A stretch of DNA of 64,000 nt from Hahella sp. CCB-MM4. GTDB lineage: Bacteria > Pseudomonadota > Gammaproteobacteria > Pseudomonadales > Oleiphilaceae. Under the pieces are notes generated by a model. That model made no database searches and was not told the origin of the DNA. It worked only from the letters and a program-made list of their open reading frames with translations. Where the stretch lies: assembly GCF_002260525.1 (NCBI RefSeq), contig NZ_MRYI01000019.1:1-64000 (forward strand). The letters are read 5' to 3'. Positions 1 through 64,000 of this stretch are shown here, in pieces. How positions within the stretch are numbered: position 1 is the stretch's first letter; each line of letters starts with the position of its first letter. Both the position numbers and the translations under genes were made by a program.

Positions 1-476
1 GATGGGCCCAGATGAGGCCCTGCGAGGGGTGTGAGATCCAAAATGGCCGGAAAAACAATCTGTATCTTCGACCATTTTCGTCGAGAGTATCAATTACCTC
101 AGAATTTTGGGGTTATTCAGACTCTCCTTAGTTCCAGACAGCCTCGTGAATAGATTGGAAGGCATGAGGCAGCCCTGTGTCGCCTTGCTGGCTTCACTGC
201 TCCTGTTGTTTTAGAAAACAGTACTAGGAAAGGTGGAGTCGGCCTTTGCCAGGAAAGGGAATCAATGAATAGCTGTTTATCACTAATCGACCTTTGCGGA
301 AGGTGGGATTCTTGTCTATAGAACAATAGATACTCAGGAGGAGTATGGTCGATAGTGTCAGGTTGTAAACCGTGAAGTTGCTTTCTAGCCGTGACTTCGT
401 TCAACAAGGCTCTAAGCGCCATACGTCGTATATCCTATCTAACTTCCTATACCCACCCTTCAGTGAGGATGGAATC
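1..476. other. No supported gene
   Basis: I see no convincing coding region here. The minus-strand open frame of about 100 codons has no recognisable domain and no clear ribosome binding site. The segment probably holds the promoter of the NTF2-like gene that follows. Confidence 0.4.
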
Positions 477-896
477 ATGAGCACTGAAAAAAACAATGTT
501 GCGCTACTCGACGAAGCCTACCGCTACTGGAACGACAACCGCGAAAAAGCCTTTGAGAAATGGATGGAGCTGATGGACGACAATGTCCACTTTAGATCTA
601 TGGCTGAAGGTGCTCCCGGTATGGAATTCACCAAAGCCTGTACTTCCAAAAGGGAATTACTCGACTATTTCGAGGTTCTGGCCAACGAATGGGAAATGCT
701 TTACTACAAAGTAGATGAATTCGTTGCCCAGGACGACCGCATCGTCGCGATTGGCAACACCGGTTGGGTCAATCGCAGAACGAGGAAGCGGGTGGACACC
801 CCCAAAGTCGATGTTATCCGGATGAAGAATTCGAAGATTGTGGAGTTTTTTGAGATTTATGACACGGCTAAGGTGCTTGGGGCGGCTCGGGAGTGA
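477..896 (+). CDS. NTF2/SnoaL-like fold protein
   Basis: A small (139 aa) cytosolic protein of the NTF2/SnoaL-like superfamily, an alpha+beta cone fold used by ketosteroid isomerase-like enzymes and small ligand binders. Visible features are an N-terminal helical part with paired Trp residues (EKWMELMDDNVHFRSMAEG), a central hydrophobic segment ending in YYKVDEFVAQDDRIVAIGN, and a C-terminal strand pair ending KIVEFFEIYDTAKV. This pattern is typical of SnoaL-like proteins. The frame is open from 372, but the ATG at 477 has a GAGGAT motif just upstream and begins the folded domain. The substrate is unknown. It stands alone, with a hairpin-rich convergent intergenic region after it. Confidence 0.75.
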   Translation: MSTEKNNVALLDEAYRYWNDNREKAFEKWMELMDDNVHFRSMAEGAPGMEFTKACTSKRELLDYFEVLANEWEMLYYKVDEFVAQDDRIVAIGNTGWVNRRTRKRVDTPKVDVIRMKNSKIVEFFEIYDTAKVLGAARE

Positions 897-914
897 AGTT
901 TATATGGTTGTTGA

Positions 915-944
915 CGGCGGAGTTGAACTTTTTCAACTTCACCG
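915..944 (+). terminator. Hairpin after the NTF2-like gene
   Basis: Imperfect inverted repeat with arms CGGCGGAGTTGAA and TTCAACTTCACCG and a short T-rich loop, 19 bases after the stop codon. There is one mismatch and one possible G-U pair. It is a candidate terminator for the plus-strand gene. Confidence 0.45.
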
Positions 945-968
945 CTCTTGATAAGAAAGGAGTATAGG

Positions 969-991
969 TATCCCCCGTATATAGGGGGATA
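969..991. terminator. Hairpin between convergent genes
   Basis: Perfect 8-bp stem TATCCCCC / GGGGGATA with a 7-base loop. It lies between the stop codons of convergent genes. A T5 run occurs about 15 bases further on the plus strand, so it may act as a terminator. Confidence 0.45.
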
Positions 992-1020
992 TTCGCAATT
1001 GCCCGTTTTTAGGCTAAAAG

Positions 1021-1356
1021 TCAGTTATGTATCATGATCCACTTTATATCCTGAGAAGATGCTTCTGTGTTACAGCTATCTTCTACCGCAAAGGAGACTC
1101 TTTTTTGGTTACTATGGGCTGTTAGTGCAACACTTAGAATCCCCTTGCCGGCTTCTGTGTTTAGAGAGGTGCACAGTCTATCAAGAGTGTTACAGCTAGC
1201 TTTGTTTGGAATTGCTTCATTTAGATAAACACATGCCAAATTTAAATAGTTCTGTGCTAATACCGTTTTTACAGTAACGTTCTCTATCTGAGTGGAGTTT
1301 GCCAATGGTGAGGAGAGCAGGCTATATGCCAATAAAATCTTAATGTATTTATTCAT
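1021..1356 (-). CDS. Hypothetical exported protein
   Basis: A 111-aa protein of unknown function. Residues 1-20 look like a Sec signal peptide: MNKYIK, then a hydrophobic core (ILLAYSLLSSPLA) and a small-residue cleavage region. The mature part of about 90 aa contains five cysteines, consistent with disulfides in the periplasm or outside the cell. No domain was recognised. The gene is isolated and AT-rich, in line with the accessory character of this end of the window. Confidence 0.5.
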   Translation of the reverse strand: MNKYIKILLAYSLLSSPLANSTQIENVTVKTVLAQNYLNLACVYLNEAIPNKASCNTLDRLCTSLNTEAGKGILSVALTAHSNQKRVSFAVEDSCNTEASSQDIKWIMIHN

Positions 1357-2009
1357 GAATTTTCACATGTGATTGTCAATAAATGTTCTATTGTAGTGAT
1401 ACATATCTATAAAGAGAGTGGAAGTCAGACGTTATAAAGGGAAAATCCTTCTCAAATTAGCCGCAGATTGTATCGGTTAACTAAGGCATCGAATCCATTA
1501 GCTTTCAATTATCATCGAGCAATTAAGATTCGAACCAAGCCAGTCATTTTAAGGGCTGCATAAAGTCTAATACAACCAGATTGAACTTTTTAATGATTCA
1601 AGTTTTGTCGTTGCATTAATCAATTGCTGGATTACTTACATAGCTCCCTTTTTTCGCCATAGAATGATTCCCTATTGTTCTTTGCTTTAGTTTCCTCGAC
1701 GAGGATATATCCGAGAGGGGCGAGCTAATCTTTCGGATAAGGTCACTTGCCCAAAAAATCAACCTCAGTTCCTATGAGTTGTTTCGGGCAGTTCAAGTGG
1801 TCTGTGTCATGTAACAGTATTTTCAACCGGCGACCCATTCAAAAGAGACCCCCTAAAAAACTCCCCACCTTCAAATGGTTCAAAAATTTCGATTGTTTAA
1901 ATCGAAAAAATTGAACCAATTCTCAGTCCGGTTCTCTAAAAGATTCTCATGTTTACTAACAAAAATACTAAGCGGCATGAGAAAACTATTAAGGTAATTG
2001 TAGGGAGTT
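1357..2009. other. Intergenic region upstream of the copper-radical oxidase
   Basis: A 650-bp AT-rich stretch with no supportable gene. It contains a long imperfect inverted repeat at 1876-1918, described separately, and probably the promoters of the divergent flanking genes. Confidence 0.5.
1876..1918. promoter_or_regulatory. Long inverted repeat before the oxidase gene
   Basis: Arms TGGTTCAA and TTGAACCA enclose inner arms TTTCGATT and AATCGAAA, with a symmetric AAA/AAA internal mismatch and a 5-base centre. The two nested 8-bp palindromic half-sites lie about 90 bp upstream of the oxidase start. No T tract follows, so an operator seems more likely than a terminator. Confidence 0.4.
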
Positions 2010-3992
2010 ATGCACGTGAAAATACGTGAAATCATAGTAGGCACAGGCATTGCCGTGACCTCTCAAATGGCGTTCGCTGAAATACCGGTAGGTTTGTTTA
2101 ATCTTGCCGGAAAAGACAGTGGGCTCTGTTTTCAGAAAACCGAGGCAATGGGGGTGGTTCAACAGGCTTGTTCTGCCGAGTCGCTGTTGTGGAATTCGCA
2201 ACAGAACCCTGATGGAAGTTACCGCCTGGTGACGAATGTCGGGGAGCAGGAATATTGCCTTAATGTTCCTGGTGCGAGTGGGGCAGACGTCAAGCTGGGC
2301 GACTGTTCGGTCACAAAGCCGTTGAATATAGCGCCATTGAGGGATGGTTATAGGATAACTGAAGTCGGGACCGGGCTCTGCCTGAATATCGCGGGCAACA
2401 GACTCACAGCAGGGGCGAAGCTGATTCAGTTCGGCTGTACAACAGGCGATAACGAGAAGCTCGACTTCAAACCGGCTGCCAAAACGTTGGTCGGGGAATG
2501 GAGTGATACCTTCGAGCTTGGCCTGGTGGCTATAGCATCAGCGATTCTGCCTAACGGGCAGTTGTTGTTCTGGTCTGGCTCTACGCCGATCAGTTTCCAT
2601 GGCGACGACATTACCTACACTGGAACCTTCAACCCCAAAGGAGAAGACGATGGACTTTCTCATTATGTGGTGAAAGATACTTATGAGATGTTTTGTCCAG
2701 CTACGGTGATGGACCGGGATGGTTCCCTATTGATAATGGGGGGCGGAGGAGACCAGTCCAAACGAGACTATGTGGTTTCCTATGATGCAGAAGCTAACGA
2801 GTGGGTTAGGGAAAGCAATCTTGTGATACCGCGTTGGTATAACAGCGCTGTTATCCTGGGGGATGGTTCTGTATTTACTGTTGGTGGGGATGGAGATGGT
2901 GATCCCAAGCACTCCAACATGGAACAGATTGGTGAAATCTGGAATCCTATTACCCGGGAATTCAAACTCCTGACCGGAACAATGGATATCGGCGCACAAA
3001 ACTCTCAATATTTTCAGAATATTGGGAACTCGGATTATGGCATAGCTCGTGCGCAATACTACCGCAAACTCGCTATCATGCACGACGGCAGTATTCTGGA
3101 ATACGCGCCATATAAGAACTTCGTGCGCCACACTGTAGAAGGAGAGGGCAGCTCTACGTTGACTAACACCGGCCGCCAAGATGGACCGAAATACATTCAG
3201 GGAGCAACGAATGTCCAGTACAGTGCCGATAAGGTGTTGCTAATGGGCGGGAACGCTGCATTTGGTGTCGAAGACTATAGTGATGAAAAGGGCGAAATTG
3301 ACACATTCCCCTCGCTTTACTCTGTCTATGAAATCGACCTGAAAACCGGTGTGTCTGTTCGCAAGGAGAACATGCATCATGGGAGGTATTATGCCAACTC
3401 GGTAGTGATGCCGGACGGTAATGTCTTCACTGTGGGCGGTTCCCGGGACAGTCACCTGTTCGATACCAGCGAAGCGGTATATACGCCGGAAATATACGAC
3501 CCGGTGAAAGATGAATGGATGGACGTTGTGCAGCAGCAGGAACCAAGGAACTACCACTCAACTGCAGTCCTGCTTCCAGACGGAAGAATCTGGGTCGCTG
3601 GTGGTGGTGCCTGTGGCGATTGTGATTTCAACTACACCACAGCGGAAATTTACAGTCCACCATACCTGTTTAAAGGCGAACGCCCGGAAGTGTCCCTCGT
3701 CAACTCGGGGCCTGCTGGATATAACGGAAAAATTGGGTATAACAAAATTTTCGATATCCGCTCTGAACAGGCCATCAGCTCTGTATCACTAATCCGTTTG
3801 TCTGCGGTCACCCACTCTTCCAATACCGATCAACGACGTATCGAATTGGATATGAATGACTTGGGCAATGACTACTACCGACTGACCACACCATTAAACT
3901 CAAACATTGCGCCTCCGGGATACTATATGCTGTTCGCCCTTAACGAGAATGGCGTGCCCTCAGAAGCGAAAATGGTGAAGCTGGAAAATTGA
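2010..3992 (+). CDS. Secreted copper-radical oxidase (galactose oxidase type) with ricin-like lectin domain
   Basis: A 660-aa exported oxidase of the AA5 / galactose oxidase-GlxA superfamily, which oxidises alcohols or aldehydes with O2 and releases H2O2. It has an N-terminal signal peptide (cleavage near AFA-E, residue 23). Residues about 25-155 form a ricin-type beta-trefoil with paired cysteines, residues 160-550 form Kelch repeats (DGSVFTVGG, DGNVFTVGG, DGRIWVAGG), and the rest is a C-terminal DUF1929-type domain. All catalytic positions are visible: Cys219 and Tyr277 for the Cys-Tyr cofactor, Tyr515 and His516, and His602 in THSSNTDQRRIEL, closely matching galactose oxidase. The lectin domain suggests a glycan-bound substrate, but the true substrate is unknown. 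The gene is monocistronic and followed by a strong hairpin. Confidence 0.88.
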   Translation: MHVKIREIIVGTGIAVTSQMAFAEIPVGLFNLAGKDSGLCFQKTEAMGVVQQACSAESLLWNSQQNPDGSYRLVTNVGEQEYCLNVPGASGADVKLGDCSVTKPLNIAPLRDGYRITEVGTGLCLNIAGNRLTAGAKLIQFGCTTGDNEKLDFKPAAKTLVGEWSDTFELGLVAIASAILPNGQLLFWSGSTPISFHGDDITYTGTFNPKGEDDGLSHYVVKDTYEMFCPATVMDRDGSLLIMGGGGDQSKRDYVVSYDAEANEWVRESNLVIPRWYNSAVILGDGSVFTVGGDGDGDPKHSNMEQIGEIWNPITREFKLLTGTMDIGAQNSQYFQNIGNSDYGIARAQYYRKLAIMHDGSILEYAPYKNFVRHTVEGEGSSTLTNTGRQDGPKYIQGATNVQYSADKVLLMGGNAAFGVEDYSDEKGEIDTFPSLYSVYEIDLKTGVSVRKENMHHGRYYANSVVMPDGNVFTVGGSRDSHLFDTSEAVYTPEIYDPVKDEWMDVVQQQEPRNYHSTAVLLPDGRIWVAGGGACGDCDFNYTTAEIYSPPYLFKGERPEVSLVNSGPAGYNGKIGYNKIFDIRSEQAISSVSLIRLSAVTHSSNTDQRRIELDMNDLGNDYYRLTTPLNSNIAPPGYYMLFALNENGVPSEAKMVKLEN

Positions 3993-4050
3993 TTTGATGA
4001 GTTCCTGACGGAGCGAATCGTCAATATTGAATTCATTGAGAGATGAACCA

Positions 4051-4073
4051 AAAGGCCAGGGTTACTGGCCTTT
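4051..4073 (+). terminator. Terminator after the oxidase gene
   Basis: Perfect 9-bp stem AAAGGCCAG / CTGGCCTTT with a 5-base loop, 58 bases after the stop. The A-rich and T-rich flanks would let it work in either direction. Confidence 0.7.
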
Positions 4074-4099
4074 AACATATTTTAAAGAGGGAACTATTT

Positions 4100-4576
4100 A
4101 TGAAAGCATGGAAACCTGTTGATGAGCTTATCAACGAACTGAAGACAATTTCTGATATAGAATTAGGTGGTCCAGCATCGCCTGAAACGATCATGCAGGT
4201 AGAAAGGAAATTAGGCGGTAAATTACCAGTAGAGGTTGTGACTTTCCTCGGTAAATACGGCCAGGTTTTTCTAAACGATGAATCTATTTCAGGAATCTAT
4301 GACAACGATGCAGAAGAAGAAAGTAACGGAACAATCGTTGGTGATACGGAAGAATGCAGAAAGTTTTTTGGGCTTCCAATAGGCTTCGCCGTTGTTGAAT
4401 ATCATTCGGGAGATTATTGTCTGTGCGTGTCTCTCACGGAAGAAGCTCAAGTCTCCAGTCCTGTTCTTGACTACAACGTCTTTCAACGTAAGTTTGAAGA
4501 ACATCCTTTGTACGATAGCTTTCTGAAATATTTAATTTCTTATCTAACTCAAGCAGTAGAGATCAATATTGACTAA
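4100..4576 (+). CDS. SMI1/KNR4 (SUKH) family protein
   Basis: A 158-aa cytosolic protein of the SUKH superfamily. Many family members are immunity proteins against contact-dependent or polymorphic toxins. Residues 24-60 carry the typical start of the fold (SPETIMQVERKLGGKLPVEVVTFL). The segment GFAVVEYHSGDYCLCVSL near residue 100 matches the core strand pair of SMI1/KNR4 proteins. AAAGAGGG lies just upstream of the ATG. No toxin gene is adjacent, so it is an orphan. It could instead have a non-immunity role. Confidence 0.75.
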   Translation: MKAWKPVDELINELKTISDIELGGPASPETIMQVERKLGGKLPVEVVTFLGKYGQVFLNDESISGIYDNDAEEESNGTIVGDTEECRKFFGLPIGFAVVEYHSGDYCLCVSLTEEAQVSSPVLDYNVFQRKFEEHPLYDSFLKYLISYLTQAVEINID

Positions 4577-4753
4577 ATTAGGGATGTTCTAACTAGCTAA
4601 TGTGGAATGCATTATTCTTGCTATGAATTTTTGATTTTATCGTCCGTTGCCAGGCCGACTCAGGCCTCATGTAATACAGGGGGCATTAGGCGAGTGATGC
4701 TTTTCCATGCTAGCCGACCTTTCATAGCTTGCCTGTTAACCCTCGCATTAATA

Positions 4754-4795
4754 ACATAGCCCAGATTGGGGTCTGGGCTATGTTGACCGTTTTTT
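4754..4795 (+). terminator. Strong intrinsic terminator without an adjacent gene
   Basis: Perfect 12-bp stem ACATAGCCCAGA / TCTGGGCTATGT with a 6-base loop, followed after six bases by T6. It lies about 180 bases after the SUKH stop and just before the next gene. It ends the SUKH transcript or possibly a small RNA from the preceding gap. Confidence 0.8.
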
Positions 4796-4828
4796 AGCAA
4801 AGAAATTACTTCTGGTGAGGCGTTGTAA

Positions 4829-5242
4829 GTGAACAGTTTGAATTCACAAGATAAAGCAAATGAATGGATGCTACTTCAGAACCAGTTTGACAGTTACGAG
4901 AAATACTCGTTGATCATCAAGTTGGCGAATGTGGCAATACTGAGTGGCGCTTATCTGACTCAGCATATTAGTGTGTTTGTTATTGCTCTCCTGTTGGTAA
5001 TGTGGCTTCAGGATGCGATATGGAAAACCTTCCAGTCCCGTATCGAAACCCGTCTGTTGCAGCTGGAAGCCGGGTTGCAAAACGAGAGTGACGCAAAGGC
5101 ATACCAGTTTAACAGTGAATATCTAAAAACACGGCCCGGAACTGTTGGGCTCGTGATGGAGTATTTACGACAGGCAGCCAGGCCGACAATTGCGTTTCCA
5201 CATGTTGTGCTTGTTCTGATGTCAGTTATTCAGTTAATCTGA
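4829..5242 (+). CDS. Small hypothetical membrane protein
   Basis: A 137-aa protein starting at GTG, with GGTGAGG about 10 bases upstream. One clear hydrophobic segment lies near residues 44-62 (ISVFVIALLLVMWLQDAIW), a preceding weaker one near 28-40, and another at the C terminus (FPHVVLVLMSVIQLI). A central charged region (QSRIETRLLQLEAGLQNES) could form a coiled coil. No family was recognised. The gene sits directly after a strong terminator, so it must have its own promoter. Confidence 0.55.
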   Translation: MNSLNSQDKANEWMLLQNQFDSYEKYSLIIKLANVAILSGAYLTQHISVFVIALLLVMWLQDAIWKTFQSRIETRLLQLEAGLQNESDAKAYQFNSEYLKTRPGTVGLVMEYLRQAARPTIAFPHVVLVLMSVIQLI

Positions 5243-5613
5243 AGTGATAAAAATAATGCGACTATATAATCGCACTGCACTGCCAAAACCGTTAAATTTA
5301 GAGGCACATAAATATTTATGTTGGTTGTAAAGTATTATGATCTATGGCTTTAATGCATGATGTTAATTGGCAAAGAGTGGAAGCGGGATACATATTTCCG
5401 ACAATGAAATTAAGGCTGCTTTTACATAGGGATATACTAAATTTTACCTACAGGTATGCTTACATATAATACCTGCAGTCTAAGTTCTCGACATGCTATC
5501 AGTACTCAGGAATGTCACAGGTACATTACGTTTGGTTGTCAAATTGTTGGTCAATTGAAAATGTTTTGGCTATAACAAACTGAGGGAATCTAAGTTAGAA
5601 GGAGGAAAGGAAT
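5243..5613. other. AT-rich intergenic region
   Basis: A 370-bp AT-rich stretch with no supportable gene or RNA. It presumably contains the promoter of the nuclease gene that follows. Confidence 0.4.
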
Positions 5614-6618
5614 ATGAAACTGACAAACTGGAATGTTGAATGGATGAATCACTGGTTTTCTCCAGACTCTCAGAATCCTGCATGGAGAAAAAGTGCCGAG
5701 ATTAGGGGGGTAAGTGATATTAATGCGCTTGCTACCCGAGTGGCCAATGTGATCGAATCGATTGATCCAGATGTGCTGTGTATCCAAGAAGGCCCCTCTC
5801 GATATTCAGAAGCTGAGTTATTTATTAATGATTACTTGAATGGGGCATATGAAATATTCGGTCCCTCCGGTTCTGGTCAGCAAAAAATGTATGTTCTAGT
5901 CAAAAGAGGCGGAACTGTTCAGGCCGTAAATCGTGCCACTCAAAATCCCTTCGTTCCATTTGATGAGCCATGGGCTGTAGATATCAATGGTGATCAGCAT
6001 TTGGATGAATATGAATTTACCCGAGAGCCTTTGGTAGTGGACGTGACGCTCACAGATGGGCGGGAAATTCGGGTTATTAACGTGCACTTGAAGTCAAAGT
6101 ATGTACATAACGGTGAACGGCTATGGTCTGATTCAGCTCAGCGTCAGGAGTTTATAAGCAAGGCCTTATTGGCTCGTCGTCGTATTTCTGCTGAAGCAAT
6201 GAGAGTTCGTGAATATCTAAATGTGTTATTAGAGCAAGATCAAAATCGCTCTATCGTAGTATGTGGCGACTTCAATGATGGTCCAGGTTCAGACTACTTT
6301 GAGCGCCATTTTTTAACGCACAACTTGGTTGCGATGCTCGCAGGAAATCCATTTAGGCCTCAATACATGATGAGACATGGTTTTATAGACAGAGTTCAAG
6401 CTGGCGATAATTACACGGTAATATTTGATGACTTCGTTGATCTAGTTGTAGATCGAAAAATTCTGCTCGATCATATCCTTGTATCGCCTGGGTTATTTTC
6501 TAGCCTGACAGATGGTGGTATTGAGCATGTGGCATTTAATGCCCAGGTCGATAACACGGCAGTCGACCGACAAAAATATCCGAGTGATCATCGTCCTCAA
6601 TCCATTGAAATAGCATAG
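5614..6618 (+). CDS. Endonuclease/exonuclease/phosphatase (EEP) family protein
   Basis: A 334-aa Mg2+-dependent phosphodiesterase/nuclease of the EEP (DNase I-like) fold. Family motifs occur in order: NWNVEWM near the start, CIQEGPS with the metal-binding Glu near residue 59, NVHLKSK near 154, CGDFNDGPGSDY near 218, and YPSDHRPQSIEIA with the catalytic Asp-His pair at the end. AGGAGGAAAGG just upstream of the ATG is a near-ideal ribosome binding site. There is no signal peptide, so it probably acts in the cytoplasm on DNA, RNA or a phosphoester. A GIY-YIG nuclease gene follows 59 bases later in the same low-GC block, so the two may be a transferred module. Confidence 0.8.
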   Translation: MKLTNWNVEWMNHWFSPDSQNPAWRKSAEIRGVSDINALATRVANVIESIDPDVLCIQEGPSRYSEAELFINDYLNGAYEIFGPSGSGQQKMYVLVKRGGTVQAVNRATQNPFVPFDEPWAVDINGDQHLDEYEFTREPLVVDVTLTDGREIRVINVHLKSKYVHNGERLWSDSAQRQEFISKALLARRRISAEAMRVREYLNVLLEQDQNRSIVVCGDFNDGPGSDYFERHFLTHNLVAMLAGNPFRPQYMMRHGFIDRVQAGDNYTVIFDDFVDLVVDRKILLDHILVSPGLFSSLTDGGIEHVAFNAQVDNTAVDRQKYPSDHRPQSIEIA

Positions 6619-6677
6619 GTTCCTGAGAACTATATTATAGTTAGCTGAAATGAGTCTCAGACGAGGTACGGTAATAA

Positions 6678-7124
6678 TTGAAAAAGAAGGGATTTCTGTA
6701 CATTTTGGCTAATAGTACCTTTTCAGAAGGTGTCTATAAGATTGGTAAAACTACTCGGAGGCCAGAAATTAGAGCCTGGGAGCTTTATGAGAAATCGTCG
6801 GGGATACCAGAGCCATTTGATATTGTCCATCAGCGCTTAGTCAAAGATTGCCATGAAGCTGAAAGGTTAATTCATGAACGTCTAAAGGAATATCGAATAA
6901 ACGAATACCGAGAATTTTTTAAGCTTTCACTTGTTGAAGCTAAGGCTAAAGTAAACCAGGTCGTGTATTTTATAAATGAGAATTTAGAGTACAACGAAAA
7001 AATAGCTAGTAATGAAAAGGTTACGATTATATGTCGTCAGTGTCGTAAGAAAAATAAATTGCCAAAGTATGCATTACAACTTTCCCTCAAGTGCGGTAAC
7101 TGTAAACGCAAGCTTGTAGTTTAG
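6678..7124 (+). CDS. GIY-YIG (T5orf172-type) nuclease with zinc ribbon
   Basis: A 148-aa protein starting at TTG, with GAGGTA about 10 bases upstream. The N-terminal about 95 aa match the T5orf172 branch of the GIY-YIG superfamily. FLYILAN supplies the first strand, VYKIGKTTRRPEIRAWEL the second motif and catalytic Arg, and HEAERLIHERLKEYR...EYREFFKL the conserved Glu and C-terminal core. A CRQC...CGNC pair at residues about 119-141 forms a likely zinc ribbon for nucleic-acid binding. It follows the EEP nuclease closely and shares its low GC content. It may be a mobile-element or defence nuclease; the target is unknown. Confidence 0.75.
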   Translation: MKKKGFLYILANSTFSEGVYKIGKTTRRPEIRAWELYEKSSGIPEPFDIVHQRLVKDCHEAERLIHERLKEYRINEYREFFKLSLVEAKAKVNQVVYFINENLEYNEKIASNEKVTIICRQCRKKNKLPKYALQLSLKCGNCKRKLVV

Positions 7125-7472
7125 GGGAGTATATAATGAATAATTTAACTTTGGTGGCGTTATGACCTAAAAATCTGTTGATGAAGGAAAATATACATTC
7201 TTACGTTGATGTAAAATATACTGAGCTAGTGAATAAATATTGCAAAAAGCTAACTTTGTAGAGTTCATTGGTATAGCTTGGTAGTTGGTATTAAGCCAAG
7301 GGGTAGCCCTATATGACGGTCACATTATGAGATAAGGCCTGTCCTGAGCACTTAAAGGACTAATGAGGTACAAATCTGTCTGCCATAAAATCAATCCGCA
7401 GCAATACTAAATCACCCTTCCTCCGATATTTCGATTACACTGCACTTATGTTTTGTCACCTTCGGAGTTTCC
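7125..7472. other. Intergenic region before the glutamine synthetase-family gene
   Basis: A 348-bp stretch marking the change from AT-rich accessory DNA to the more GC-balanced chromosome. It contains only a very short open frame (27 codons at 7181-7261), which I do not regard as a gene. Confidence 0.4.
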
Positions 7473-8864
7473 ATGAGTCAGCCTGATAATCGTTCCTGGT
7501 TAAATGAATTGCCCCCCGCCTTTGAAGCCTATCGCAGCGGCCGTAAATTGGATGAAGTGGAATGTATTGTTCCTGATCTAAACGGTATGTCCCGCGGTAA
7601 GGCGATGCCGATGAACAAGTTTTCGCCTAGTAACCCGGTCTTTCTGCCGATTTCCATTTTTTATCAGACCATTACCGGTCAGGATGTTGAGATGGATATC
7701 AAGAACCAGTGGGCTGAGAGCGATATGGTTCTGGTGCCGGATATGTCAACGGCGATGGCGGTACCATGGGCGAAACAGGCCACTTTGCAGATTATTCATG
7801 ATCTTTATGACCGCGATGGCAAGCCGATCTCCTGTGCGCCGCGGAATGTGCTGAAACATGTTATTGGCTTGTATCAGGAACAGGGTTGGAAACCCGTGGT
7901 TGCACCTGAGCTTGAGTTCTATCTGACTCAGCCGAATGTTGATCCCAATGAACCGATAGAACCTCCGGTTGGTCGTACAGGGCGTTCTGGTACTGCACTG
8001 CAGTCATACTCTATGTCGGCTATTGATGAATATGGTCCGGTGATCGATACCATATACGACTACGCCGAAGCTGCCGGTCTGCACATAGACTCTGTGATTC
8101 AGGAAGACGGGGCTGGTCAGGTAGAGTTCAACCTGACCCATGGTGATCCATTGCTATTGGCGGATCAGGTCTTTTACTTCAAGCGCATTATCAAGGAAGC
8201 GGCGCTCAATAACGGCATGTTTGCCACCTTTATGGCCAAACCCATGCGTGATCAGCCGGGGAGTGCAATGCATGTCCACCAGAGTGTGGTGGATCTCAAT
8301 ACCGGCAAGAATATCTTCTCTGATGAGCAGGGGAACGCCAGCGAACTGTTCCGTTACTTTATCGGCGGTACCCAGAAGCATCTGATTGAAGTCATGCCTT
8401 TCATTGCCCCGAATGTAAACTCATATCGACGCTTTGAGTCGGATACAAATTCCAGTGCCCCCACCAATATTTCCTGGGGCTACGATAACCGCGCCACAGG
8501 CTTAAGGGTTCCCAACTCCGAAGCGCAGGACCGTCGATTGGAAAATCGTGTTATCGGTGTTGATACCAACCCTTACCTGTCGATTGCTGCCAGTCTGGTC
8601 TGCGGATATCTGGGAATGATCAATAAAATCGAACCGGGCCCAGCCATAGAAGGAGAGCCGGACGAGAACCAGGATGATGCCCATTCATATATCCCGGCGA
8701 CGTTCAATGAAGCCTTGCGTCTCTTTGGCAAAGCGAAAGAGATCCATAAGGCACTGGGTGAGGACTTCTGCCAGCTATACGCTGAGGTGAAAAAAGAGGA
8801 ACTGCGACAGTTTCACCGGGAAATTTCGCCGTGGGAGCGTGAGCATTTGTTGTTGAATGTGTAA
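7473..8864 (+). CDS. Glutamine synthetase-family enzyme (gamma-glutamylputrescine synthetase-like)
   Basis: A 463-aa ATP-dependent gamma-glutamyl-amine ligase of the glutamine synthetase fold. The N-terminal beta-grasp domain includes VECIVPDLNGMSRGK. The catalytic domain has PELEFYL, QEDGAGQVEFNL with metal-binding Glu residues, GSAMHVHQS with the conserved His, and RRFESDTNSSAPTNISWGYDNR. The MSRGK signature and the length fit PuuA-like enzymes of polyamine catabolism better than GlnA, which has a different adenylylation region. No other puu genes are nearby, so the amine substrate is inferred only. It is a single-gene unit. Confidence 0.85.
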   Translation: MSQPDNRSWLNELPPAFEAYRSGRKLDEVECIVPDLNGMSRGKAMPMNKFSPSNPVFLPISIFYQTITGQDVEMDIKNQWAESDMVLVPDMSTAMAVPWAKQATLQIIHDLYDRDGKPISCAPRNVLKHVIGLYQEQGWKPVVAPELEFYLTQPNVDPNEPIEPPVGRTGRSGTALQSYSMSAIDEYGPVIDTIYDYAEAAGLHIDSVIQEDGAGQVEFNLTHGDPLLLADQVFYFKRIIKEAALNNGMFATFMAKPMRDQPGSAMHVHQSVVDLNTGKNIFSDEQGNASELFRYFIGGTQKHLIEVMPFIAPNVNSYRRFESDTNSSAPTNISWGYDNRATGLRVPNSEAQDRRLENRVIGVDTNPYLSIAASLVCGYLGMINKIEPGPAIEGEPDENQDDAHSYIPATFNEALRLFGKAKEIHKALGEDFCQLYAEVKKEELRQFHREISPWEREHLLLNV

Positions 8865-8891
8865 AACTCACGACTGAAAGTTTAAAGAATC

Positions 8892-8952
8892 GGTTCAAGC
8901 CTTGTGTGGGCGCTTTCAACCCTGCATGGGAGTGACTGGTAAGGCTTGAACC
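8892..8952. repeat. Perfect 12-bp inverted repeat with long loop
   Basis: GGTTCAAGCCTT at 8892-8903 is exactly reverse-complemented by AAGGCTTGAACC at 8941-8952, across 37 bases. It lies between the stops of two convergent genes. It may be a bidirectional terminator-like structure, although no T tract is present. Confidence 0.5.
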
Positions 8953-8968
8953 CTTGGAATTTATCTCT

Positions 8969-9319
8969 CTAAATGGATGAGTCGGCAGATTGGCTAACAG
9001 ACTCCAAGATCGTAGCGGCCCGGAATCCATATTCAGTTTCAGGGAATTTGTAGGTGATGTATTTTAATACTGAATAGGCTGTTTGGACGTCCCCTAGTTT
9101 TTGAAAGCTTAGTGCTTTCAAGAAGAGAAGCTGAGATTTTTCTTCATCGTTGTAATCGTACATATGCATTGATCGTTCAACGATTTCTATGGTGTCTTCG
9201 TAGTCCCCATCGGAATAGTTATTACTGGCACGAATCATCGCGCCATCCTTCACCATCGATGAACATCCACTCAGACCCAAAAGAAGTGTCAGAAAAATAA
9301 CTCCATAAATACGACGCAT
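8969..9319 (-). CDS. Predicted lipoprotein with TPR-like helices
   Basis: A 116-aa protein with a lipoprotein signal: MRRIYGVIFLTLLLGLSGC, with lipobox LSGC and lipidated Cys19. The mature part is helical, with TPR-like spacing (AIEIVERS-like helix, QLLFLKALSFQKLGDVQTAYSVLKYITYKFPE), as seen in small YfiO/BamD-like or Tol-associated lipoproteins. The residue after the Cys is Ser, which favours the outer membrane. Function is not known. It diverges from a TPR gene on the plus strand. Confidence 0.65.
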   Translation of the reverse strand: MRRIYGVIFLTLLLGLSGCSSMVKDGAMIRASNNYSDGDYEDTIEIVERSMHMYDYNDEEKSQLLFLKALSFQKLGDVQTAYSVLKYITYKFPETEYGFRAATILESVSQSADSSI

Positions 9320-9475
9320 TCTATACCCTCTAATTAGCGTGAACAGGCCCTTATGTTCTCGTGAACTATTGCAATAAAAAATGGAGGCTGGAGTATAAGT
9401 GACAAGGATGCAAATTTCTTGCTTCTTCTATTTCCAGTCGATGCCAACAGTGCTGTAGGAGAAAAAGCAAGAAAT

Positions 9476-10219
9476 ATGGATATATACAACCTTATCTCCA
9501 AGTTCATGTCCTGTTTCAGTGAGGACATTGAAACCATGGGAGGCTCAATTGAGCAGGCGGAAGCGTCTTTATATCGCTATCGTGGACAAACTCACTACCT
9601 TGATACGGCGATAGCTATATCCCTATATCTCATTGAAAATGGACGAGACCAGGAAAGAGCATACGCCTGTTTAACCGATGCTATGTTCCATAAAGCCTAT
9701 TGTGGTGGTATGGACTATAAAAAGATTCCCTTGATAAAGTCGTACCACTTTGTCTGTGAAGGATTGAGCCGCTTCCCTGATAGTCCGGACTTGGCTGCCA
9801 TCAAATCCATGTTTCTCCTGAATATTGGTTCTTCAATGGAAGTTACCTCGTCTCAAGATCCCTCCTCTAACTGGAGAGAGCTCTTTGCTTTGGGAGTGTG
9901 CTACGCCCTTGAGCTGGAGCATGAGAAAGCGGAGAGCATATTATTGAGAGCCTTTTTCTATGCTCCGGAGTTAAAGAAGCCATTTATTATTAATCACATA
10001 GGAGTTGTGCTTGATTGTCTTGGGCAAGGCGAGCGTTCTGCTCAATATTACAAACATGCGATCGCTTTAGATCCTGATTTCGCCTGGCCTTTCTATAATC
10101 TGGGGTTACATGCTGAAGACGTAGGAGACGTTAGCTTGGCCAAGGAATACTCACAAGAGGCGCTAAGCAGGATGGACTTTGAGTATGCTAACGATTTGTA
10201 TGATAGAACCAATGAATAG
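9476..10219 (+). CDS. TPR-repeat protein
   Basis: A 247-aa, probably cytosolic protein built of helical pairs. The C-terminal half carries tetratricopeptide repeats (NHIGVVLDCLGQGERSAQYYKHAIALDPDFAWPFYNLGLHAEDVGDVSLAKEY, read in two units). The frame is open from 9419, but the ATG at 9476 has AGGAG upstream and begins the helical protein, so I prefer it. TPR proteins mediate protein-protein contacts; the partner is unknown. The adjacent divergent lipoprotein is also TPR-like, which may indicate a functional pair. Confidence 0.6.
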   Translation: MDIYNLISKFMSCFSEDIETMGGSIEQAEASLYRYRGQTHYLDTAIAISLYLIENGRDQERAYACLTDAMFHKAYCGGMDYKKIPLIKSYHFVCEGLSRFPDSPDLAAIKSMFLLNIGSSMEVTSSQDPSSNWRELFALGVCYALELEHEKAESILLRAFFYAPELKKPFIINHIGVVLDCLGQGERSAQYYKHAIALDPDFAWPFYNLGLHAEDVGDVSLAKEYSQEALSRMDFEYANDLYDRTNE

Positions 10220-10250
10220 TGTACGAGATAACTTCTAAATAGAAAGAAAA

Positions 10251-10273
10251 AGGGCTTCGACAAGCTCGGCCCT
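10251..10273. repeat. REP-like palindrome
   Basis: AGGGC and GCCCT flank the core CTTCGACAAGCTC. That core recurs in REP elements of many gammaproteobacteria. Only this copy was noticed in the window. It may also act as a terminator or mRNA-end stabiliser for the TPR gene. Confidence 0.4.
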
Positions 10274-10417
10274 ATTGGTTAAGAGTTGGGAAAATGGCTT
10301 TGTTCCATATTGAACACTCTATATGACTCCCTGGCCAATTAAAGGTATAGGGGCATTCCCGTGCTAATATAGACACTGTTTATTGTGGTCGCCTGGTATG
10401 CCGGGAGGGTGTGAAGC

Positions 10418-12100
10418 ATGAGTACAAATAACGTTATGAAACCCCATGGGATACAGGCGGCTTTTGCCCGGTATACGTCGGCTTTTCAGTCGCGCTTTTC
10501 CCGTTTGTCACTGCAGAACCGGATGATGGTATTCCTGGTGGTTCTGGTGTTGTTTCAATCAGTTGTGCTGAGTGGTTTTACCCTGCAGTTTGTTGCGAGA
10601 AACCTGGAAGAGCAAATGGGGCGGCGGGCGTTGCAGATGGCTCACACGGTATCGCAGATACCACAGGTGATTGAAGGATTGCAGAAACAGGATCTGTCCC
10701 TCGTTCAGCCGCTGGTGGAAAACATTCGGGAGAAGACCGATGCTGCCTTTATTGTGGTTGGGGATACCGAGGGGATTCGATATTCCCACCCTCTTGAAGA
10801 TCGGTTGGGTAAACGGATGGTCGGCGGGGACAACGCCCCCGCGCTTGTCGAAGGTCAATCCTATGTGTCCAAGGCGGTAGGAAGCATGGGGCCATCCATG
10901 AGGGGCAAAGCGCCGGTGTTTGATGAGCAGGGGAATATCATCGGTCTGGTGTCAGTCGGGTATATGCTCAATCAGGTGGAGCAAACGGTTGGTCGCTATC
11001 AATCTGCCGTGGAAGTGGTCTCCCTTTTGACCATCGGGCTGGGGATTTGGGTGGCTATCGGTATCACCCGTTATGTAAAAAGCGCGATTCTGGGATTGGA
11101 GCCAGAAGAAATCGCACGCCTGTTACAGGAACGTGATGCCACCCTGGAATCTGTAAGGGAAGGAATCATCGCTATCAATGCCGATGGGGAGATCATGACA
11201 ATCAACAAGGCTGCGATTGATACCATGGACCTGCCGCGCAGCCAGATCTGTAAAGGCCGGCCGATCAAGGATGTGCTGCCCCATGGCGAAATCGCCAATG
11301 TCCTGCAGACCGGGCTGCCACAGTATGACCAGGAAATTGTGAGGAACAACCGGGTGTTTATCGTCAACCGTATCCCGATCATTATCGGTGAACGAATTGC
11401 CGGGGTAGTGTCCAGCTTCCGGGCCAAAGACGAGATCGATAAACTCACCAACCAGATTCAGCACCTGGAAGAATACTCTGATCTGCTGCGTTGTCAGGCG
11501 CATGAATACTCCAACAAACTGAGTACTATTGCCGGATTGATCCAGATTGGTGCTCCGGACCGGGCAATTGAACTTATCAATCAGGAAACCAGTACCCATC
11601 AAAACCTGATTCAGTTCCTGGTTGAAGCGGTACCAGATCCAGTGCTTTCCGGTTGTCTGCTGGGCAAATTCAATCGCGCCAGAGAGTTGGGCTTAACTCT
11701 GGAAATTGACCGGGAAAGCCATATGGTGGATGTTCCTGAATCCATGTCTCGGGATGAACTTGTATCCGTTTTGGGGAATCTTCTGGATAACGCATTTGAA
11801 GCCACATTAAGACGCCCGGATACCCCACGTGAAGTGCGCTTGAGCATGACCGACTTAGGGAATGACCTGATCTTTGAAATTGAAGACAATGGATCCGGTA
11901 TCAGCCCTGAGATTCGCGATGAGATATTCGTTAAAGGTGTCAGCCAGAAAAACATTGAAGGCCACGGCATAGGCCTCTATCTTGTTAAAACCATTTTGGA
12001 CAATCTGAATGGCGATATTGTGGTCGAAGATGGTGAAATCGGGGCGCGGGTGACTGCCTACATCCCCAAGAATAAGGCCGGCCAGACCGAGCCTGCTTAA
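10418..12100 (+). CDS. CitA/DcuS-type sensor histidine kinase
   Basis: A 560-aa inner-membrane kinase that senses an external ligand, in this family usually a di- or tricarboxylate. TM1 is at about 35-57, a periplasmic single-Cache (PAS-like) sensor at 60-195, TM2 at about 198-216, and a cytosolic PAS domain at 240-340. The phosphoacceptor is His362 in the SpoB-like motif AHEYSNKLST. The ATPase boxes are DNAFEA, EDNGSGI and GHGIGLYLVK. It pairs with the CitB-type regulator that follows. Because tctCBA lies about 7 kb away, citrate-like tricarboxylates are plausible ligands, but this is inference. Tandem 34-bp repeats separate the two genes. Confidence 0.88.
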   Translation: MSTNNVMKPHGIQAAFARYTSAFQSRFSRLSLQNRMMVFLVVLVLFQSVVLSGFTLQFVARNLEEQMGRRALQMAHTVSQIPQVIEGLQKQDLSLVQPLVENIREKTDAAFIVVGDTEGIRYSHPLEDRLGKRMVGGDNAPALVEGQSYVSKAVGSMGPSMRGKAPVFDEQGNIIGLVSVGYMLNQVEQTVGRYQSAVEVVSLLTIGLGIWVAIGITRYVKSAILGLEPEEIARLLQERDATLESVREGIIAINADGEIMTINKAAIDTMDLPRSQICKGRPIKDVLPHGEIANVLQTGLPQYDQEIVRNNRVFIVNRIPIIIGERIAGVVSSFRAKDEIDKLTNQIQHLEEYSDLLRCQAHEYSNKLSTIAGLIQIGAPDRAIELINQETSTHQNLIQFLVEAVPDPVLSGCLLGKFNRARELGLTLEIDRESHMVDVPESMSRDELVSVLGNLLDNAFEATLRRPDTPREVRLSMTDLGNDLIFEIEDNGSGISPEIRDEIFVKGVSQKNIEGHGIGLYLVKTILDNLNGDIVVEDGEIGARVTAYIPKNKAGQTEPA

Positions 12101-12118
12101 GAATTAGAAGTAGATATG

Positions 12119-12234
12119 TACAGGCTGAGCCTGCTTTCTGAACTATTGATACTACAGCCTGGGCCCGCTTTCTGAAGTATAGATAGTACAGCCTGAGCCC
12201 GCTTTCTGAAGTATAGATAGTACAGCCTGAGCCT
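12119..12234 (+). repeat. 34-bp tandem repeat between kinase and regulator genes
   Basis: Three full copies of a 34-bp unit begin at 12119, 12153 and 12187, with a partial fourth at 12221. Copies 2 and 3 differ by one base; copy 1 is more diverged. Each copy contains GAGCC or GGGCC followed by GCTTTCTGAA. The 3' end of the kinase gene (GAGCCTGCTTAA) resembles the start of the unit, so the repeat may have arisen from it. Confidence 0.85.
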
Positions 12235-12303
12235 GTATCAGACGTAGAGCCTGTAAAAAAGTATATCGATAAACAGCAATAGTTAATGAACCAAGACTCT
12301 GAC

Positions 12304-12987
12304 ATGACAAAACTGACGGTAGTAATCGCGGAGGACGACCCACAAAACGCTGAAATTCAGCGCCGTTTCCTGGAACGGTTGCCGGAATTTGAGGTGGTGG
12401 GTATCGCTCATCAATTGGATGAGGCCAAGGATCTGGTGGAGGTGATGAAGCCAGACTTGCTATTGCTTGATGTGCATTTTCCCGGCGGGAATGGATTGGA
12501 ATTTCTGCGAGGACTCAGAGCTGACAATCAGGCAACTGATGTGATTCTGATTACAGCCTCCAAGGAGGCCTCTGCTGTGCAGGAAGCCCTGAGAGGAGGG
12601 GTCTTCGACTATATATTGAAGCCGTTGGTATTTGAACGTCTGAAAGAAGCATTGGACCGCTACAGTGATCATCACCGTAAAATTTTGGGACTCAGCAATG
12701 TTCAACAAGAGGATGTAGACCACCTGTTGCCGCGTAGTGGCGGGGTTAGCAAACCCCAGCGGTTGCCAAAAGGCATTGACCAGCTGACTTTGAAAAAAGT
12801 ACGCGAAGTATTCGAACAATCACCTAAAGCTTCGTTCAGCGCTGAGCATGTGGGGGCGGAAGTCGGCGCGAGTAGGACGACGGCCCGACGATACCTGGAA
12901 TACCTGGTTTCGACGAATGAATTGCAGGCGGATGTGGTATATGGCACCGTAGGTCGTCCAGAGCGAATGTATAGTCTTGTCAGCTAG
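12304..12987 (+). CDS. CitB/DcuR-type response regulator
   Basis: A 227-aa DNA-binding response regulator. The receiver domain (about 1-125) has acidic residues in VIAEDDPQN, the phosphoacceptor Asp in DLLLLDVHFPGGNG, and the conserved Lys in DYILKPL. The C-terminal part holds a winged or helix-turn-helix domain (SAEHVGAEVGASRTTARRYL) typical of CitB-family regulators rather than OmpR or NarL types. An ATG exists six codons earlier at 12286, but MTKLTVVIAEDD at 12304 fits the family start. It forms a two-component pair with the preceding kinase. tctC is a possible target. Confidence 0.88.
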   Translation: MTKLTVVIAEDDPQNAEIQRRFLERLPEFEVVGIAHQLDEAKDLVEVMKPDLLLLDVHFPGGNGLEFLRGLRADNQATDVILITASKEASAVQEALRGGVFDYILKPLVFERLKEALDRYSDHHRKILGLSNVQQEDVDHLLPRSGGVSKPQRLPKGIDQLTLKKVREVFEQSPKASFSAEHVGAEVGASRTTARRYLEYLVSTNELQADVVYGTVGRPERMYSLVS

Positions 12988-13001
12988 GCTGTATAAATAA
13001 A

Positions 13002-13931
13002 TCAGATCACCCCGGTGGCGATTACCACCCGGTTACGGCCACCACTTTTGGCTTTATACAGTGCTCCGTCTGCTTCAGTGTAAAGCTCGTTAAAGGTCGC
13101 GTTACAGCCGTGAGTCGCCATGCCAATAGAGGCGGACAGCTGGATATAGCTCCCTTCGAACTGAAGCGGATGCTGGAAAATTTCCTGGCGGGTTCTGTCA
13201 GCGATCTTTGAAGCGGTTTCCTGATCGGTATTGCTGAGAAAAATGGCGAATTCCTCCCCACCAATACGGCCGAGAATATCGTACTGACGAAGGCTGTTCC
13301 GGATAAGCTGTGCCACATATTGTAATGCGGCATCTCCCGCCTGGTGCCCATAGGTATCGTTGATAGCCTTGAAATGATCAAGATCCAACAGGGCCATTGT
13401 CATGGAGGTTCCTGTCCGTCGGCAGCGGCTGAGTTCGGAATCCACCGAGCTGACAAAGCTGCGCCGGTTGGCCACTTTGGTGAGCTCATCCGTCAGTGCG
13501 AGTCGATTCAGCTCTACTATCGAATTTTGTAGAGAGTGCTCCAGAGTTTTCTGTTTGGTGATATCTTTTGCCTGAACCAGCATTTCACCCAGTTCGTTGC
13601 ACTGCTCTGAAAACAGGAACCAGCGCCCATCTATCATATCCACTTCAAATATGCGGAATGCTCGTGAACGCCTTAATTGATGGGCACTCTCGATAAAGTC
13701 TTCAATCGCCTTCTGGTCCAGGCGGACACCTTGCTGTAGGGAGTGGGCATGGCGTAAGAGGTCGGCAAAGCGTTTGCCGATAGCATCCTCCTGGCCGTAG
13801 CAGAACAATTCGGCAAACGGAGAGTTGCAATATGTGAGAACATCTTCGTGATTGAATACGGCATAGCCGTCCTGGCTTCGTTCAATAAAATCCCGCAATT
13901 GCTTTGGATTTGGTGAAGATAGCCTTGCCAT
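13002..13931 (-). CDS. PAS-GGDEF diguanylate cyclase
   Basis: A 309-aa soluble protein that makes the second messenger c-di-GMP from two GTP. A PAS-like sensor occupies residues about 10-135 (SQDGYAVFNHEDVLTYCNSP). A GGDEF domain follows from about 145 (LTDELTKVANRRSF). The active site is GGEEF. The product-inhibition site RQYD lies five residues before it, so both activity and feedback inhibition are predicted. There is no transmembrane segment. The gene is convergent with the CitB-type regulator, with only 14 bases between the stops. Confidence 0.88.
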   Translation of the reverse strand: MARLSSPNPKQLRDFIERSQDGYAVFNHEDVLTYCNSPFAELFCYGQEDAIGKRFADLLRHAHSLQQGVRLDQKAIEDFIESAHQLRRSRAFRIFEVDMIDGRWFLFSEQCNELGEMLVQAKDITKQKTLEHSLQNSIVELNRLALTDELTKVANRRSFVSSVDSELSRCRRTGTSMTMALLDLDHFKAINDTYGHQAGDAALQYVAQLIRNSLRQYDILGRIGGEEFAIFLSNTDQETASKIADRTRQEIFQHPLQFEGSYIQLSASIGMATHGCNATFNELYTEADGALYKAKSGGRNRVVIATGVI

Positions 13932-14174
13932 ATCACTGAGCCTGCTTCAGGGCCATGATGTCTTTAATACTAGGCTAATTAAGCCACAGGTCAAAACACT
14001 GAATAGATACTGAGGGTTTGTAAGCTGGGCTCAGTGCGATGAGCGCTAATTAGGTCATGAAGCGAGAATCCGTACCGGAATAAGTGGTCAGTTCAGAAGT
14101 TACTTTCGTATTAGGCTCAACACCCCCTAAGTCTGTTGAAAAGAATAATACCTGGAATGGGAAGGAGATCGAGC

Positions 14175-14912
14175 ATGACCAAATCCATCATTATGGCAGT
14201 AAGCATCCTGTTTGCAGGAACCGTCTGGGCTGCCGGGAAGACGGTGGTATACAGCGTGAATGGGCAGGACTACGAAGGCTATTATGCGTATGCCGGACCT
14301 CAAGCGCCTCTGATCCTGCTTATGCATGATTGGGACGGCCTGACTGACTATGAAATGCAGCGTGCTGATATGCTGGCAAAACTGGGTTACAGCGTGTTTG
14401 CCGCGGACCTGTTTGGAGCCGGAGTGCGTCCGACAAAGGTTGAGGACCGGAGGCAGCATACCGGAGAGTTATACAAAGATAGAGCCAAAATGCGGGCATT
14501 AATGGAAGGTGCTCTGAGTGCAGCCAGGGGGCAGGGAGGGAACATCAACAATGCAGTGGCCATGGGCTATTGCTTTGGTGGCGCTGCTGTATTGGAGCTT
14601 GCTCGTTCGGGGCGGCCCATGAAAGGCTTCGCCACATTTCATGGGGGCCTGACAACGCCGGAGGGACAGGATTACAGCAAAACCTCTGCACCGGTGCTGA
14701 TCATGCACGGCTCAGCGGATACAGCCATCACTATGGAAGACTTTGCTGCTTTGGCCATGGATCTGGAAAAAGCCGGAATAAAGCATGAGATGATTACCTA
14801 TAGCGGAGCGCCTCATGCATTTACCGTGTATGGTTCAGATCGGTATCGAGCAGATGCCGATTTGAAATCCTGGAACCGTTTTACGGCGTTTCTAGTTGAA
14901 GTCACAAGATAA
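14175..14912 (+). CDS. Exported dienelactone hydrolase-family protein
   Basis: A 245-aa alpha/beta hydrolase of the dienelactone hydrolase family. A signal peptide precedes cleavage near VWAAG (residues 1-18), so it acts in the periplasm. The triad is visible: nucleophile Cys in GYCFGGAAV, Asp in HGSADTAI and His in GAPHAFTVYG. AAGGAG with 7-base spacing supports the ATG at 14175 over the earlier one at 14136. The physiological substrate is unknown; many exported members are not true dienelactone hydrolases. Confidence 0.83.
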   Translation: MTKSIIMAVSILFAGTVWAAGKTVVYSVNGQDYEGYYAYAGPQAPLILLMHDWDGLTDYEMQRADMLAKLGYSVFAADLFGAGVRPTKVEDRRQHTGELYKDRAKMRALMEGALSAARGQGGNINNAVAMGYCFGGAAVLELARSGRPMKGFATFHGGLTTPEGQDYSKTSAPVLIMHGSADTAITMEDFAALAMDLEKAGIKHEMITYSGAPHAFTVYGSDRYRADADLKSWNRFTAFLVEVTR

Positions 14913-14992
14913 TGCTCCATATTAAGCATTATCATAGGACGAGAAGCGCCAGTGATGGATGATTAACAAGCTACTGAAAAAGGAGTGAAATT

Positions 14993-15472
14993 ATGGGCTT
15001 TGCACCTTCAACCATGCAGGTCACCAGTCCATCTTTTGAGAACCATGGAACCATTCCAAGCAAATTTACCGGGGAAGGCGAAGACGTTTCTCCTGAAATT
15101 CGCTGGAGTGGGGCTCCTGAGGGGACAAAGGGTTATGCCGTGATCTGCCATGACCCTGATGCACCGTTGGTGTCGGCCAATGGTACTTATGGTTTTGTTC
15201 ATTGGGTGCTGTATAACATACCCGGTGATGTCAGCGCCCTTGAGGAGGCGGTGCAAAAATATACCCAGGGATCGAATAACTTTGGCAAGCATGGCTATGG
15301 TGGACCGATGCCGCCGAACGGTCATGGCACCCATCTATATTATTTCTGGGTTCTGGCACTGGACTCCGCGACGGTGCTCCCCGAAGGTTTAACCATGTGG
15401 CAATTGCTGAAAGAAGTGGAGCCCCATGTGTTGGGCATGAGCCGGTTGATTGGTTCGTATAAACGGGACTGA
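14993..15472 (+). CDS. YbhB/YbcL-type PEBP family protein
   Basis: A 159-aa protein of the phosphatidylethanolamine-binding protein family. Conserved landmarks are SPEIRWSGAPEGTKGYAV, the ligand-pocket motif HDPDAP, the FVHWVLYNIP segment and YGGPMPPNGHGTHLYYF. There is no signal peptide, so it is probably cytosolic. Biological roles of bacterial members are poorly defined. It starts 80 bases after the hydrolase gene with its own AAGGAG site. A hairpin follows. Confidence 0.88.
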   Translation: MGFAPSTMQVTSPSFENHGTIPSKFTGEGEDVSPEIRWSGAPEGTKGYAVICHDPDAPLVSANGTYGFVHWVLYNIPGDVSALEEAVQKYTQGSNNFGKHGYGGPMPPNGHGTHLYYFWVLALDSATVLPEGLTMWQLLKEVEPHVLGMSRLIGSYKRD

Positions 15473-15498
15473 TCAAAATTTATCGTCGGCGTTATAGA

Positions 15499-15523
15499 TC
15501 AGGGAGTGTCCTGCACTCCCTGA
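15499..15523 (+). terminator. Hairpin after the PEBP gene
   Basis: Perfect 10-bp stem TCAGGGAGTG / CACTCCCTGA with a 5-base loop, 26 bases after the stop. No strong T tract follows, so termination is likely but not certain. Confidence 0.6.
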
Positions 15524-15651
15524 GACTTTGAGAGCCTTCCTGAACCAATTTCCCTGTCTCAAACTGTCACAAACCGGTACCAATGCGGGTATCTCCCAGA
15601 CTGTTTTTTTCCTAAACTCTTGCCACAGTCATCGTGGAGTTTTGTGCTTGA

Positions 15652-16413
15652 ATGAAAACTACCTATGCCAGTTGTGATCAGGTATACCACCTGTTGTTAG
15701 TCGAGGATGATGAAGAGCTGTCCTCGTTGATACAGGATTACCTGCATAAAAATGGATTTGAGGTGACCTGCGTACGGGACGGCCGGGAGGCCGTCGGGGA
15801 AATCAGCCGGCTAAATCCGGATCTCGTGATACTGGACGTTATGCTCCCCGGGCTTTCTGGCATGGATGTATGCCGTCAGGCACGTACTTTTTATTCCGGT
15901 CTGATCCTGATGCTAACGGCGCTGGACGAAGATATGGACCAGATGCTTGGGCTGGAGCTGGGGGCTGATGACTATATTATTAAACCGGTGCAGCCGCGCT
16001 TGTTGCTGACCCGTATTCGTGCTCAGTTGCGTCGGGTCCAGTTGACCATGGAGACCACGGGACAGGTCCATACACCAACGGTTGGTGCCGGGCAAACCAG
16101 CAGTAAAACCGGGGTTATCAGCGTACCTCCGCTAACGATCGATTTACGTAATCGTTCAGTTCTTCTTGATGGATATCCTGTTGACCTGACCACCGCCGAG
16201 TTTGACCTGCTGCATCTGCTGGCCCAGTCACCTGGCGAAGTGGTGGATCGCGATACTATTCTCCAGACCTTGAGAGGGTTTGATTATGATGGATTGGACC
16301 GCTCTATCGATCGCCGGGTATCACGTTTGAGACAGAAACTGTTGACGGATTCCGAGGCGGCTGAATTGATCAAAACCGTCCGTGGCAAGGGCTATCAGTT
16401 GTGCGTGGGCTAG
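15652..16413 (+). CDS. OmpR-family response regulator (RstA-like)
   Basis: A 253-aa regulator. The receiver domain (about 12-125) has acidic residues in LLVEDDEEL, phosphoacceptor Asp in LVILDVMLPGLSG, and Lys in DDYIIKPV. An OmpR-type winged helix fills the C-terminal about 95 aa (VDLTTAEFDLLHLLAQSPGEVVDRD...RGKGYQL). It precedes an RstB-type kinase by 44 bases and forms its partner. The downstream outer-membrane protein gene is a candidate target by position only. Confidence 0.88.
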   Translation: MKTTYASCDQVYHLLLVEDDEELSSLIQDYLHKNGFEVTCVRDGREAVGEISRLNPDLVILDVMLPGLSGMDVCRQARTFYSGLILMLTALDEDMDQMLGLELGADDYIIKPVQPRLLLTRIRAQLRRVQLTMETTGQVHTPTVGAGQTSSKTGVISVPPLTIDLRNRSVLLDGYPVDLTTAEFDLLHLLAQSPGEVVDRDTILQTLRGFDYDGLDRSIDRRVSRLRQKLLTDSEAAELIKTVRGKGYQLCVG

Positions 16414-16457
16414 TCAATGATGTGTGGTCTAGTGTTGTCCGGAGACGGTGACTTTTC

Positions 16458-18067
16458 ATGTTAAGAGCGTTTTTTCGCCTTCTTCTGTTTATTCTTGTGC
16501 CAATTGTTCTGGCAATCTACATGGAGTCTTACAACCCGGTTTACTGGGCTCAGAAACGGACTGCCACTTACTTCTTCACTTCCTTGATCAGGGGACATTT
16601 TTCCTGATAGAAGATCGCCTGGAGGAGATACCTGAATCCCTATGGATGGAGAAGACAGACGAATGGGGCCGGCATTTTGGCTACGAGTTGAAAATCGATA
16701 CATTGGAGGAGGCGTCAGAGCGGTTCGGCCAGACAGAAAAGTTGCGTGGCGGCGAGTTTGTTTTTGCCAATGATGATGACAGCGGTTTTTTGATTCGTCG
16801 ATTCAAAGACAGCGATTACGCCATCGTTCTTGCCCTGGAGGAAACCGATAGAGAGGAGACCTCCAGAGCGGCCAGTGGGACGCTGTTTCTACTGAAAGAC
16901 TACTTTGCAAGGTTCCCTGAAGCGGAGTGGCCGGTGCAACTATCCAAGTTGCAGGCAGCATTTGATTTCCCGTTAGAGCTGACGACCCGGGAAGAACTGG
17001 CTACCAGTGAAGAGCATTCATTGGATCAGGAAAGACTGTCCGAAATCGATCGACTGGGATATACCTGGGTGGATATGGATAACGATTCGTCGATATTTTA
17101 TGTGGCAATGGGGAACCCGCGAACGGTTCTGATTGCCGGCCCAACGTTTCCGACCTCGAATATACTGTTTATCCTGATTACCACGCTGGTGGTGACAATG
17201 TTGTTGGTCATTTCCCTGGCGTTGCTGTCATGGTTGTTTCCGTTGTGGCGGGATCTGAAAAAGCTGGATCTGACGGCACAGGAGTTTGGTACCGGTCATT
17301 TGGAAAGACGAGTTGATATTCGGAAGAGTTCAATTGTTTCCCGTCTGGCACTTTCCTTTAACAGCATGGCAAACAGCATTCAGAAGCTCATTCGTTCCCA
17401 CCAGCAGTTAACCAATGCGGTGGCTCATGATCTGCGCACCCCCCTGGCACGTTTGCGCTTTGCTGTTGAAATGCTGGAGTCGGAAGAATGTACCGATGAG
17501 GAGCGGGTCCGTTATCGTAAAAGCGTCAACAACAGTATCGGTGTCCTGGAGGATCTCATTGATCACCTGTTGGTGTACTCCCGTTATAGCAGGCAGGCTG
17601 ACATTAATCACTTCAGTCATACTGATCTGAGTGCCCTGATCAGGGAGGAAGTGGAAATGCGGGAAGAGGAGAATGGTGGGTTGAGATGTGAGTTCGTATG
17701 TGACGAATCCATGAAGCAACGCACTGTTTGGGCCGATCCACGGGCGGTGACCCGGGCACTGGATAACATGCTCAGTAATGCCTGTCGTTATGCCAGAGCC
17801 CGTATTCAGGTGTCGCTCCATCAGCGGGCTGGAAACTGTTACCTGAGGGTAGAGGATGATGGCCATGGCATTCCGGAGGCAGATCGCGAGCGGATATTGC
17901 AACCTTTTGCCCAACTGAACAATCCCGAAAGGGGCAGTAGCTCCGGGCACGGATTGGGATTGGCAATCGTCAGCCAGATCGCCCAATGGCATGGTGGTCG
18001 CCTCCGCATATTTGATTCCAGTCTGGGAGGAGCCGGGTTCGAGGTATCATGGCCGCTCAGCCCCTGA
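16458..18067 (+). CDS. RstB-type sensor histidine kinase gene with apparent frameshift
   Basis: A sensor kinase whose natural start appears to be the ATG at 16458. That frame gives an N-terminal membrane anchor (MLRAFFRLLLFILVPIVLAI) and runs to YFFTSLIRGHFS before a TGA at 16605. The rest, including FLIEDRLEEIP, a second TM (near 17160-17240), HAMP, the H-box VAHDLRTPLARLRF and ATPase boxes DNMLSNACRYA, DDGHGI and GHGLGLAIV, is in the -1 frame. One extra T in the T5 run at 16598-16602 would restore a continuous RstB-like protein. The downstream frame alone could start at GTG 16448, but would lack the membrane anchor. This may be a real inactivating mutation, phase variation, programmed slippage or a sequencing error. 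Confidence 0.8.
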
Positions 18068-18409
18068 AAGCTGTCTTTTTCTGGTTTCGGAATACCTGGG
18101 AAACACAGTCTCCTGACCCCGGAGTACTTGAGAAACGTTTTTTACTGATATTGGAATACGTTTTCTGATATTGAATAAATTTCCAGGTATCGGAATAGGT
18201 TGCCCGATATTGGAAAAAGCCTCCTGAAATTGAACCGTGTTTCCTGCTATTGAAATAGGCTTTATGGCAGTAGAAAAAGTGTCACATTGCCGGTCGTTTT
18301 GTCCCCTTTCCGTCACAGATCGTTCCATTCCAGCCACATACTTTGCCTGTCTCTCGATCTAGCATTCTCGTGACAAGTGTTCATTTTGAAACTGCATGGA
18401 GTACAGAGG
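18068..18409 (+). repeat. Degenerate tandem repeats of about 20-23 bp after the kinase gene
   Basis: From about 18076 to 18280 the sequence is a run of roughly eight to nine degraded copies of a unit close to GTTTCCTGATATTGGAATAG. The clearest copies lie at 18135-18260. The rest of this 340-bp gap probably contains the promoter of the outer-membrane protein gene. Confidence 0.7.
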
Positions 18410-19108
18410 ATGACAAGCAAAGCGTATGTGAGATTGGCCGGGTCCGTATTGGCAGCGTCTTTCCTGACGGCATCATTCGCCCACGGGGCTGACTACAGTG
18501 TGGGAGGACGATTGGGGACTCAGGGGATCGGTGCCAGTCTGACCCAAAAACAGGACTGGAGCCTGACCGACGGTGATCAATTGCAGCTCCGCTTTCTGGT
18601 GGTGGGATTGGATGTGAACGACATTGATGATTTGGAACTCAACGGAAGAGACTACAAGGGAGACATCAGTAGTTATTCTCTGCAGGGCGGAGTTGACTGG
18701 TATCCGTTCTCCGGGCGCTATACAGATAACTTCTTTTTCTCTACGGGATTAACCTATTTCGATAATGACATAAACGGCACGAGTAAAGACTATCTGAGTG
18801 CCAATATTGGTGGAACGTCGGTGACATCGGCCGATAGGGTGAAACTGAATGCTGACATTGAGCAGTCGTCTTTAGCGCCTTATCTGAGTATGGGGTGGGG
18901 GAACCGGATTCGGGAAGAGGGTGGATTGTCTTTCCAGGCTGAGCTTGGGTTTATGGCGCCCTTCAGCGATGCTGATGTAAAGCTGACTGCGACTGATCCG
19001 GGCAGCCGGTTATCGGCACAAAATCTGGAGCGCGAGAGACAGAGAATCGAAGACGACCTGGGTGATATCTACGGATTTTTATCAGTGGCGGTGACTTATC
19101 AGTTCTAG
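18410..19108 (+). CDS. Putative outer-membrane beta-barrel protein
   Basis: A 232-aa protein with a signal peptide (residues 1-26, cleavage near AHGAD). Its mature part has alternating hydrophobic strands with aromatic ends (DYSVGGRLGTQGIGASL, QLQLRFLVVGLDV, YSLQGGVDWYPF, NFFFSTGLTYF). It ends in Phe (VAVTYQF), the usual BAM-recognised C terminus. The length fits an 8-strand barrel. No specific family was recognised. The ATG at 18410 is preferred to 18377 because GGAG lies 8 bases upstream and the signal peptide starts there. Confidence 0.7.
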   Translation: MTSKAYVRLAGSVLAASFLTASFAHGADYSVGGRLGTQGIGASLTQKQDWSLTDGDQLQLRFLVVGLDVNDIDDLELNGRDYKGDISSYSLQGGVDWYPFSGRYTDNFFFSTGLTYFDNDINGTSKDYLSANIGGTSVTSADRVKLNADIEQSSLAPYLSMGWGNRIREEGGLSFQAELGFMAPFSDADVKLTATDPGSRLSAQNLERERQRIEDDLGDIYGFLSVAVTYQF

Positions 19109-19205
19109 GGCTATTCGTTTCCAGGTGCTATTTGTTTCTAGGTTCTATCAGCTCCAGGTGCTATCAGTTCTAAATGCTACTGGTTCTAAGTGCTACCAGT
19201 TCTGA
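19093..19205 (+). repeat. 16-bp tandem repeat derived from the end of the outer-membrane protein gene
   Basis: The last codons of the gene (CTTATCAGTTCTAG) are echoed by about six degenerate copies of a 16-bp unit near GTGCTATCAGTTCTAA. Because 16 is not a multiple of three, TAG, TAA and TGA recur in all three frames. Confidence 0.75.
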
Positions 19206-19252
19206 TTCAAAGTAGCTTTAGCTTCTGGCAGTTCTGGTTTTTGTACGGAGAT

Positions 19253-19283
19253 AAAAAAAAGGGCGTGACCTCAGGTCATGCCC
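19253..19283 (-). terminator. Intrinsic terminator of the tctCBA operon
   Basis: Hairpin with arms GGGCGTGACC and GGTCATGCCC and a TCA loop. On the minus strand it is followed directly by T8 (A8 at 19253-19260 on the plus strand). It lies 50 bases after the tctA stop. Confidence 0.9.
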
Positions 19284-19333
19284 TCAAAACCAACGCGGGG
19301 GTAACCGCATGGGACTTGGTATAAACGATAAGC

Positions 19334-20869
19334 TTATTCCTGCATGGAAGCGCCGTATCCAAGCGTTTTCTGGCGATATCTTTTCCACATGCCGCTGGCA
19401 ATAGGTGCTACAAGAACAAAGGCGGTAATACTGAATATGGTCAGCGTGATCGGGCGTTCCCAGACAAAGCTGTAACTACCGTCGCTGATCAGCAAGGCCC
19501 TTCTCAGGTTATCCTCCAGCATGCCTCCGAGGATAAAGCCCAACAGCAATGGAGCCAGTGGGAAATCCAGCAGGCGGAAGATAATCGCCAGCACGGTAAT
19601 GATTACCATGATCTGAATATCCGCACTATTGAATGACACCAGATAAACGCCGGTGATAGAGAATAGTAGGATCATGGGAACCAGAATCTGGCGGGGTACT
19701 GCAAGCAGCCGTGAAATATAGGGAATCAACGGCAAGTTCAGAATCAGCAGTACGATATTGCCCACGTACATGGAAATGATTACAGACCAGAATACTTCAG
19801 GGTTGTCCAGAAACAGCCTGGGACCTGGTTGAATGCCATAAGATATCAAGGCTCCCAGCATAATGGCGGTAGTCCCTGATCCGGGAATGCCCAGAGTCAG
19901 AAGAGGGACAAAAGAGCCGGAAGAAGCAGCGTTGTTGGCCGCTTCCGGAGCGGCAAGACCTTTCAGACTACCCATGCCGAACTTGAGTTTCTCTTTGGCT
20001 TTGGCCAGATTTCTTTCGAATCCATAGGCGAGAAATGCAGCGATTGTGGCACCTGCACCGGGAAGAACCCCCACAAAGAAGCCGAGCACGGAAGATCGGG
20101 CGATAACCGGGGCGACCTCCTTCACTTCTTCTTTAGTGAGCTTCATGCTGCCCAGATTGCTCATGGCATCCTCATCAGCTTCAGCGTTTTCATCCGGCTT
20201 CAGGATGGACATCAACGCCTCGGCTAAAGCGAAGGTCGCCATCGCCAGTAACAGGAAGCTGATACCGTCGACCAGATCCATACGACCGAAAGTAAAACGG
20301 TCGACACCGGAAGAGCGATCGGTACCGATGGTGGAAATCATTAAGCCGAGAACGGTCATCAGCAAGGCTTTCAGTATGTTGCCCTTACCTGAGAACGCAG
20401 CAACCGCGCTAAGGCCCAGGACCATCAGGGCAAAGTAGTCTGCCGACTGGAAACTCAGGGAAACCGACGCTAGTGCCGGTGCGGCGACCAGCAGGAATAT
20501 GGCGGACACTGTTCCCCCGGTAAATGAAGCATAGGCGGCCAGGGCCAGGGCTTTACCTGCGTGTCCCTGCTGGGCCAAAGGGTAGCCGTCGAAGGCGGTG
20601 ACCACGGTGCCGGAGCATCCGGGGGCATTGATCAATATGGAAGACGTGGAGCCGCCAAATATTGCGCCATAGTACACACCGGCCATCAGGATGATTCCGG
20701 AGGCCGGGTCGAGGCCATAAGTAATGGGGATCATCAGCGCAATGGCCGAAATCGGGCCGAGGCCCGGCAGCATTCCGATGAACGTCCCTACGAAACAGCC
20801 GATAAATACCATAAACAGGTTGATCGGCATGGTGGCAGTGGAGAGACCGGTAAGAATACCATCTAACAT
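19334..20869 (-). CDS. tctA: Tripartite tricarboxylate transporter, large membrane subunit
   Basis: A 511-aa polytopic inner-membrane protein of the TctA family, with about 12 hydrophobic segments. Hallmarks are the opening GCFVGTFIGMLPGLGPISAIA, the repeated motif VGVLPGAGATIAAFLAYG, and TLGIPGSGTTAIMLGAL. It carries citrate- or other carboxylate-type substrates across the membrane, driven by an ion gradient and fed by TctC. Its start is three bases after the tctB stop, typical of the tctCBA operon. A strong terminator follows it. Confidence 0.95.
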   Translation of the reverse strand: MLDGILTGLSTATMPINLFMVFIGCFVGTFIGMLPGLGPISAIALMIPITYGLDPASGIILMAGVYYGAIFGGSTSSILINAPGCSGTVVTAFDGYPLAQQGHAGKALALAAYASFTGGTVSAIFLLVAAPALASVSLSFQSADYFALMVLGLSAVAAFSGKGNILKALLMTVLGLMISTIGTDRSSGVDRFTFGRMDLVDGISFLLLAMATFALAEALMSILKPDENAEADEDAMSNLGSMKLTKEEVKEVAPVIARSSVLGFFVGVLPGAGATIAAFLAYGFERNLAKAKEKLKFGMGSLKGLAAPEAANNAASSGSFVPLLTLGIPGSGTTAIMLGALISYGIQPGPRLFLDNPEVFWSVIISMYVGNIVLLILNLPLIPYISRLLAVPRQILVPMILLFSITGVYLVSFNSADIQIMVIITVLAIIFRLLDFPLAPLLLGFILGGMLEDNLRRALLISDGSYSFVWERPITLTIFSITAFVLVAPIASGMWKRYRQKTLGYGASMQE

Positions 20870-20872
20870 GAT

Positions 20873-21349
20873 TTAACCTCCCAACAGGCTGAACAGCCTG
20901 CCCGGTGCCAGATAGATGTCCAGTAACTGGGTCAGACAGAACCAGGACACCCCGACAAATGGAATGGATACGCCGAACAGGATCTTGGGACGTCTTTCTC
21001 CCATGATCCGAAAACCGGCGATCAGGAATAATGCCGTACTGACAACGAATCCTATCCAGTCCAGGATCAGGCCATAGATCACCATGACGACCAGCAGGGC
21101 AAGGACAGGCTTCCAAGCCAACTGCTGCAGATTCAGTGGCTTTAACGTTGCTGCGGAACGCCAGGACGCCAGCACAAAGAAAAAGGATAGAACGGAGCCC
21201 AGTGCGCTCAGGACATAGGGCATGGAACGGGCATTGATCGGTTCGAACTCTTCTCCCGGCAGCAACGCGATGTCGGTGGCGTAGTAGCCGTAAGCTAGAG
21301 AGAAGACTAAAAACACAAGCCCGGCAATCTGATCTCTGGAGATGGTCAT
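20873..21349 (-). CDS. tctB: Tripartite tricarboxylate transporter, small membrane subunit
   Basis: A 158-aa inner-membrane protein with four predicted TM segments: AGLVFLVFSLAYGYYAT, MPYVLSALGSVLSFFFVL, LALLVVMVIYGLILDWIGF and a C-terminal hydrophobic stretch. Length, topology and position between tctC and tctA identify it. TctB sequences are poorly conserved, so the call rests mainly on operon context. Confidence 0.9.
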   Translation of the reverse strand: MTISRDQIAGLVFLVFSLAYGYYATDIALLPGEEFEPINARSMPYVLSALGSVLSFFFVLASWRSAATLKPLNLQQLAWKPVLALLVVMVIYGLILDWIGFVVSTALFLIAGFRIMGERRPKILFGVSIPFVGVSWFCLTQLLDIYLAPGRLFSLLGG

Positions 21350-21441
21350 AGCTACCTCGGAGAGGATGTGTTCAGACAGGATGGTTGAGGTAATGAAGGC
21401 AGAGTCGGAGATGTCCGCGCTCTGCCTTGATCCTTATTGAT

Positions 21442-22431
21442 TTATTGCAGGAATCCGAGTTCACGCATCAGCGTGCCCAGTTCTTCTTCCTGTTGTTCGA
21501 GGAAAGTGTAGAAATCCTCTGGAGCTTTGTAGTCGTTTACCCAGCCGTTACGTGCACGTACAGTTTCCCACTCATTGGTATCCTGAACTTTGGCCAGTAC
21601 AGCGGCGTATTCGTTGACTTTATCTTTGGCAAGGCCGGGGGCGCCAAAGTAACCGCGCCAGTTGGCGAATACGGTACCGTTACCCAGTTCTTTCAGGGTA
21701 GGCACGTCTGGTGCCGCTTTCACCCGGCTAGGGGCTGTCGTCACCAGGATACGGACCTGGCCGGCACGGGCCATTTCCAGAGCTTCACCGAGGCCGGTGG
21801 AAAGCAGTTCTGTTTCGCCTCCCAGAAGAGCTGCCATGGCTTTACCGCCGGCATCGTAAGGGATGTAACGAATTTGGCGAGGGTCAATTCCTTCGGCCTT
21901 GGCTGCAGCGGCGGGAACCAAGTGGTCCAGGCTGCCTTTAGAAGAGCCGCCGGCAATCTTAACGGAGCGTGGATTCTTTTTCAGATCCGCAACCACGTCA
22001 GTCCAGGATTTGTATTTGGAATCATTGGTAACGATCAGAGCCTGATAGTCGGCGATGATGCCGGCAATCGGAGTAAGATCACGGAAAGACTGAGGGAATA
22101 CTTTCGTCAGGGAACGGACAACAATCGGAGTGGAATTGACCATGATGGTGCCATCCTGTTGATCCGCCGTCTCGATCAGGTGTGCGATTGCTTTACCGCC
22201 GCCACCGCCGGACATATTTTCATAGGAAACCGTCTTTACCAGACCGGATTTGGTCAGGGCTTCTCCTGTGCCACGTGCAGTACCGTCCCAACCACCGCCA
22301 GCTCCGCCGGGAATCAGGATATGGAGTTCGTCAACTGCGAAAGCATTTACAGAAGAGGTGAGTGAAGCAACGCCGAGAACCAGGGCACCGGCAACAGACA
22401 GGGAATTACGAGAGAAGAATTTCAAATTCAT
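21442..22431 (-). CDS. tctC: Tripartite tricarboxylate transporter substrate-binding protein
   Basis: A 329-aa periplasmic binding protein (TctC/Bug family). The signal peptide ends near VNAFAVDEL (about residue 32). The mature N terminus carries the family motif ILIPGGAGGGWDGTARG that lines the ligand pocket, and IAGGSSKGSLDHL and YIPYDAGGKAMAALLGGE follow. It captures a carboxylate and delivers it to TctAB. It is the first gene of tctCBA, with an 18-bp palindrome 63 bases upstream. Confidence 0.95.
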   Translation of the reverse strand: MNLKFFSRNSLSVAGALVLGVASLTSSVNAFAVDELHILIPGGAGGGWDGTARGTGEALTKSGLVKTVSYENMSGGGGGKAIAHLIETADQQDGTIMVNSTPIVVRSLTKVFPQSFRDLTPIAGIIADYQALIVTNDSKYKSWTDVVADLKKNPRSVKIAGGSSKGSLDHLVPAAAAKAEGIDPRQIRYIPYDAGGKAMAALLGGETELLSTGLGEALEMARAGQVRILVTTAPSRVKAAPDVPTLKELGNGTVFANWRGYFGAPGLAKDKVNEYAAVLAKVQDTNEWETVRARNGWVNDYKAPEDFYTFLEQQEEELGTLMRELGFLQ

Positions 22432-22493
22432 TTTCAGTCTCCGCTTTTTTGTTTTTGTACTTATGTACGTGTATGGGATCTGACGAATAACGC

Positions 22494-22511
22494 CGTAGTG
22501 TCGACACTACG
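22494..22511. promoter_or_regulatory. Perfect 18-bp palindrome upstream of tctC
   Basis: CGTAGTGTCGACACTACG is a perfect palindrome 63 bases before the tctC start. It is a good candidate operator for regulation of the transporter. Which regulator binds is unknown. Confidence 0.55.
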
Positions 22512-22673
22512 CCCAACAATTCGGAAACTGAATAATCTGTAACTAAAAGGTTTTAATGGCATTTAGCCTATTCTGTTCATACTGTTCACGAAAGCTCTCC
22601 TGTATAACTGGAGTCTACTGGTCGGAGGATTTTGGGGTATTGCCGATGCTAGCGCCTGTCGGAGCACGATGTG

Positions 22674-23306
22674 TTAGTGTGAATGAAGTCTATTTTGCTC
22701 TTTCTCATAACTTTTTGATTTCTCAAGTTCTTCCTGAAAGAACTGCTCCAAAGTCGACCATTTTCCTACAACACTGCCATTCTTAAGTCTGGCAGAGATA
22801 TTTCCGGCTGAATCAAAAAAATACCCAACGTTTTCAGTAAAACTATAGGGCCTAACGGCAAAATACGTGTAATCATCAGACAGTCCGTATTGCCTTTTCA
22901 ATCGTTCATTCGAATAACATATGTCCCTTGCCTGAAACTTCGAATGATCGATGAGGTTGGCTTGTCCTATTCTGCTCGCAATACCAAACAACTCCATACT
23001 GTAGATATGCGCGCCATTCATAGACAAAAGAAGATCGATGTAGTTTTCTGGTATAGCACATGTAACTTTATCAACTTCTGGAGATTTAATTTCCTTAAAA
23101 AAGGTAAATAGAAAATTCTTTTCACCAACCCATGGACGGGGATAAATCCTTATATAATCAGATTCACACTGTACTCCTTTATCGACAAAATCCACCATAT
23201 GAAGAAACAGCGCCTCAGACACATTTCTAATTTGGTTAATCCATTCTCTAACTTCTGGCTCTAAATCCTCGAAGTTACCATGCTTCATAAAATCTGCTCG
23301 CTTCAT
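22674..23306 (-). CDS. SMI1/KNR4 (SUKH) family protein
   Basis: A 210-aa protein. The motif IPENYIDLLLSMNGAHIYSMELFGI (residues about 84-108) matches the SUKH core (Pro..Tyr..Leu-Leu...Asn-Gly...Leu-Phe-Gly). The segment YFAVRPYSFTENVGYFFDSAGNI also fits. Members often act as toxin immunity proteins. No toxin gene is adjacent. Its base composition is lower in GC than tctC and metY around it, which suggests acquisition. The start is uncertain: ATG at 23306 is used, TTG 23312 or ATG 23288 are alternatives. Confidence 0.65.
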   Translation of the reverse strand: MKRADFMKHGNFEDLEPEVREWINQIRNVSEALFLHMVDFVDKGVQCESDYIRIYPRPWVGEKNFLFTFFKEIKSPEVDKVTCAIPENYIDLLLSMNGAHIYSMELFGIASRIGQANLIDHSKFQARDICYSNERLKRQYGLSDDYTYFAVRPYSFTENVGYFFDSAGNISARLKNGSVVGKWSTLEQFFQEELEKSKSYEKEQNRLHSH

Positions 23307-23492
23307 ATTCAAATTTCATCATACATATTTGCACATGCATCAATAGCATCATCAGACCAGAGTTCTTGTCGTTTGTTATTTGGGGTTGTGGCTCTTGCAT
23401 AAAATATGTTGCAAGAAGGATGAATCCTTCTTTGATGTTTCAGTTGTTTCTACGAAAAGCGGAAAGTTAAATCCGCAAAATACCGCGAAATG

Positions 23493-23945
23493 TCAACTCA
23501 CAGGTGTGGCTCCGAGTAAAGGTAAGCGCTTTAGCTGGTGGTATTGCAGTGAAAGACCAATGCAGTGTTTCAGCTCTTGAGTGGGAACAACCTGTCCCAA
23601 GTTGAACACAATGGCCCGATGACCGTCATATTCAAACAGGTCGCCATAAAGCTCGCGAAAGGTTTCTACCAGTCGGGTTTGGCAGTGGAAATAGACGGCA
23701 TAGCGTTCGGGAGTGGCAGCTTTCCAGTCTATTCTCACTGTGCTGCCACCAGGGCAAAAATAGCTTGGCTCTCCCCATTTGAGGGTTTCAGTTACCTGAT
23801 CTATCCCCAGTTCTCTGGCGGTTTCAAGAATCAGGGACCTTATCGATAGCAAAATACTGCGGACGTGGTCGGGGTAGTCCGCAAACTTTTTACGAACTTC
23901 CCTATCCTGAGGCGTTATGCCTGTCGAGGTCTCCTGATTCTTCAT
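23493..23945 (-). CDS. DUF1801-family protein
   Basis: A 150-aa protein of the DUF1801 (YdhG-like) family. Recognisable segments are FADYPDHVRSILLSIRSLI, TETLKWGEPSYF and YAVYFHCQTRLVETFRELYGD. The biochemical function of the family is not established. The frame is open further upstream but overlaps metY; the ATG at 23945 follows metY by 16 bases, so the two genes are probably co-transcribed. Confidence 0.75.
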   Translation of the reverse strand: MKNQETSTGITPQDREVRKKFADYPDHVRSILLSIRSLILETARELGIDQVTETLKWGEPSYFCPGGSTVRIDWKAATPERYAVYFHCQTRLVETFRELYGDLFEYDGHRAIVFNLGQVVPTQELKHCIGLSLQYHQLKRLPLLGATPVS

Positions 23946-23961
23946 CACAACACCTGCGTTG

Positions 23962-25239
23962 TTATTGAGACAGGCTTTCGAAAGCCTGGGCAATATCCCC
24001 AAGGATGTCGTCAATGTGCTCAATACCCACACAGATGCGCAGCATTTCAGGACTGACACCTGCGGTTTTCTGCTCTTCTTCGTTCAACTGGCGGTGAGTG
24101 GTAGAGGCAGGGTGACAGGCCAGGGTTTTGGCGTCGCCGATATTGACCAGCCGCTTGATCATCTTGAGGGCATCGTAGAATTTGACACCTGCTTCGTATC
24201 CACCCTTGATACCAAACGTCAGCAGGGAGGATGGCCGTCCCTGGAAGTATTTTTGGGCAAGCTCGTAGTAACGGTCACCTTCCAACCCCGCAAACTTGAC
24301 CCATTCAACCTGTGGGTGTTGTTGCAGATAGGAGGCAACAGCCAAAGCATTGTCACAATGGCGCTCCATTCTTAGAGGTAGGGTTTCAATTCCCTGTAAC
24401 AGCATAAAGGCGCTCATGGGGGACAGAGAAGAACCGGTGTTGCGTAGGGGGACCGTACGTGCTCTTGCGATAAAGGCGGCTTCGCCACAATCCCGGGTGT
24501 AAACCACGCCATGGTAAGCCGGCTCAGGTTCGTTCAGTACGGGGAAACGGTCTTTGTGATCCGCCCAGGGAAACTTGCCTGAATCTACAATAATGCCGCC
24601 AAGAGTGGTGCCGTGCCCGCCCATATATTTGGTCAGGGAATGCACGACAATGTCGGCACCGTACTGAATCGGATTCAGCAGGGCCGGAGTTGCTACTGTG
24701 TTGTCCACAATGACAGGAACACCGTGACGATGGGCCATAGTGGCAATGGGTTCTATATCAACAATATTGCCGGCCGGATTACCGATGGATTCACAGAAGA
24801 CGGCCTTGGTTTTGCTGTCGATCAGTTTTTCCAATGCCTCCGGGCTGTCCGATTCGGCAAAACGGACCTGGATTCCCTGCTTCGGCAGCATATGGGCAAA
24901 CAGTGTATAGGTTCCGCCATATAACTGCGGAGTGGTAACAATATTGTCGCCGGCTTCGGCGATGGTCAGAATGGCATAGTTGATTGCTGCACTACCCGCA
25001 GACACCGCCAGGGCAGCTATACCGCCTTCGAGGGCAGCCACGCGTTTTTCAAGAACATCCCAGGTGGGGTTCATGATACGGGTGTAGATATTGCCGGGAA
25101 CCGCCAGGTTGAACAGGTCTGCACCGTGCTGGGCATTGTCGAATTCGTAGGCTACGGTCTGGTAAATGGGAACGGCACAGGATTTGGTTGTGGGATCTGT
25201 TTCGTACCCTTCGTGAATACAGATAGTTTCTTTTTTCAT
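23962..25239 (-). CDS. metY: O-acetylhomoserine sulfhydrylase
   Basis: A 425-aa PLP enzyme of the Cys/Met metabolism family. It makes homocysteine from O-acetylhomoserine and sulfide in methionine synthesis. Motifs are [12 protein letters not shown] for cofactor binding, the PLP Lys in [17 protein letters not shown], and [10 protein letters not shown] near the C terminus. The start [21 protein letters not shown] is typical of MetY. It diverges from an ABC exporter operon. The intergenic region holds a direct repeat. Confidence 0.93.
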
Positions 25240-25338
25240 TATGGTTCCTTGACGTTGTTGTTATGAATTAAGCAGTGCTCCGGTCGCCATTAATGACAGG
25301 ATTCGTATACAATCGCCTGCTTGATTCAGCGTTATGGT

Positions 25339-25375
25339 GTCGTGCTCGTGCAATATAGAGTCGTGCTTGTGCAAT
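25339..25375. promoter_or_regulatory. Direct repeat between metY and the ABC operon
   Basis: GTCGTGCTCGTGCAAT at 25339 and GTCGTGCTTGTGCAAT at 25360 differ by one base. Their starts are 21 bp apart, two helical turns. This arrangement suits a tandem operator for one or both divergent genes. Confidence 0.5.
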
Positions 25376-25453
25376 GCATCAGCGATTGTGCTTGGTTACC
25401 GGGTGACTCGCAAGTCGTCAACGCTCGTTCAGTGAGAGAGCAGGGGAGAGGCA

Positions 25454-26404
25454 ATGGATCCGATAATTTCCGTCAAGAATCTCAATAAAGTCTATTCCTC
25501 CGGGTTTCAGGCTTTAAAAGACGTCAGCGTTGATATTCATCGGGGTGAGATATTTGCCCTGCTGGGCCCGAATGGTGCCGGGAAGACAACGTTGATCAGC
25601 ACGATATGCGGAATTACCAGCCCAACGTCCGGTCAGATTCAGGCCGATGGTGTGGATATCATCAGGGATTATCGAGTTGCCCGTAAGCTGATTGGTCTGG
25701 TTCCACAGGAGCTCACCACGGATGCGTTTGAAAGTGTCTGGGCAACGACCAACTTCAGCCGGGGATTGTTTGGTAAGGCCCCGGATCCGGCCTATATCGA
25801 GAAAATCCTGAAGTCCCTGTCACTGTGGGACAAGAAAGATAACCGCATCATGGAACTATCCGGGGGGATGAAGCGTCGTGTGTTGATAGCCAAGGCGCTG
25901 TCTCACGAGCCAAAAATCCTGTTCCTGGATGAACCCACGGCCGGAGTGGACGTTGAGCTGCGCCGGGAGATGTGGGAGCTGGTTCGCAAGCTTCGGGATG
26001 ATGGGGTCACGATCATACTGACCACTCATTACATTGAGGAAGCCGAGGAAATGGCTGACCGTATTGGAGTGATCAGTAAGGGCCGGATTATTCTGGTGGA
26101 AGAAAAAGCGACGCTCATGGATCAGTTGGGGAAAAAGCAGCTAACACTTCATCTGCAACAGCCCATGAGGAGTATTCCTACCGAGTTATCCGGGTACGCC
26201 CTGGAGCTTCTGGGCGACGGACAGACCCTTGTTTACACCTTTGATGTGCATGCCAGTGAAACCGGTATCGGTGAAATTTTGCGCAAACTGAACGAGTTGG
26301 GCGTCGATTTTAAAGACTTGAAGTCCACCCAGAGTTCTCTTGAGGAAATTTTTGTGGGTCTGGTACGTTCTGCAGCGCAACAGAAAGAGGAAGTCACCGT
26401 ATGA
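25454..26404 (+). CDS. ABC-2 type exporter, ATP-binding protein
   Basis: A 316-aa ATPase that powers the membrane protein encoded next. Walker A is [10 protein letters not shown], the signature is LSGGMKRR, Walker B is [12 protein letters not shown], and the H-loop lies in [11 protein letters not shown]. The C-terminal about 85 aa form a DrrA-like extension. GGAGAGGC precedes the ATG. Its stop overlaps the permease start. The exported substrate (drug, lipid or polysaccharide) cannot be told. Confidence 0.92.
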
Positions 26405-27162
26405 ACGTATATGCGATACGGGCCATCTACAAATTTGAAATGGCCAGAACCTGGCGCACCCTGATGCAGAGTATTGCCTCGCCGGTCATTTCGACGTCGC
26501 TCTACTTTGTGGTGTTTGGCTCAGCCATAGGTTCCAAAATGATTTCTATCGATGGGATCAGCTATGGGGCATTCATCATTCCCGGCCTGATCATGCTGTC
26601 GCTGTTGACAGAAAGTATCTCCAACGCCTCCTTTGGAATATATATGCCGAAATTTACCGGGAGCATATATGAGATCCTGTCTGCGCCGGTATCCCCCATT
26701 GAGGTGGTTTTGGGATATGTGGGGGCGGCGGCCACCAAGTCGGTGATTCTGGGATTATTGATCCTGGCTACGGCCAGGCTATTTGTGGATTTTGAGGTGT
26801 TACACCCGCTGTGGATGTTCTCATTTCTGGTACTTACTGCCGTGACATTTAGTTTGTTTGGATTCATTATTGGTGTCTGGGCAGACGGATTTGAGAAACT
26901 CCAGATTATACCTATGATGGTGGTAACGCCCCTGACGTTTCTTGGTGGCAGTTTTTATTCCATTAACATGTTGCCGCCGGTCTGGCAGACCATTACTTTA
27001 TTTAATCCGGTTGTATATCTGATCAGCGGCTTTCGCTGGAGTTTCTACGGTGTGGCGGATGTCCATGTGGGTGTCAGTGTCGGAATGACGTTTGTGTTCA
27101 TGCTGCTCTGCCTGACGATTATCTGGTGGATTTTCAAAACCGGCTACAGGCTGAAAGACTGA
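26401..27162 (+). CDS. ABC-2 type exporter, permease
   Basis: A 253-aa inner-membrane protein with six hydrophobic segments and an N-terminal ABC2 membrane domain ([20 protein letters not shown]). The ABC-2 signature ([19 protein letters not shown], then [17 protein letters not shown]) is clear. It begins in the last four bases of the ATPase gene (ATGA overlap), showing translational coupling. Confidence 0.92.
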
Positions 27163-27309
27163 TCCGCTAATACGGGGGAGTGCCACCCCAATACCAGGGC
27201 TGCCCGGACTGGCATCAGAGTTACCGGGTCCTTTGGGTTAAATTTACTCCCAGCCTTGTATTCTGGCCCCATACAGCTATCTTTTTGAGAGTAAGCAACA
27301 GGGATAACG

Positions 27310-29901
27310 GTGTTGCATATGACGGAAACCAAACACTCGGGCGACTGGGACAATTGTGAGTCTGGAGATAGTCGCGCTGAGCACACTATTCTGATTGTTG
27401 ATGATTCTCCGCTAAACCTGGATGTCGCGATGGCCTGTCTTGAAGGAAAGGGCTATCGGGTGGTTGCCGTGGAAAACGGTGTGGAAGCACTGGAGATTGT
27501 CGAAACCTTACACCCCTCCCTGATACTGCTTGATATCATGATGCCTGAAATGAGCGGTTTCGAGACCTGCCGCAGGCTGAAGAAGATCGATACTGTCAGG
27601 GATATACCTGTGGTCTTTATGACCGCATTGACTGACGTTAAGAGCAAAAAAGAAGGGTTTGAAGCCGGTGGTGTTGATTACGTCACCAAACCATTTCAGA
27701 CCGAAGAACTGGCCGCCCGGGTTCATACCCACATTTCTCTCCAGACTGCCTATCGGGATCTCAAGGATAGCGAACAGCGCTATCGTCGTCTGATGGAAAC
27801 CACGCCTGACGCCATTCTTGTGCAGGACGACAGTGGGATCGTTTACCTCAATACCGCGACAGTCAAACTGTTCGGTGTGCAGGAAAACCAGCAGTTGCTT
27901 GGTGCATCCCTGCTTGATTTTGTCGCGCGGGACAATCAGGAGATTGTTGAGCAGCAGCTCCGGCATGTCTGCCAGGATGATCAAAGCCAGGCTGTTCCAC
28001 TGATTGTGGAGCTGTTTCGTGCCGATGACAGCGAAATGGACGTGGAGCTTCGCTGCATCCCCATCTCCTATCATGGCGCGACTTCCCGCATGTTTGTACT
28101 CCGGGATGTGACGGAAAAACGCCGGCAGGAAGCCATTATTGAATTCCAGGCTACCCATGATCCATTGACCGGGCTTCCTAACAGGAGCTTGTTTTATGGA
28201 CGGGTAACCCAGGCGATCAATCATGCCCAGCGCAGTGGTGAAAAACTGGCGATCATGTTTATCGACCTGGATAAGTTCAAGCTGATTAACGACACTCTGG
28301 GACATAATGCCGGTGATGAATTACTGCGCATCATGTCCGCCCGCCTGAAGGAGTGCACCCGCGACTGCGATACGCTGGCGCGTATTGGTGGGGATGAATT
28401 TGTGTTGCTGGTGGATCAGGCCGGCAGTGAGGCAGCATTGACCCATCTGGCCAGCCGCCTTATCGAAGCGGTCTCCGTGCCTGTCAGCCTGCTGGGCTAC
28501 ACCCATGCAATCAGCTGTAGCGTTGGCATCAGTACCTATCCCGATGACGGTGATACGGTGGAGCTACTGTTGAAACGGGCTGATATTGCCATGTATCGGG
28601 CCAAAGACGCGGGCAGGAATGCATTCCAGTTCTTTACCTATCAAATGCAGGATCGGTTGAACGAGCGTCTGAAACTGGAAATATGCATCAAGCAGGCTTT
28701 GGAGAAGAAAGAGTTTTATCTTCATTACCAGCCACAGGTGGACTTACGTACCGGAAAGATCATGGGACTTGAAGCGTTGATCCGTTGGGAGTCCGCCGAG
28801 CTTGGGTTTGTTGAGCCTTCAGAGTTTATTCCGGCAGCGGAAGACAGTCGCCAGATCATCAAAATTGGTGAATGGGTGCTGCGGACCGTGTGCAGCGACC
28901 TGAAAAGCTGGAAGGAGCAGGGCATCTCTCTCGTGCCGGTGGCCATTAATATTTCAGCTCTACAATTTACCGGACAGAATTTCGTGAGGCTGATCAAAGA
29001 TGTGATCAGCCAATATGATGTTGATGCCAAGTATCTGGAGCTTGAATTGACGGAAACCCTGTCTATGTCCGATCCGGAAGCCTCTGTGGCACTAATGCGC
29101 AGGCTCCGGGGTATCGGGGTTTCCATGGCCATCGATGATTTCGGGACCGGCTACTCAAATCTTTCCTATCTCAAGCGATTCCCGGTTAACAAATTAAAAA
29201 TTGACCGGGCATTTGTCTCAGGTCTAACCAACAGTCCGGACGATCACTCCATTGTCATGGCGATTATCCGGATGGCTCAGGGATTGGGGCTAAAGACAAT
29301 CGCTGAAGGTGTTGAGACAGCCGGGCAGTTATCTCTATTGGCAGAACAGTGTTGTGATGCCATTCAGGGGTATTATTTCAGCCGACCGATTTCGCTCAAG
29401 GATATAACCGCCATGCTGAAGGCCGGCGGTCGTCTCGATCTGACTGAGGTGGGACGCAGCCCTGAGAAGAATACTCTGCTGGTGATTGATGATGAGCCTA
29501 ATGTCCTTGTCAGCATTAAAAGGACTCTGCGAGGAGAGCCGTATGAGATCCTGACGGCTGAAAAAACGACAGAGGCCTATGAAATACTGGCTCGCCATGA
29601 GGTTGGTGTAGTTTTGTCAGATCTGAAAATGCCCAATGAAAGTGGAGTGGAGTTTTTCAGTAAGATTAAGATGATGTATCCCCAGACGGTCAGGATTCTG
29701 TTGACGGGATACGGAACCATCGACAGTCTGGAAAATGCGATCAATCAGGGCGAAATATACCGCTACATGGCCAAGCCATGGGATTCCAATCAACTGACGG
29801 AAGTCATCTCGTCCGCCTTTACCCAGTATGAGAAGAATTCCCGGACCGATTGGACACAGGAACAGGTTTCTGAATATCCGATCTCAGTAGCCCAGGAGTA
29901 G
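27310..29901 (+). CDS. REC-PAS-GGDEF-EAL-REC c-di-GMP protein
   Basis: An 863-aa cytosolic protein with both c-di-GMP synthesis and breakdown domains. Receiver 1 (about 25-145) has phosphoacceptor Asp in LILLDIMMPEMSG. A PAS domain follows (about 160-275, ending in VLRDVTEKRRQ). The GGDEF site is intact (RIGGDEF). The EAL site is intact (GLEALIRW, ELTETLSMSD, IDDFGTGYSNLSYLKRF). A second receiver at about 720-850 has Asp in VLSDLKMPNESG and resembles RpfG-type receivers. The GTG at 27310 has better ribosome-site spacing (AGGG) than the ATG at 27319. A kinase partner may be the convergent hybrid kinase. Confidence 0.92.
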   Translation: MLHMTETKHSGDWDNCESGDSRAEHTILIVDDSPLNLDVAMACLEGKGYRVVAVENGVEALEIVETLHPSLILLDIMMPEMSGFETCRRLKKIDTVRDIPVVFMTALTDVKSKKEGFEAGGVDYVTKPFQTEELAARVHTHISLQTAYRDLKDSEQRYRRLMETTPDAILVQDDSGIVYLNTATVKLFGVQENQQLLGASLLDFVARDNQEIVEQQLRHVCQDDQSQAVPLIVELFRADDSEMDVELRCIPISYHGATSRMFVLRDVTEKRRQEAIIEFQATHDPLTGLPNRSLFYGRVTQAINHAQRSGEKLAIMFIDLDKFKLINDTLGHNAGDELLRIMSARLKECTRDCDTLARIGGDEFVLLVDQAGSEAALTHLASRLIEAVSVPVSLLGYTHAISCSVGISTYPDDGDTVELLLKRADIAMYRAKDAGRNAFQFFTYQMQDRLNERLKLEICIKQALEKKEFYLHYQPQVDLRTGKIMGLEALIRWESAELGFVEPSEFIPAAEDSRQIIKIGEWVLRTVCSDLKSWKEQGISLVPVAINISALQFTGQNFVRLIKDVISQYDVDAKYLELELTETLSMSDPEASVALMRRLRGIGVSMAIDDFGTGYSNLSYLKRFPVNKLKIDRAFVSGLTNSPDDHSIVMAIIRMAQGLGLKTIAEGVETAGQLSLLAEQCCDAIQGYYFSRPISLKDITAMLKAGGRLDLTEVGRSPEKNTLLVIDDEPNVLVSIKRTLRGEPYEILTAEKTTEAYEILARHEVGVVLSDLKMPNESGVEFFSKIKMMYPQTVRILLTGYGTIDSLENAINQGEIYRYMAKPWDSNQLTEVISSAFTQYEKNSRTDWTQEQVSEYPISVAQE

Positions 29902-29918
29902 ACTTCGTCTGCTCCTGG
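29892..29918 (+). terminator. Hairpin overlapping the stop of the GGDEF-EAL gene
   Basis: A 12-bp stem CCAGGAGTAGAC / GTCTGCTCCTGG with one wobble pair and a TTC loop. It contains the TAG stop and lies between convergent genes. No long T tract follows. Confidence 0.5.
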
Positions 29919-29984
29919 TTGTAAACACTGTGGGGTATTGTCAGTTGCTTGCCACCAACGTGATTGTTGACGACTTGGATCTTC

Positions 29985-32519
29985 TTAGCCATCAACGCTT
30001 TGTGCTTTTACCCTGGGCATCCAGCAGGTCAGTTTTTGATGCAATTGCTGCGCATTAAAGGGCTTGGCCAGAAAATCATCCATACCGACATCAATGCAAT
30101 GCTGGCGGTCATTTGCCATTGCATTTGCCGTCAAGGCAATGATGGGAAGCCGGTTGCTGCCCGGGCGTGCTCGTTCCTTGGTGCGTATGGCTATGGTGGT
30201 TTCATAGCCGTCCATTACCGGCATCTGGCAATCCATGAGGATTACGTCGAAGGTCTGCCGGTTTAGCTTGCTGAGTGCTTCTTTACCGTTTGTGGCTACC
30301 TCGGCGCTAATTTCCAGCGTTTTCAGTAATTCCAGAACATATTCCTGATTGGTGCTATTGTCTTCCACCAGAAGAACCCGTCCCGACAGTGGAGGGTGGA
30401 TGCCTCCTTTAATCCGGTGATCCTTCGAGGCTAACCGCGGGCTTGGCGGTCGGGCTTTGCGGGCTGCCGGGTCTCTAGCCAACCATACTGTAAACCAGAA
30501 GGTAGAGCCGGCATTCATCTGACTTTCCACACCGATTTCGCCGCCCATCAGTTCCACCAGACTTTTCGATATGCTCAGGCCGAGTCCGGTACCGCCATAG
30601 GTTCTGGTTGTGGAACCATCCGCCTGGGAGAACGATTCAAAGATTTTCTCCTGTTTCTCCGGAGCGATACCGATGCCGGAGTCTTTGACGGATATTTCCA
30701 GCCTGACACCGTGGTCGTTCTGTTCAAGAATATCCACCTCGACCAGAATCGTGCCTTCCTTGGTGAACTTGATGGCATTGCCGACCAGGTTGGTCAGAAT
30801 CTGGCGCAGCCGGTCGCTGTCACCGATCAATGTTTTGGGTAGATCGGGAGAAGCCCGGCAATTCAGCATGACATTCTTGGCCTGGGCTCTTGGGGAGAAT
30901 ATGTCGAGCAGATAGGAAAGTAGCTCATCAAAACTGAAAGGATGATTATCCAGCTCCAGCTTCCCGGCCTCAATTTTTGAGAAATCCAGAATGTCGTTAA
31001 TGATGGTCAGCAGGGCTTCCCCTGAATTAACGATGGTGTCCAGATATTTGTGCTGCTTTTCTGACAGGCTGGTATCCGCCAGGATACTGGCCATCCCCAG
31101 AACACCATTTAACGGGGTGCGTATTTCATGGCTCATTCTGGCCAGGAATTCACTCTTGGCTTCGTTTGCCTGTTGGGCAAGTTCTTTTTCCTGCCTTGCT
31201 TCCTTAATGTGTTTCTTGATTTCCTTTTCCATAAACACAAAGGATTCCGCAAGACGACCAACCTCGTCACTGGATCTGTCGGCCAATGCCTGTACCGCAT
31301 GGCTGGGCTGGTCATCCTGAATAAAGTCATGGGAGGGCAATTGCTTCGCGTATTCGGTCAGGAAGTCCAGTGGCCGTGAAATTCTCGAGACCCATAGGAA
31401 TGCGATGAGGATGCTGCCGAGGAAAAACAGGGCGATAATCAGACTCTGGCTTTTCACCAGATTTTGCCCTGGCGCCGCAATTTCATGAACCGGCACCACG
31501 ACGGTTTGGTACCAGTCAAAGGGTTTGAAATAGCTGACGTATGCGACCACCTGTCGATCATCCGTCGGCCGGGTCTGAATGGCAAACGGATCTTTATAAC
31601 GATAGATGGCCTGCGATGGTGGATCTTTGATCGATACCTGATCTATCAGCGTTTTCAACAGTTGCTGTTGTTCCTGGTTCAGGCTGGAGGTGATCGAATT
31701 GCCTTTATCCAGCGTTGGCGGCGGTACCAGAATTTTTCCGTTGCCGTCGAATAGGAATGCATATCCCGTATTGGCGACGCTGATATCGGGGAAGGTTTTC
31801 CGGAGGCTGTCGATAATGGACTTCATCTCCTTGAGGCTTTGAGCCTCTACATACTCGAAGTCCACCATGGCAACAAGGGTCAACTCCCAATCTGCCAAGG
31901 GGAGAAAGTAGCCGATGTGGCGGCTCTCCCTGTCGCTGCCGGGTTTACGCCAGTTGAAGATCGCCTTGTCGCCATAGGAATCCAGGTTGTCGTCGCGCAT
32001 GGCTTGATAGATAACCCGTCCCTTAAAATCCGTCAGTGAGGTAATCGTGGTTGACTCCACGTCAGGGTTGGGGTGGGCCACGATGCGGCCGTCTCGGTCA
32101 AAGACAAAGACCTCAACTTCTCCGAACTGGACTTTCCTCAACCAGTCGAGGGAGATGCCCAGGGCTTCCTGCCTGCTCAAGCGACCTGATTTGTACTGGT
32201 TAACATAGGCGTCAAAGGCGGATTTGGTGTATTGGGAGATGTTATGCAGGTCAGTCTGAAGACGGGAGAGGATATCTATCTTTTCTCCGGTGAGTCGGTC
32301 ATAGCCGGCCCTGATGTTAAGCTCTACCAGTTTCAGTACGTTCTGTGCTGATGACTCTTCTGCCTGAAGCATTGCCCGCCCGACGTCCCGATGAGTGAAG
32401 TACAGGATGGACAGTGCGGCAATGGACATGATTAAGAGAATCAGTGAGATAATTCTCGATCTTAGCGAGTGAAATCTGAAACGACTGAAAAATTGGCTGG
32501 TGGAGCTGGCTGTTTTCAA
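29985..32519 (-). CDS. Hybrid sensor histidine kinase with Cache sensor
   Basis: An 844-aa inner-membrane kinase. TM1 is near residues 22-44 and an extracytoplasmic double-Cache-type sensor spans about 45-355. TM2 near 358-378 is followed by HAMP. The H-box is [16 protein letters not shown]. ATPase boxes are [16 protein letters not shown] and [12 protein letters not shown]-terminal receiver has Asp in [15 protein letters not shown]. The TTG start overlaps the TGA stop of the binding-protein gene upstream, with GAGGTG as its ribosome site, so translation is coupled. The binding protein is therefore probably part of the sensing system. The output regulator is not adjacent. Confidence 0.9.
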
Positions 32520-33688
32520 TGGGGCACCTCAATGGCCTTATATATTTCATCAGCTGCTGCCAACCACTCCGCATGCAAGTAAAGTCCGATTTTTTCTGCC
32601 GTTTTAAGATTGATTGAAATATTGGGCTCCTCTTCGTACAGCTGATTCAGATCCCTGGGCTTGGCTCCGTTAAAAACCTGGCCCAAATTTGATGCGAGAA
32701 ACAAGCCGAGTGGCTTGTAATCCGGTTTGGACATGCTCATCAAAATGCCATATTTCACCTGCTCAGAACCCAGTTGCGAGAAGGTGGGGATATTGTGCTT
32801 GTTGGCAATTTCGACAATGTTGGTAATGCTTTGCTTATTCACGCCGCCCTGTTCTGTAATATAGAGCGCGTCAGAGTTACGTGCCAGATAGTCAATGCAG
32901 GTGAGTACACTTTCGATCGCTTTCTGATTGTCAGGAATGTCGCTCATTGTATGACAGCGAACGATTTCGAATTTGTCTTCTTCTGCAACTTTTTCAATGG
33001 TTTCCAGTGCGGTATAGGCTCTACCGGCTTCTGAATCTTCGTAAGCCACCCCCAAACGCTTGAAGCCGATGGCATCATGGAATACACGAATCTGGCGTTC
33101 GTAACGATGTGGGGAAACCCTGGCAAAGACATGATTATAACCGGAATCCTCAGCGCTTTTGATGATGCCGGAGCGAATCGGATCTGTGGTGGAAATAACG
33201 AACGTTGGTGTCTTGTGTGAGTCGTTAGCCAGATCCTGACCTGCCCAGGTGCCCATGGCAAAGATCAGGTCGATGTCTTTTTGGTAGTTCAGTCGGTGGA
33301 TGATCGCTGCACTGAGTACTTCCCGGTTTTCCTGAACCCAATCTGCGGAATAAAAAGCATCTGACGGAAAAGTGAGAAATTTGCTCTTGGCATTCTTTCC
33401 TACCCAATCCCACAGAGACTTGCTATCCAATTCAGCAGGTATGGGAGTTTTTTCAATCCAACCCAGTTCCATCAATCCGCTTAATAAAGCAAACAGTGAA
33501 CTCTGGTAGTTAACATAGTCTCCACCTTCGTAGTAAGCGATACGCCACTTTTTTACCACTTCCTTAACATTAGGAGGAGGTGTGCTGGCATAGGCCGACT
33601 CGGCATAAGCGGATGTGCACCCCATCCACACCATGCCTGAAATGCTCATGAAAGCAAAGATTGTCCTGACAATCGCCCTGGTGCTCAT
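32516..33688 (-). CDS. Periplasmic binding protein, ABC_sub_bind type
   Basis: A 390-aa exported protein of the ABC_sub_bind (TrpX-like) family. The signal peptide has a cleavage region near AYAES (about residue 30). Core motifs include [33 protein letters not shown], and [17 protein letters not shown]. It is clearly a paralogue of the next gene. No ABC permease or ATPase is nearby, and its stop overlaps the start of the hybrid kinase. A role as ligand receptor for that kinase is more likely than uptake. Confidence 0.82.
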
Positions 33689-33753
33689 CGCGTCTCCGTT
33701 TGCGTATAGTGAATATATGAACCCTTAAAGCAGCACCATAATTTTCAAGCTTA

Positions 33754-34926
33754 TCATTTTGGTGTATCAATCTCTTTGAAAAGCTCGTCGGTAGCACCAA
33801 GCAACAGCAAAGAAGGATTGAACTCAATGATTTCGGCTGTTTTCAGATTCAGCGCCATTCTTGGAGGCTCTTCGAACAGCTGAGGCAACTCATTGGGCTT
33901 GGCTCCATTAAATATCTTGGCCATGGTTTGCGCGTGAAACTCGCCAAAGTAACGGAAATTAGCCTGCGACAGGCTGGCCAGTATGCCGTAGCGTACTTCC
34001 TGTGATCCGGACTGGGAAAAGGTTGGTATCTTGTATTTATGTGCCGTTCTGACAATTACCGGAAGGCTCTTATTGGTGACGCCGCCCTGCTCAGTGACGT
34101 ATATGGCATCCACTTTGGGAGCCAGCTGCTGGTAGCAATTGATTGCACTGTGTTCCGCCAGGCTGATATTGCTGATGTCACTTTGCGTATGACAGGGAAC
34201 GATCGAGAAACCGAGTTTTTTGCCCAGCTCCTGAATGGTGTCAATGGCGGCATAGCTGCGGCCGGCCTGCGTGTCCTCGTAGGCCACACCCAGGCGTTTG
34301 AAATCGGTGATGTCATGAAACACCCTGATCTGCCGGGCATATTTGCCTGGGTCGATGGTGGCGTTGACATGGCTAAACCCGGAATCCTCAATACTCTTGA
34401 TGATACCGGCCGAGACCGGGTCCGTGGAGGACAGCACCAGGGTAGGGGTGTGGTGGCGGTCATTGGCCAGATCAAGACCTGCCCGTGTACCCATGGCGAT
34501 CATAAGATCTATGTCCTGTTTGGAATTCAGGCGATCGATGATGGTGTTTTTCATTTTCTCGCTGAGCTTGTCGTCCCAGTGAGCACTGTAGTGTGCATCT
34601 TTGACGAACTCGATGTAGTCACTGTCCAGCGACTCCGAAAACCATTTCCAGAGATCGGCCGTCTGTTCTCCCTCCTGCGGAGGGATGATCTTGGATTCAA
34701 TCCATCCCAGTGACATCAGAGATCTGACCGTTGCGGTGAGAACCTGTTGATAATTGATGTATTCTCCGCCCTCATAGTAGCCGATACGCCAGCGCTTACC
34801 GTCATTGGTGACCGGGTCAGTGCTAAACCTCTGGCTGCTCGGATCCTCTGCCGACACGGATAGGCTGGTCCAAAGGGTCATCAGAATGACCGCAACAAGA
34901 GCAGGTAAATTTGGCTTGATTCTCAT
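33754..34926 (-). CDS. Periplasmic binding protein, ABC_sub_bind type (paralogue)
   Basis: A 390-aa exported protein with a signal peptide (MRIKPNLPALVAVILMTLW, cleavage near VSAED). It shares strong collinear similarity with the next gene downstream (WRIAYYEGG or [55 protein letters not shown]). The pair arose by tandem duplication. The ATG at 34926 has AGGAG upstream. It heads a likely three-gene signalling unit with the hybrid kinase. Confidence 0.82.
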   Translation of the reverse strand: MRIKPNLPALVAVILMTLWTSLSVSAEDPSSQRFSTDPVTNDGKRWRIGYYEGGEYINYQQVLTATVRSLMSLGWIESKIIPPQEGEQTADLWKWFSESLDSDYIEFVKDAHYSAHWDDKLSEKMKNTIIDRLNSKQDIDLMIAMGTRAGLDLANDRHHTPTLVLSSTDPVSAGIIKSIEDSGFSHVNATIDPGKYARQIRVFHDITDFKRLGVAYEDTQAGRSYAAIDTIQELGKKLGFSIVPCHTQSDISNISLAEHSAINCYQQLAPKVDAIYVTEQGGVTNKSLPVIVRTAHKYKIPTFSQSGSQEVRYGILASLSQANFRYFGEFHAQTMAKIFNGAKPNELPQLFEEPPRMALNLKTAEIIEFNPSLLLLGATDELFKEIDTPK

Positions 34927-35288
34927 ACTCCATTCTCCTGTGCACACTTGATGGCGTTGGATTGATGGTTACGCCAGTGTATTGAGGTTCCCCCGTCCAT
35001 TACTTCTACTGCACATAGTGTTCAATAATCTGATGAAGGTTTGAGATTCACGGGATGTTTCTGCCCCATAGTCCAATACATTGCAAACGCTCACCTTGTT
35101 TGCCTGAAACACTATATTTCTCAGTCGGTTGCGCAAGTCCTTGCTATTTTAAGGAGCAGCCCGAGTTTAGAATGTTGTGTTTCAATAGCATAGCCATAAT
35201 TTGGTTTATTTCCAGATATCAAAATCATTACCTGTAATAGACCAAATTACTGATTATGTTGGCTGAAATACGGCCAAAGATTCTGACT
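34927..35288. other. Intergenic region between MFS and binding-protein genes
   Basis: A 360-bp gap with no supported gene. It probably contains the promoter of the binding-protein/kinase unit and the 3' end of the MFS transcript. No clear terminator hairpin was found. Confidence 0.35.
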
Positions 35289-37520
35289 TCAACTCGTGGA
35301 TTCCATTTTATACACCATGGTAGATTCTCTTGCCGCGAGGATCTGAAACAGAATCACGGTGATCAGGTAAATGGCACCCAGAGTGGCGACACCGATGCGC
35401 ATATCTGTCAGTGACGCCACAGTGGAAAACACAATAGGTCCCAGCATTTGCCCGATTCGACTGGAGGCTCTGAAAATTCCCAATGCTTTGCCTTCACCGT
35501 ATTGTTTGCTGACATCCAATTGCAGTACGTAGGCACTCTGCGAAGGCAGTACAAAACAACCGGAGAGGCCTAACAGAACAACCGCCACTGTTGCAGCATA
35601 TATGCCTTCGAGGCCGGCAAATGAAAGGAATGCCAGGCTGGCCAGAATACCCCCGATCATGATCGGGAATTTCTTACTGGTTGCGCGGTCGGCAAGGCGG
35701 CCGATAGCCGGACCGAGCAGGGTGAGGCAGATACCATACAACATCAGGGTTTGTCCGATCTGGGATTCAGCCACTCCAATCCGACTCAGGTAAACCGGAG
35801 TGAAGTAGTGCAGAAATCCGATCACACCGATGGCCGCCGGGAAACTGCTGAGCAGTGCAACGGCGATAAAACGTGGATCCCGCAGGAACTGCCATACCGA
35901 AATGGAGGACGTTGCAGGAGTCGCGGTTGTTTGCGGAGCCGCTTGAGTATCGGTCTTAACTGCTGGTTGGTCAGATTGATCCTTGCGCAGATACACAATG
36001 GCGTAGGTGGCGACGGTGATGACCAGTAAAGCTCCGGTAACAAATACCACCGCGTAACCATAGCGCTCGGCGATCATGGCACCAGTTGCTGCACCACAGA
36101 TACTGCCGGAATAGAGACCGGCAAAAAGATGAGCCAAACCTTCTGTCTTGGTTTTGGCATTGGTATGGCGAATTACAAATCCCTGGGCTGCCAGTAAGGT
36201 TAATCCGTAACCTGAGCCAAGTAGTGCCCGTGACAGGATGAATTGCCAGGCATCCGGAGCCAGCCATGAATACACCCCGCCGGCCGCCGTTAACACCAAG
36301 CCGCAGGCGAACGGCTGTTTCCAGCCCTTACGATCCAGCCAGGCGCCGGAGACAAATATAGCAATGCCCACGCAAAGAAACTCAACAGAGATCGGCAAAC
36401 CCAGCACGAACTCTCTCGATAATCCGGGAATGGCGACGTACAGACGCTCCATATGCAGAGGCAGAATCGACATGGCCAGATCTATTGCAAACAAAAACAG
36501 GAAAATAGCCGGGCGCATGGATTTGTAGGTCGGGCCGGATCTGGCTGTTTCGGCGGAATTTGGCGTCGATGTGGCCGGCGACATGCTGCCGTTGAACAGG
36601 AGGATTGACAGTTCTATGCTGATTAGGAACGCGATCAGCATGACGGTAATATTATCCGTTAGGAGTGAAATCAAAAGATTTCCCAGATCCTGCGTGGCCA
36701 ACGTGTTGCCCAGTAGCAGGGTCAGATCTGACTCGATGTCCTGCCATATTGTGGCAAACAGTACCGCATGAGCCGCACCAATGGTCAGGGCTCCACAGAT
36801 GATGGGGATCATACGGGAGCGCTTTGTCGGTGAGGTGTTTTCAGGCGGGGAGAATTTCACCAACACCGCCAAAAAGATCGAGCTGACAGACAGTACCAGC
36901 AGGCCGACAAGGGCTGACTGGAGCAGGGAATTGGTCACGGCCTCCTGCCTGTGAATACGGCCGGACTCCGTGACCTGGCGATCCATGGAAATCAGGATCG
37001 TTTCGGAGTCTTCCTGCAGAGGAATCACAACATTGTAGTGATCCTTTTCAGTGGAGTAGCGCCAGTTGCCGGCCGGCATCGGAGCCGAGAAGGTTCCCGC
37101 CGTCACCGGGAGGGATTTTAACTGGTAATCACTGGGCAGCATGGTGCCGGGCATGTCCCCCGAGGTGCTGTTCTGGATAGCTCCGGAGGCATTTGCCAGG
37201 GAGACTTTGATGTCTCCCTCGGTGCCTGACTGGCGGGTTGCGTTATCAGGCACAAGCAGCGCAGACTGTTTGCTTAGCTGGTCACTCAGTTCAGTCCGGA
37301 TTTCATTGAGATAGGCATTATGCAATCCTGAATCCGCATCTGATGAATTCGCATGAGGATGGCCGGTGGCCACTCCGGTAGAGGAGATCGTCGTGGACAG
37401 AAAGTATTGTTCGTGCAGGCGCTCAAATACCATATAGGAAAGGAATGCACTAAGAGACAAAATCACTGTCAGAAGCAGAGCGGTTTTAATGAAATACTGC
37501 AAAGGCTTAAGTGCCTTCAT
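35289..37520 (-). CDS. MFS transporter with N-terminal extracytoplasmic domain
   Basis: A 743-aa fusion-like membrane protein. An N-terminal TM (about 10-32) is followed by about 150 aa of Ser/Thr-rich extracytoplasmic sequence. Three further TMs follow (near 205-225, 245-265 and 290-315 in the protein). The C-terminal about 400 aa are a 12-TM MFS unit with motif-A-like GAWLDRKGWKQPF and GRLADRATSKKFPI. This topology resembles a sensor domain joined to a drug or metabolite exporter. GGGAGG supports the ATG at 37520. It follows a Ddl-type ligase and a DapF-like gene on the same strand, so it may export their product. Confidence 0.8.
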   Translation of the reverse strand: MKALKPLQYFIKTALLLTVILSLSAFLSYMVFERLHEQYFLSTTISSTGVATGHPHANSSDADSGLHNAYLNEIRTELSDQLSKQSALLVPDNATRQSGTEGDIKVSLANASGAIQNSTSGDMPGTMLPSDYQLKSLPVTAGTFSAPMPAGNWRYSTEKDHYNVVIPLQEDSETILISMDRQVTESGRIHRQEAVTNSLLQSALVGLLVLSVSSIFLAVLVKFSPPENTSPTKRSRMIPIICGALTIGAAHAVLFATIWQDIESDLTLLLGNTLATQDLGNLLISLLTDNITVMLIAFLISIELSILLFNGSMSPATSTPNSAETARSGPTYKSMRPAIFLFLFAIDLAMSILPLHMERLYVAIPGLSREFVLGLPISVEFLCVGIAIFVSGAWLDRKGWKQPFACGLVLTAAGGVYSWLAPDAWQFILSRALLGSGYGLTLLAAQGFVIRHTNAKTKTEGLAHLFAGLYSGSICGAATGAMIAERYGYAVVFVTGALLVITVATYAIVYLRKDQSDQPAVKTDTQAAPQTTATPATSSISVWQFLRDPRFIAVALLSSFPAAIGVIGFLHYFTPVYLSRIGVAESQIGQTLMLYGICLTLLGPAIGRLADRATSKKFPIMIGGILASLAFLSFAGLEGIYAATVAVVLLGLSGCFVLPSQSAYVLQLDVSKQYGEGKALGIFRASSRIGQMLGPIVFSTVASLTDMRIGVATLGAIYLITVILFQILAARESTMVYKMESTS

Positions 37521-37560
37521 TCGATAATCCTCCCTCATCCGGATTTGACCGGTATCCATA

Positions 37561-37619
37561 AAGCGGGGTTGGTCCTGGTCGTTAACAGTTGTACGTTAAC
37601 AGTAGATAGCTGACAGGGA
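37561..37619 (-). repeat. Short tandem repeat after the ligase gene
   Basis: On the minus strand, CTGTTAACGTACAA is followed by CTGTTAACGACCAG, two copies of a 14-bp unit about 25 bases after the ligase stop. GTTAAC is itself palindromic. The function is not known. Confidence 0.45.
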
Positions 37620-38564
37620 TCAGCTCAGTGTGGTCTTCAGAATTTCCACTACCAGATTCTGGTAATTCAGCCCTGCTGCTTCTGCTGCCATAGGGGTGAG
37701 GCTCTCCCGATTCATTCCTGGAGCTGAGTTCACCTCAAGGACCCAAGGTTGTCCGGCATCATCCAGAATGATGTCAACCCTTCCCCAGCCCCTGCAGTCC
37801 AGCGCATCAAACGCTTTAAGGGCGAGATTCTTCACGGTCTGTTCCAATGCATCAGAGAGCCCGCAAGGAAGCAGGAATTGATTGTCATCTTCAAGATACT
37901 TGGCCTGATAATCATAGTACTCTCTTCCAGGTTTCACCCCAACGACCGGTAAGGCGTTGCCATCCAGAATAGCGACGGTGTATTCGCTGCCTGGAATCCA
38001 CTTCTCGGCGAACACCAGACTGTCATATTCTGCGGCTTCCCGATAGGCGGCCTCCAGCTGTTCCGCTGTCGTGACCCGACACATGCCGATACTGGAGCCT
38101 TCATGAGCCGGCTTCACCATGGCAGGCCCTCCAAACCAGGACATGACGGCTGCCCAATCTGTTTCCTTGCTTAAGAGTTGATAGGGGGCGCTGGCGACAT
38201 TCACAGAATCCCATACCTGTTTCGCCTTTAATTTGTTCATGGCCAGTGCAGAAGCAAGTATGCCGCTCCCGGTGTAGGGTTTGCCCAGCAGCTCCAAGGT
38301 GCCTTGGATGGAACCGTCTTCTCCGCCTCTGCCATGCAGGGCAATAAAGGCACGGTCATACTGTTCGGTGATCAAAGGGGACAGACTTTCACGGGGATCT
38401 ACCATGAAGCAGTCGATGCCGGCGTCTTTGAGGGCGCCGAGGACGTTTCTGCCGCTATCCAGTGAAATGTCCCGCTCAGCGGAAGATCCGCCGGAGAGGA
38501 CCATGACACGGCCAAAGCTTTGGTGATCGAAGGCTTCATCAGGTTTGCTTGAGTATTGTTCCAT
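37620..38564 (-). CDS. D-alanine-D-alanine ligase-type ATP-grasp enzyme
   Basis: A 314-aa ATP-grasp ligase. It shows GGSSAERDISLDSGRNV at the N-terminus, HGRGGEDGSIQGTLELLGKPYTG and VKPAHEGSSIGM in the middle, and RVDIILDD...LEVNSAPGM metal-binding motifs near the end. These match Ddl, which joins D-Ala to D-Ala for the cell wall. The gene is not in a dcw cell-wall cluster but lies between a DapF-like epimerase and an MFS protein. It may therefore be a second, dedicated dipeptide ligase with another substrate. ATG 38564 is preferred to the upstream start at 38612. Confidence 0.88.
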   Translation of the reverse strand: MEQYSSKPDEAFDHQSFGRVMVLSGGSSAERDISLDSGRNVLGALKDAGIDCFMVDPRESLSPLITEQYDRAFIALHGRGGEDGSIQGTLELLGKPYTGSGILASALAMNKLKAKQVWDSVNVASAPYQLLSKETDWAAVMSWFGGPAMVKPAHEGSSIGMCRVTTAEQLEAAYREAAEYDSLVFAEKWIPGSEYTVAILDGNALPVVGVKPGREYYDYQAKYLEDDNQFLLPCGLSDALEQTVKNLALKAFDALDCRGWGRVDIILDDAGQPWVLEVNSAPGMNRESLTPMAAEAAGLNYQNLVVEILKTTLS

Positions 38565-38668
38565 AATCTTTTCCCATGTATGTAGAGATGTGCCCAATGA
38601 GCCATTTCCCATTGGACAGGGGTTACCTCGGGTAGCGCCCTTCCTGAATAAAATGTCGACCTGTGTCG

Positions 38669-39913
38669 TTACACGTTTTGCAGGAATCTTTTCCAGCTTA
38701 GGCTGGTGGTGGGAGGGCCCAATGAAAGTGTTTGCATGACACTTTCATTAAAATTACTTTCCTGAGAGTAGTCATCGTCGTGCTGATGATTAATTCGGAA
38801 AGGAGGTGTGCTGTATCTTCCTTCGAACAGATAATAGGGATTGGTGGTCAGCTTCCAGCCGGTGGCAGTGTGTTGAATCCGGATGCCGGCTTCTGCTTCC
38901 TGTTGGCAGCGCATCGGAATGAGATCGATGCTGGAGAAGTCCAGATCGAACAGCTCCTGCGCCACAAGGGCAACGGCCAGTGCGCCGGTACAACAGGCGT
39001 GGGTCTCGCGGTTGATGCCACGTTCAAAACAGCGGTTTTCGACCATACCCAGATGATTGATCCGTGCAAAGTTCACGCTGATTCCTTCGGGGAACAGGTT
39101 CTGACACCTTTTATTGATGTAGTAACCTATTCTATGAACAAGAGAACCGCCCATTCCTTTGCGGGAATCCTGAGGCTTTTCTCCATTGACGGTAGAACCG
39201 AAGATCAGGTCTGACAGTCCGGAAATGGAAAAATCCAGATCAGGGAAAATCACCATGTGAGGCTCTCCGGTAAATACCAGATACCCTCTCAGGGTCAGCC
39301 GCCCTTCCGGAATGTATTCCTGAAAGTCCGTTGCCCGGAAGTTGATCGTCAGCTCGTTGATGACATCAATGGCACTGCTCAATGCTGAAAGGTTGTTGGT
39401 CGATATCAGCTTTGCCGGCATTTTGCGCGGGTTCCCCAGGTTAACCCAGCTTCCGTCCATACCGTCACTCCCTATAGTCACTGCGTTTGGTTGTGACATG
39501 GGAATTTCGGTCATGATCGTCGTTGAGGTGATCTGGTAGGTCCGTCGCAGGTAGTCCGCCACACAAATAAGGCCATTGCCGCAGCATGCAGCTTCATCAC
39601 CATTCGGTTCAAACATCCTGAAGACAAAGTCCGCCGGAGGAATCACCGGGAGCTTTTTCCAGTACTGCCTGGCTTTCATGATGGAGGTCATGGTCTTAAA
39701 GGTGGGGGTCTGAATGACCAGCAGATTATCGCAACCGATACCAAATGAGGTGCTGGTTGCTTTGCCGGCAAACTCTGACCAACCCTCCTCGGCAAGAGGA
39801 GAGGATTGAGTGGCATCAACGATTACAAAGTTGTTGCCACAAGAGGTGTATTTTACAAAAGGAATCGTCCCTGACGCCGCATCTATAACTCCTTCATAGT
39901 CGTCACATGACAT
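38669..39913 (-). CDS. Diaminopimelate epimerase-like amino-acid racemase
   Basis: A 414-aa member of the PLP-independent DapF/two-cysteine epimerase fold. Both catalytic Cys motifs are present: AACCGNGLICVADYL near residue 112 and HACCTGALAVAL near 308, the counterparts of CGNGAR and ACGTGA. SCGNNFVIVD near residue 24 matches the DapF opening. It is about 140 aa longer than housekeeping DapF, with extra sequence after about residue 60 and at the C terminus. With a Ddl-type ligase and an MFS protein downstream, it may supply a D-amino acid for a secreted dipeptide or metallophore. This is inference; the substrate is unknown. Confidence 0.78.
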   Translation of the reverse strand: MSCDDYEGVIDAASGTIPFVKYTSCGNNFVIVDATQSSPLAEEGWSEFAGKATSTSFGIGCDNLLVIQTPTFKTMTSIMKARQYWKKLPVIPPADFVFRMFEPNGDEAACCGNGLICVADYLRRTYQITSTTIMTEIPMSQPNAVTIGSDGMDGSWVNLGNPRKMPAKLISTNNLSALSSAIDVINELTINFRATDFQEYIPEGRLTLRGYLVFTGEPHMVIFPDLDFSISGLSDLIFGSTVNGEKPQDSRKGMGGSLVHRIGYYINKRCQNLFPEGISVNFARINHLGMVENRCFERGINRETHACCTGALAVALVAQELFDLDFSSIDLIPMRCQQEAEAGIRIQHTATGWKLTTNPYYLFEGRYSTPPFRINHQHDDDYSQESNFNESVMQTLSLGPPTTSLSWKRFLQNV

Positions 39914-40457
39914 ACAAGACTCCTTTTAGTGTGATTGCGTACATCCCGCCATTGAACATAGCACGGGAAGGGGGGACTTCCAGAAAGTTTCAGTGTTAAA
40001 ACGCAATAATTGGTAAGTAAAAATTATCTACGGTAATCCTTATTTATGTGACTTCTTGTCATAAAAATGCAAATCCCGATACTGTCTAACTTTATGATGG
40101 TAAATGATTTTTATGGTTTTATGATGGCCAGATTCGCAAAAAGTGAATGAGTTGGAATTTTTTAATGACGAATGCCTGTTTTTTGCAGGGGGAGAAGCAT
40201 TTGGATCAAGGATGAAGGGCAACGAAGCCAGCTGGAAACTGAGCTGGTGACAAAAAATTCTGGCATGACAGAGGTTGGCCGTTAAAAAAATATTAAATTT
40301 CCTGACAGTGTCTGTAACAGAATGGCGGGTGGAGTAGAGTTAAAGAAAAGTTGGGGAGGGGCCATGGCCGCATATGCTGCCGGTTACCTTTTATTTCAAA
40401 ACCTCTGAGGAAAAGATGGAAAGGCTCCGCATATCGGAGCCTTTGTATCGCAAAGGA
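39914..40457. other. Intergenic region between the racemase and gbpA
   Basis: A 540-bp AT-rich gap with no supported gene. It includes the gbpA terminator at 40420-40444 and probably the promoter of the racemase-ligase-MFS unit. Confidence 0.45.
40420..40444 (-). terminator. Terminator of gbpA
   Basis: Perfect 10-bp stem AAAGGCTCCG / CGGAGCCTTT with a 5-base loop, 14 bases after the gbpA stop. On the minus strand a TTT-CCATC-TTTT stretch follows. Confidence 0.8.
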
Positions 40458-41894
40458 TTATTGATCCAGATCCCACGCATCCCGCCAGTAAGCACCTACT
40501 CCTGGTTCATAGTGGTTGGCGTTCGGGGAATATATCGTGCACCACCCGCTATAGGGGAATGGTTTGCAGCGATAAACTTTTCCGTCTCTGGCAAGTACCC
40601 GGGTCCCTTCTTTATATAAGCTCAGGCTATCAGGGTACTCGTAGTCATAGTCTCCATCCGGAGGCGTTGTGTCGTCTCCGTCCTTCAGCAGGAAGCCCTG
40701 GGTTTTCTGCAGTACTTTGCCGTCCTCGCTCTCACCTTTGATAACCAGTGAGTGAGCACCTGCTTCGGCCTTCTCAATATCGATCAGGAAGTTATACGTT
40801 GTGTTGTCAACGCTCGCTTCGGCAAACCCGGCAGCTGAACCATCAGGTGCATATATGTAAGCACTGACTTTCATGTTGGTGTTGGTCGACACGGTAAAGT
40901 CTACCGCAGCCATTCCGGATTCAATGGTATATTCACCTTTGACGCCTGTGAGTTCCAACTGTGGTTCCGTTGTATCGCCTTTGACGATCTCCACCTCGAC
41001 CCGCCCGATGTCGCTGTCCGCTTTGGAGAAAATGTCGTTCTGGCCATAGGCGGGGACAATGTCTCCCTGTTTGTTTAACTTCCCTGCGCGTATCGCATCA
41101 GACTCTTTGTTAATGGCGGAGGCGAGCAGGAACGGCCACTGATCCTTCCGGCCTTCATCGGCAGAATTGATTGCCAATACTGTCTGTAACCCCGAGTTTT
41201 CGCCTGTGGCGTCGAACACACGGGTTTTAACCTGGTCGCCGGGCAGCAGATCGATGGAAGGGTTAATGTCGCCGATATCCTGCCATGGGGATGGGTCGGT
41301 AGGATTATCCCCACCAAAATCTACATCAACCACCTGGTAGAAACTGTTGACCGTGTCGCCCACATCCCATACTCCCAGAATAACCTGGTAACCATTGCGG
41401 GAGGGGACATCGCAGTTGTGGGTTAAGTCAGTGGGCGGGCGCTGGTTGTTGCCCTGGTAACTACAAAAAGGCTGTGATTCAAATGAGCTCCGGGTCAGTG
41501 GTGCATTCGGGTTCCAGCCTTCTTTGGTGATGTAATAACGCCAGTCTCTGGTGGCATGATTGGCGGTGAAATGCCACTGGAAGGTATTGGAACCTGCCTG
41601 CATGGGGAGCTTGTTCCAGCGGTTGACGGACTGTTCGTCCAGTTCTGAAAAGTGAGATACTCCGGCGCTCGCGATTTTGCCGTCTGAAGGGCCGGTTTCA
41701 GGATAGCGATCCGGACCTTCAACACTCTGTGGTTCCCATTGAACGGCGCCACAGTTCACGTTGTCTCCAAGCTTACATTGGTAGGAGCGGGAGGCCGGGC
41801 TGGAAATGTAACCATGTGCGAGTACATCCTGAGCAATGAACGGCAATGTGATCAGGCACCCGAGTACGAGTTTTTTGGTATTTAATTTGTTCAC
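40458..41894 (-). CDS. gbpA: GbpA-type chitin-active LPMO
   Basis: A 478-aa secreted AA10 lytic polysaccharide monooxygenase with the GbpA layout. After the signal peptide (cleavage at LA-HGY, residue 26/27) the mature protein begins with the copper-binding His27. The second copper His is His113 in TANHATRDW. The AA10 domain runs to about 210, followed by two GbpA middle domains (to about 405) and a C-terminal CBM73-like chitin-binding module (YKEGTRVLARDGKVYRCKPF). It cleaves chitin or binds GlcNAc surfaces. GTG 41894 with AGAGG is preferred, because earlier starts would place extra residues before the signal peptide. Confidence 0.92.
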   Translation of the reverse strand: MNKLNTKKLVLGCLITLPFIAQDVLAHGYISSPASRSYQCKLGDNVNCGAVQWEPQSVEGPDRYPETGPSDGKIASAGVSHFSELDEQSVNRWNKLPMQAGSNTFQWHFTANHATRDWRYYITKEGWNPNAPLTRSSFESQPFCSYQGNNQRPPTDLTHNCDVPSRNGYQVILGVWDVGDTVNSFYQVVDVDFGGDNPTDPSPWQDIGDINPSIDLLPGDQVKTRVFDATGENSGLQTVLAINSADEGRKDQWPFLLASAINKESDAIRAGKLNKQGDIVPAYGQNDIFSKADSDIGRVEVEIVKGDTTEPQLELTGVKGEYTIESGMAAVDFTVSTNTNMKVSAYIYAPDGSAAGFAEASVDNTTYNFLIDIEKAEAGAHSLVIKGESEDGKVLQKTQGFLLKDGDDTTPPDGDYDYEYPDSLSLYKEGTRVLARDGKVYRCKPFPYSGWCTIYSPNANHYEPGVGAYWRDAWDLDQ

Positions 41895-42042
41895 GGTGAA
41901 TCCTCTCTCTGTATATTGGTAGAGTCCTTTACTCAAGGAGGAAGAGGTATCATATAACGCTGTTAAAATAAGTAATATCGGCAATTTATCTGATGTTTGT
42001 AAGACCTGGAGATAAAAGGGCTAATGAAATTGTTCTATGCAA

Positions 42043-42065
42043 TTGGCATGCTTTTGGTATGCCAA
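42043..42065. promoter_or_regulatory. Inverted repeat upstream of gbpA
   Basis: TTGGCAT at 42043-42049 and ATGCCAA at 42059-42065, about 150 bases upstream of gbpA. It is a candidate regulator site for chitin-responsive expression. Confidence 0.35.
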
Positions 42066-42178
42066 ATAAAACAATATGTATTTTAATGGTATCTTTTTGG
42101 CTGTGGCTGAATTCGGCCAAAAGAGATTAAATGGCTGGCTGAAATGGGTCTTCACGGATTGAGGTGGTGTTGCCGGAA

Positions 42179-42646
42179 TCATCCATGGTCGTCTGAGGGC
42201 GGCAGATTTCCGGTGTTAAGCAAAGCGTCGCTGAAAGCTTCTGCCCCGGGACCCAGGGGCTGGCCGAAACTGAATTCTATATAATTTCCGTTCGGGTCCT
42301 GTACGCCACAGTAGTAGCCTACAGGGAAGGGATTTTCTCGCGGGGGCCAGATCAGGCAGCCGGCGGATTCTGCTTGTTGGGCAATTCTGTCCACAGCCTC
42401 CCGACTTTCCAGAGCAAAACCGAAATGCCGGTAGTCGGTATCTGACAGATGAAGGTCATCTCCTCCATTCATCAGCACAAAGATAAAGTCCTTTTCACGC
42501 CCAGGCTCGGCCATCCAGACAATCGATGTTGCTCCATGGTCCCGGCGATGAAATGCCTTCATTCCACAGTAATTACTATAAAACTGGATACAGGCATCGA
42601 GGTTCCGGACATGAAGGGCGATGTGGGTCATTCTGGGGCAATGCAT
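42179..42646 (-). CDS. Glyoxalase/dioxygenase-fold (VOC) protein
   Basis: A 155-aa vicinal-oxygen-chelate protein. It opens with MTHIALHVRNLDACIQFY, typical of glyoxalase I-like metalloenzymes, and carries RHFGFALES and GVQDPNGNYIEFSF, which include likely metal ligands (His in MTHIAL and Glu in YIEFSF). The frame is open further upstream, but ATG 42646 with AGGAGA eight bases away fits the fold start. The substrate is unknown; VOC proteins include dioxygenases, isomerases and resistance proteins. Confidence 0.8.
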   Translation of the reverse strand: MHCPRMTHIALHVRNLDACIQFYSNYCGMKAFHRRDHGATSIVWMAEPGREKDFIFVLMNGGDDLHLSDTDYRHFGFALESREAVDRIAQQAESAGCLIWPPRENPFPVGYYCGVQDPNGNYIEFSFGQPLGPGAEAFSDALLNTGNLPPSDDHG

Positions 42647-42830
42647 GAACGATCTCCTGAGTAAATGGGGAGATGTTGTCACATGAAAGCAGAGCCATGG
42701 GCGAGTGAAGCCTGAGATCATGTGAGGCTGAGCTTCATCGTACCTCTTAACGACGCTGCCCCGCAATTTATCCGGAATTATGGTCTAGAATTAAAGGGTC
42801 TTCCGCTTTAAATCCGGATCGATAACGCAG

Positions 42831-43676
42831 ATGGTTGTTCCGATGCGCAACCTCCTTTCCAGGATTCTTGTGCCTGTTCTATGTTTGAATCTGGCTGCAG
42901 TTGACGGGCTGGCAGCCGACAGCAAGATCAGGGTACCTGTTGTCACTCTTGCCACTCTCGACTGGGAACCCTATGTCGGGCAGGATATGGATAGCTATGG
43001 GTATGTGTATGAATTAGTGACCCAGGCTTTCGCACGGGGAGGTTACAAAGCCAGAACTCAGTTCTATCCCTGGGCCAGGGCATTGGATACGACCCAGCGA
43101 GGGAAGGTCGATGCCCTGTTTCCTGAGTATTATTCTGCTTCCCGATTAGGGGATTTTGCCTATTCCGACCCTTTCTTAGGCGGCCCGGTTGGCTTTTATA
43201 TGCGTAGGGACAGTGGAATTGAGTTTTCCATTGATCCGCGTCTGGATCAGCAGTCGGCTCTGATGGGACTGAGTCAGTATAAATTTGGCGTGGTCAGGGG
43301 ATATCTGAATACTGATGCTTTTGATAATGCCGACTTCCTGTACAAGGAAGAAGTCACCGATGATCTCACCAACCTGCAGCGTCTGTATCACAACCGCGTG
43401 CAGTTGATCTTTATCGACAAATTTGTCGCGGAATATCTGATTAACAACCACTTACCCCAGTACAAAAAAGTGTTGGCCTTTCTGGATCCCCCACTGGAGA
43501 TCAAATATCTGTATGTCGCTTTCTCCAAAAAGGTGCCTGACTATGAGCAGAAGCTAAACGCCTTCAACCGTGGACTCAAGGACATTCAAAGAGACGGGAC
43601 TATGGAAGACATATATTCCCGTCATGGATTCAAGGAAGTGCTTTGGTATCAAGGCGAAATCTCACGAGTGAGGTAG
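42831..43676 (+). CDS. Periplasmic solute-binding protein, amino-acid family 3
   Basis: A 281-aa exported protein of the type 3 periplasmic binding protein family. The signal peptide precedes ADSKIRVPVV. The first lobe has WEPYVGQDMDSYGYVYELVTQAFARGGY and FYPWARALDTTQRGKVDALFPEYYS, typical of this fold. The second lobe includes VVRGYLNT and LIFIDKFVAEYLI. No transporter genes adjoin it. It could be an orphan receptor or serve a transporter elsewhere. It is convergent with fadE, with 22 bases between stops. Confidence 0.78.
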   Translation: MVVPMRNLLSRILVPVLCLNLAAVDGLAADSKIRVPVVTLATLDWEPYVGQDMDSYGYVYELVTQAFARGGYKARTQFYPWARALDTTQRGKVDALFPEYYSASRLGDFAYSDPFLGGPVGFYMRRDSGIEFSIDPRLDQQSALMGLSQYKFGVVRGYLNTDAFDNADFLYKEEVTDDLTNLQRLYHNRVQLIFIDKFVAEYLINNHLPQYKKVLAFLDPPLEIKYLYVAFSKKVPDYEQKLNAFNRGLKDIQRDGTMEDIYSRHGFKEVLWYQGEISRVR

Positions 43677-43698
43677 GCTGTCACCATTGTTCGTCTGG

Positions 43699-46134
43699 TC
43701 AATCTGACTGGGTGATAGGCAGTTCCTCGGGATGGAAATGATCCACTTGAATAGCATCGTCCACTGCCGCTGCGGCTTCAGCAATTTTTTTGGATTCGGA
43801 TTCTGTGAGTATTTTCAGCTCACGGGCTTGTTGCAACAATTCCTCCAATGGCAGATTTTCGTCCAGTCGATTGTCCTTGAGCGCCTGTTTGAGAGTTTTC
43901 TCTGCCGACTCTGCTGCAGTCTTGAGCAGGAAGGCATTTTCCACCCGTCCTATGGGATCATCGGGCTGGGTGCTTCGATAAACGCCGTCTACCAGTCTGT
44001 CCCTGGCTACAGAAGGTCTTAGCAGTAGTTCGGCGATAGCGTCTTCTGTGAGGTCATCTGCTGGTTCCATGTGACGTCCGAGTGGAAAAATCACGGTCCT
44101 CATGAATATTGCCAGCAGCGGTGAAGGGTAATTTTTTAACGTTTCATGCAGTGCCTGCTGGATATTGTAGAGACAGTGTTTAACAGACCAGTCGAGCAGA
44201 GGCACGTCTTCCCGGGGGCATTGATCATCGTGGAAACGTTTTATAACCGTCGACGCGAGATACAGATAGCTCAGGCAGTCTCCCAGTCTTGCAGAGGTTT
44301 TTTCCCGGCGCTTGAGATCTCCACCCAGGGCCATCAGTGTGACATCGCTCAACAAGGCAAATGCCGCGGCAAAGCGTGTCAGATGCTGGAAATAGCGCTT
44401 GGTGCTGGGATGGTGTTCCGGAACTTCCGCAATCAAACTGCCGGTTAGACCAAGCATCAGGCTTTTTCCGGTAAGCTGAACATTGCGATGGATATGCTTG
44501 AAGAAGACGTGATCGAAGGCCTGGAGTCCCTTTTCCCGATCTTCCATTTGAACCGCTTCCATCTCTGAGAGCAGATAGGGGTGGGAGCGAATGGAGCCCT
44601 GTCCAAAGATCATCAGGCTACGGGTAAGAATGTTGGCTCCTTCGACGGTAATGCTGATAGGAATCGCCTGGTAGACCCGGGCAATGTAGTTTCGAGGACC
44701 CTTGATGACTCCTCGGCCCGCATGAATGTCCATTGCATGGCCGACAACTTTGCGCATTTTTTCCGTGTTGTGATATTTCAGGATCGCGGAAGGGACTGAG
44801 GGTTTTTCCCCCTGGTCCAGTAGACCGGCGGTCAGACAGCGAGCGCTGTCCATGATATAGGTGAGGCCACCGATGGGTGCCAGGGCTTCCTTGACCCCCT
44901 CAAAAAAGCCTATGGGTAAGCCGAACTGCTCTCTGATTCGGGCATAGGCCCCGGATGTCAGACTGGATAATTTTCCTGCGCCGGTGGCCAGTGCCGGTAG
45001 GGAAATGGCGCGTCCCACGGCCAGGCAGTTCATCAGCATCATCCAGCCTTTGCCGATAAAGTCTTCGCCACCAATGAGATAATCCAGCGGTACAAAAACA
45101 TCCTTGCCCCAGGTTGGCCCGTTCATGAACACGGTATTCAATGGCAAGTGGCGGGCGCCGGTCTGCACCCCGGGAGTATTAGTCGGGATAAGTGCACAGG
45201 TCACCCCGCGATCGACAACGTCACTTAACAGCTTGTCCGGGTCATAGACTTTGAATGCCAGGCCGAGAATCGTGGCAACGGGGGCGAGGGTGATATAGCG
45301 TTTGTTCCAGTTCAGACGCAAGCCGATCACTTCTTTTCCTTCCCATTCCCCCTTACATACGATGCCTGTATCGGGTATAGCCCCGGCATCTGATCCGGCT
45401 TGGGGACCGGTGAGCGCAAAACAGGGTATTTCCTGTCCTTTGGCCAGCCGCGGAAGATAGTAGTCCCGTTGCTTCTGGGTTCCATAATGCATGAGCAGTT
45501 CTGCCGGGCCCAGTGAATTGGGCACCATGACCGTGACCGCTGCGGTGATGCTTCGGGTCGCGATTTTCATGACCGCGGTGGAATGGGCGAGGGCGGAAAG
45601 CTCCAGGCCTCCGTATTTTTTCGGCACGATCATGCCGAAGAATCCGTTGTCCTTGATGAACTGCCAAATTTCCGGGGGCAGATCGTAACGCTCATGGGTG
45701 ATTTCCCAATCGTTCAGCCTGGTGCAAAGGTCGTTGACCGGACCATTGATAAAGGCCTTTTCCGATTCGGATAGTTCCGGCTTGGGAAGATTGAGCAGAT
45801 GGTGCCAATTGGGCAGACCGCTGAATAATTCTCCATCCCAACTGACCGTGCCGGCTGCGATGGCTTCTTTTTCGGTATCGGATAGTCCCGGCAGGACTTT
45901 CCTGACCCAATCGAATATTCGGGTGGTCAGGTATTGTTTTCTGATGTCGGGAAGGTTCAGTAAGGTGATTGCGGCAATATAGGCCGCCCAGAGAACCAAT
46001 AGCCCCATGAGGCTGGGATCTATCAGACTGTAAAGCAGGATGCCGATCGTCAGCAGTAGACTCCAGGCAATGGCTTCTCCCCCCAGATACGCAAGAATCA
46101 GAGCTGCCAGTATAAACAGCAGAAATAACGCCAT
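43699..46134 (-). CDS. fadE: Acyl-CoA dehydrogenase
   Basis: An 811-aa membrane-associated acyl-CoA dehydrogenase, the first enzyme of fatty acid beta-oxidation. The length matches E. coli-type FadE. It has an N-terminal hydrophobic region (about 1-55), the acyl-CoA dehydrogenase core (PKKYGGLELSALAHS, FALTGPQAGSDAGAIPD), and the FadE C-terminal extension of about 280 aa. It is monocistronic. No fad genes neighbour it. Confidence 0.94.
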   Translation of the reverse strand: MALFLLFILAALILAYLGGEAIAWSLLLTIGILLYSLIDPSLMGLLVLWAAYIAAITLLNLPDIRKQYLTTRIFDWVRKVLPGLSDTEKEAIAAGTVSWDGELFSGLPNWHHLLNLPKPELSESEKAFINGPVNDLCTRLNDWEITHERYDLPPEIWQFIKDNGFFGMIVPKKYGGLELSALAHSTAVMKIATRSITAAVTVMVPNSLGPAELLMHYGTQKQRDYYLPRLAKGQEIPCFALTGPQAGSDAGAIPDTGIVCKGEWEGKEVIGLRLNWNKRYITLAPVATILGLAFKVYDPDKLLSDVVDRGVTCALIPTNTPGVQTGARHLPLNTVFMNGPTWGKDVFVPLDYLIGGEDFIGKGWMMLMNCLAVGRAISLPALATGAGKLSSLTSGAYARIREQFGLPIGFFEGVKEALAPIGGLTYIMDSARCLTAGLLDQGEKPSVPSAILKYHNTEKMRKVVGHAMDIHAGRGVIKGPRNYIARVYQAIPISITVEGANILTRSLMIFGQGSIRSHPYLLSEMEAVQMEDREKGLQAFDHVFFKHIHRNVQLTGKSLMLGLTGSLIAEVPEHHPSTKRYFQHLTRFAAAFALLSDVTLMALGGDLKRREKTSARLGDCLSYLYLASTVIKRFHDDQCPREDVPLLDWSVKHCLYNIQQALHETLKNYPSPLLAIFMRTVIFPLGRHMEPADDLTEDAIAELLLRPSVARDRLVDGVYRSTQPDDPIGRVENAFLLKTAAESAEKTLKQALKDNRLDENLPLEELLQQARELKILTESESKKIAEAAAAVDDAIQVDHFHPEELPITQSD

Positions 46135-46549
46135 GTCATCCTCCTTGGATGTCTCGAGAAGTTCGTGCTGATCTTTTCTTGGTATTCTCTCGGTACAGGC
46201 TTAATCCGACGTTGCCATATCATAGGGCTGAATGCCGATATTTCCATTACCCTAACATCGTGAATGAGAAGAATAAACGGCTTCTTCACCGGCGGTCGTT
46301 CTGTTCCTGAACGCAATACGATGGGGAGAAGCCAGTGGGTGAATCTGTATGGCTGTTAATGTCAGGCGGGAGTGAGAATTCCAGGCAGAAGTAAGATGTG
46401 TAAAAACGCCAGTTAAGGAAAACGGACAGACACAGGCTGGAGATAAAACTCGGTAGAGAGAAATTGACCAGAGAGAAAGGCTGGTAGAAAGTAAGCTGAG
46501 AAAGATAAAAGGGCAGGATCTAGGGTTGATCCTGCCCCTGGTGAGGAAC
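46135..46549. other. Intergenic region between fadE and the P450 gene
   Basis: A 415-bp gap. It holds the P450 operon terminator near 46511 and, upstream of it on the minus strand, about six degraded copies of a 16-bp CTTTCTCTCTACCAG-like unit (about 46410-46500). The rest probably carries the fadE promoter. Confidence 0.5.
46507..46537 (-). terminator. Terminator of the aromatic biosynthesis operon
   Basis: Perfect 10-bp stem GGGCAGGATC / GATCCTGCCC with a 7-base loop. On the minus strand it is followed by TTTTATCTTT. It lies 12 bases after the P450 stop and marks the end of the minus-strand cluster. Confidence 0.85.
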
Positions 46550-48112
46550 TTATCTGCGCGGAGTGGCAATGATGCGGAAGTCTTTCGGCACCAGGAATAC
46601 TCCGGGAATGGTGCCCGGATCTGACTTTTCACCCGGGGCCAGGGAAAACTCAAAATGATGCATCAGATGTGCGCATAACAGGAATATCTGCATGCGTCCC
46701 AAATGCTCACCCAGGCATCTGCGTGGTCCGAGTCCGAATGGAAAGAATTTATTCTGCAGATCCTTACGCAATGCTCCTTCACTATCAAGGAAGCGTTCCG
46801 GCATGAATTCGTCCGGAGCATCCCACACTGAAGGGTCACGGGTGATGCTGTAGTAGTTTACAATCACCGGAGTATTTTTCTTCACGAAGTAATGGTTAAT
46901 GCTGGTGTCTTTGTTGGTGGCATAGTAAACCGCTGCCATTGGGCTGATCGCCGAATGTCTCAGCACTTCGTTCACAAAAGCCTGCATGTAAGGCATCTTG
47001 CTACGGTCCGACATCTTCGGATCTGCGTCAGGGCCGACAACCCGCTCCAACTCTTCGTGCGCTTTCTTTTGCACTTCCGGATGGTTAGCCAAATAGAGTA
47101 TTGCCCAGCGCTGGGCAAATGTTGGAACGCCTGTTCCAGCGCCTGAAAACTGGGTGAGTGAGCCGTTAACGATATCCTGGTCATGTAACTGGAATGTGTC
47201 ACGTTCCTCTTTGGTCAGCTTCATTCCGGCTTCCAGCAACCGGTCACACATATCCCGAATATTGTCAGGATCAAAAGACTGACGATGCTCTTCCACGTTT
47301 TCGGCAATATAGGCGCTCAGTCCGATAATCCCTTCCTTGAAATTGTCCAGCGAGCGTTTTCTGGTGAGATAAAACAGTGGTCGGCATGGCCCGGGCAGCA
47401 GCCCCAGTCTTACTGCATTCATGAAACCGCTGGGAAGAAGGGTCAGGCCATATTCATTGAAACCGTCCTTGTCTTCCTGACTGCAGCGGCGCCCAAAAAT
47501 AATTTTCTGGATAAAACTGAGGTTGGCCAGCGAGAGGCTTCGGTTGGGATCAAAGGGTTGGCCATGTTGATCCCGCATATATTGGGCCAGTTCCACCGCT
47601 TCCTCTCGTAGCGAGCTTTCAACTTCAGCCCAACGACCGGCGAAGTGATCGTGCATGGCGCCGACAAAAACTTCACGGTGTCGTTTCCAGTAGTCCCCGC
47701 TTTTCAATTCAAGGAAATGACGCTGAGGTGCTTCCTGAAGGATGTCAAAATCAGCCCGGTCGCTGAAAGTGTCACCCTGATCCACCAGGGCTTTCTTGAC
47801 TGTCTGCAGGCCGTTCAGGACCAGCAGGTCTTTCCCGGCGATGCCCAACTGGAATACGTCTCCATATTTGTCTGCAAGGCTGCTGAGCTTGAGATGCATT
47901 CTGTTGTTCAATAGTGGCTCCAGATTCTCCCAGGAAATTCTAGGTGGTCCCGGTAGGTGTTTTTGTACAGCGGAGGATTCACTAATTGATGAGACGAGTG
48001 CTGATTTGGTCTTGCTAAAAATATTCTTCGCTACTGATGATTCCATATCCGCGACTGATGACTTCACAGATGTATCTTCGGCAACGGCTTCTTTTCCTGT
48101 TGGGGTGTACAT
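46550..48112 (-). CDS. Cytochrome P450 (Bmp7-like candidate)
   Basis: A 520-aa heme-thiolate oxidase. The heme loop FFPFGLGPRRCLGEHLG carries the Cys ligand, and VNEVLRHS is the ExxR motif. No membrane anchor is obvious at the N terminus. The I-helix motif normally AGxDTT reads GAGTGVPTF, lacking the Asp/Glu-Thr acid-alcohol pair used for O2 activation. This suits P450s that perform radical coupling or rearrangement. It is last in a cluster with a chorismate lyase and FMO, like Bmp7 of the bacterial polybrominated aromatic pathway, which couples phenols. No ferredoxin or reductase gene is in the window. Confidence 0.88.
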   Translation of the reverse strand: MYTPTGKEAVAEDTSVKSSVADMESSVAKNIFSKTKSALVSSISESSAVQKHLPGPPRISWENLEPLLNNRMHLKLSSLADKYGDVFQLGIAGKDLLVLNGLQTVKKALVDQGDTFSDRADFDILQEAPQRHFLELKSGDYWKRHREVFVGAMHDHFAGRWAEVESSLREEAVELAQYMRDQHGQPFDPNRSLSLANLSFIQKIIFGRRCSQEDKDGFNEYGLTLLPSGFMNAVRLGLLPGPCRPLFYLTRKRSLDNFKEGIIGLSAYIAENVEEHRQSFDPDNIRDMCDRLLEAGMKLTKEERDTFQLHDQDIVNGSLTQFSGAGTGVPTFAQRWAILYLANHPEVQKKAHEELERVVGPDADPKMSDRSKMPYMQAFVNEVLRHSAISPMAAVYYATNKDTSINHYFVKKNTPVIVNYYSITRDPSVWDAPDEFMPERFLDSEGALRKDLQNKFFPFGLGPRRCLGEHLGRMQIFLLCAHLMHHFEFSLAPGEKSDPGTIPGVFLVPKDFRIIATPRR

Positions 48113-48230
48113 ATCTCCTGCGCTCCCTGTTTATATGCCTGTCTGTGTACCGGACGAGGTCATTATTCTGTCGTCCGGATGATGAAAAAATGTCTGCATG
48201 GCCCCGTGGTTTGTTGAGGCATCTTTGTCT

Positions 48231-49220
48231 TCAGGCTATTCCCTCCTGCGGCAGCCTCTGATATGTCCGGGTACGCAGCATCATCAGATTGATTCCTGAG
48301 AAGAGAACTACTGAGACCAGACCAAGAGTGATAATGTATGGCTGCATGGGGACCAGCAGCAGAGTTGATATCAAGTCGATCAGAATCAAAACCAGTAAGC
48401 TGTTGGAGATCACCTCTCGTTTGAGGAAGCTGCAGACGATAGCCCCTACTGGTGCTCCTACCACTACCACCGGGATTGCGGCATACCAATACTCAACAAC
48501 ACTGGCGGCCGTATCATTGAAAACGAAGTTGTGCAGGTAGGCCCCAATCATTGCGTTGAAGGCCATAATGACAACGGAGGTGGGGGTCGCCACTTTTTCG
48601 CAGATTCGAAAATACAGCACCATCACTGAGAAGATTACAATGTCGATGCCGCTGCCCTGCAAGCCACTGATGACACCGCCTGCCAGGCTGGCCGCAAAGA
48701 TGACTTTCACCTCCCGATAGCCCCAGGCAGGCATTGTGTCATGCCGGTTTTCGCGGCGGATGTTCAGCATTAGCAGCGTCAGCCCGAAACTGGTCAGGAT
48801 CATACTGAACAGAATCTTAACGGCTGTGGAGGGTATCAGTGGGGCCAGATAGGCTGCGCCCAGATATATCCCAATTGCGCCTGCGATGGTGCTGACCAGA
48901 ACAATCCTCCATTCTACTGTGATTCTGCGAACGACAATGAAGAACGTAGCTGTGCCCATGCCGACACTTTGAATCATCAGGGAAAACACGTTGGCGTCAA
49001 AAGAGGATACCTGCAGCACTTTGGTAAATACCGGGAAAGCGACGGCGCCGCCTCCCAGGCTGGTGCTTCCGGCAACAAAAGAGCCGAACAGCATGGTCAG
49101 GGCGACTTCCCAGTGATGTACGACGTAACCCAATGCCTGTAGTGGTCCCAGGCAGATCATCCACACAATCCACACGCAAGCTGCCGTCAGTATCACCGGC
49201 CTGATAGTTGAAAGCTTCAT
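48231..49220 (-). CDS. TauE/SafE-family membrane exporter
   Basis: A 329-aa inner-membrane protein of the sulfite exporter TauE/SafE family. It has about eight to nine TM segments and the repeated family motif forms (GSFVAGSTSLGGGAVAFPVF and LAGGVISGLQGSGIDIVIF). Family members move sulfite, sulfoacetate or other small organic anions. Here it lies between the P450 and the chorismate lyase genes. It may export the aromatic product or an intermediate anion. This is inference from position. Confidence 0.82.
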   Translation of the reverse strand: MKLSTIRPVILTAACVWIVWMICLGPLQALGYVVHHWEVALTMLFGSFVAGSTSLGGGAVAFPVFTKVLQVSSFDANVFSLMIQSVGMGTATFFIVVRRITVEWRIVLVSTIAGAIGIYLGAAYLAPLIPSTAVKILFSMILTSFGLTLLMLNIRRENRHDTMPAWGYREVKVIFAASLAGGVISGLQGSGIDIVIFSVMVLYFRICEKVATPTSVVIMAFNAMIGAYLHNFVFNDTAASVVEYWYAAIPVVVVGAPVGAIVCSFLKREVISNSLLVLILIDLISTLLLVPMQPYIITLGLVSVVLFSGINLMMLRTRTYQRLPQEGIA

Positions 49221-49287
49221 AAAGTTTCCAGCCTGGAAAGTAAGCGGGCTCTATATCACCAGTTGTCAGGATGACCGCATGGTGCTC

Positions 49288-49887
49288 CTAATATGCCCCG
49301 ACTGAGGCCTGTTGCTGTTTTCTGATCAATGAGCCATCAAGGAACCACTGTTTTGGGAATTTCTCGGTTATCTGCATGACGGGTTTCTTTTGAGAGAAAA
49401 CCCTGTAGGTGCGGAACAGCAGCATATCTGTCTGATCAATTGAAAACAGGTCGGCAAGGTTTCCGGCGGGTTCCTCTCCCCATTCATCCAGGCTTTTGTA
49501 AGTTTCGACCCGGAACAGTTCCCATATCTTTCCGATAGGGGTGCCGGTATTCAGAAGTGTGTCGGCAAACTCTTTGTCCAGGTTATCCTGGGCAATCAGT
49601 GAGTCTGCGTAGAGATAGTTCAGTCCGCTGTGTTTTCCCTGCAGAGTGATCATCCGGCGCCATATGGGTTGTCCCTCTGTGAGCGCAAGCATGGGGAGAT
49701 CCTCGGTGGAAGGAGAGATATCTTCAAAAATTTTGTGGGCGTACAAATCCTCCTGCAGCATTTCCTCTAACAGGTTTGTCATGGTGCCGTCAGAGTTGAG
49801 CAAAATCCTTTGCAGTATGCTCAGGTGTTCCTCCAGCTCAAACTGATCATTCTGAGAGCGTAGATTTTCTTTGGATATCTTGATCAT
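49288..49887 (-). CDS. Chorismate lyase-like protein (Bmp6-like candidate)
   Basis: A 199-aa protein of the chorismate pyruvate-lyase/UbiC-like fold (DUF98 branch). The pattern includes LQRILLNSDGTMTNLLEEML, IWRRMITLQGKHSGLNYLYADSLI with the conserved Arg, GTPIGKIWELFRVET with the catalytic-pocket Glu, and a terminal ITEKFPKQWF. It splits chorismate to 4-hydroxybenzoate and pyruvate. It is not in a ubiquinone (ubiA) operon. Its neighbours (DAHP synthase, FMO and P450) argue for dedicated supply of 4-hydroxybenzoate to a secondary metabolite, as Bmp6 does. Confidence 0.8.
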   Translation of the reverse strand: MIKISKENLRSQNDQFELEEHLSILQRILLNSDGTMTNLLEEMLQEDLYAHKIFEDISPSTEDLPMLALTEGQPIWRRMITLQGKHSGLNYLYADSLIAQDNLDKEFADTLLNTGTPIGKIWELFRVETYKSLDEWGEEPAGNLADLFSIDQTDMLLFRTYRVFSQKKPVMQITEKFPKQWFLDGSLIRKQQQASVGAY

Positions 49888-49927
49888 GGTGACATTTCCA
49901 TATGAGCACTAAAAGGGTCTGATAGAG

Positions 49928-49953
49928 AGCCGGCACAGACAGTCGTGCCGGCT
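49928..49953. terminator. Intercistronic hairpin between FMO and chorismate lyase genes
   Basis: Perfect 9-bp stem AGCCGGCAC / GTGCCGGCT with an 8-base loop. TTTTA follows only on the plus strand. On the operon strand it could act as a partial terminator or an mRNA stabiliser that sets the ratio of the two products. Confidence 0.5.
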
Positions 49954-49996
49954 TTTACTACCGTTAGGTGCAGGAAGCTGCTAAAGACCGGTTATT

Positions 49997-50032
49997 GTTA
50001 ACAGCCAAATATCATTAACAACCAAAGTATCA
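49997..50032 (-). repeat. Short tandem repeat at the FMO stop codon
   Basis: On the minus strand the stop TGA opens the first of two copies of an about 17-bp unit: TGATACTTTGGTTGTTAA and TGATATTTGGCTGTTAA. This is another post-stop repeat. Confidence 0.6.
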
Positions 50033-51607
50033 GTTACCGGCAATGCTGAAAGCGCTCTGCGTCATTCTCCTGATTTTGAACTGGGGAAGCTTGTGCAGAA
50101 TCTTGCAGGCGAGATCTCCGGCCTCCAAATAAGCGATCCTTTTCCAATCACTGATATTCGGGAAGTTCATCAGGAAATTTTCAGCTTCCTTGGGCATGCT
50201 GTGAGGACCGGTAAGCCTGTATTGAATGGCAAATTGCGGTCCGTGCAGCAGCTTGATGCGCAAACCGGGGTTTTGCCACAAGGCCGGGATCTTGGGCATA
50301 CAGCCCACCAACTTCGCTATGGAATCCATGTAGTGGCAGTAGTTCACCAGAGAGGCCACCTGTGGAGTGATTCGATATTCATCACGCCAATGCTGAGCAT
50401 CTTCACGGATGACTCGTCTTTGTTCGGATAGCGAGGGGAGTTCATGCTTGTTACTGCACAGCTGGGCAAGATACCGGGACTGCATTTCAGCAATGGCTGG
50501 AACACCGCCCTGTTGTGGCCGCGCGAATCCGACAAACGCCAATGACTGACCGATTTCGGGAATGAACATCTGTTTATACAAATCCCGCATGTCGGAGATC
50601 ATCATATCCAGGAATGGGAATTCCAGCTTATAACCGGTGCAGAAAACAACGGCATCGATTTCTTCCCGCGTCCCATCCTTGAAGGTCACACCGGTTTCAT
50701 CAAACATTTTGATGCCGCCAATATGTGGCGTTACCAATCCGTCAGCGATCGGTTTGAATACACGCTCATTCTTGGTGACGGCCTGGTGGAATGATGGTCC
50801 GGATTTTATCAGCCACTCACCGCGAATACGCAGGTCCGGGTTACGGCTGTTGATATAGCGGTGGAAGATTCCTTTGGTGATGCCGGCGTGAAAGCGGTGG
50901 GGGAGGCGGTTGACGATGCGGGAGGTGAGCCAGGAAGTGTCGATGGTAAAATACTCGTCCTCCTGGAAGGACATAAATCGGGGGGCGACTGCGTGGTATC
51001 GGCGGAGTGAGAGGATACACTTGCTGGCAACACTGGATATCTCCGAAGTGATATCGGCAGAGCTTTCTCCCATGCCAACACAGAGCACTCTCTTGCCTTC
51101 ATAAACGTTCTTATCCCGATAATACTTTGAGTGAATAACGCTTCCGGAAAATTTATCCAGGCCTGGGATCTCGGGCATTTTGGGGTGCTGGAAGTGCCCG
51201 GAACATACCGCGACGACGTCAAATTCGGAGGTTTCGACCTGATCGCCGGTAGCGGTCTCAACTTCCCACATTTTGGTGTCGGGGTCCTGTTTGATAGAGC
51301 GGACTTCGGTGTTGTAGCGGATTTTGTCGTCCAGGCCGAATTTATTCAGATAGGACTGAAGATACTTGCGGTAATCTGCTTTTGACCAGAATTTAAGGCG
51401 CTCGTTGGTTGGCATGAAATCCGAGTAGGCCATAAAGTAGTTTGATATCGTCAGGTGCAGATCGTCATATATTTCATTATGGGAAAATACTCCCCCGGGG
51501 TTATCCAGTTTCTCAAAACATATGACGTTGTGACCCTCATCCGTTAATTGCTTAATAGCCGCAATACCAGACAGTCCAGCGCCTATAACAGCTATGCTTT
51601 TTTTCAT
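50030..51607 (-). CDS. Flavin-containing monooxygenase-type enzyme (Bmp5-like candidate)
   Basis: A 525-aa FAD/NADPH-dependent enzyme of the FMO family. The FAD motif GAGLSG is at 9-14, the FMO fingerprint FSGSVIHSKYY at 153-163, and the NADP-binding motif GMGESSAD at 178-185. No WxWxIP motif of tryptophan-type halogenases is present. Single-component FMO-type enzymes include Bmp5, which brominates and decarboxylates 4-hydroxybenzoate to bromophenols. The adjacent chorismate lyase and P450 make Bmp5-like chemistry the leading hypothesis. A plain hydroxylase is the alternative. GGAGAT precedes the ATG. Confidence 0.85.
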   Translation of the reverse strand: MKKSIAVIGAGLSGIAAIKQLTDEGHNVICFEKLDNPGGVFSHNEIYDDLHLTISNYFMAYSDFMPTNERLKFWSKADYRKYLQSYLNKFGLDDKIRYNTEVRSIKQDPDTKMWEVETATGDQVETSEFDVVAVCSGHFQHPKMPEIPGLDKFSGSVIHSKYYRDKNVYEGKRVLCVGMGESSADITSEISSVASKCILSLRRYHAVAPRFMSFQEDEYFTIDTSWLTSRIVNRLPHRFHAGITKGIFHRYINSRNPDLRIRGEWLIKSGPSFHQAVTKNERVFKPIADGLVTPHIGGIKMFDETGVTFKDGTREEIDAVVFCTGYKLEFPFLDMMISDMRDLYKQMFIPEIGQSLAFVGFARPQQGGVPAIAEMQSRYLAQLCSNKHELPSLSEQRRVIREDAQHWRDEYRITPQVASLVNYCHYMDSIAKLVGCMPKIPALWQNPGLRIKLLHGPQFAIQYRLTGPHSMPKEAENFLMNFPNISDWKRIAYLEAGDLACKILHKLPQFKIRRMTQSAFSIAGN

Positions 51608-51933
51608 TGTATATCTCCATTACAATTTCTTTATATGATGCGGATGCAATATCTGCGTATAAAATATATTGATGCCTGTTGGACGAAAAATGTTTTTATA
51701 CATATGTATAACGAGAGCGATATATCAAGCCGCCTGTAAAATATGCTAGATCAGTTTTGCCTATGTTAAATTGTAAAATTGCGACAGATATTGATGGAAT
51801 TATATGGCCAAGTTTTCTTGCTATTTTATCCAGTACAATACTGTATTGAATAAATGATTGAATGTTCAATAAGTCGACCTGTACCCGTAATTTCTCACTG
51901 CCATCCAACAGGAAGTAATCCTTTAATCTCCGG
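51608..51933. other. Intergenic region between FMO and DAHP synthase genes
   Basis: A 326-bp AT-rich gap. It contains the 13-bp motif TAAAATTGCGACA (51774-51786), also found upstream of the DAHP synthase gene. It probably carries a second promoter for the FMO-P450 part of the cluster. Confidence 0.5.
51774..51786. promoter_or_regulatory. Candidate operator upstream of the FMO gene
   Basis: TAAAATTGCGACA, 167 bases upstream of the FMO start. The same sequence with one change (TACAATTGCGACA) occurs at 53141-53153 before the DAHP synthase gene. It is a candidate binding site for the neighbouring AraC-type regulator. Confidence 0.5.
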
Positions 51934-53031
51934 TTATGCCATTTCTGCAACAGCAGGAATATTGGCTCGATCCTCGATGATGCGGGAGACGTTTTCGTTT
52001 AAGCCAAATATGACCCGCCGGGTTTCCTCCCAGCCGATACAGGCATCCGTAATCGATACGCCGTATTGAAGATTGTCCTTGTTTGAGGACATAGGCTGTT
52101 TGCCTTCATTGATGTGACTTTCCAGCATGACTCCTACAATCGGGCTGCCTTCTCTGATTTGCAGACCGACGTTTTCGGCAACGATAGCCTGGCGTTTGAA
52201 GTTGCTTTCCGAGTTACCATGGCTGCAGTCAACGACAATACTCTGACTAAGCCCGGCTGCGCCCAGCATTTGCTCGGCTTCATTGACACAGCTCCGGGTG
52301 TAGTTGGGATGTCTGCCTCCGCGAAGGATGAGATGGACATTGGGGTTGCCCGTACTGTTGATCAGTGAGATGCAGCCGTCCGAGTTAATGCCCAGGAAGC
52401 GGTGTGCAGACGTGGCGGATTTCATGGCATTGACGGCAACATTGACGTTTCCGTCGGTACCGTTCTTGAATCCTACCGGCATTGACAGGCCACTCGCCAT
52501 TTCACGGTGAACCTGGGACTCCGTGGTACGTGCGCCTACAGCCACCCAGCTTATCAGGTCGCTGAGGTACTGCGGGGTCATTGGGTCCAGTGCTTCGGTT
52601 GCTGCCGGTAGTTCCAGATCAGCCAGGAACAGGAGGAGCTCCCTTGCGTTGTGCAACCCTTGTTCAACTTCAAAGGAGTCGTCCAGGTAAGGATCGTTGA
52701 TGAACCCCTTCCAGCCGACAGTTGTGCGTGGCTTTTCAAAGTACACCCGCATAACGATAAACAAGTTTTCCTTGTAGGCATCGTGCAGTTCCTTTAACCG
52801 ATACGCATATTCTTTGGCTGCTTGCATATCATGGATTGAACAGGGGCCGGTTATTACTAATACTCTCGGGTCTTTTTGTTGAATAATGCGGGAAACTGTA
52901 TTTCTTGATTTAATTATCATTTGAGTTATATCTCTTCCGGCAGGATATATCTCGCGGAGTTTTGCGGGACTGATAATCTGTTGTTCGCCGGAAACATGTA
53001 CGTTATCGATCTTATCCAGTGAGACTAGCAT
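51934..53031 (-). CDS. DAHP synthase, type I (AroFGH family)
   Basis: A 365-aa enzyme that condenses phosphoenolpyruvate and erythrose 4-phosphate, the first step of the shikimate pathway. Motifs are LVITGPCSIHDMQAAKEYA, GARTTESQVHREMASGLSMPVGFKNGTDG, LRGGRHPNY and VDCSHGNS. The ATG at 53031 has GAGG eight bases upstream, whereas the frame is open from 53061. Its place at the head of a chorismate lyase, FMO and P450 cluster suggests a dedicated isoenzyme that boosts chorismate supply for the pathway. Confidence 0.93.
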   Translation of the reverse strand: MLVSLDKIDNVHVSGEQQIISPAKLREIYPAGRDITQMIIKSRNTVSRIIQQKDPRVLVITGPCSIHDMQAAKEYAYRLKELHDAYKENLFIVMRVYFEKPRTTVGWKGFINDPYLDDSFEVEQGLHNARELLLFLADLELPAATEALDPMTPQYLSDLISWVAVGARTTESQVHREMASGLSMPVGFKNGTDGNVNVAVNAMKSATSAHRFLGINSDGCISLINSTGNPNVHLILRGGRHPNYTRSCVNEAEQMLGAAGLSQSIVVDCSHGNSESNFKRQAIVAENVGLQIREGSPIVGVMLESHINEGKQPMSSNKDNLQYGVSITDACIGWEETRRVIFGLNENVSRIIEDRANIPAVAEMA

Positions 53032-53140
53032 CCTTTTAACCTCGTTTTGTTTCCATAACATTGTCTGGTAAAAGCCAAGAGCTTGACCTTCAACTTAAGA
53101 GTCATATTCAGATTAAACGCAAAGGGAAAATGTCAAATAG

Positions 53141-53153
53141 TACAATTGCGACA
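53141..53153. promoter_or_regulatory. Candidate operator upstream of the DAHP synthase gene
   Basis: TACAATTGCGACA, 110 bases upstream of the DAHP synthase start, matching 12 of 13 bases with the motif at 51774-51786. Confidence 0.5.
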
Positions 53154-53368
53154 ATTTTGAGGATAAAAACGAGCGATCGATCGGAAAGGTATTGTAAAAC
53201 TGCAAGCTGTGAATTATGTCAAAAATTAAATATGGATGATGTTTAATGATGATATGTTGTTTTGTTGATAAAGGAAAAGACTGTTAAATAAATCGATGGA
53301 AGAGCTGACAGACAAGTTGATAGAAGGATTGTCGACGAATTCGAGAGAAAGTTAATGGGACAGGCCTG

Positions 53369-53397
53369 TGTCGACCCGGGACGAACCCGGTGCGACA
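53369..53397 (-). terminator. Hairpin after the AraC-type gene
   Basis: Stem of TGTCG / CGACA and CCGGG / CCCGG parts with a two-base mismatch and a 5-base loop, 22 bases after the stop on the minus strand. No T tract follows. It may separate the regulator from the biosynthetic operon. Confidence 0.4.
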
Positions 53398-53418
53398 AGC
53401 GAGGCGCTCAAGGAAAAA

Positions 53419-54219
53419 TTAATCTGTATATATTCTGCGGTATCTGTTTGGGGTAACCCCATAGATATTTTTAAATTCGCGGTTGAAGTGGGCCTGATCG
53501 TAGTATCCGCAGCGATAAGTTATCTCCAGGCAGGAAAGTGTCTGGCTGTTGGTCAGCATTTTTCTGGCGACATCTGCACGTAACAGCTTTACCAGTTTCT
53601 TGGGGCTCATTCCCATTTGTTTTTTGAACAGTCGTTGCAACTGCCGGATATCCACACCAATTTCTTCCACCAGGGACTGCAGTTCAATGTCGTATTGGTT
53701 GGCTGAAATTGATTTTAGTGCGGCCAGGACAACGGAGATGTTGTGGTCGGGCTCTGACAGGTTGTAGGCCAGCCAGGTCTCTATCGCAATGATCCGTTGT
53801 TTGTCTGTAATGCAGGATTCCAGGAATTCAAAAAAACGTTTGGGTAGCATGTACCCTATGGCGTAGAGGTTGTGGAAGGTATTATGGAATTTACTGAGGT
53901 CGGCATCGAAAAACAGGGAGAAGGTTCCCGGTTTGAACCGGATTCCAATGAGGCTGACTTTTCCCTTGAGTTCTAGCTGTACTTTTTTTGAGTTGGCGCC
54001 ATCAAAAAACACACCTTTGCCGAGTAGCTTCTTGTTTAACAGTATGTTGCCTTCCAGATTGATTATGACGCCTACCCCCCCATCAGGGTAGAAATCCACC
54101 ACTTCACTTTGCTCATAGTTGCCTGTGAGCATCAGATAGTAGTTCACATAGGGCGACAACAGTTTCCCCGGATAGATTATTCGGCCCGGTTGAACATCCT
54201 TTTCACACTCTGTATTCAT
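53419..54219 (-). CDS. AraC-family transcriptional regulator
   Basis: A 266-aa regulator. The N-terminal about 150 aa form a ligand-sensing domain with no recognised small-molecule family (YVNYYLMLTGNYEQ, GIRFKPGTFSLFF). The C-terminal AraC double helix-turn-helix is clear: LVEEIGVDIRQLQRLFKKQMGMSPKKLVKLLR and CLEITYRCGYYDQAHFNREFKNIYGVTPNRYRR. ATG 54219 is used; the frame is open 50 codons further upstream, but GGAA lies just before 54219. It precedes the DAHP synthase gene on the same strand and is the likely activator of the cluster. Confidence 0.85.
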   Translation of the reverse strand: MNTECEKDVQPGRIIYPGKLLSPYVNYYLMLTGNYEQSEVVDFYPDGGVGVIINLEGNILLNKKLLGKGVFFDGANSKKVQLELKGKVSLIGIRFKPGTFSLFFDADLSKFHNTFHNLYAIGYMLPKRFFEFLESCITDKQRIIAIETWLAYNLSEPDHNISVVLAALKSISANQYDIELQSLVEEIGVDIRQLQRLFKKQMGMSPKKLVKLLRADVARKMLTNSQTLSCLEITYRCGYYDQAHFNREFKNIYGVTPNRYRRIYTD

Positions 54220-54774
54220 CACTTTTTCCAACGCAAATATGATTATTAAGCAGTTGGACCAACCTGTTTGCCACAGCTTTCCACAACAAGGCCAGCGTAT
54301 GTTGGCCAAAGGATTCACGCGCATCCTTGGATAAGGCGCAGGTGTATACCGGAGCGAAAGTTCATCCAAACTAGTTGATGAAAAAACAAGAGGGGCTGTT
54401 ATGACGATCTGACACTCATATGGTTCTCTCCTATGGAAGATTGACTAATGATTCCTTCAAACAGAAACACCTCCAGATAGTGCTTCTGTCAGTCAACTGT
54501 ATCTTTCGAGCGCATTGGAACTGGCCTGTGTTGGCTTTATGAAAGCCAACAAGACTGGCAAACGCTAACGATGACTGTCAGTACGCGACGTGCGCAAGAC
54601 CTGACTTTGTACCTCTATTTATTATTAATATGGTAACCAAAATTACATGTCAATATGGTGTATCTATTAAAAATGATATAGGTAATTCGACTTTTGGATT
54701 AGTTATCACAACCTATCGATCAATCGGGCTGGCGCAAATCACACCCGTACAGGGTGATGATTCCCCGGGTTGTC
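54220..54774. other. Intergenic region between the AraC gene and udk
   Basis: A 555-bp AT-rich gap with no supported gene. It probably contains the regulator's promoter and the udk 3' region. No clear structure was recognised. Confidence 0.4.
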
Positions 54775-55401
54775 CTAATCCAGAAGCTGCTTGATACGTG
54801 CTTTGAGCATTTCAATTGCAACGCGGTTTTTTCCTCCTCGTGGAACAATGATATCGGCGAATTGTTTCGAAGGTTCTACAAACTCAAGAAACATGGGTCT
54901 GACGGTTTTTTTGTATTGTTGGACGATGGATTCCATGGTCCGTCCACGTTCTTCCATATCGCGTCGCAACCTGCGCAGCAAGCAGATATCAAGAGGGGTA
55001 TCCACGTAAATACTGGTATCCAGGCGTTGTCGGATATTTTTATCGCTTAGCAACAGAATACCTTCAACTATGATGACCTTTCGCGCTTCCATGGAAATTG
55101 TCTCGCGGCTACGGTTGTGTTCCTTGAAGTCGTAAACCGGAACATCGATCTGGCGATCCTCTCTCAATTCATCCAGATGTTCGACGAGGAGATCATGATC
55201 AAAGGCATTGGGGTGATCATAGTTGGTGAGAATTCTCTCGGGCATCTCCATATGGGATTGGTCTTTGTAGTAAGAATCCTCCTTGATGATACCGATCTGC
55301 CAGGCTCCGACCTCTTCCTTCAGTTCTTCGTAGATAGTGGCGGACAAGAGACTTTTTCCTGAGGCAGAGGCGCCGGTAATTCCGATAAAAATGGAGGACA
55401 T
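54775..55401 (-). CDS. udk: Uridine kinase
   Basis: A 208-aa P-loop kinase that phosphorylates uridine and cytidine in pyrimidine salvage. The Walker A is GASASGKS (residues about 9-16). Family motifs are [36 protein letters not shown] and IIVEGILLL. The ATG at 55401 begins the standard [17 protein letters not shown] opening, so the earlier start is not used. It is monocistronic. Confidence 0.93.
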
Positions 55402-55466
55402 GTTGGGTTTCCAGATCGTCAAAAGAGCCTAGTTTAACGATTCAGCCTTTATCGATGAACTATTTG

Positions 55467-56387
55467 TTACAGGTCGGCACAGAAAGTTTCGGATGATGTG
55501 GAATTGACCAGGGATTTTTGAGCCTGCTGTATGATGGCATCGGTTAATTTCTGGCTCATCGAGCTTTTCAGATCCCAAATGTGCCAATAGAGTTCTATGT
55601 CCAGAGGGCAGTCCGGGATCAGTTCAACTACCGCGCCTGAAAGCTGAAGGTTTTTCGACTGTACATCTGGAACCATTCCCCAGGCATGCCCCCGGCAAAT
55701 AAACTCAAGAAAGGATTCTGTCGAGGGAATTCGATGGGGAGGGTGAACGGGCTCTATCTGGTGATATTTCTGCAAATACAGCTTCTGCAGATCGTCTTTA
55801 AAGTTGTATTCCGCATAGGGCGCCTGTTGGATCGACTGCTTTGTAATGCCGTCAGGGAAGTATCGCTCAATATATGAAGGCGCTACGAGACAACGGTATA
55901 CCATGGTTCCCAGATGAAAACAGTTACAACCGCTTATCGTGGATGAGCTGCTGCTGATACAGCCAATGACTTCGCCGTTATGCAGCAGCTCATGGGTACG
56001 ATCCTGGTCGTCTACCCTGATATCCATTCGCCACTGGCTTTCCTCGAGCATTGGGGACAAGGCTTCCAGTAACCAGGTCGCCAGACTGTCGGCATTGGTG
56101 CCGATTGCCAGAGGGCGGGGAGTCGTTTCCTGCATATTAAATTGTGTGATCATTTCTGTTTGCAGATGATCAATCTGTCTGTAGTACTTCATCAAGCGTA
56201 AGCCATCATCCGTGAGCCTGGCAGGAGACTCCCTGATCACGAGAATTTTCCCCAGAGATTTCTCCAGCTGACGTATCCGTTGTGAGATGGCCGATTGCGT
56301 CAGAGACAGTCTCCGGGCGGCTTTCTCAAAGCTGCCCTCGTCAATGACCGATGCCAGAGCCTGAAGTTGTCTTATGTCCAGCGTCAT
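55467..56387 (-). CDS. argP: LysR-family regulator, ArgP type
   Basis: A 306-aa LysR regulator. The N-terminal helix-turn-helix is LDIRQLQALASVIDEGSFEKAARRLSLTQSAISQRIRQLEKSLG. ArgP (IciA) regulates arginine and lysine export, notably argO, in response to Lys and Arg. The divergent neighbour is a LysE/ArgO-family exporter, the classical argP-argO arrangement, which supports the name. ATG 56387 is chosen because the standard LysR start MTLDIRQLQAL begins there. Confidence 0.88.
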   Translation of the reverse strand: MTLDIRQLQALASVIDEGSFEKAARRLSLTQSAISQRIRQLEKSLGKILVIRESPARLTDDGLRLMKYYRQIDHLQTEMITQFNMQETTPRPLAIGTNADSLATWLLEALSPMLEESQWRMDIRVDDQDRTHELLHNGEVIGCISSSSSTISGCNCFHLGTMVYRCLVAPSYIERYFPDGITKQSIQQAPYAEYNFKDDLQKLYLQKYHQIEPVHPPHRIPSTESFLEFICRGHAWGMVPDVQSKNLQLSGAVVELIPDCPLDIELYWHIWDLKSSMSQKLTDAIIQQAQKSLVNSTSSETFCADL

Positions 56388-56463
56388 TAGCGCCTCTAAT
56401 GTCTCAGAAATATTATTAACTGTCCTAATTTTAGTGGCTGCCCTAATCTTTGCGCAAATCTTA

Positions 56464-56494
56464 TGTGGACAAAACAAATCTTCTGTGGACAAAA
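56464..56494. promoter_or_regulatory. Direct repeat between argP and argO
   Basis: TGTGGACAAAA occurs at 56464-56474 and again at 56484-56494, with starts 20 bp apart, about two helical turns. It lies just before the argO start. It may bind ArgP or another regulator. Confidence 0.45.
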
Positions 56495-56506
56495 AGAGAA
56501 AGGAAA

Positions 56507-57166
56507 ATGGGGATTACATTATTCAAGGGGTTTATTACCGCCGGTAGCCTGATTGTTGCCATTGGGGCACAGAATGCCTATGTGTTAACTCAAGGACTGC
56601 GCGGACAGTATGCGTTGACGATTGCGGCTACTTGTATTGTGATTGATGTGTGTCTGATCTATGCAGGGATTGCCGGAGTCGGCGTTGTGGTTGCCGGGGA
56701 GCCGGTATTGCTGTTGGGAGCGGCTCTCGGTGGAGCTTTGTTTTTAACTGCTTATGGTGCACGGGCATTATACTCTGCGTTCAATGGACAGAGTATGAAT
56801 ACCGGGGGCAGGGTATTGCATTCGCGTTCGAACGCTATTTGGGTCACCGCCGCTATCTCCTTGCTGAATCCCCATGTGTATCTCGATACGGTATTACTCA
56901 TCGGCAGTATCGGCGGGCAGTATCCCATGCCGGAGCGGATATGGTTCGGTGCCGGTGCCATGCTGGCTTCGACCACCTGGTTCTTGGTTCTGGTGATTGG
57001 TGCGCGCCGTCTTGCCCCTCTTTTTGCGAAGCCTGAGACCTGGCGTATGCTGGATGTTCTGGTGGGGATGTTGATGTGGTCCTTGGCCGCAACCTTGTGG
57101 TGGCAGGCTTTTGGGTACTATCCAGCCGTCTCCGGCGGGGCTTCCCTGGAATTCTTTAACGGCTAG
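56507..57166 (+). CDS. argO: LysE/ArgO-family amino-acid exporter
   Basis: A 219-aa inner-membrane exporter of the LysE family, with about six TM segments. The opening FKGFITAGSLIVAIGAQNAYVLTQGLRG is diagnostic; ISLLNPHVYLDTVLLIG is the second family motif. It exports arginine or lysine. It diverges from argP across a 119-bp region. ATG 56507 with AAAGGAAA is used rather than the upstream open frame, which would add residues before the typical start. Confidence 0.9.
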   Translation: MGITLFKGFITAGSLIVAIGAQNAYVLTQGLRGQYALTIAATCIVIDVCLIYAGIAGVGVVVAGEPVLLLGAALGGALFLTAYGARALYSAFNGQSMNTGGRVLHSRSNAIWVTAAISLLNPHVYLDTVLLIGSIGGQYPMPERIWFGAGAMLASTTWFLVLVIGARRLAPLFAKPETWRMLDVLVGMLMWSLAATLWWQAFGYYPAVSGGASLEFFNG

Positions 57167-57571
57167 CCGGTCAGGCCGGTTGCCGGTGCGGCCATACTGG
57201 TAAGTTTGATTTCTGAGGTCTAGACTTCTTATAGATTCGTCGGAATGCAACATCGCAATCTGCGAAAGGGGGAACGTCGTGGATGCGACGATATCCGTTG
57301 TTCGTAGTCTGGCAAATGAATTCGTCGAGCTGACCAATACTGCCTCTCTGTTTTGGTTGTGCTCTCTCTTGATACCGGCAGGCGGCCGGAGGGAGAGAGC
57401 GGGTCAAAAAAAACTCCTTCATATCTTCCCGATTTCGGCTTTCTTAACTCTTGGATCCGGACATGCCGGATATCTTCTCCTGCCGTGTCCACAGACAAGG
57501 CCGGATCAAAGCGTATCAGATTACTTCGTAACAGGCGGATATCCCTTATAGCCTGTCAAAGGTGAGCAACT
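57167..57571. other. Intergenic region before the cox operon
   Basis: A 405-bp gap. The small open frames here lack domains and plausible starts. The promoter of the cytochrome oxidase operon is expected here. Confidence 0.4.
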
Positions 57572-59053
57572 ATGTTGTTGGCCGTTATTCTTGTTGTCAT
57601 TGTTATCGCGTCCGTGCTGTTTCATGTGTTCAGTCCATGGCATGCCACGGAAGCCGCATCCAATTGGGGATCAATTGATCATGCGTTGTTGATAACGATC
57701 GTGATAACGGGGATTTTCTTTGTGGCGGTTGGGATTTTTGTGGCGGTGGCTATATGGCGCTTTCACCATAAGCACGGTAAGCGCGCGGCCTATGAACCCG
57801 AGAACCGTAAGCTTGAGTGGTGGCTGATCATCATCACTTCTATCGGCATTATGGGGATGCTGGCGCCAGGGTTGGTGGTTTATAACGATTTTGTTCATGT
57901 CCCGGAGGATGCTGCCATTGTTGAAGTGTTCGGGCAGCAGTGGCAATGGTCCTACCGATTGCCCGGAGAGGACGGGGAGCTGGGCACTTCGGAAATAAAG
58001 TGGGTATCGGCGGACAACCCTCTTGGGGTGAGTCCGGAGGATCCTAAAGGACAGGACGACCTGATTGTTGTCAGCAATGAGATCCACCTTCCGCTGGGGC
58101 AGCCTGTGAAGGTGTTGTTACGATCGAAAGATGTTTTACACAACTTCTACATCCCCCAGATCCGCTCCAAGATGGACATGGTTCCCGGACTGGTGTCCTA
58201 CTTCTGGTTCACACCTACCAAAGCCGGTAAATACGAAATTCTGTGCGCGGAATTTTGCGGCGTCGGACATTACAACATGCGCGGCATCATGTGGGTGGAT
58301 GAGGCTGAGGATTATCAGCAATGGTTGGGAAATCAAACCACCTTTGCTTCCTCTCAGAGCAGCAAGTCGATGGCGGCCTCTTCCAATCGTCAGATACAGG
58401 GGCGGCAGCTGGCAGAAAATCTGGGGTGCACGGCCTGTCACAGCCTGGATGGAAGTAACAGCCTGGGGCCAAGCTGGAAAGACCTCTACGGCAAGACAGA
58501 AACGCTGACGGATGGTTCTACCATTGTTGTCGATGAGGACTACATCAAAGAGTCCATCTCCCAACCCAAGGCCAAAATTGTGCAGGGATTCCCTCCTGTG
58601 ATGGTGGCCTACAACCTGGACGATGAGAATCTGGCGGCATTGATAGCTCTGATCAAGTCTCTGGCTCAGCCGTCGGAAGAGAGTAAGGATTCCGGTTCAC
58701 AGGGAGCTACTGATCAGAAGGGTCATGGAGAGAAGACGGACCCTGGAGAGCTGGTAGGTCATGGAGAGCAGGCGGCTCTTGGAAAACGGCTAGTGCAAAA
58801 CCTTGGGTGTACTGCCTGTCACTCAACTGATGGTCGTCAGGGTGTCGGGCCGACCTGGAAAAATCTGTTCGGAAAGAGTGAAACGCTGGCTGACGGAAGT
58901 ACGGTGATAGCGGATGAGCAGTACCTTGAGGATTCCATCCTCCATCCTGGGGCTCAGGTGGTGAAAGGGTTTTCTCCAGTGATGCCGACATACTCCATGA
59001 ATGAAGAGGATCTGGCTGCTGTGCTTGCCTATCTGGAGTCATTAAGCGAGTAA
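57572..59053 (+). CDS. coxB: Cytochrome c oxidase subunit II with two fused cytochrome c domains
   Basis: A 493-aa membrane-anchored subunit II of a caa3-type heme-copper oxidase. Hydrophobic segments near 1-22, 35-62 and 85-105 precede the periplasmic CuA domain. Its ligands are in LHNFYIPQ and CAEFCGVGHYNM. Two cytochrome c modules follow, each with CTACHS and a Met ligand (PPVMVAY, SPVMPTY). Linkers are charged and Gly-rich (GHGEKTDPGELVGHGE). The two cytochrome c modules are close copies, implying internal duplication; caa3 subunits II usually carry one. Electrons pass from the hemes to CuA and then to subunit I. AAAGGTGAGC precedes the ATG. Confidence 0.94.
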   Translation: MLLAVILVVIVIASVLFHVFSPWHATEAASNWGSIDHALLITIVITGIFFVAVGIFVAVAIWRFHHKHGKRAAYEPENRKLEWWLIIITSIGIMGMLAPGLVVYNDFVHVPEDAAIVEVFGQQWQWSYRLPGEDGELGTSEIKWVSADNPLGVSPEDPKGQDDLIVVSNEIHLPLGQPVKVLLRSKDVLHNFYIPQIRSKMDMVPGLVSYFWFTPTKAGKYEILCAEFCGVGHYNMRGIMWVDEAEDYQQWLGNQTTFASSQSSKSMAASSNRQIQGRQLAENLGCTACHSLDGSNSLGPSWKDLYGKTETLTDGSTIVVDEDYIKESISQPKAKIVQGFPPVMVAYNLDDENLAALIALIKSLAQPSEESKDSGSQGATDQKGHGEKTDPGELVGHGEQAALGKRLVQNLGCTACHSTDGRQGVGPTWKNLFGKSETLADGSTVIADEQYLEDSILHPGAQVVKGFSPVMPTYSMNEEDLAAVLAYLESLSE

Positions 59054-59126
59054 GCCGAAACCTGATTGCAAAAGTTGTGGAAAAGGAGACGAATCAGACA
59101 GGGGCATTTGAGAAGAGGACGATGTA

Positions 59127-60932
59127 ATGGCCTATGCAGAACTTGCGGAAACTGAAGAGCTTCACGAACCGAAGAGCTTCATTACCAAATATATCTGGAG
59201 TCAGGATCACAAGGTGATCGCGATACAGTACTCCCTGACGGCGATTTTTGTCGGGCTGATTGCATTGGTGTTGTCCGGACTGATGCGCATGCAGATCGGT
59301 TTTCCCGGTAGTCTCGAATTTATGGATGCCTCCACCTACTATCAGGCCATGACCATGCACGGCATGATCATGGTGATCTACCTGCTGACGGCGCTGTTCC
59401 TGGGTGGATTCGGCAACTACCTGATCCCCTTGATGGTCGGTGCCCGGGACATGGTGTTCCCCTACGTCAATATGCTCAGCTATTGGTTCTATCTGGTTTC
59501 GGTTATTGTCCTGATTGCCAGTTTCTTTGCTCCGGGAGGCCCCACTGGCGCAGGCTGGACATTGTACCCACCCCAGGCGATCACGCAGGGAACGCCCGGT
59601 GCGGATTGGGGAATCGTTCTGATGCTGGTGTCCCTGGCCATATTTATCGTGGCTGCCACCATGGGAGGGCTGAACTACGTGACGACTGTCCTGCAGGCGC
59701 GAACCCATGGAATGACCCTGTTTCGTATGCCATTGGCGGTATGGGGAATATTTGTTGCCACCATTCTCGCGTTACTGGCCTTTCCTGCATTATTTGTCAG
59801 TGCGGTGATGATGTTGTTCGACCGGTTGTTGGGCACCAGTTTCTTTATTCCCGCGATCATTTCCCTGGGGCAACCGCTGGATCACCAGGGAGGCAGCCCG
59901 ATTCTGTTCCAGCACCTGTTCTGGTTTTTCGGACATCCGGAGGTCTACATCGTTGCGCTGCCGGCGTTTGGTCTGGTCTCCGACCTGATCAGCACCCATG
60001 CCAGAAAGAATATTTTCGGGTACAGGATGATGGTATGGGCCATTATTGCGATTGGCGTGCTGAGTTTTATTGTGTGGGCGCACCATATGTACGTTAGCGG
60101 GATGAATCCCTATTTCGGATTTTTCTTTGCTACCACCACGCTGATTATTGCCGTACCAACGGCCCTGAAGGTCTATAACTGGGTATTAACGCTGTGGCGG
60201 GGAAGTATCCATCTGACCGTGCCCATGTTGTTTGCTCTGGCATTTATCCTGACCTTCCTGGTCGGTGGCCTGACCGGTCTGTTTCTGGGGAATGTCATTA
60301 TTGATGTGCCCTTGTCAGATACCTATTTTGTCGTGGCCCATTTTCATATGGTGATGGGAGTCGCCCCGATACTGGTGGTGTTCGGGTCCATATATCACTG
60401 GTATCCCAAAATTACCGGCAGAATGCTGAATGAGAGACTGGGACAAGTGCATTTCTGGATTACCTTCCTGGGGACTTATGCCGTCTACTTTCCCATGCAC
60501 TACCTCGGATTTCTGGGCATGCCCCGTCGCTACTATGCGTATGAAAACTTTGAATTCATTCCCCAATCAGCCCATGACCTGAATGCCTTTATTACTGTCG
60601 CAGCGCTGATTGTCGGCGTCAGCCAGATCCTGTTTTTGTTCAACCTGTTCTGGAGTTTGAAACACGGTCGGAAGTCCGGCGGCAACCCCTGGCATGCCAA
60701 CTCTCTGGAATGGCAGACACCGGAAACACCACCCAAACATGGTAACTGGGGATACAAATTGCCGGTTGTGCACCGCTGGGCATATGACTATAGCGTGCCG
60801 GGAATTGAGCAGGATTACCTGCCACAGACCGTATCCGAAGAAGAGTTGATACGTCTCAGGGAGAGTGAAGGCGGCCAGAAATCAACGGACCAGGAAATGA
60901 CAGGAAACGCAGATTCCGAGGGAGGTGAATAA
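59127..60932 (+). CDS. coxA: Cytochrome c oxidase subunit I
   Basis: A 601-aa inner-membrane protein with about 12 TM segments, binding heme a, heme a3 and CuB. The CuB region HPEVYIVALPAFG includes His and the cross-linked Tyr. WAHHMYVSGM holds two further CuB His residues, and VVAHFHMVMG the heme ligands. It is a type A oxidase by the HPEVY motif. It reduces O2 to water and pumps protons. It overlaps the next gene by one base. Confidence 0.96.
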   Translation: MAYAELAETEELHEPKSFITKYIWSQDHKVIAIQYSLTAIFVGLIALVLSGLMRMQIGFPGSLEFMDASTYYQAMTMHGMIMVIYLLTALFLGGFGNYLIPLMVGARDMVFPYVNMLSYWFYLVSVIVLIASFFAPGGPTGAGWTLYPPQAITQGTPGADWGIVLMLVSLAIFIVAATMGGLNYVTTVLQARTHGMTLFRMPLAVWGIFVATILALLAFPALFVSAVMMLFDRLLGTSFFIPAIISLGQPLDHQGGSPILFQHLFWFFGHPEVYIVALPAFGLVSDLISTHARKNIFGYRMMVWAIIAIGVLSFIVWAHHMYVSGMNPYFGFFFATTTLIIAVPTALKVYNWVLTLWRGSIHLTVPMLFALAFILTFLVGGLTGLFLGNVIIDVPLSDTYFVVAHFHMVMGVAPILVVFGSIYHWYPKITGRMLNERLGQVHFWITFLGTYAVYFPMHYLGFLGMPRRYYAYENFEFIPQSAHDLNAFITVAALIVGVSQILFLFNLFWSLKHGRKSGGNPWHANSLEWQTPETPPKHGNWGYKLPVVHRWAYDYSVPGIEQDYLPQTVSEEELIRLRESEGGQKSTDQEMTGNADSEGGE

Positions 60933-61615
60933 TGGCGCATTCTCCTCAGATGCGAACCCTGGATCTTGGTGAGCCAGGGGGATGGTCTTCGCCAGACCCG
61001 GCGGGCGGGTTGTTATGGCGTTTTCAGGCGACAAAGGTGGCTGTCAGAATATTGTTGGCGGTTGTCACGTCTCTGTTCATGCTCTTTGTGGTGACCTTTA
61101 TCGGCCGTTCCCAGTTCAGCGACTGGCAGAGTCTGACGGGGCCTCTCGGCCCGTTGGGGAATACCTCGGCATTATGGGTCAACACGGCGTTTCTGGTACT
61201 CGCCAGTATCAGTATTCAGGTGGCACGGATGGCCTCCAGGAAACACCTCCGGTCAACGGTGGCTGCCGCAACCGTGATCGCCGGAATGATGGCGGCGGCC
61301 TTTATTGTGGGACAGGCAATACTGTGGGGGCGGCTGGCGGAGTTTGGATTTACCGTATCCGTGAATCCGGCCATTAGTTTCTTCTATCTGTTAACCGGGC
61401 TCCATGCCATCCATATTGCCGGTGGCCTGATCGCCTGGATGCGCTCTATGGAAAGGGTCTGGCAGCGCCAGGCCATGCCGGTTGTCAACGCAGGGTTAGA
61501 GCTCTGCGCAATCTATTGGCACTACTTACTGTTCGTCTGGCTGGTTCTGTTCGCTTTACTGACCAGTAAACCGGAAACCTATGCAGCCATTGCGGCTCTT
61601 TGCGGATTGAGGTGA
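60932..61615 (+). CDS. Cytochrome c oxidase subunit III-like protein
   Basis: A 227-aa membrane protein homologous to subunit III: five TM segments, with FFYLLTGLHAIHIAGGLIAW and YWHYLLFVWLVLFALL near the C terminus. It begins in the coxA stop (TAATG). A second subunit III gene follows four bases after it. Splitting or duplicating subunit III is known in some caa3 operons. The copies have diverged, so they may form a heterodimer. Confidence 0.88.
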   Translation: MAHSPQMRTLDLGEPGGWSSPDPAGGLLWRFQATKVAVRILLAVVTSLFMLFVVTFIGRSQFSDWQSLTGPLGPLGNTSALWVNTAFLVLASISIQVARMASRKHLRSTVAAATVIAGMMAAAFIVGQAILWGRLAEFGFTVSVNPAISFFYLLTGLHAIHIAGGLIAWMRSMERVWQRQAMPVVNAGLELCAIYWHYLLFVWLVLFALLTSKPETYAAIAALCGLR

Positions 61616-61619
61616 GATC

Positions 61620-62303
61620 ATGGCAGCAGATTCCACTTTGAACCCTTCTACCAGCTCAGGCTGGAAACAGTTATCCCAGGATTGGGCTTCCGATAAAGAA
61701 GCCTTTAAGGGAGTACCCTGGGGTAAAGCCATGATGTGGATATTCCTGCTGAGCGACACGTTTATCTTTTCCTGTTTCCTGGTGGGGTACATGTCCGTCC
61801 GGATGACGACCACCGATCCCTGGCCGATCCCCAGCGAAGTCTTTGCCCTGGATATCGCAGGACGATCCATTCCCCTGATCCTGATTGCCATTATGACATT
61901 CGTCCTGATCTCCAGCAGCGGCACCATGGCTATGGCCGTCAATTTCGGTTATCGGCGGGACCGCCGGAGAACGGCGGCACTCATGGTGATCACCGCGATG
62001 TTTGGGGCGACGTTTGTTGGCATGCAGGCGTTCGAATGGAGCAAGCTGATCGCCGAAGGAGTTCGCCCCTGGTGGAATCCCATGGGCGCGGCCCAATTCG
62101 GCTCATGTTTCTTCATGATTACAGGATTTCACGGTCTGCATGTGTCCATTGGCGTTATCTATCTGTTAACCGTCGCTTTCAAGGTGTTTCGCGGTGACTA
62201 TGAGCGACGGGGCAACTACCAGATTGTCGAAATTGCCGGACTGTACTGGCACTTTGTGGATCTGGTATGGGTGTTTATTTTTGCATTCTTCTACCTGTGG
62301 TGA
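61620..62303 (+). CDS. coxC: Cytochrome c oxidase subunit III
   Basis: A 227-aa membrane protein, the second subunit III-type protein of this operon. It has FMITGFHGLHVSIGVIYLLTV and YWHFVDLVWVFIFAFFYLW, the characteristic heme-copper oxidase III ending, plus an N-terminal MMWIFLLSDTFIFSCFLVGYM motif. It is closer to canonical CoxC than the preceding gene. It starts four bases after that gene, so the two are translated together. Confidence 0.92.
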   Translation: MAADSTLNPSTSSGWKQLSQDWASDKEAFKGVPWGKAMMWIFLLSDTFIFSCFLVGYMSVRMTTTDPWPIPSEVFALDIAGRSIPLILIAIMTFVLISSSGTMAMAVNFGYRRDRRRTAALMVITAMFGATFVGMQAFEWSKLIAEGVRPWWNPMGAAQFGSCFFMITGFHGLHVSIGVIYLLTVAFKVFRGDYERRGNYQIVEIAGLYWHFVDLVWVFIFAFFYLW

Positions 62304-62404
62304 CCCAGGGAAAATCTGGTAGTTCTGTTCACTCGGGATTAGGAAGACTTCTCTAAGGTTAGATAAAGGGAGACTTCTAAAAGGTCAGAAAAGAGGAGGG
62401 TAAG
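62304..62404 (+). repeat. Degenerate post-stop repeat in the cox operon
   Basis: GAAGACTTCTCTAAGG and GAGACTTCTAAAAGGT-like copies form an about 26-bp unit present twice (62345-62395). It lies between coxC and the subunit IV gene. Confidence 0.45.
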
Positions 62405-62752
62405 GTGATGCCACATATTGAAGGCCAACAGCACCCCATCGGTCTCTACCTGAAAATCTGGGGATTATTGTTCGTGTTGAGCACCATGTCCTATCTGGTG
62501 GACTATTTCCATTTGCATGGAATGCTGCGTTGGTCGCTGATCATCTTGTTCATGTTGCTGAAAGCGGGATTGATCGTTTCGATCTTCATGCACATGGCTT
62601 GGGAAAGGCTCGCCATCATTTACGCCATATTGATCCCACCGCTATGCCTGTTGGTACTGATTGGGTTGATGGCGTCCGAGGCGGACTACATTTTCTGGGC
62701 ACGAGTCTTCTTCTTTGGACAACCCGCCGAGGCGTTGGCAGGTCATCCATAA
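62405..62752 (+). CDS. Cytochrome c oxidase subunit IV-type protein
   Basis: A 115-aa inner-membrane protein with three TM segments (IWGLLFVLSTMSYLVDYF, WSLIILFMLLKAGLIVSIFMHM, AIIYAILIPPLCLLVLIGLM). It matches the small prokaryotic subunit IV family of caa3 and bo3 oxidases. It is the last gene of the cox operon, preceded by GAGGAGGG. Confidence 0.86.
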   Translation: MMPHIEGQQHPIGLYLKIWGLLFVLSTMSYLVDYFHLHGMLRWSLIILFMLLKAGLIVSIFMHMAWERLAIIYAILIPPLCLLVLIGLMASEADYIFWARVFFFGQPAEALAGHP

Positions 62753-62774
62753 GAAGAGATTTAGCGGCAGGTTC

Positions 62775-63329
62775 TTATATCAGTTGTTTGAACTGATGCC
62801 ACTTGTGTTGCCAGAACACGGCCCAGTGAGGGGAGGCCGCGCCGGTACCGGCGACCTGAAGAGAATGATGATGGCTGACGACCCGGTCCAGAATCTCTTC
62901 CTGGGAGGGTTCTACATCCACAAAGAATATATGTTTACCTTCTTTCAGGATCTTCTGGAATTTGCGGAAGTGCTCATTGGGTTCCTGTATGCCGCGTAAT
63001 CCGCCTTCCCAGATAGAGAAGCCCAGAATGACGATTGACAGGAATATAAACGGAACCCAGCCTGCTGCGGTTTCCGTCAGTCCGGTCAGATAGGCTCCAA
63101 CCAGAATTACGATGGCAAGGCTGACGCCAACGACGGCTCCAATCTCACCTGAGTGGACGACATCCTTTTTCATAAAAGATGTAACGTCGTGAAGATGGTG
63201 TTGTTCGACTTCGGCATCGTTTTCGCTAAGAACATGGATCTGTTCCGTATTGATACCATTAGCTTCCAGTTCGTCTTCAACGCTTTCGAGGTCATCCAGG
63301 TCATCGCTGATGTAATAGTGCCGATTCAT
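62775..63329 (-). CDS. Hypothetical two-TM membrane protein
   Basis: A 184-aa protein. The cytosolic N terminus (DDLDDLESVEDELEANGINTEQIHVL) resembles the ferredoxin-like stress-protein regulatory domain found in some conserved hypothetical proteins. Two TM segments follow (about 66-88 and 92-110). A short acidic C-terminal region precedes the end. Homologues are annotated as conserved membrane proteins without proven function. It is convergent with the cox operon. Confidence 0.7.
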   Translation of the reverse strand: MNRHYYISDDLDDLESVEDELEANGINTEQIHVLSENDAEVEQHHLHDVTSFMKKDVVHSGEIGAVVGVSLAIVILVGAYLTGLTETAAGWVPFIFLSIVILGFSIWEGGLRGIQEPNEHFRKFQKILKEGKHIFFVDVEPSQEEILDRVVSHHHSLQVAGTGAASPHWAVFWQHKWHQFKQLI

Positions 63330-63469
63330 GACACACCTCCCATCGCATATTTTTAATGATAACCCTGCATCCAGGCGTCTTTATGGTCTTCAGGTTCTCA
63401 CCGTCGCCCAAAGGCCAAAGGTGCACAACGACGTCGGAATTCACTTTCCTGTGTGCCCTGTATAAGTCT

Positions 63470-63502
63470 AGCACCACCCTGAACGATTGTCAGAGTGGTG
63501 CT
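63470..63502. terminator. Hairpin in the terminal intergenic region
   Basis: AGCACCAC / GTGGTGCT stem with an inner TGA/TCA pair, between the membrane-protein gene and the partial gene. There is no T tract, so function is uncertain. Confidence 0.3.
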
Positions 63503-63561
63503 GGGGCGTTGAACTGCCGAAAGCCCTATAGTTTCTGGGGCTGGAGCTGTTCTTCAAGTGT

Positions 63562-64000
63562 TCAGGAGCGGCACTTATTGAAAGCTCCGACTGCAGCCCG
63601 CAGATCCTTCAGGTTGATCTCAGTGTGCGTCACCCTGGATTGCAAGTCTCCAATCATTACGTAGAGATGAAGCTTTTGGCTCTTCGCCAGCCGATTGATC
63701 AGATCGTCTGACAACACTGCATGCGAGGGAATGGCTTGACCGGTAAAGGGAATCAGCTGTCCTTTATCGAGCCGGACGCCGCTGCCGCTGGCATTCAGAT
63801 GTATCTCGGAAGATGCGTTGAGAATTAAATGCTGTGGCTGAACGGAGACCCAGATTTGAGAGGTAAACCGGTCATCATCCACTTGAATGGTGTGGGTGCT
63901 CAGACGGCAGCCACTTTCGTTGCCGTTCCAGACCTTGCGCAGCTCCCATATTCCGTAGGTTCCCAATATCTGGTCCGGCTTGGAAGGCTGTTCCAGGTTT
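63562..64000 (-). CDS. Hypothetical protein, 5' end beyond the window
   Basis: A partial minus-strand frame. It remains open to the window edge, so the TTG at 63966 is probably internal. About 146 C-terminal residues are visible, with beta-strand character (FTSQIWVSVQPQHLILNASSEIHL, KLHLYVMIGDLQSRVTHTEI). No domain was recognised, and function cannot be assigned. Confidence 0.5.
   Translation of the reverse strand, partial: NLEQPSKPDQILGTYGIWELRKVWNGNESGCRLSTHTIQVDDDRFTSQIWVSVQPQHLILNASSEIHLNASGSGVRLDKGQLIPFTGQAIPSHAVLSDDLINRLAKSQKLHLYVMIGDLQSRVTHTEINLKDLRAAVGAFNKCRS

Follow-up and report, generated by a model that had tools for sequence, protein, structure and literature searches.

A bmp-type gene cassette of Hahella sp. 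CCB-MM4 limited to the phenol branch: proposed chemistry, product and AraC switch

Genes and borders of the cluster

The window, i.e. the whole stretch of DNA analysed here, comprises 64,000 nucleotides of Hahella sp. CCB-MM4, a bacterium whose source habitat is mangrove mud. Six genes lie on its minus strand, encoding an AraC-family regulator, a DAHP synthase, an FMO-type flavin enzyme, a chorismate lyase, a TauE/SafE-family protein and a cytochrome P450 (Table 1). This arrangement, with the regulator upstream and a terminator after the P450, had been described in the initial annotation and was confirmed in all its parts. All six proteins score above the curated Pfam cut-offs (PF12833, PF20240, PF00793, PF00743, PF01947, PF01925 and PF00067) and all six reading frames are open. 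It should be noted that terminator-like sites such as the hairpin behind the P450 number 14 in the stretch, with 8.3 expected from shuffles.

Table 1. Features of the cluster, with positions in the window, strand and basis of assignment.
Feature	Position	Strand	Basis
AraC-family regulator (DUF6597 + HTH_18), 266 aa	53419..54219	-	Pfam PF12833 + PF20240
DAHP synthase (first step towards chorismate), 375 aa	51934..53061	-	PF00793, TIGR00034
Bmp5-type flavin-dependent brominase (FMO fold), 525 aa	50030..51607	-	PF00743 + Bmp5 clade
Bmp6-type chorismate lyase, 199 aa	49288..49887	-	PF01947 + identities
TauE/SafE-family membrane protein, 329 aa	48231..49220	-	PF01925
Bmp7-type cytochrome P450, 520 aa	46550..48112	-	PF00067 + best solved relative 9ms3
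Operator-like box before DAHP synthase (TGTCGCAATTGTACTATT)	53136..53153	-	
-10-like element TAATCT, 20 bases after DAHP synthase box	53110..53115	-	
Operator-like box before bmp5 (TGTCGCAATTTTACAATT)	51769..51786	-	
-10-like element TAGCAT, 20 bases after bmp5 box	51743..51748	-	
Intrinsic-terminator-like hairpin, 12 pairs, T-rich tail, 3' of P450 stop	46509..46539	-	
Inserted block with whole cluster, flanked by fadE and a uridine-kinase-family gene	46282..54773 (edges approximate)		collinearity with congener G006 (L048)

The borders of the cluster were found by comparison with a close congener (G006, locus L048), which is collinear on both sides and lacks the cluster genes; similarity ends near 46281 and resumes at 54774. 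This empty site therefore defines the cluster as a block of about 8.5 kb, and the regulator, the precursor enzyme, the three core enzymes and the TauE protein together form the unit by which the congeners differ. The cluster is present in one of the seven genomes of the genus. We detected no compositional sign of transfer in the G+C content (48.3% in the block vs 49.6% in the rest of the window), and the search for mobile-element signs at the block edges gave one exact 9-base repeat and nothing longer. A Microbulbifer host was considered and rejected, as the flanking fadE is only 50-52% identical to fadE of three Microbulbifer genomes.

A search with a Bmp5 profile at E 1e-120 matched only the Hahella genome itself among 369 genomes of the class and 163 of the family, and as the class draw gave no second positive it hardly informs on the frequency of bmp5 in the class. 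The initial annotation considered a possible new lineage, which does not hold, as Hahella is already listed with a bmp-type cluster in the available text of PMC10579414 and PMC9030710. The gene content is hence unsurprising; what the present analysis adds is the empty site with the block it defines, along with the operator-like box shared by two promoters.

Relationship of the proteins to known bmp systems

The FMO-type enzyme is 78% identical to its counterpart in Microbulbifer rhizosphaerae CECT 8799 (L005) and 65% identical to Bmp5 of Pseudoalteromonas luteoviolacea (L008), and over its length it shares 63-78% identity with the Bmp5 group. In a tree of 22 rows it was placed inside a Bmp5 group of 11 rows from Microbulbifer, Pseudoalteromonas and one MAG (support 100/99), and two FMO paralogues from its own genome along with an ancestral FMO5 fall apart from this group; these three rows, all with long branches, are the ordinary FMOs of the tree, which holds no Baeyer-Villiger row. 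The clustering with ordinary hydroxylases or Baeyer-Villiger enzymes that was initially named as part of the contrary outcome is thus not seen in this tree, and we rejected the reading as an ordinary FMO hydroxylase on the placement in the Bmp5 clade.

The lyase gene adjoins bmp5, and its product matches the chorismate lyase family PF01947 with 51.8 bits (cut-off 22), while pairwise comparison, the only one made for this protein, gave 61% identity to the M. rhizosphaerae protein and 42% to Bmp6 of P. luteoviolacea. The corresponding identities of the P450 are 64% and 43%. Its best solved relative is 9ms3, "Polybrominated aromatic compounds synthase", with 397 bits against 242 bits for the next solved P450; the P. 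luteoviolacea Bmp7 matches 9ms3 with 731 bits. In the P450 tree, where the sole ordinary P450 (from L021) served as outside row, a separate Microbulbifer-Hahella group was formed, and the alignment reveals an N-terminal insert as well as GAGTG in place of the GAGGG of Bmp7 in the presumed I-helix. With no more than 42-43% identity between the Bmp6 and Bmp7 counterparts and the proteins of Pseudoalteromonas, bromophenols may be coupled in another pattern here. The DAHP synthase matches TIGR00034 with 475 bits (cut-off 173) and is 62% identical to the M. rhizosphaerae copy. The comparison of FMO, lyase and P450 with Bmp5, Bmp6 and Bmp7, with phylogeny for the FMO and the P450, thus came out in favour of the bmp reading, and the FMO clade, the best solved relative of the P450 and the lyase identities all point to a pathway related to the Bmp5/6/7 route, as first suggested for this DNA.

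The reported lack of ferredoxin, reductase and pyrrole-branch genes holds genome-wide for Bmp9, Bmp10 and Bmp2. Searching the whole genome with Pseudoalteromonas proteins we found no close relative of the pyrrole halogenase Bmp2 (best of two matches 29%, E 1.5e-17), the ferredoxin Bmp9 (best 32%, E 2.1e-4) or the reductase Bmp10 (best 31%, E 2.4e-28). The labels of these queries were assigned in this analysis. In their Pfam families the ten genes of the L008 locus agree with the bmp1-10 list in PMC7918430.

Of the earlier designation "TauE/SafE exporter" the family assignment stands (PF01925, 79.9 bits, cut-off 32.6), while a role as conserved bmp exporter was not upheld. The protein shares 33-36% identity with the TauE beside Microbulbifer bmp genes and 34-36% with TauE from four further genomes of the genus, and is thus no closer to the former. 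TauE stretches, again with 33-36% identity, were found in four of the 25 named loci; further, its branch is saturated in a tree of eight rows, the L021 TauE not among them. The gene lies between bmp6 and bmp7 here and after the P450 gene in M. rhizosphaerae and M. litoralis (L007). Judged by sequence, it is not a clear orthologue of the TauE genes of these two loci, and that it exports the product, or some other anion, is a guess.

A box shared by two promoters

The AraC-family regulator is 62% and 58% identical to the upstream regulators of M. rhizosphaerae and M. litoralis, respectively, with 75% and 70% in the HTH part and 54% and 53% in the N-terminal part. Upstream of the DAHP synthase gene and of bmp5 lies a composite element in which a box of 18 bases, TGTCGyAAwTkTACwATy, is followed after 20 bases by TANNNT. 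The same element precedes both genes in M. rhizosphaerae and the DAHP synthase gene in M. litoralis, so that the box is based on five sites from three genomes. When a matrix was built solely from the Microbulbifer sites, three in number, the two window sites ranked first and second in 464 kb of the host genome (25.4 and 24.6), the next site scoring 18.0. TANNNT stands at one spacing in five of five sites and in none of 20000 shuffles at any gap of 10-25, a result which flatters the motif because the pattern was picked after viewing the same sequences.

At least two loose box matches occurred in 2 of 100 window shuffles, and in the reverse scan one site at another locus (L027) ties with the weakest true site and has no TANNNT. 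A plain sigma-70 scan gave 6 sites vs 12.4 by chance, and its -10 element for bmp5 is three bases off the one chosen here. The search for a second upstream copy of the box was not convincing (best 11/20), and no published operator for such clusters was found among the open-licence papers examined.

We propose the box as a candidate operator of the AraC-family regulator, whose binding is suggested by its homologues. It seems likely that one AraC-family activator, travelling with the cassette between marine genera, induces both the DAHP synthase and the brominase operon by way of a shared class-II-type promoter. The protein would then switch on two transcription units, the DAHP synthase gene and bmp5-bmp6-tauE-bmp7, from a bound box overlapping the -35 region of each promoter, and precursor supply and bromination would therefore be co-induced by one signal. 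With a much smaller probability the box serves some other factor, as its binding by the AraC protein is a prediction and the matrix scan of the window revealed no comparable box before the araC gene itself. Against this, two of the 25 named loci, like the window, have the composite element together with the AraC gene and a DAHP synthase gene, element and AraC gene both being absent in the other 23, and no third site near the window-site scores was found in the 464 kb (7%) of the host genome covered by the matrix scan.

An activator of both units bears on Microbulbifer TB12003, the sister strain of RZ01, in which a single-base deletion that eliminates the activator is accompanied by loss of activity; in the available text of PMC10579414 the mechanism is called "unclear" and the authors guess at an effect through the DAHP synthase alone. 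If true, the action on both units would directly explain the lack of product in TB12003, and the predicted operator makes the mechanism accessible to binding and reporter assays. The predicted operator is also a sequence tag for finding regulated clusters elsewhere.

Proposed pathway and alternatives

Polybrominated biphenyls and diphenyl ethers of bacterial origin are similar to industrial pollutants and have an inhibitory effect on algae, and which organisms make polybrominated aromatics, and when they do so, is an ecological question. We are confident that the present cluster is a bmp-type cassette of the phenol branch only, with the chemistry, product and AraC switch proposed here, and judging from the homologues its products are very probably brominated aromatic compounds that inhibit algae. 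The DAHP synthase would raise the flux into chorismate, which the Bmp6-type lyase would convert to 4-hydroxybenzoate. The Bmp5-type enzyme, a single-component flavin enzyme, would brominate and decarboxylate this to 2,4-dibromophenol, and the Bmp7-type P450, fed by general cellular ferredoxin and reductase proteins, would couple bromophenols in pairs, the most likely products being 3,3',5,5'-tetrabromo-2,2'-biphenyldiol as well as related biphenyls or hydroxylated diphenyl ethers.

Microbulbifer RZ01, compared here by text description, carries an HTH activator, DAHP synthase, halogenase, chorismate lyase and P450 in the same order (bp606-bp610), and its halogenase, lyase and P450 co-expressed with bromide gave tetrabromobiphenyldiol, while 2,4-dibromophenol was undetected from the halogenase without the P450; the available text mentions no TauE gene, whereas one lies between lyase and P450 here (PMC10579414). 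Microbulbifer clusters likewise have no pyrrole genes in the available description (PMC11285056). The M. rhizosphaerae locus has all six gene families and both operator-like boxes, but differs in its TauE, which is 33-34% identical to that of Hahella, and in a vanadium-chloroperoxidase-like gene between the DAHP synthase gene and bmp5. The order AraC-DAHPS-bmp5-bmp6-bmp7 along with the shared box is found in both M. rhizosphaerae and M. litoralis, with extra genes between in the former and TauE interposed here. In P. luteoviolacea and kin the bmp1-10 cluster has the same bmp5-bmp6-bmp7 tandem, but also a pyrrole branch, Bmp8, ferredoxin and reductase, and the examined DNA of 13 Pseudoalteromonas loci gave no AraC, DAHP synthase or TauE match and no composite box. 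Hormoscilla hs_bmp (PBDE) shares the core bmp5, 6 and 7 and a region of variable content separating bmp6 from bmp7, but is set apart by its description, in which this region holds P450 or halogenase genes, not TauE, and the host is cyanobacterial (PMC6520454, available text).

That the Bmp5-7 homologues make something else, for example an aromatic that is chlorinated, hydroxylated or hetero-coupled, the P450 choosing a different partner phenol, we regard as improbable. The divergence of the P450 described above, including its insert and altered I-helix motif, would fit such a product, and the host strain has tyrosinases acting on phenols (PMC11609597, available text), whereas the tetrabromobiphenyldiol of RZ01, formed from nearly the same gene order, and the closeness of the FMO to the Bmp5 group argue for the bromophenol route. 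Even less probable is a cluster that in CCB-MM4 is silent or in decay and yields no product; its restriction to one genome of the genus and the absence of a product report for Hahella sp. CCB-MM4 in the literature searched would agree with this, but the open frames, the operator pattern and the terminator-like hairpin are all kept. Finally, that the FMO is a hydroxylase of the ordinary type or a Baeyer-Villiger enzyme, with an unrelated P450 as neighbour, can practically be dismissed, for although the Pfam FMO-like family is broad and the best solved relatives of the FMO are ancestral mammalian-type FMOs, with Baeyer-Villiger enzymes ranking below them, the protein belongs to the Bmp5 clade and its neighbours are conserved.

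Identity of the cluster genes

All six genes proposed by the initial annotation (AraC regulator, DAHP synthase, FMO, chorismate lyase, TauE/SafE protein and P450) were found on the minus strand, flanked by a fadE-type acyl-CoA dehydrogenase gene and a uridine-kinase-family gene, and the terminator postulated after the P450 was seen as a terminator-like 12-pair hairpin directly following that gene. The G+C content of the window is 49.4%, and ARAGORN found no tRNA in it; the CCB-MM4 genome (6,663,740 bp, 161 scaffolds, N50 232,349) has 49.7% G+C (PMC5646410).

Coordinates of the flanking genes and of features observed in the host genome and in related loci
Feature	Coordinates	Remark
fadE-type acyl-CoA dehydrogenase gene	window 43699-46134	flanks the six-gene cluster
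Uridine-kinase-family gene	window 54775-55422	flanks the cluster, opposite side from fadE
84-codon TTG-started frame	window 51696-51950	spans the box before bmp5
DAHP synthase relative (L047)	G000:C45:55737-56747	host genome; 48%; one in-frame TAG
FMO-like domain (L002/L054)	G000:C77:59267-60631	host genome; within a 2552-codon open frame
Vanadium-chloroperoxidase-like gene (PF22778, PF21167), M. rhizosphaerae	L005:8248-9759	between DAHP synthase and bmp5
M. halophilus cluster	L006:8963-13331	O-methyltransferase, bmp5, bmp6, TauE; no P450 match in fetched DNA
Two tandem Bmp7-type P450 genes, M. litoralis	L007:12295-15283	each 49% to the window P450
bmp5 (63%) adjoining bmp6 (47%), bacterial MAG	L018:9989-12184	no P450 match in fetched DNA
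Bmp5-like gene (52%), Thiosymbion ectosymbiont MAG	L021:8968-17130	no Bmp6 recognised; neighbours are O-methyltransferase, sulfotransferase, P450 and sulfatase genes
Bmp5-like gene (54%), Myxococcales MAG	L020:9953-13830	near a carboxymuconolactone-decarboxylase-family gene, 32% to Bmp8

As reference we used the Pseudoalteromonas luteoviolacea locus L008, where ten adjacent genes fit by Pfam the bmp1-bmp10 list as printed in PMC7918430: carrier protein plus hydrolase, tryptophan-halogenase family, acyl-CoA dehydrogenase and AMP-binding (bmp1-bmp4); FMO, chorismate lyase and P450 (bmp5-bmp7); carboxymuconolactone decarboxylase (below cut-off), 2Fe-2S ferredoxin and reductase (bmp8-bmp10). It should be noted that these labels were assigned in the present analysis and that the enzyme assays were done on strains other than L008. 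With the L008 proteins as queries, bmp1 left out, bmp2-bmp7 were recognised in 13/13 Pseudoalteromonas loci, with a short bmp2 frame in L011. Of these loci, bmp8 and bmp10 were each recognised in 12 and bmp9 in 10; no separate bmp9 frame was seen in L012 and L025, and the L014 locus is cut off.

A scan for the FMO in the named genomes gave 25 loci, the best being three from Microbulbifer (78, 73 and 71%) and 13 from Pseudoalteromonas (65-66%). The FMO phylogeny comprised 22 rows: the window, 18 of the 25 loci, two of the three own-genome paralogues and the ancestral FMO5 structure 6sek. Here the window FMO and its three Microbulbifer counterparts form a group (94/96) within a Bmp5 group of 11 rows (100/99), as the suggested kinship to Bmp5 implied. 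The two paralogues and the ancestral FMO5 lie outside this group on long branches; the deeper forks are weak. The FMO-like domain in the 2552-codon frame of the host had no FMO-like match in six congeners at E 1e-20.

The kinship suggested for the other two enzymes was likewise supported. Among solved structures the P450 comes closest to 9ms3, 'Polybrominated aromatic compounds synthase', with 397 bits against 242 for CYP1A1, the next in rank; 9ms3 in turn scores 731 bits against L008 Bmp7. A tree of 10 rows joins the window P450 to those of Microbulbifer (85/97), next to a group formed by Pseudoalteromonas and 9ms3 (100/100). The chorismate lyase belongs to PF01947 and is 61% identical to that of M. 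rhizosphaerae and 42% to L008 Bmp6. On sequence grounds our verdict is an intact bmp-type phenol-branch cassette, nearest to Microbulbifer.

Ferredoxin, reductase and pyrrole-branch genes had been described as absent from the window, and in agreement with this the best matches in the whole host genome reached only 31% to Bmp10, 32% to Bmp9 (E 2.1e-4) and 29% to Bmp2. Pyrrole genes are likewise absent from the Microbulbifer clusters described in PMC11285056. When the three genes of Microbulbifer strain RZ01 were co-expressed in E. coli, 4-hydroxybenzoate and bromide gave tetrabromobiphenyldiol, and section 6 of that paper mentions no added redox partner (PMC10579414). DAHP synthase has three matches in the host: the cluster copy, one at 55% and one at 48%.

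The six-gene block and earlier listings

The close congener G006 is collinear with the window from an LPMO gene to lysE, and its fadE is 91% identical to that of the window; there fadE and the kinase gene adjoin, and no match to the window FMO was found at E 1e-60. Similarity ends near 46281 and restarts at 54774; the roughly 8.5 kb by which the two differ comprise the six genes and their spacers. In four further congeners, the 15 kb around fadE gave no match to any of the 12 other window proteins tested, and the sixth congener gave no fadE match at E 1e-100. As 6/6 congeners are without the FMO, gain of the block by CCB-MM4 is a simpler reading than loss. The block edges carry no repeat longer than 9 bases and no composition shift.

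The TauE gene is part of this block. TauE-family stretches lie near bmp5 in L005, L006 and L007, and more distantly in L021. The window protein is 33-36% identical to these and 34-36% to TauE of four other genomes of the genus, and it has no placement in the tree.

The possible new lineage put forward by the initial annotation did not stand, as Hahella is already listed with this cluster type: an antiSMASH survey of five Hahella genomes including CCB-MM4 lists a 'PBDE' cluster, with no strain seen to be named for it (PMC9030710), and in PMC10579414 Hahella is one of eight genera listed as having the three bmp genes in tandem. The FMO occurs in 1/7 genomes of the genus, the host only, hence these listings most likely refer to the present locus. 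What is new is the limits of the block and a strong candidate operator, the cassette itself being already listed for the genus. Our literature search found no report of a product for CCB-MM4, and in PMC11609597, which deals with the tyrosinases of this strain, no word starts with brom- or halogen-.

A candidate operator

Comparison of the intergenic DNA of the window, L005 and L007 revealed one recurrent 20-mer, with the 18-base core TGTCGyAAwTkTACwATy. The core precedes both DAHP synthase and bmp5 in the window and in L005; in L007 it precedes DAHP synthase, and bmp5 comes 84 bases after that gene. Allowing up to 3 mismatches, the window holds two matches only, both exact (0.16 expected), and at least two were found in 2/100 shuffled windows. 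A matrix built from the three Microbulbifer sites alone ranked the window sites first and second (25.4 and 24.6; next 18.0) in 464 kb of host genome, made up of the window and 20 further stretches of 20 kb each. When the matrix was instead built from the two window sites and run over the 25 named loci (523 kb), the Microbulbifer sites took the first, the second and a shared third place, the third being tied with a site in L027 without the second element TANNNT.

This second element lies exactly 20 bases after the core in 5/5 sites, and at the other gaps from 0 to 39 it occurs at most once; 0/20000 single-base shuffles gave 5/5, for an element picked after the sequences were inspected. Of the 25 named loci, only L005 and L007 have the composite element, and only these two gave matches to AraC and DAHP synthase. 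The element is lacking in L006, where the fetched DNA gave no AraC, DAHP synthase or P450 match, and in the Pseudoalteromonas loci. Against L005 and L007, the HTH part of the regulator is better conserved (75/70%) than the N-terminal part (54/53%).

We read the core as a candidate AraC-family activator site overlapping the -35 region. Against this stand the number of sites, five in three genomes, the lack of a box ahead of araC, and a plain sigma-70 scan that gave fewer sites than expected by chance. Such an activator site would stand ahead of the brominase operon as well as of DAHP synthase, the precursor gene. In PMC10579414 it is speculated that the activator works via DAHP synthase; as the candidate box also precedes bmp5, our prediction suggests that the brominase may be under direct control as well. 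The TTG-started frame spanning this box is probably due to chance.

Related bmp loci

The vanadium-chloroperoxidase-like gene of M. rhizosphaerae represents a second kind of halogenating enzyme within a bmp cluster. The M. halophilus cluster perhaps serves bromophenols or bromoanisoles without coupling.
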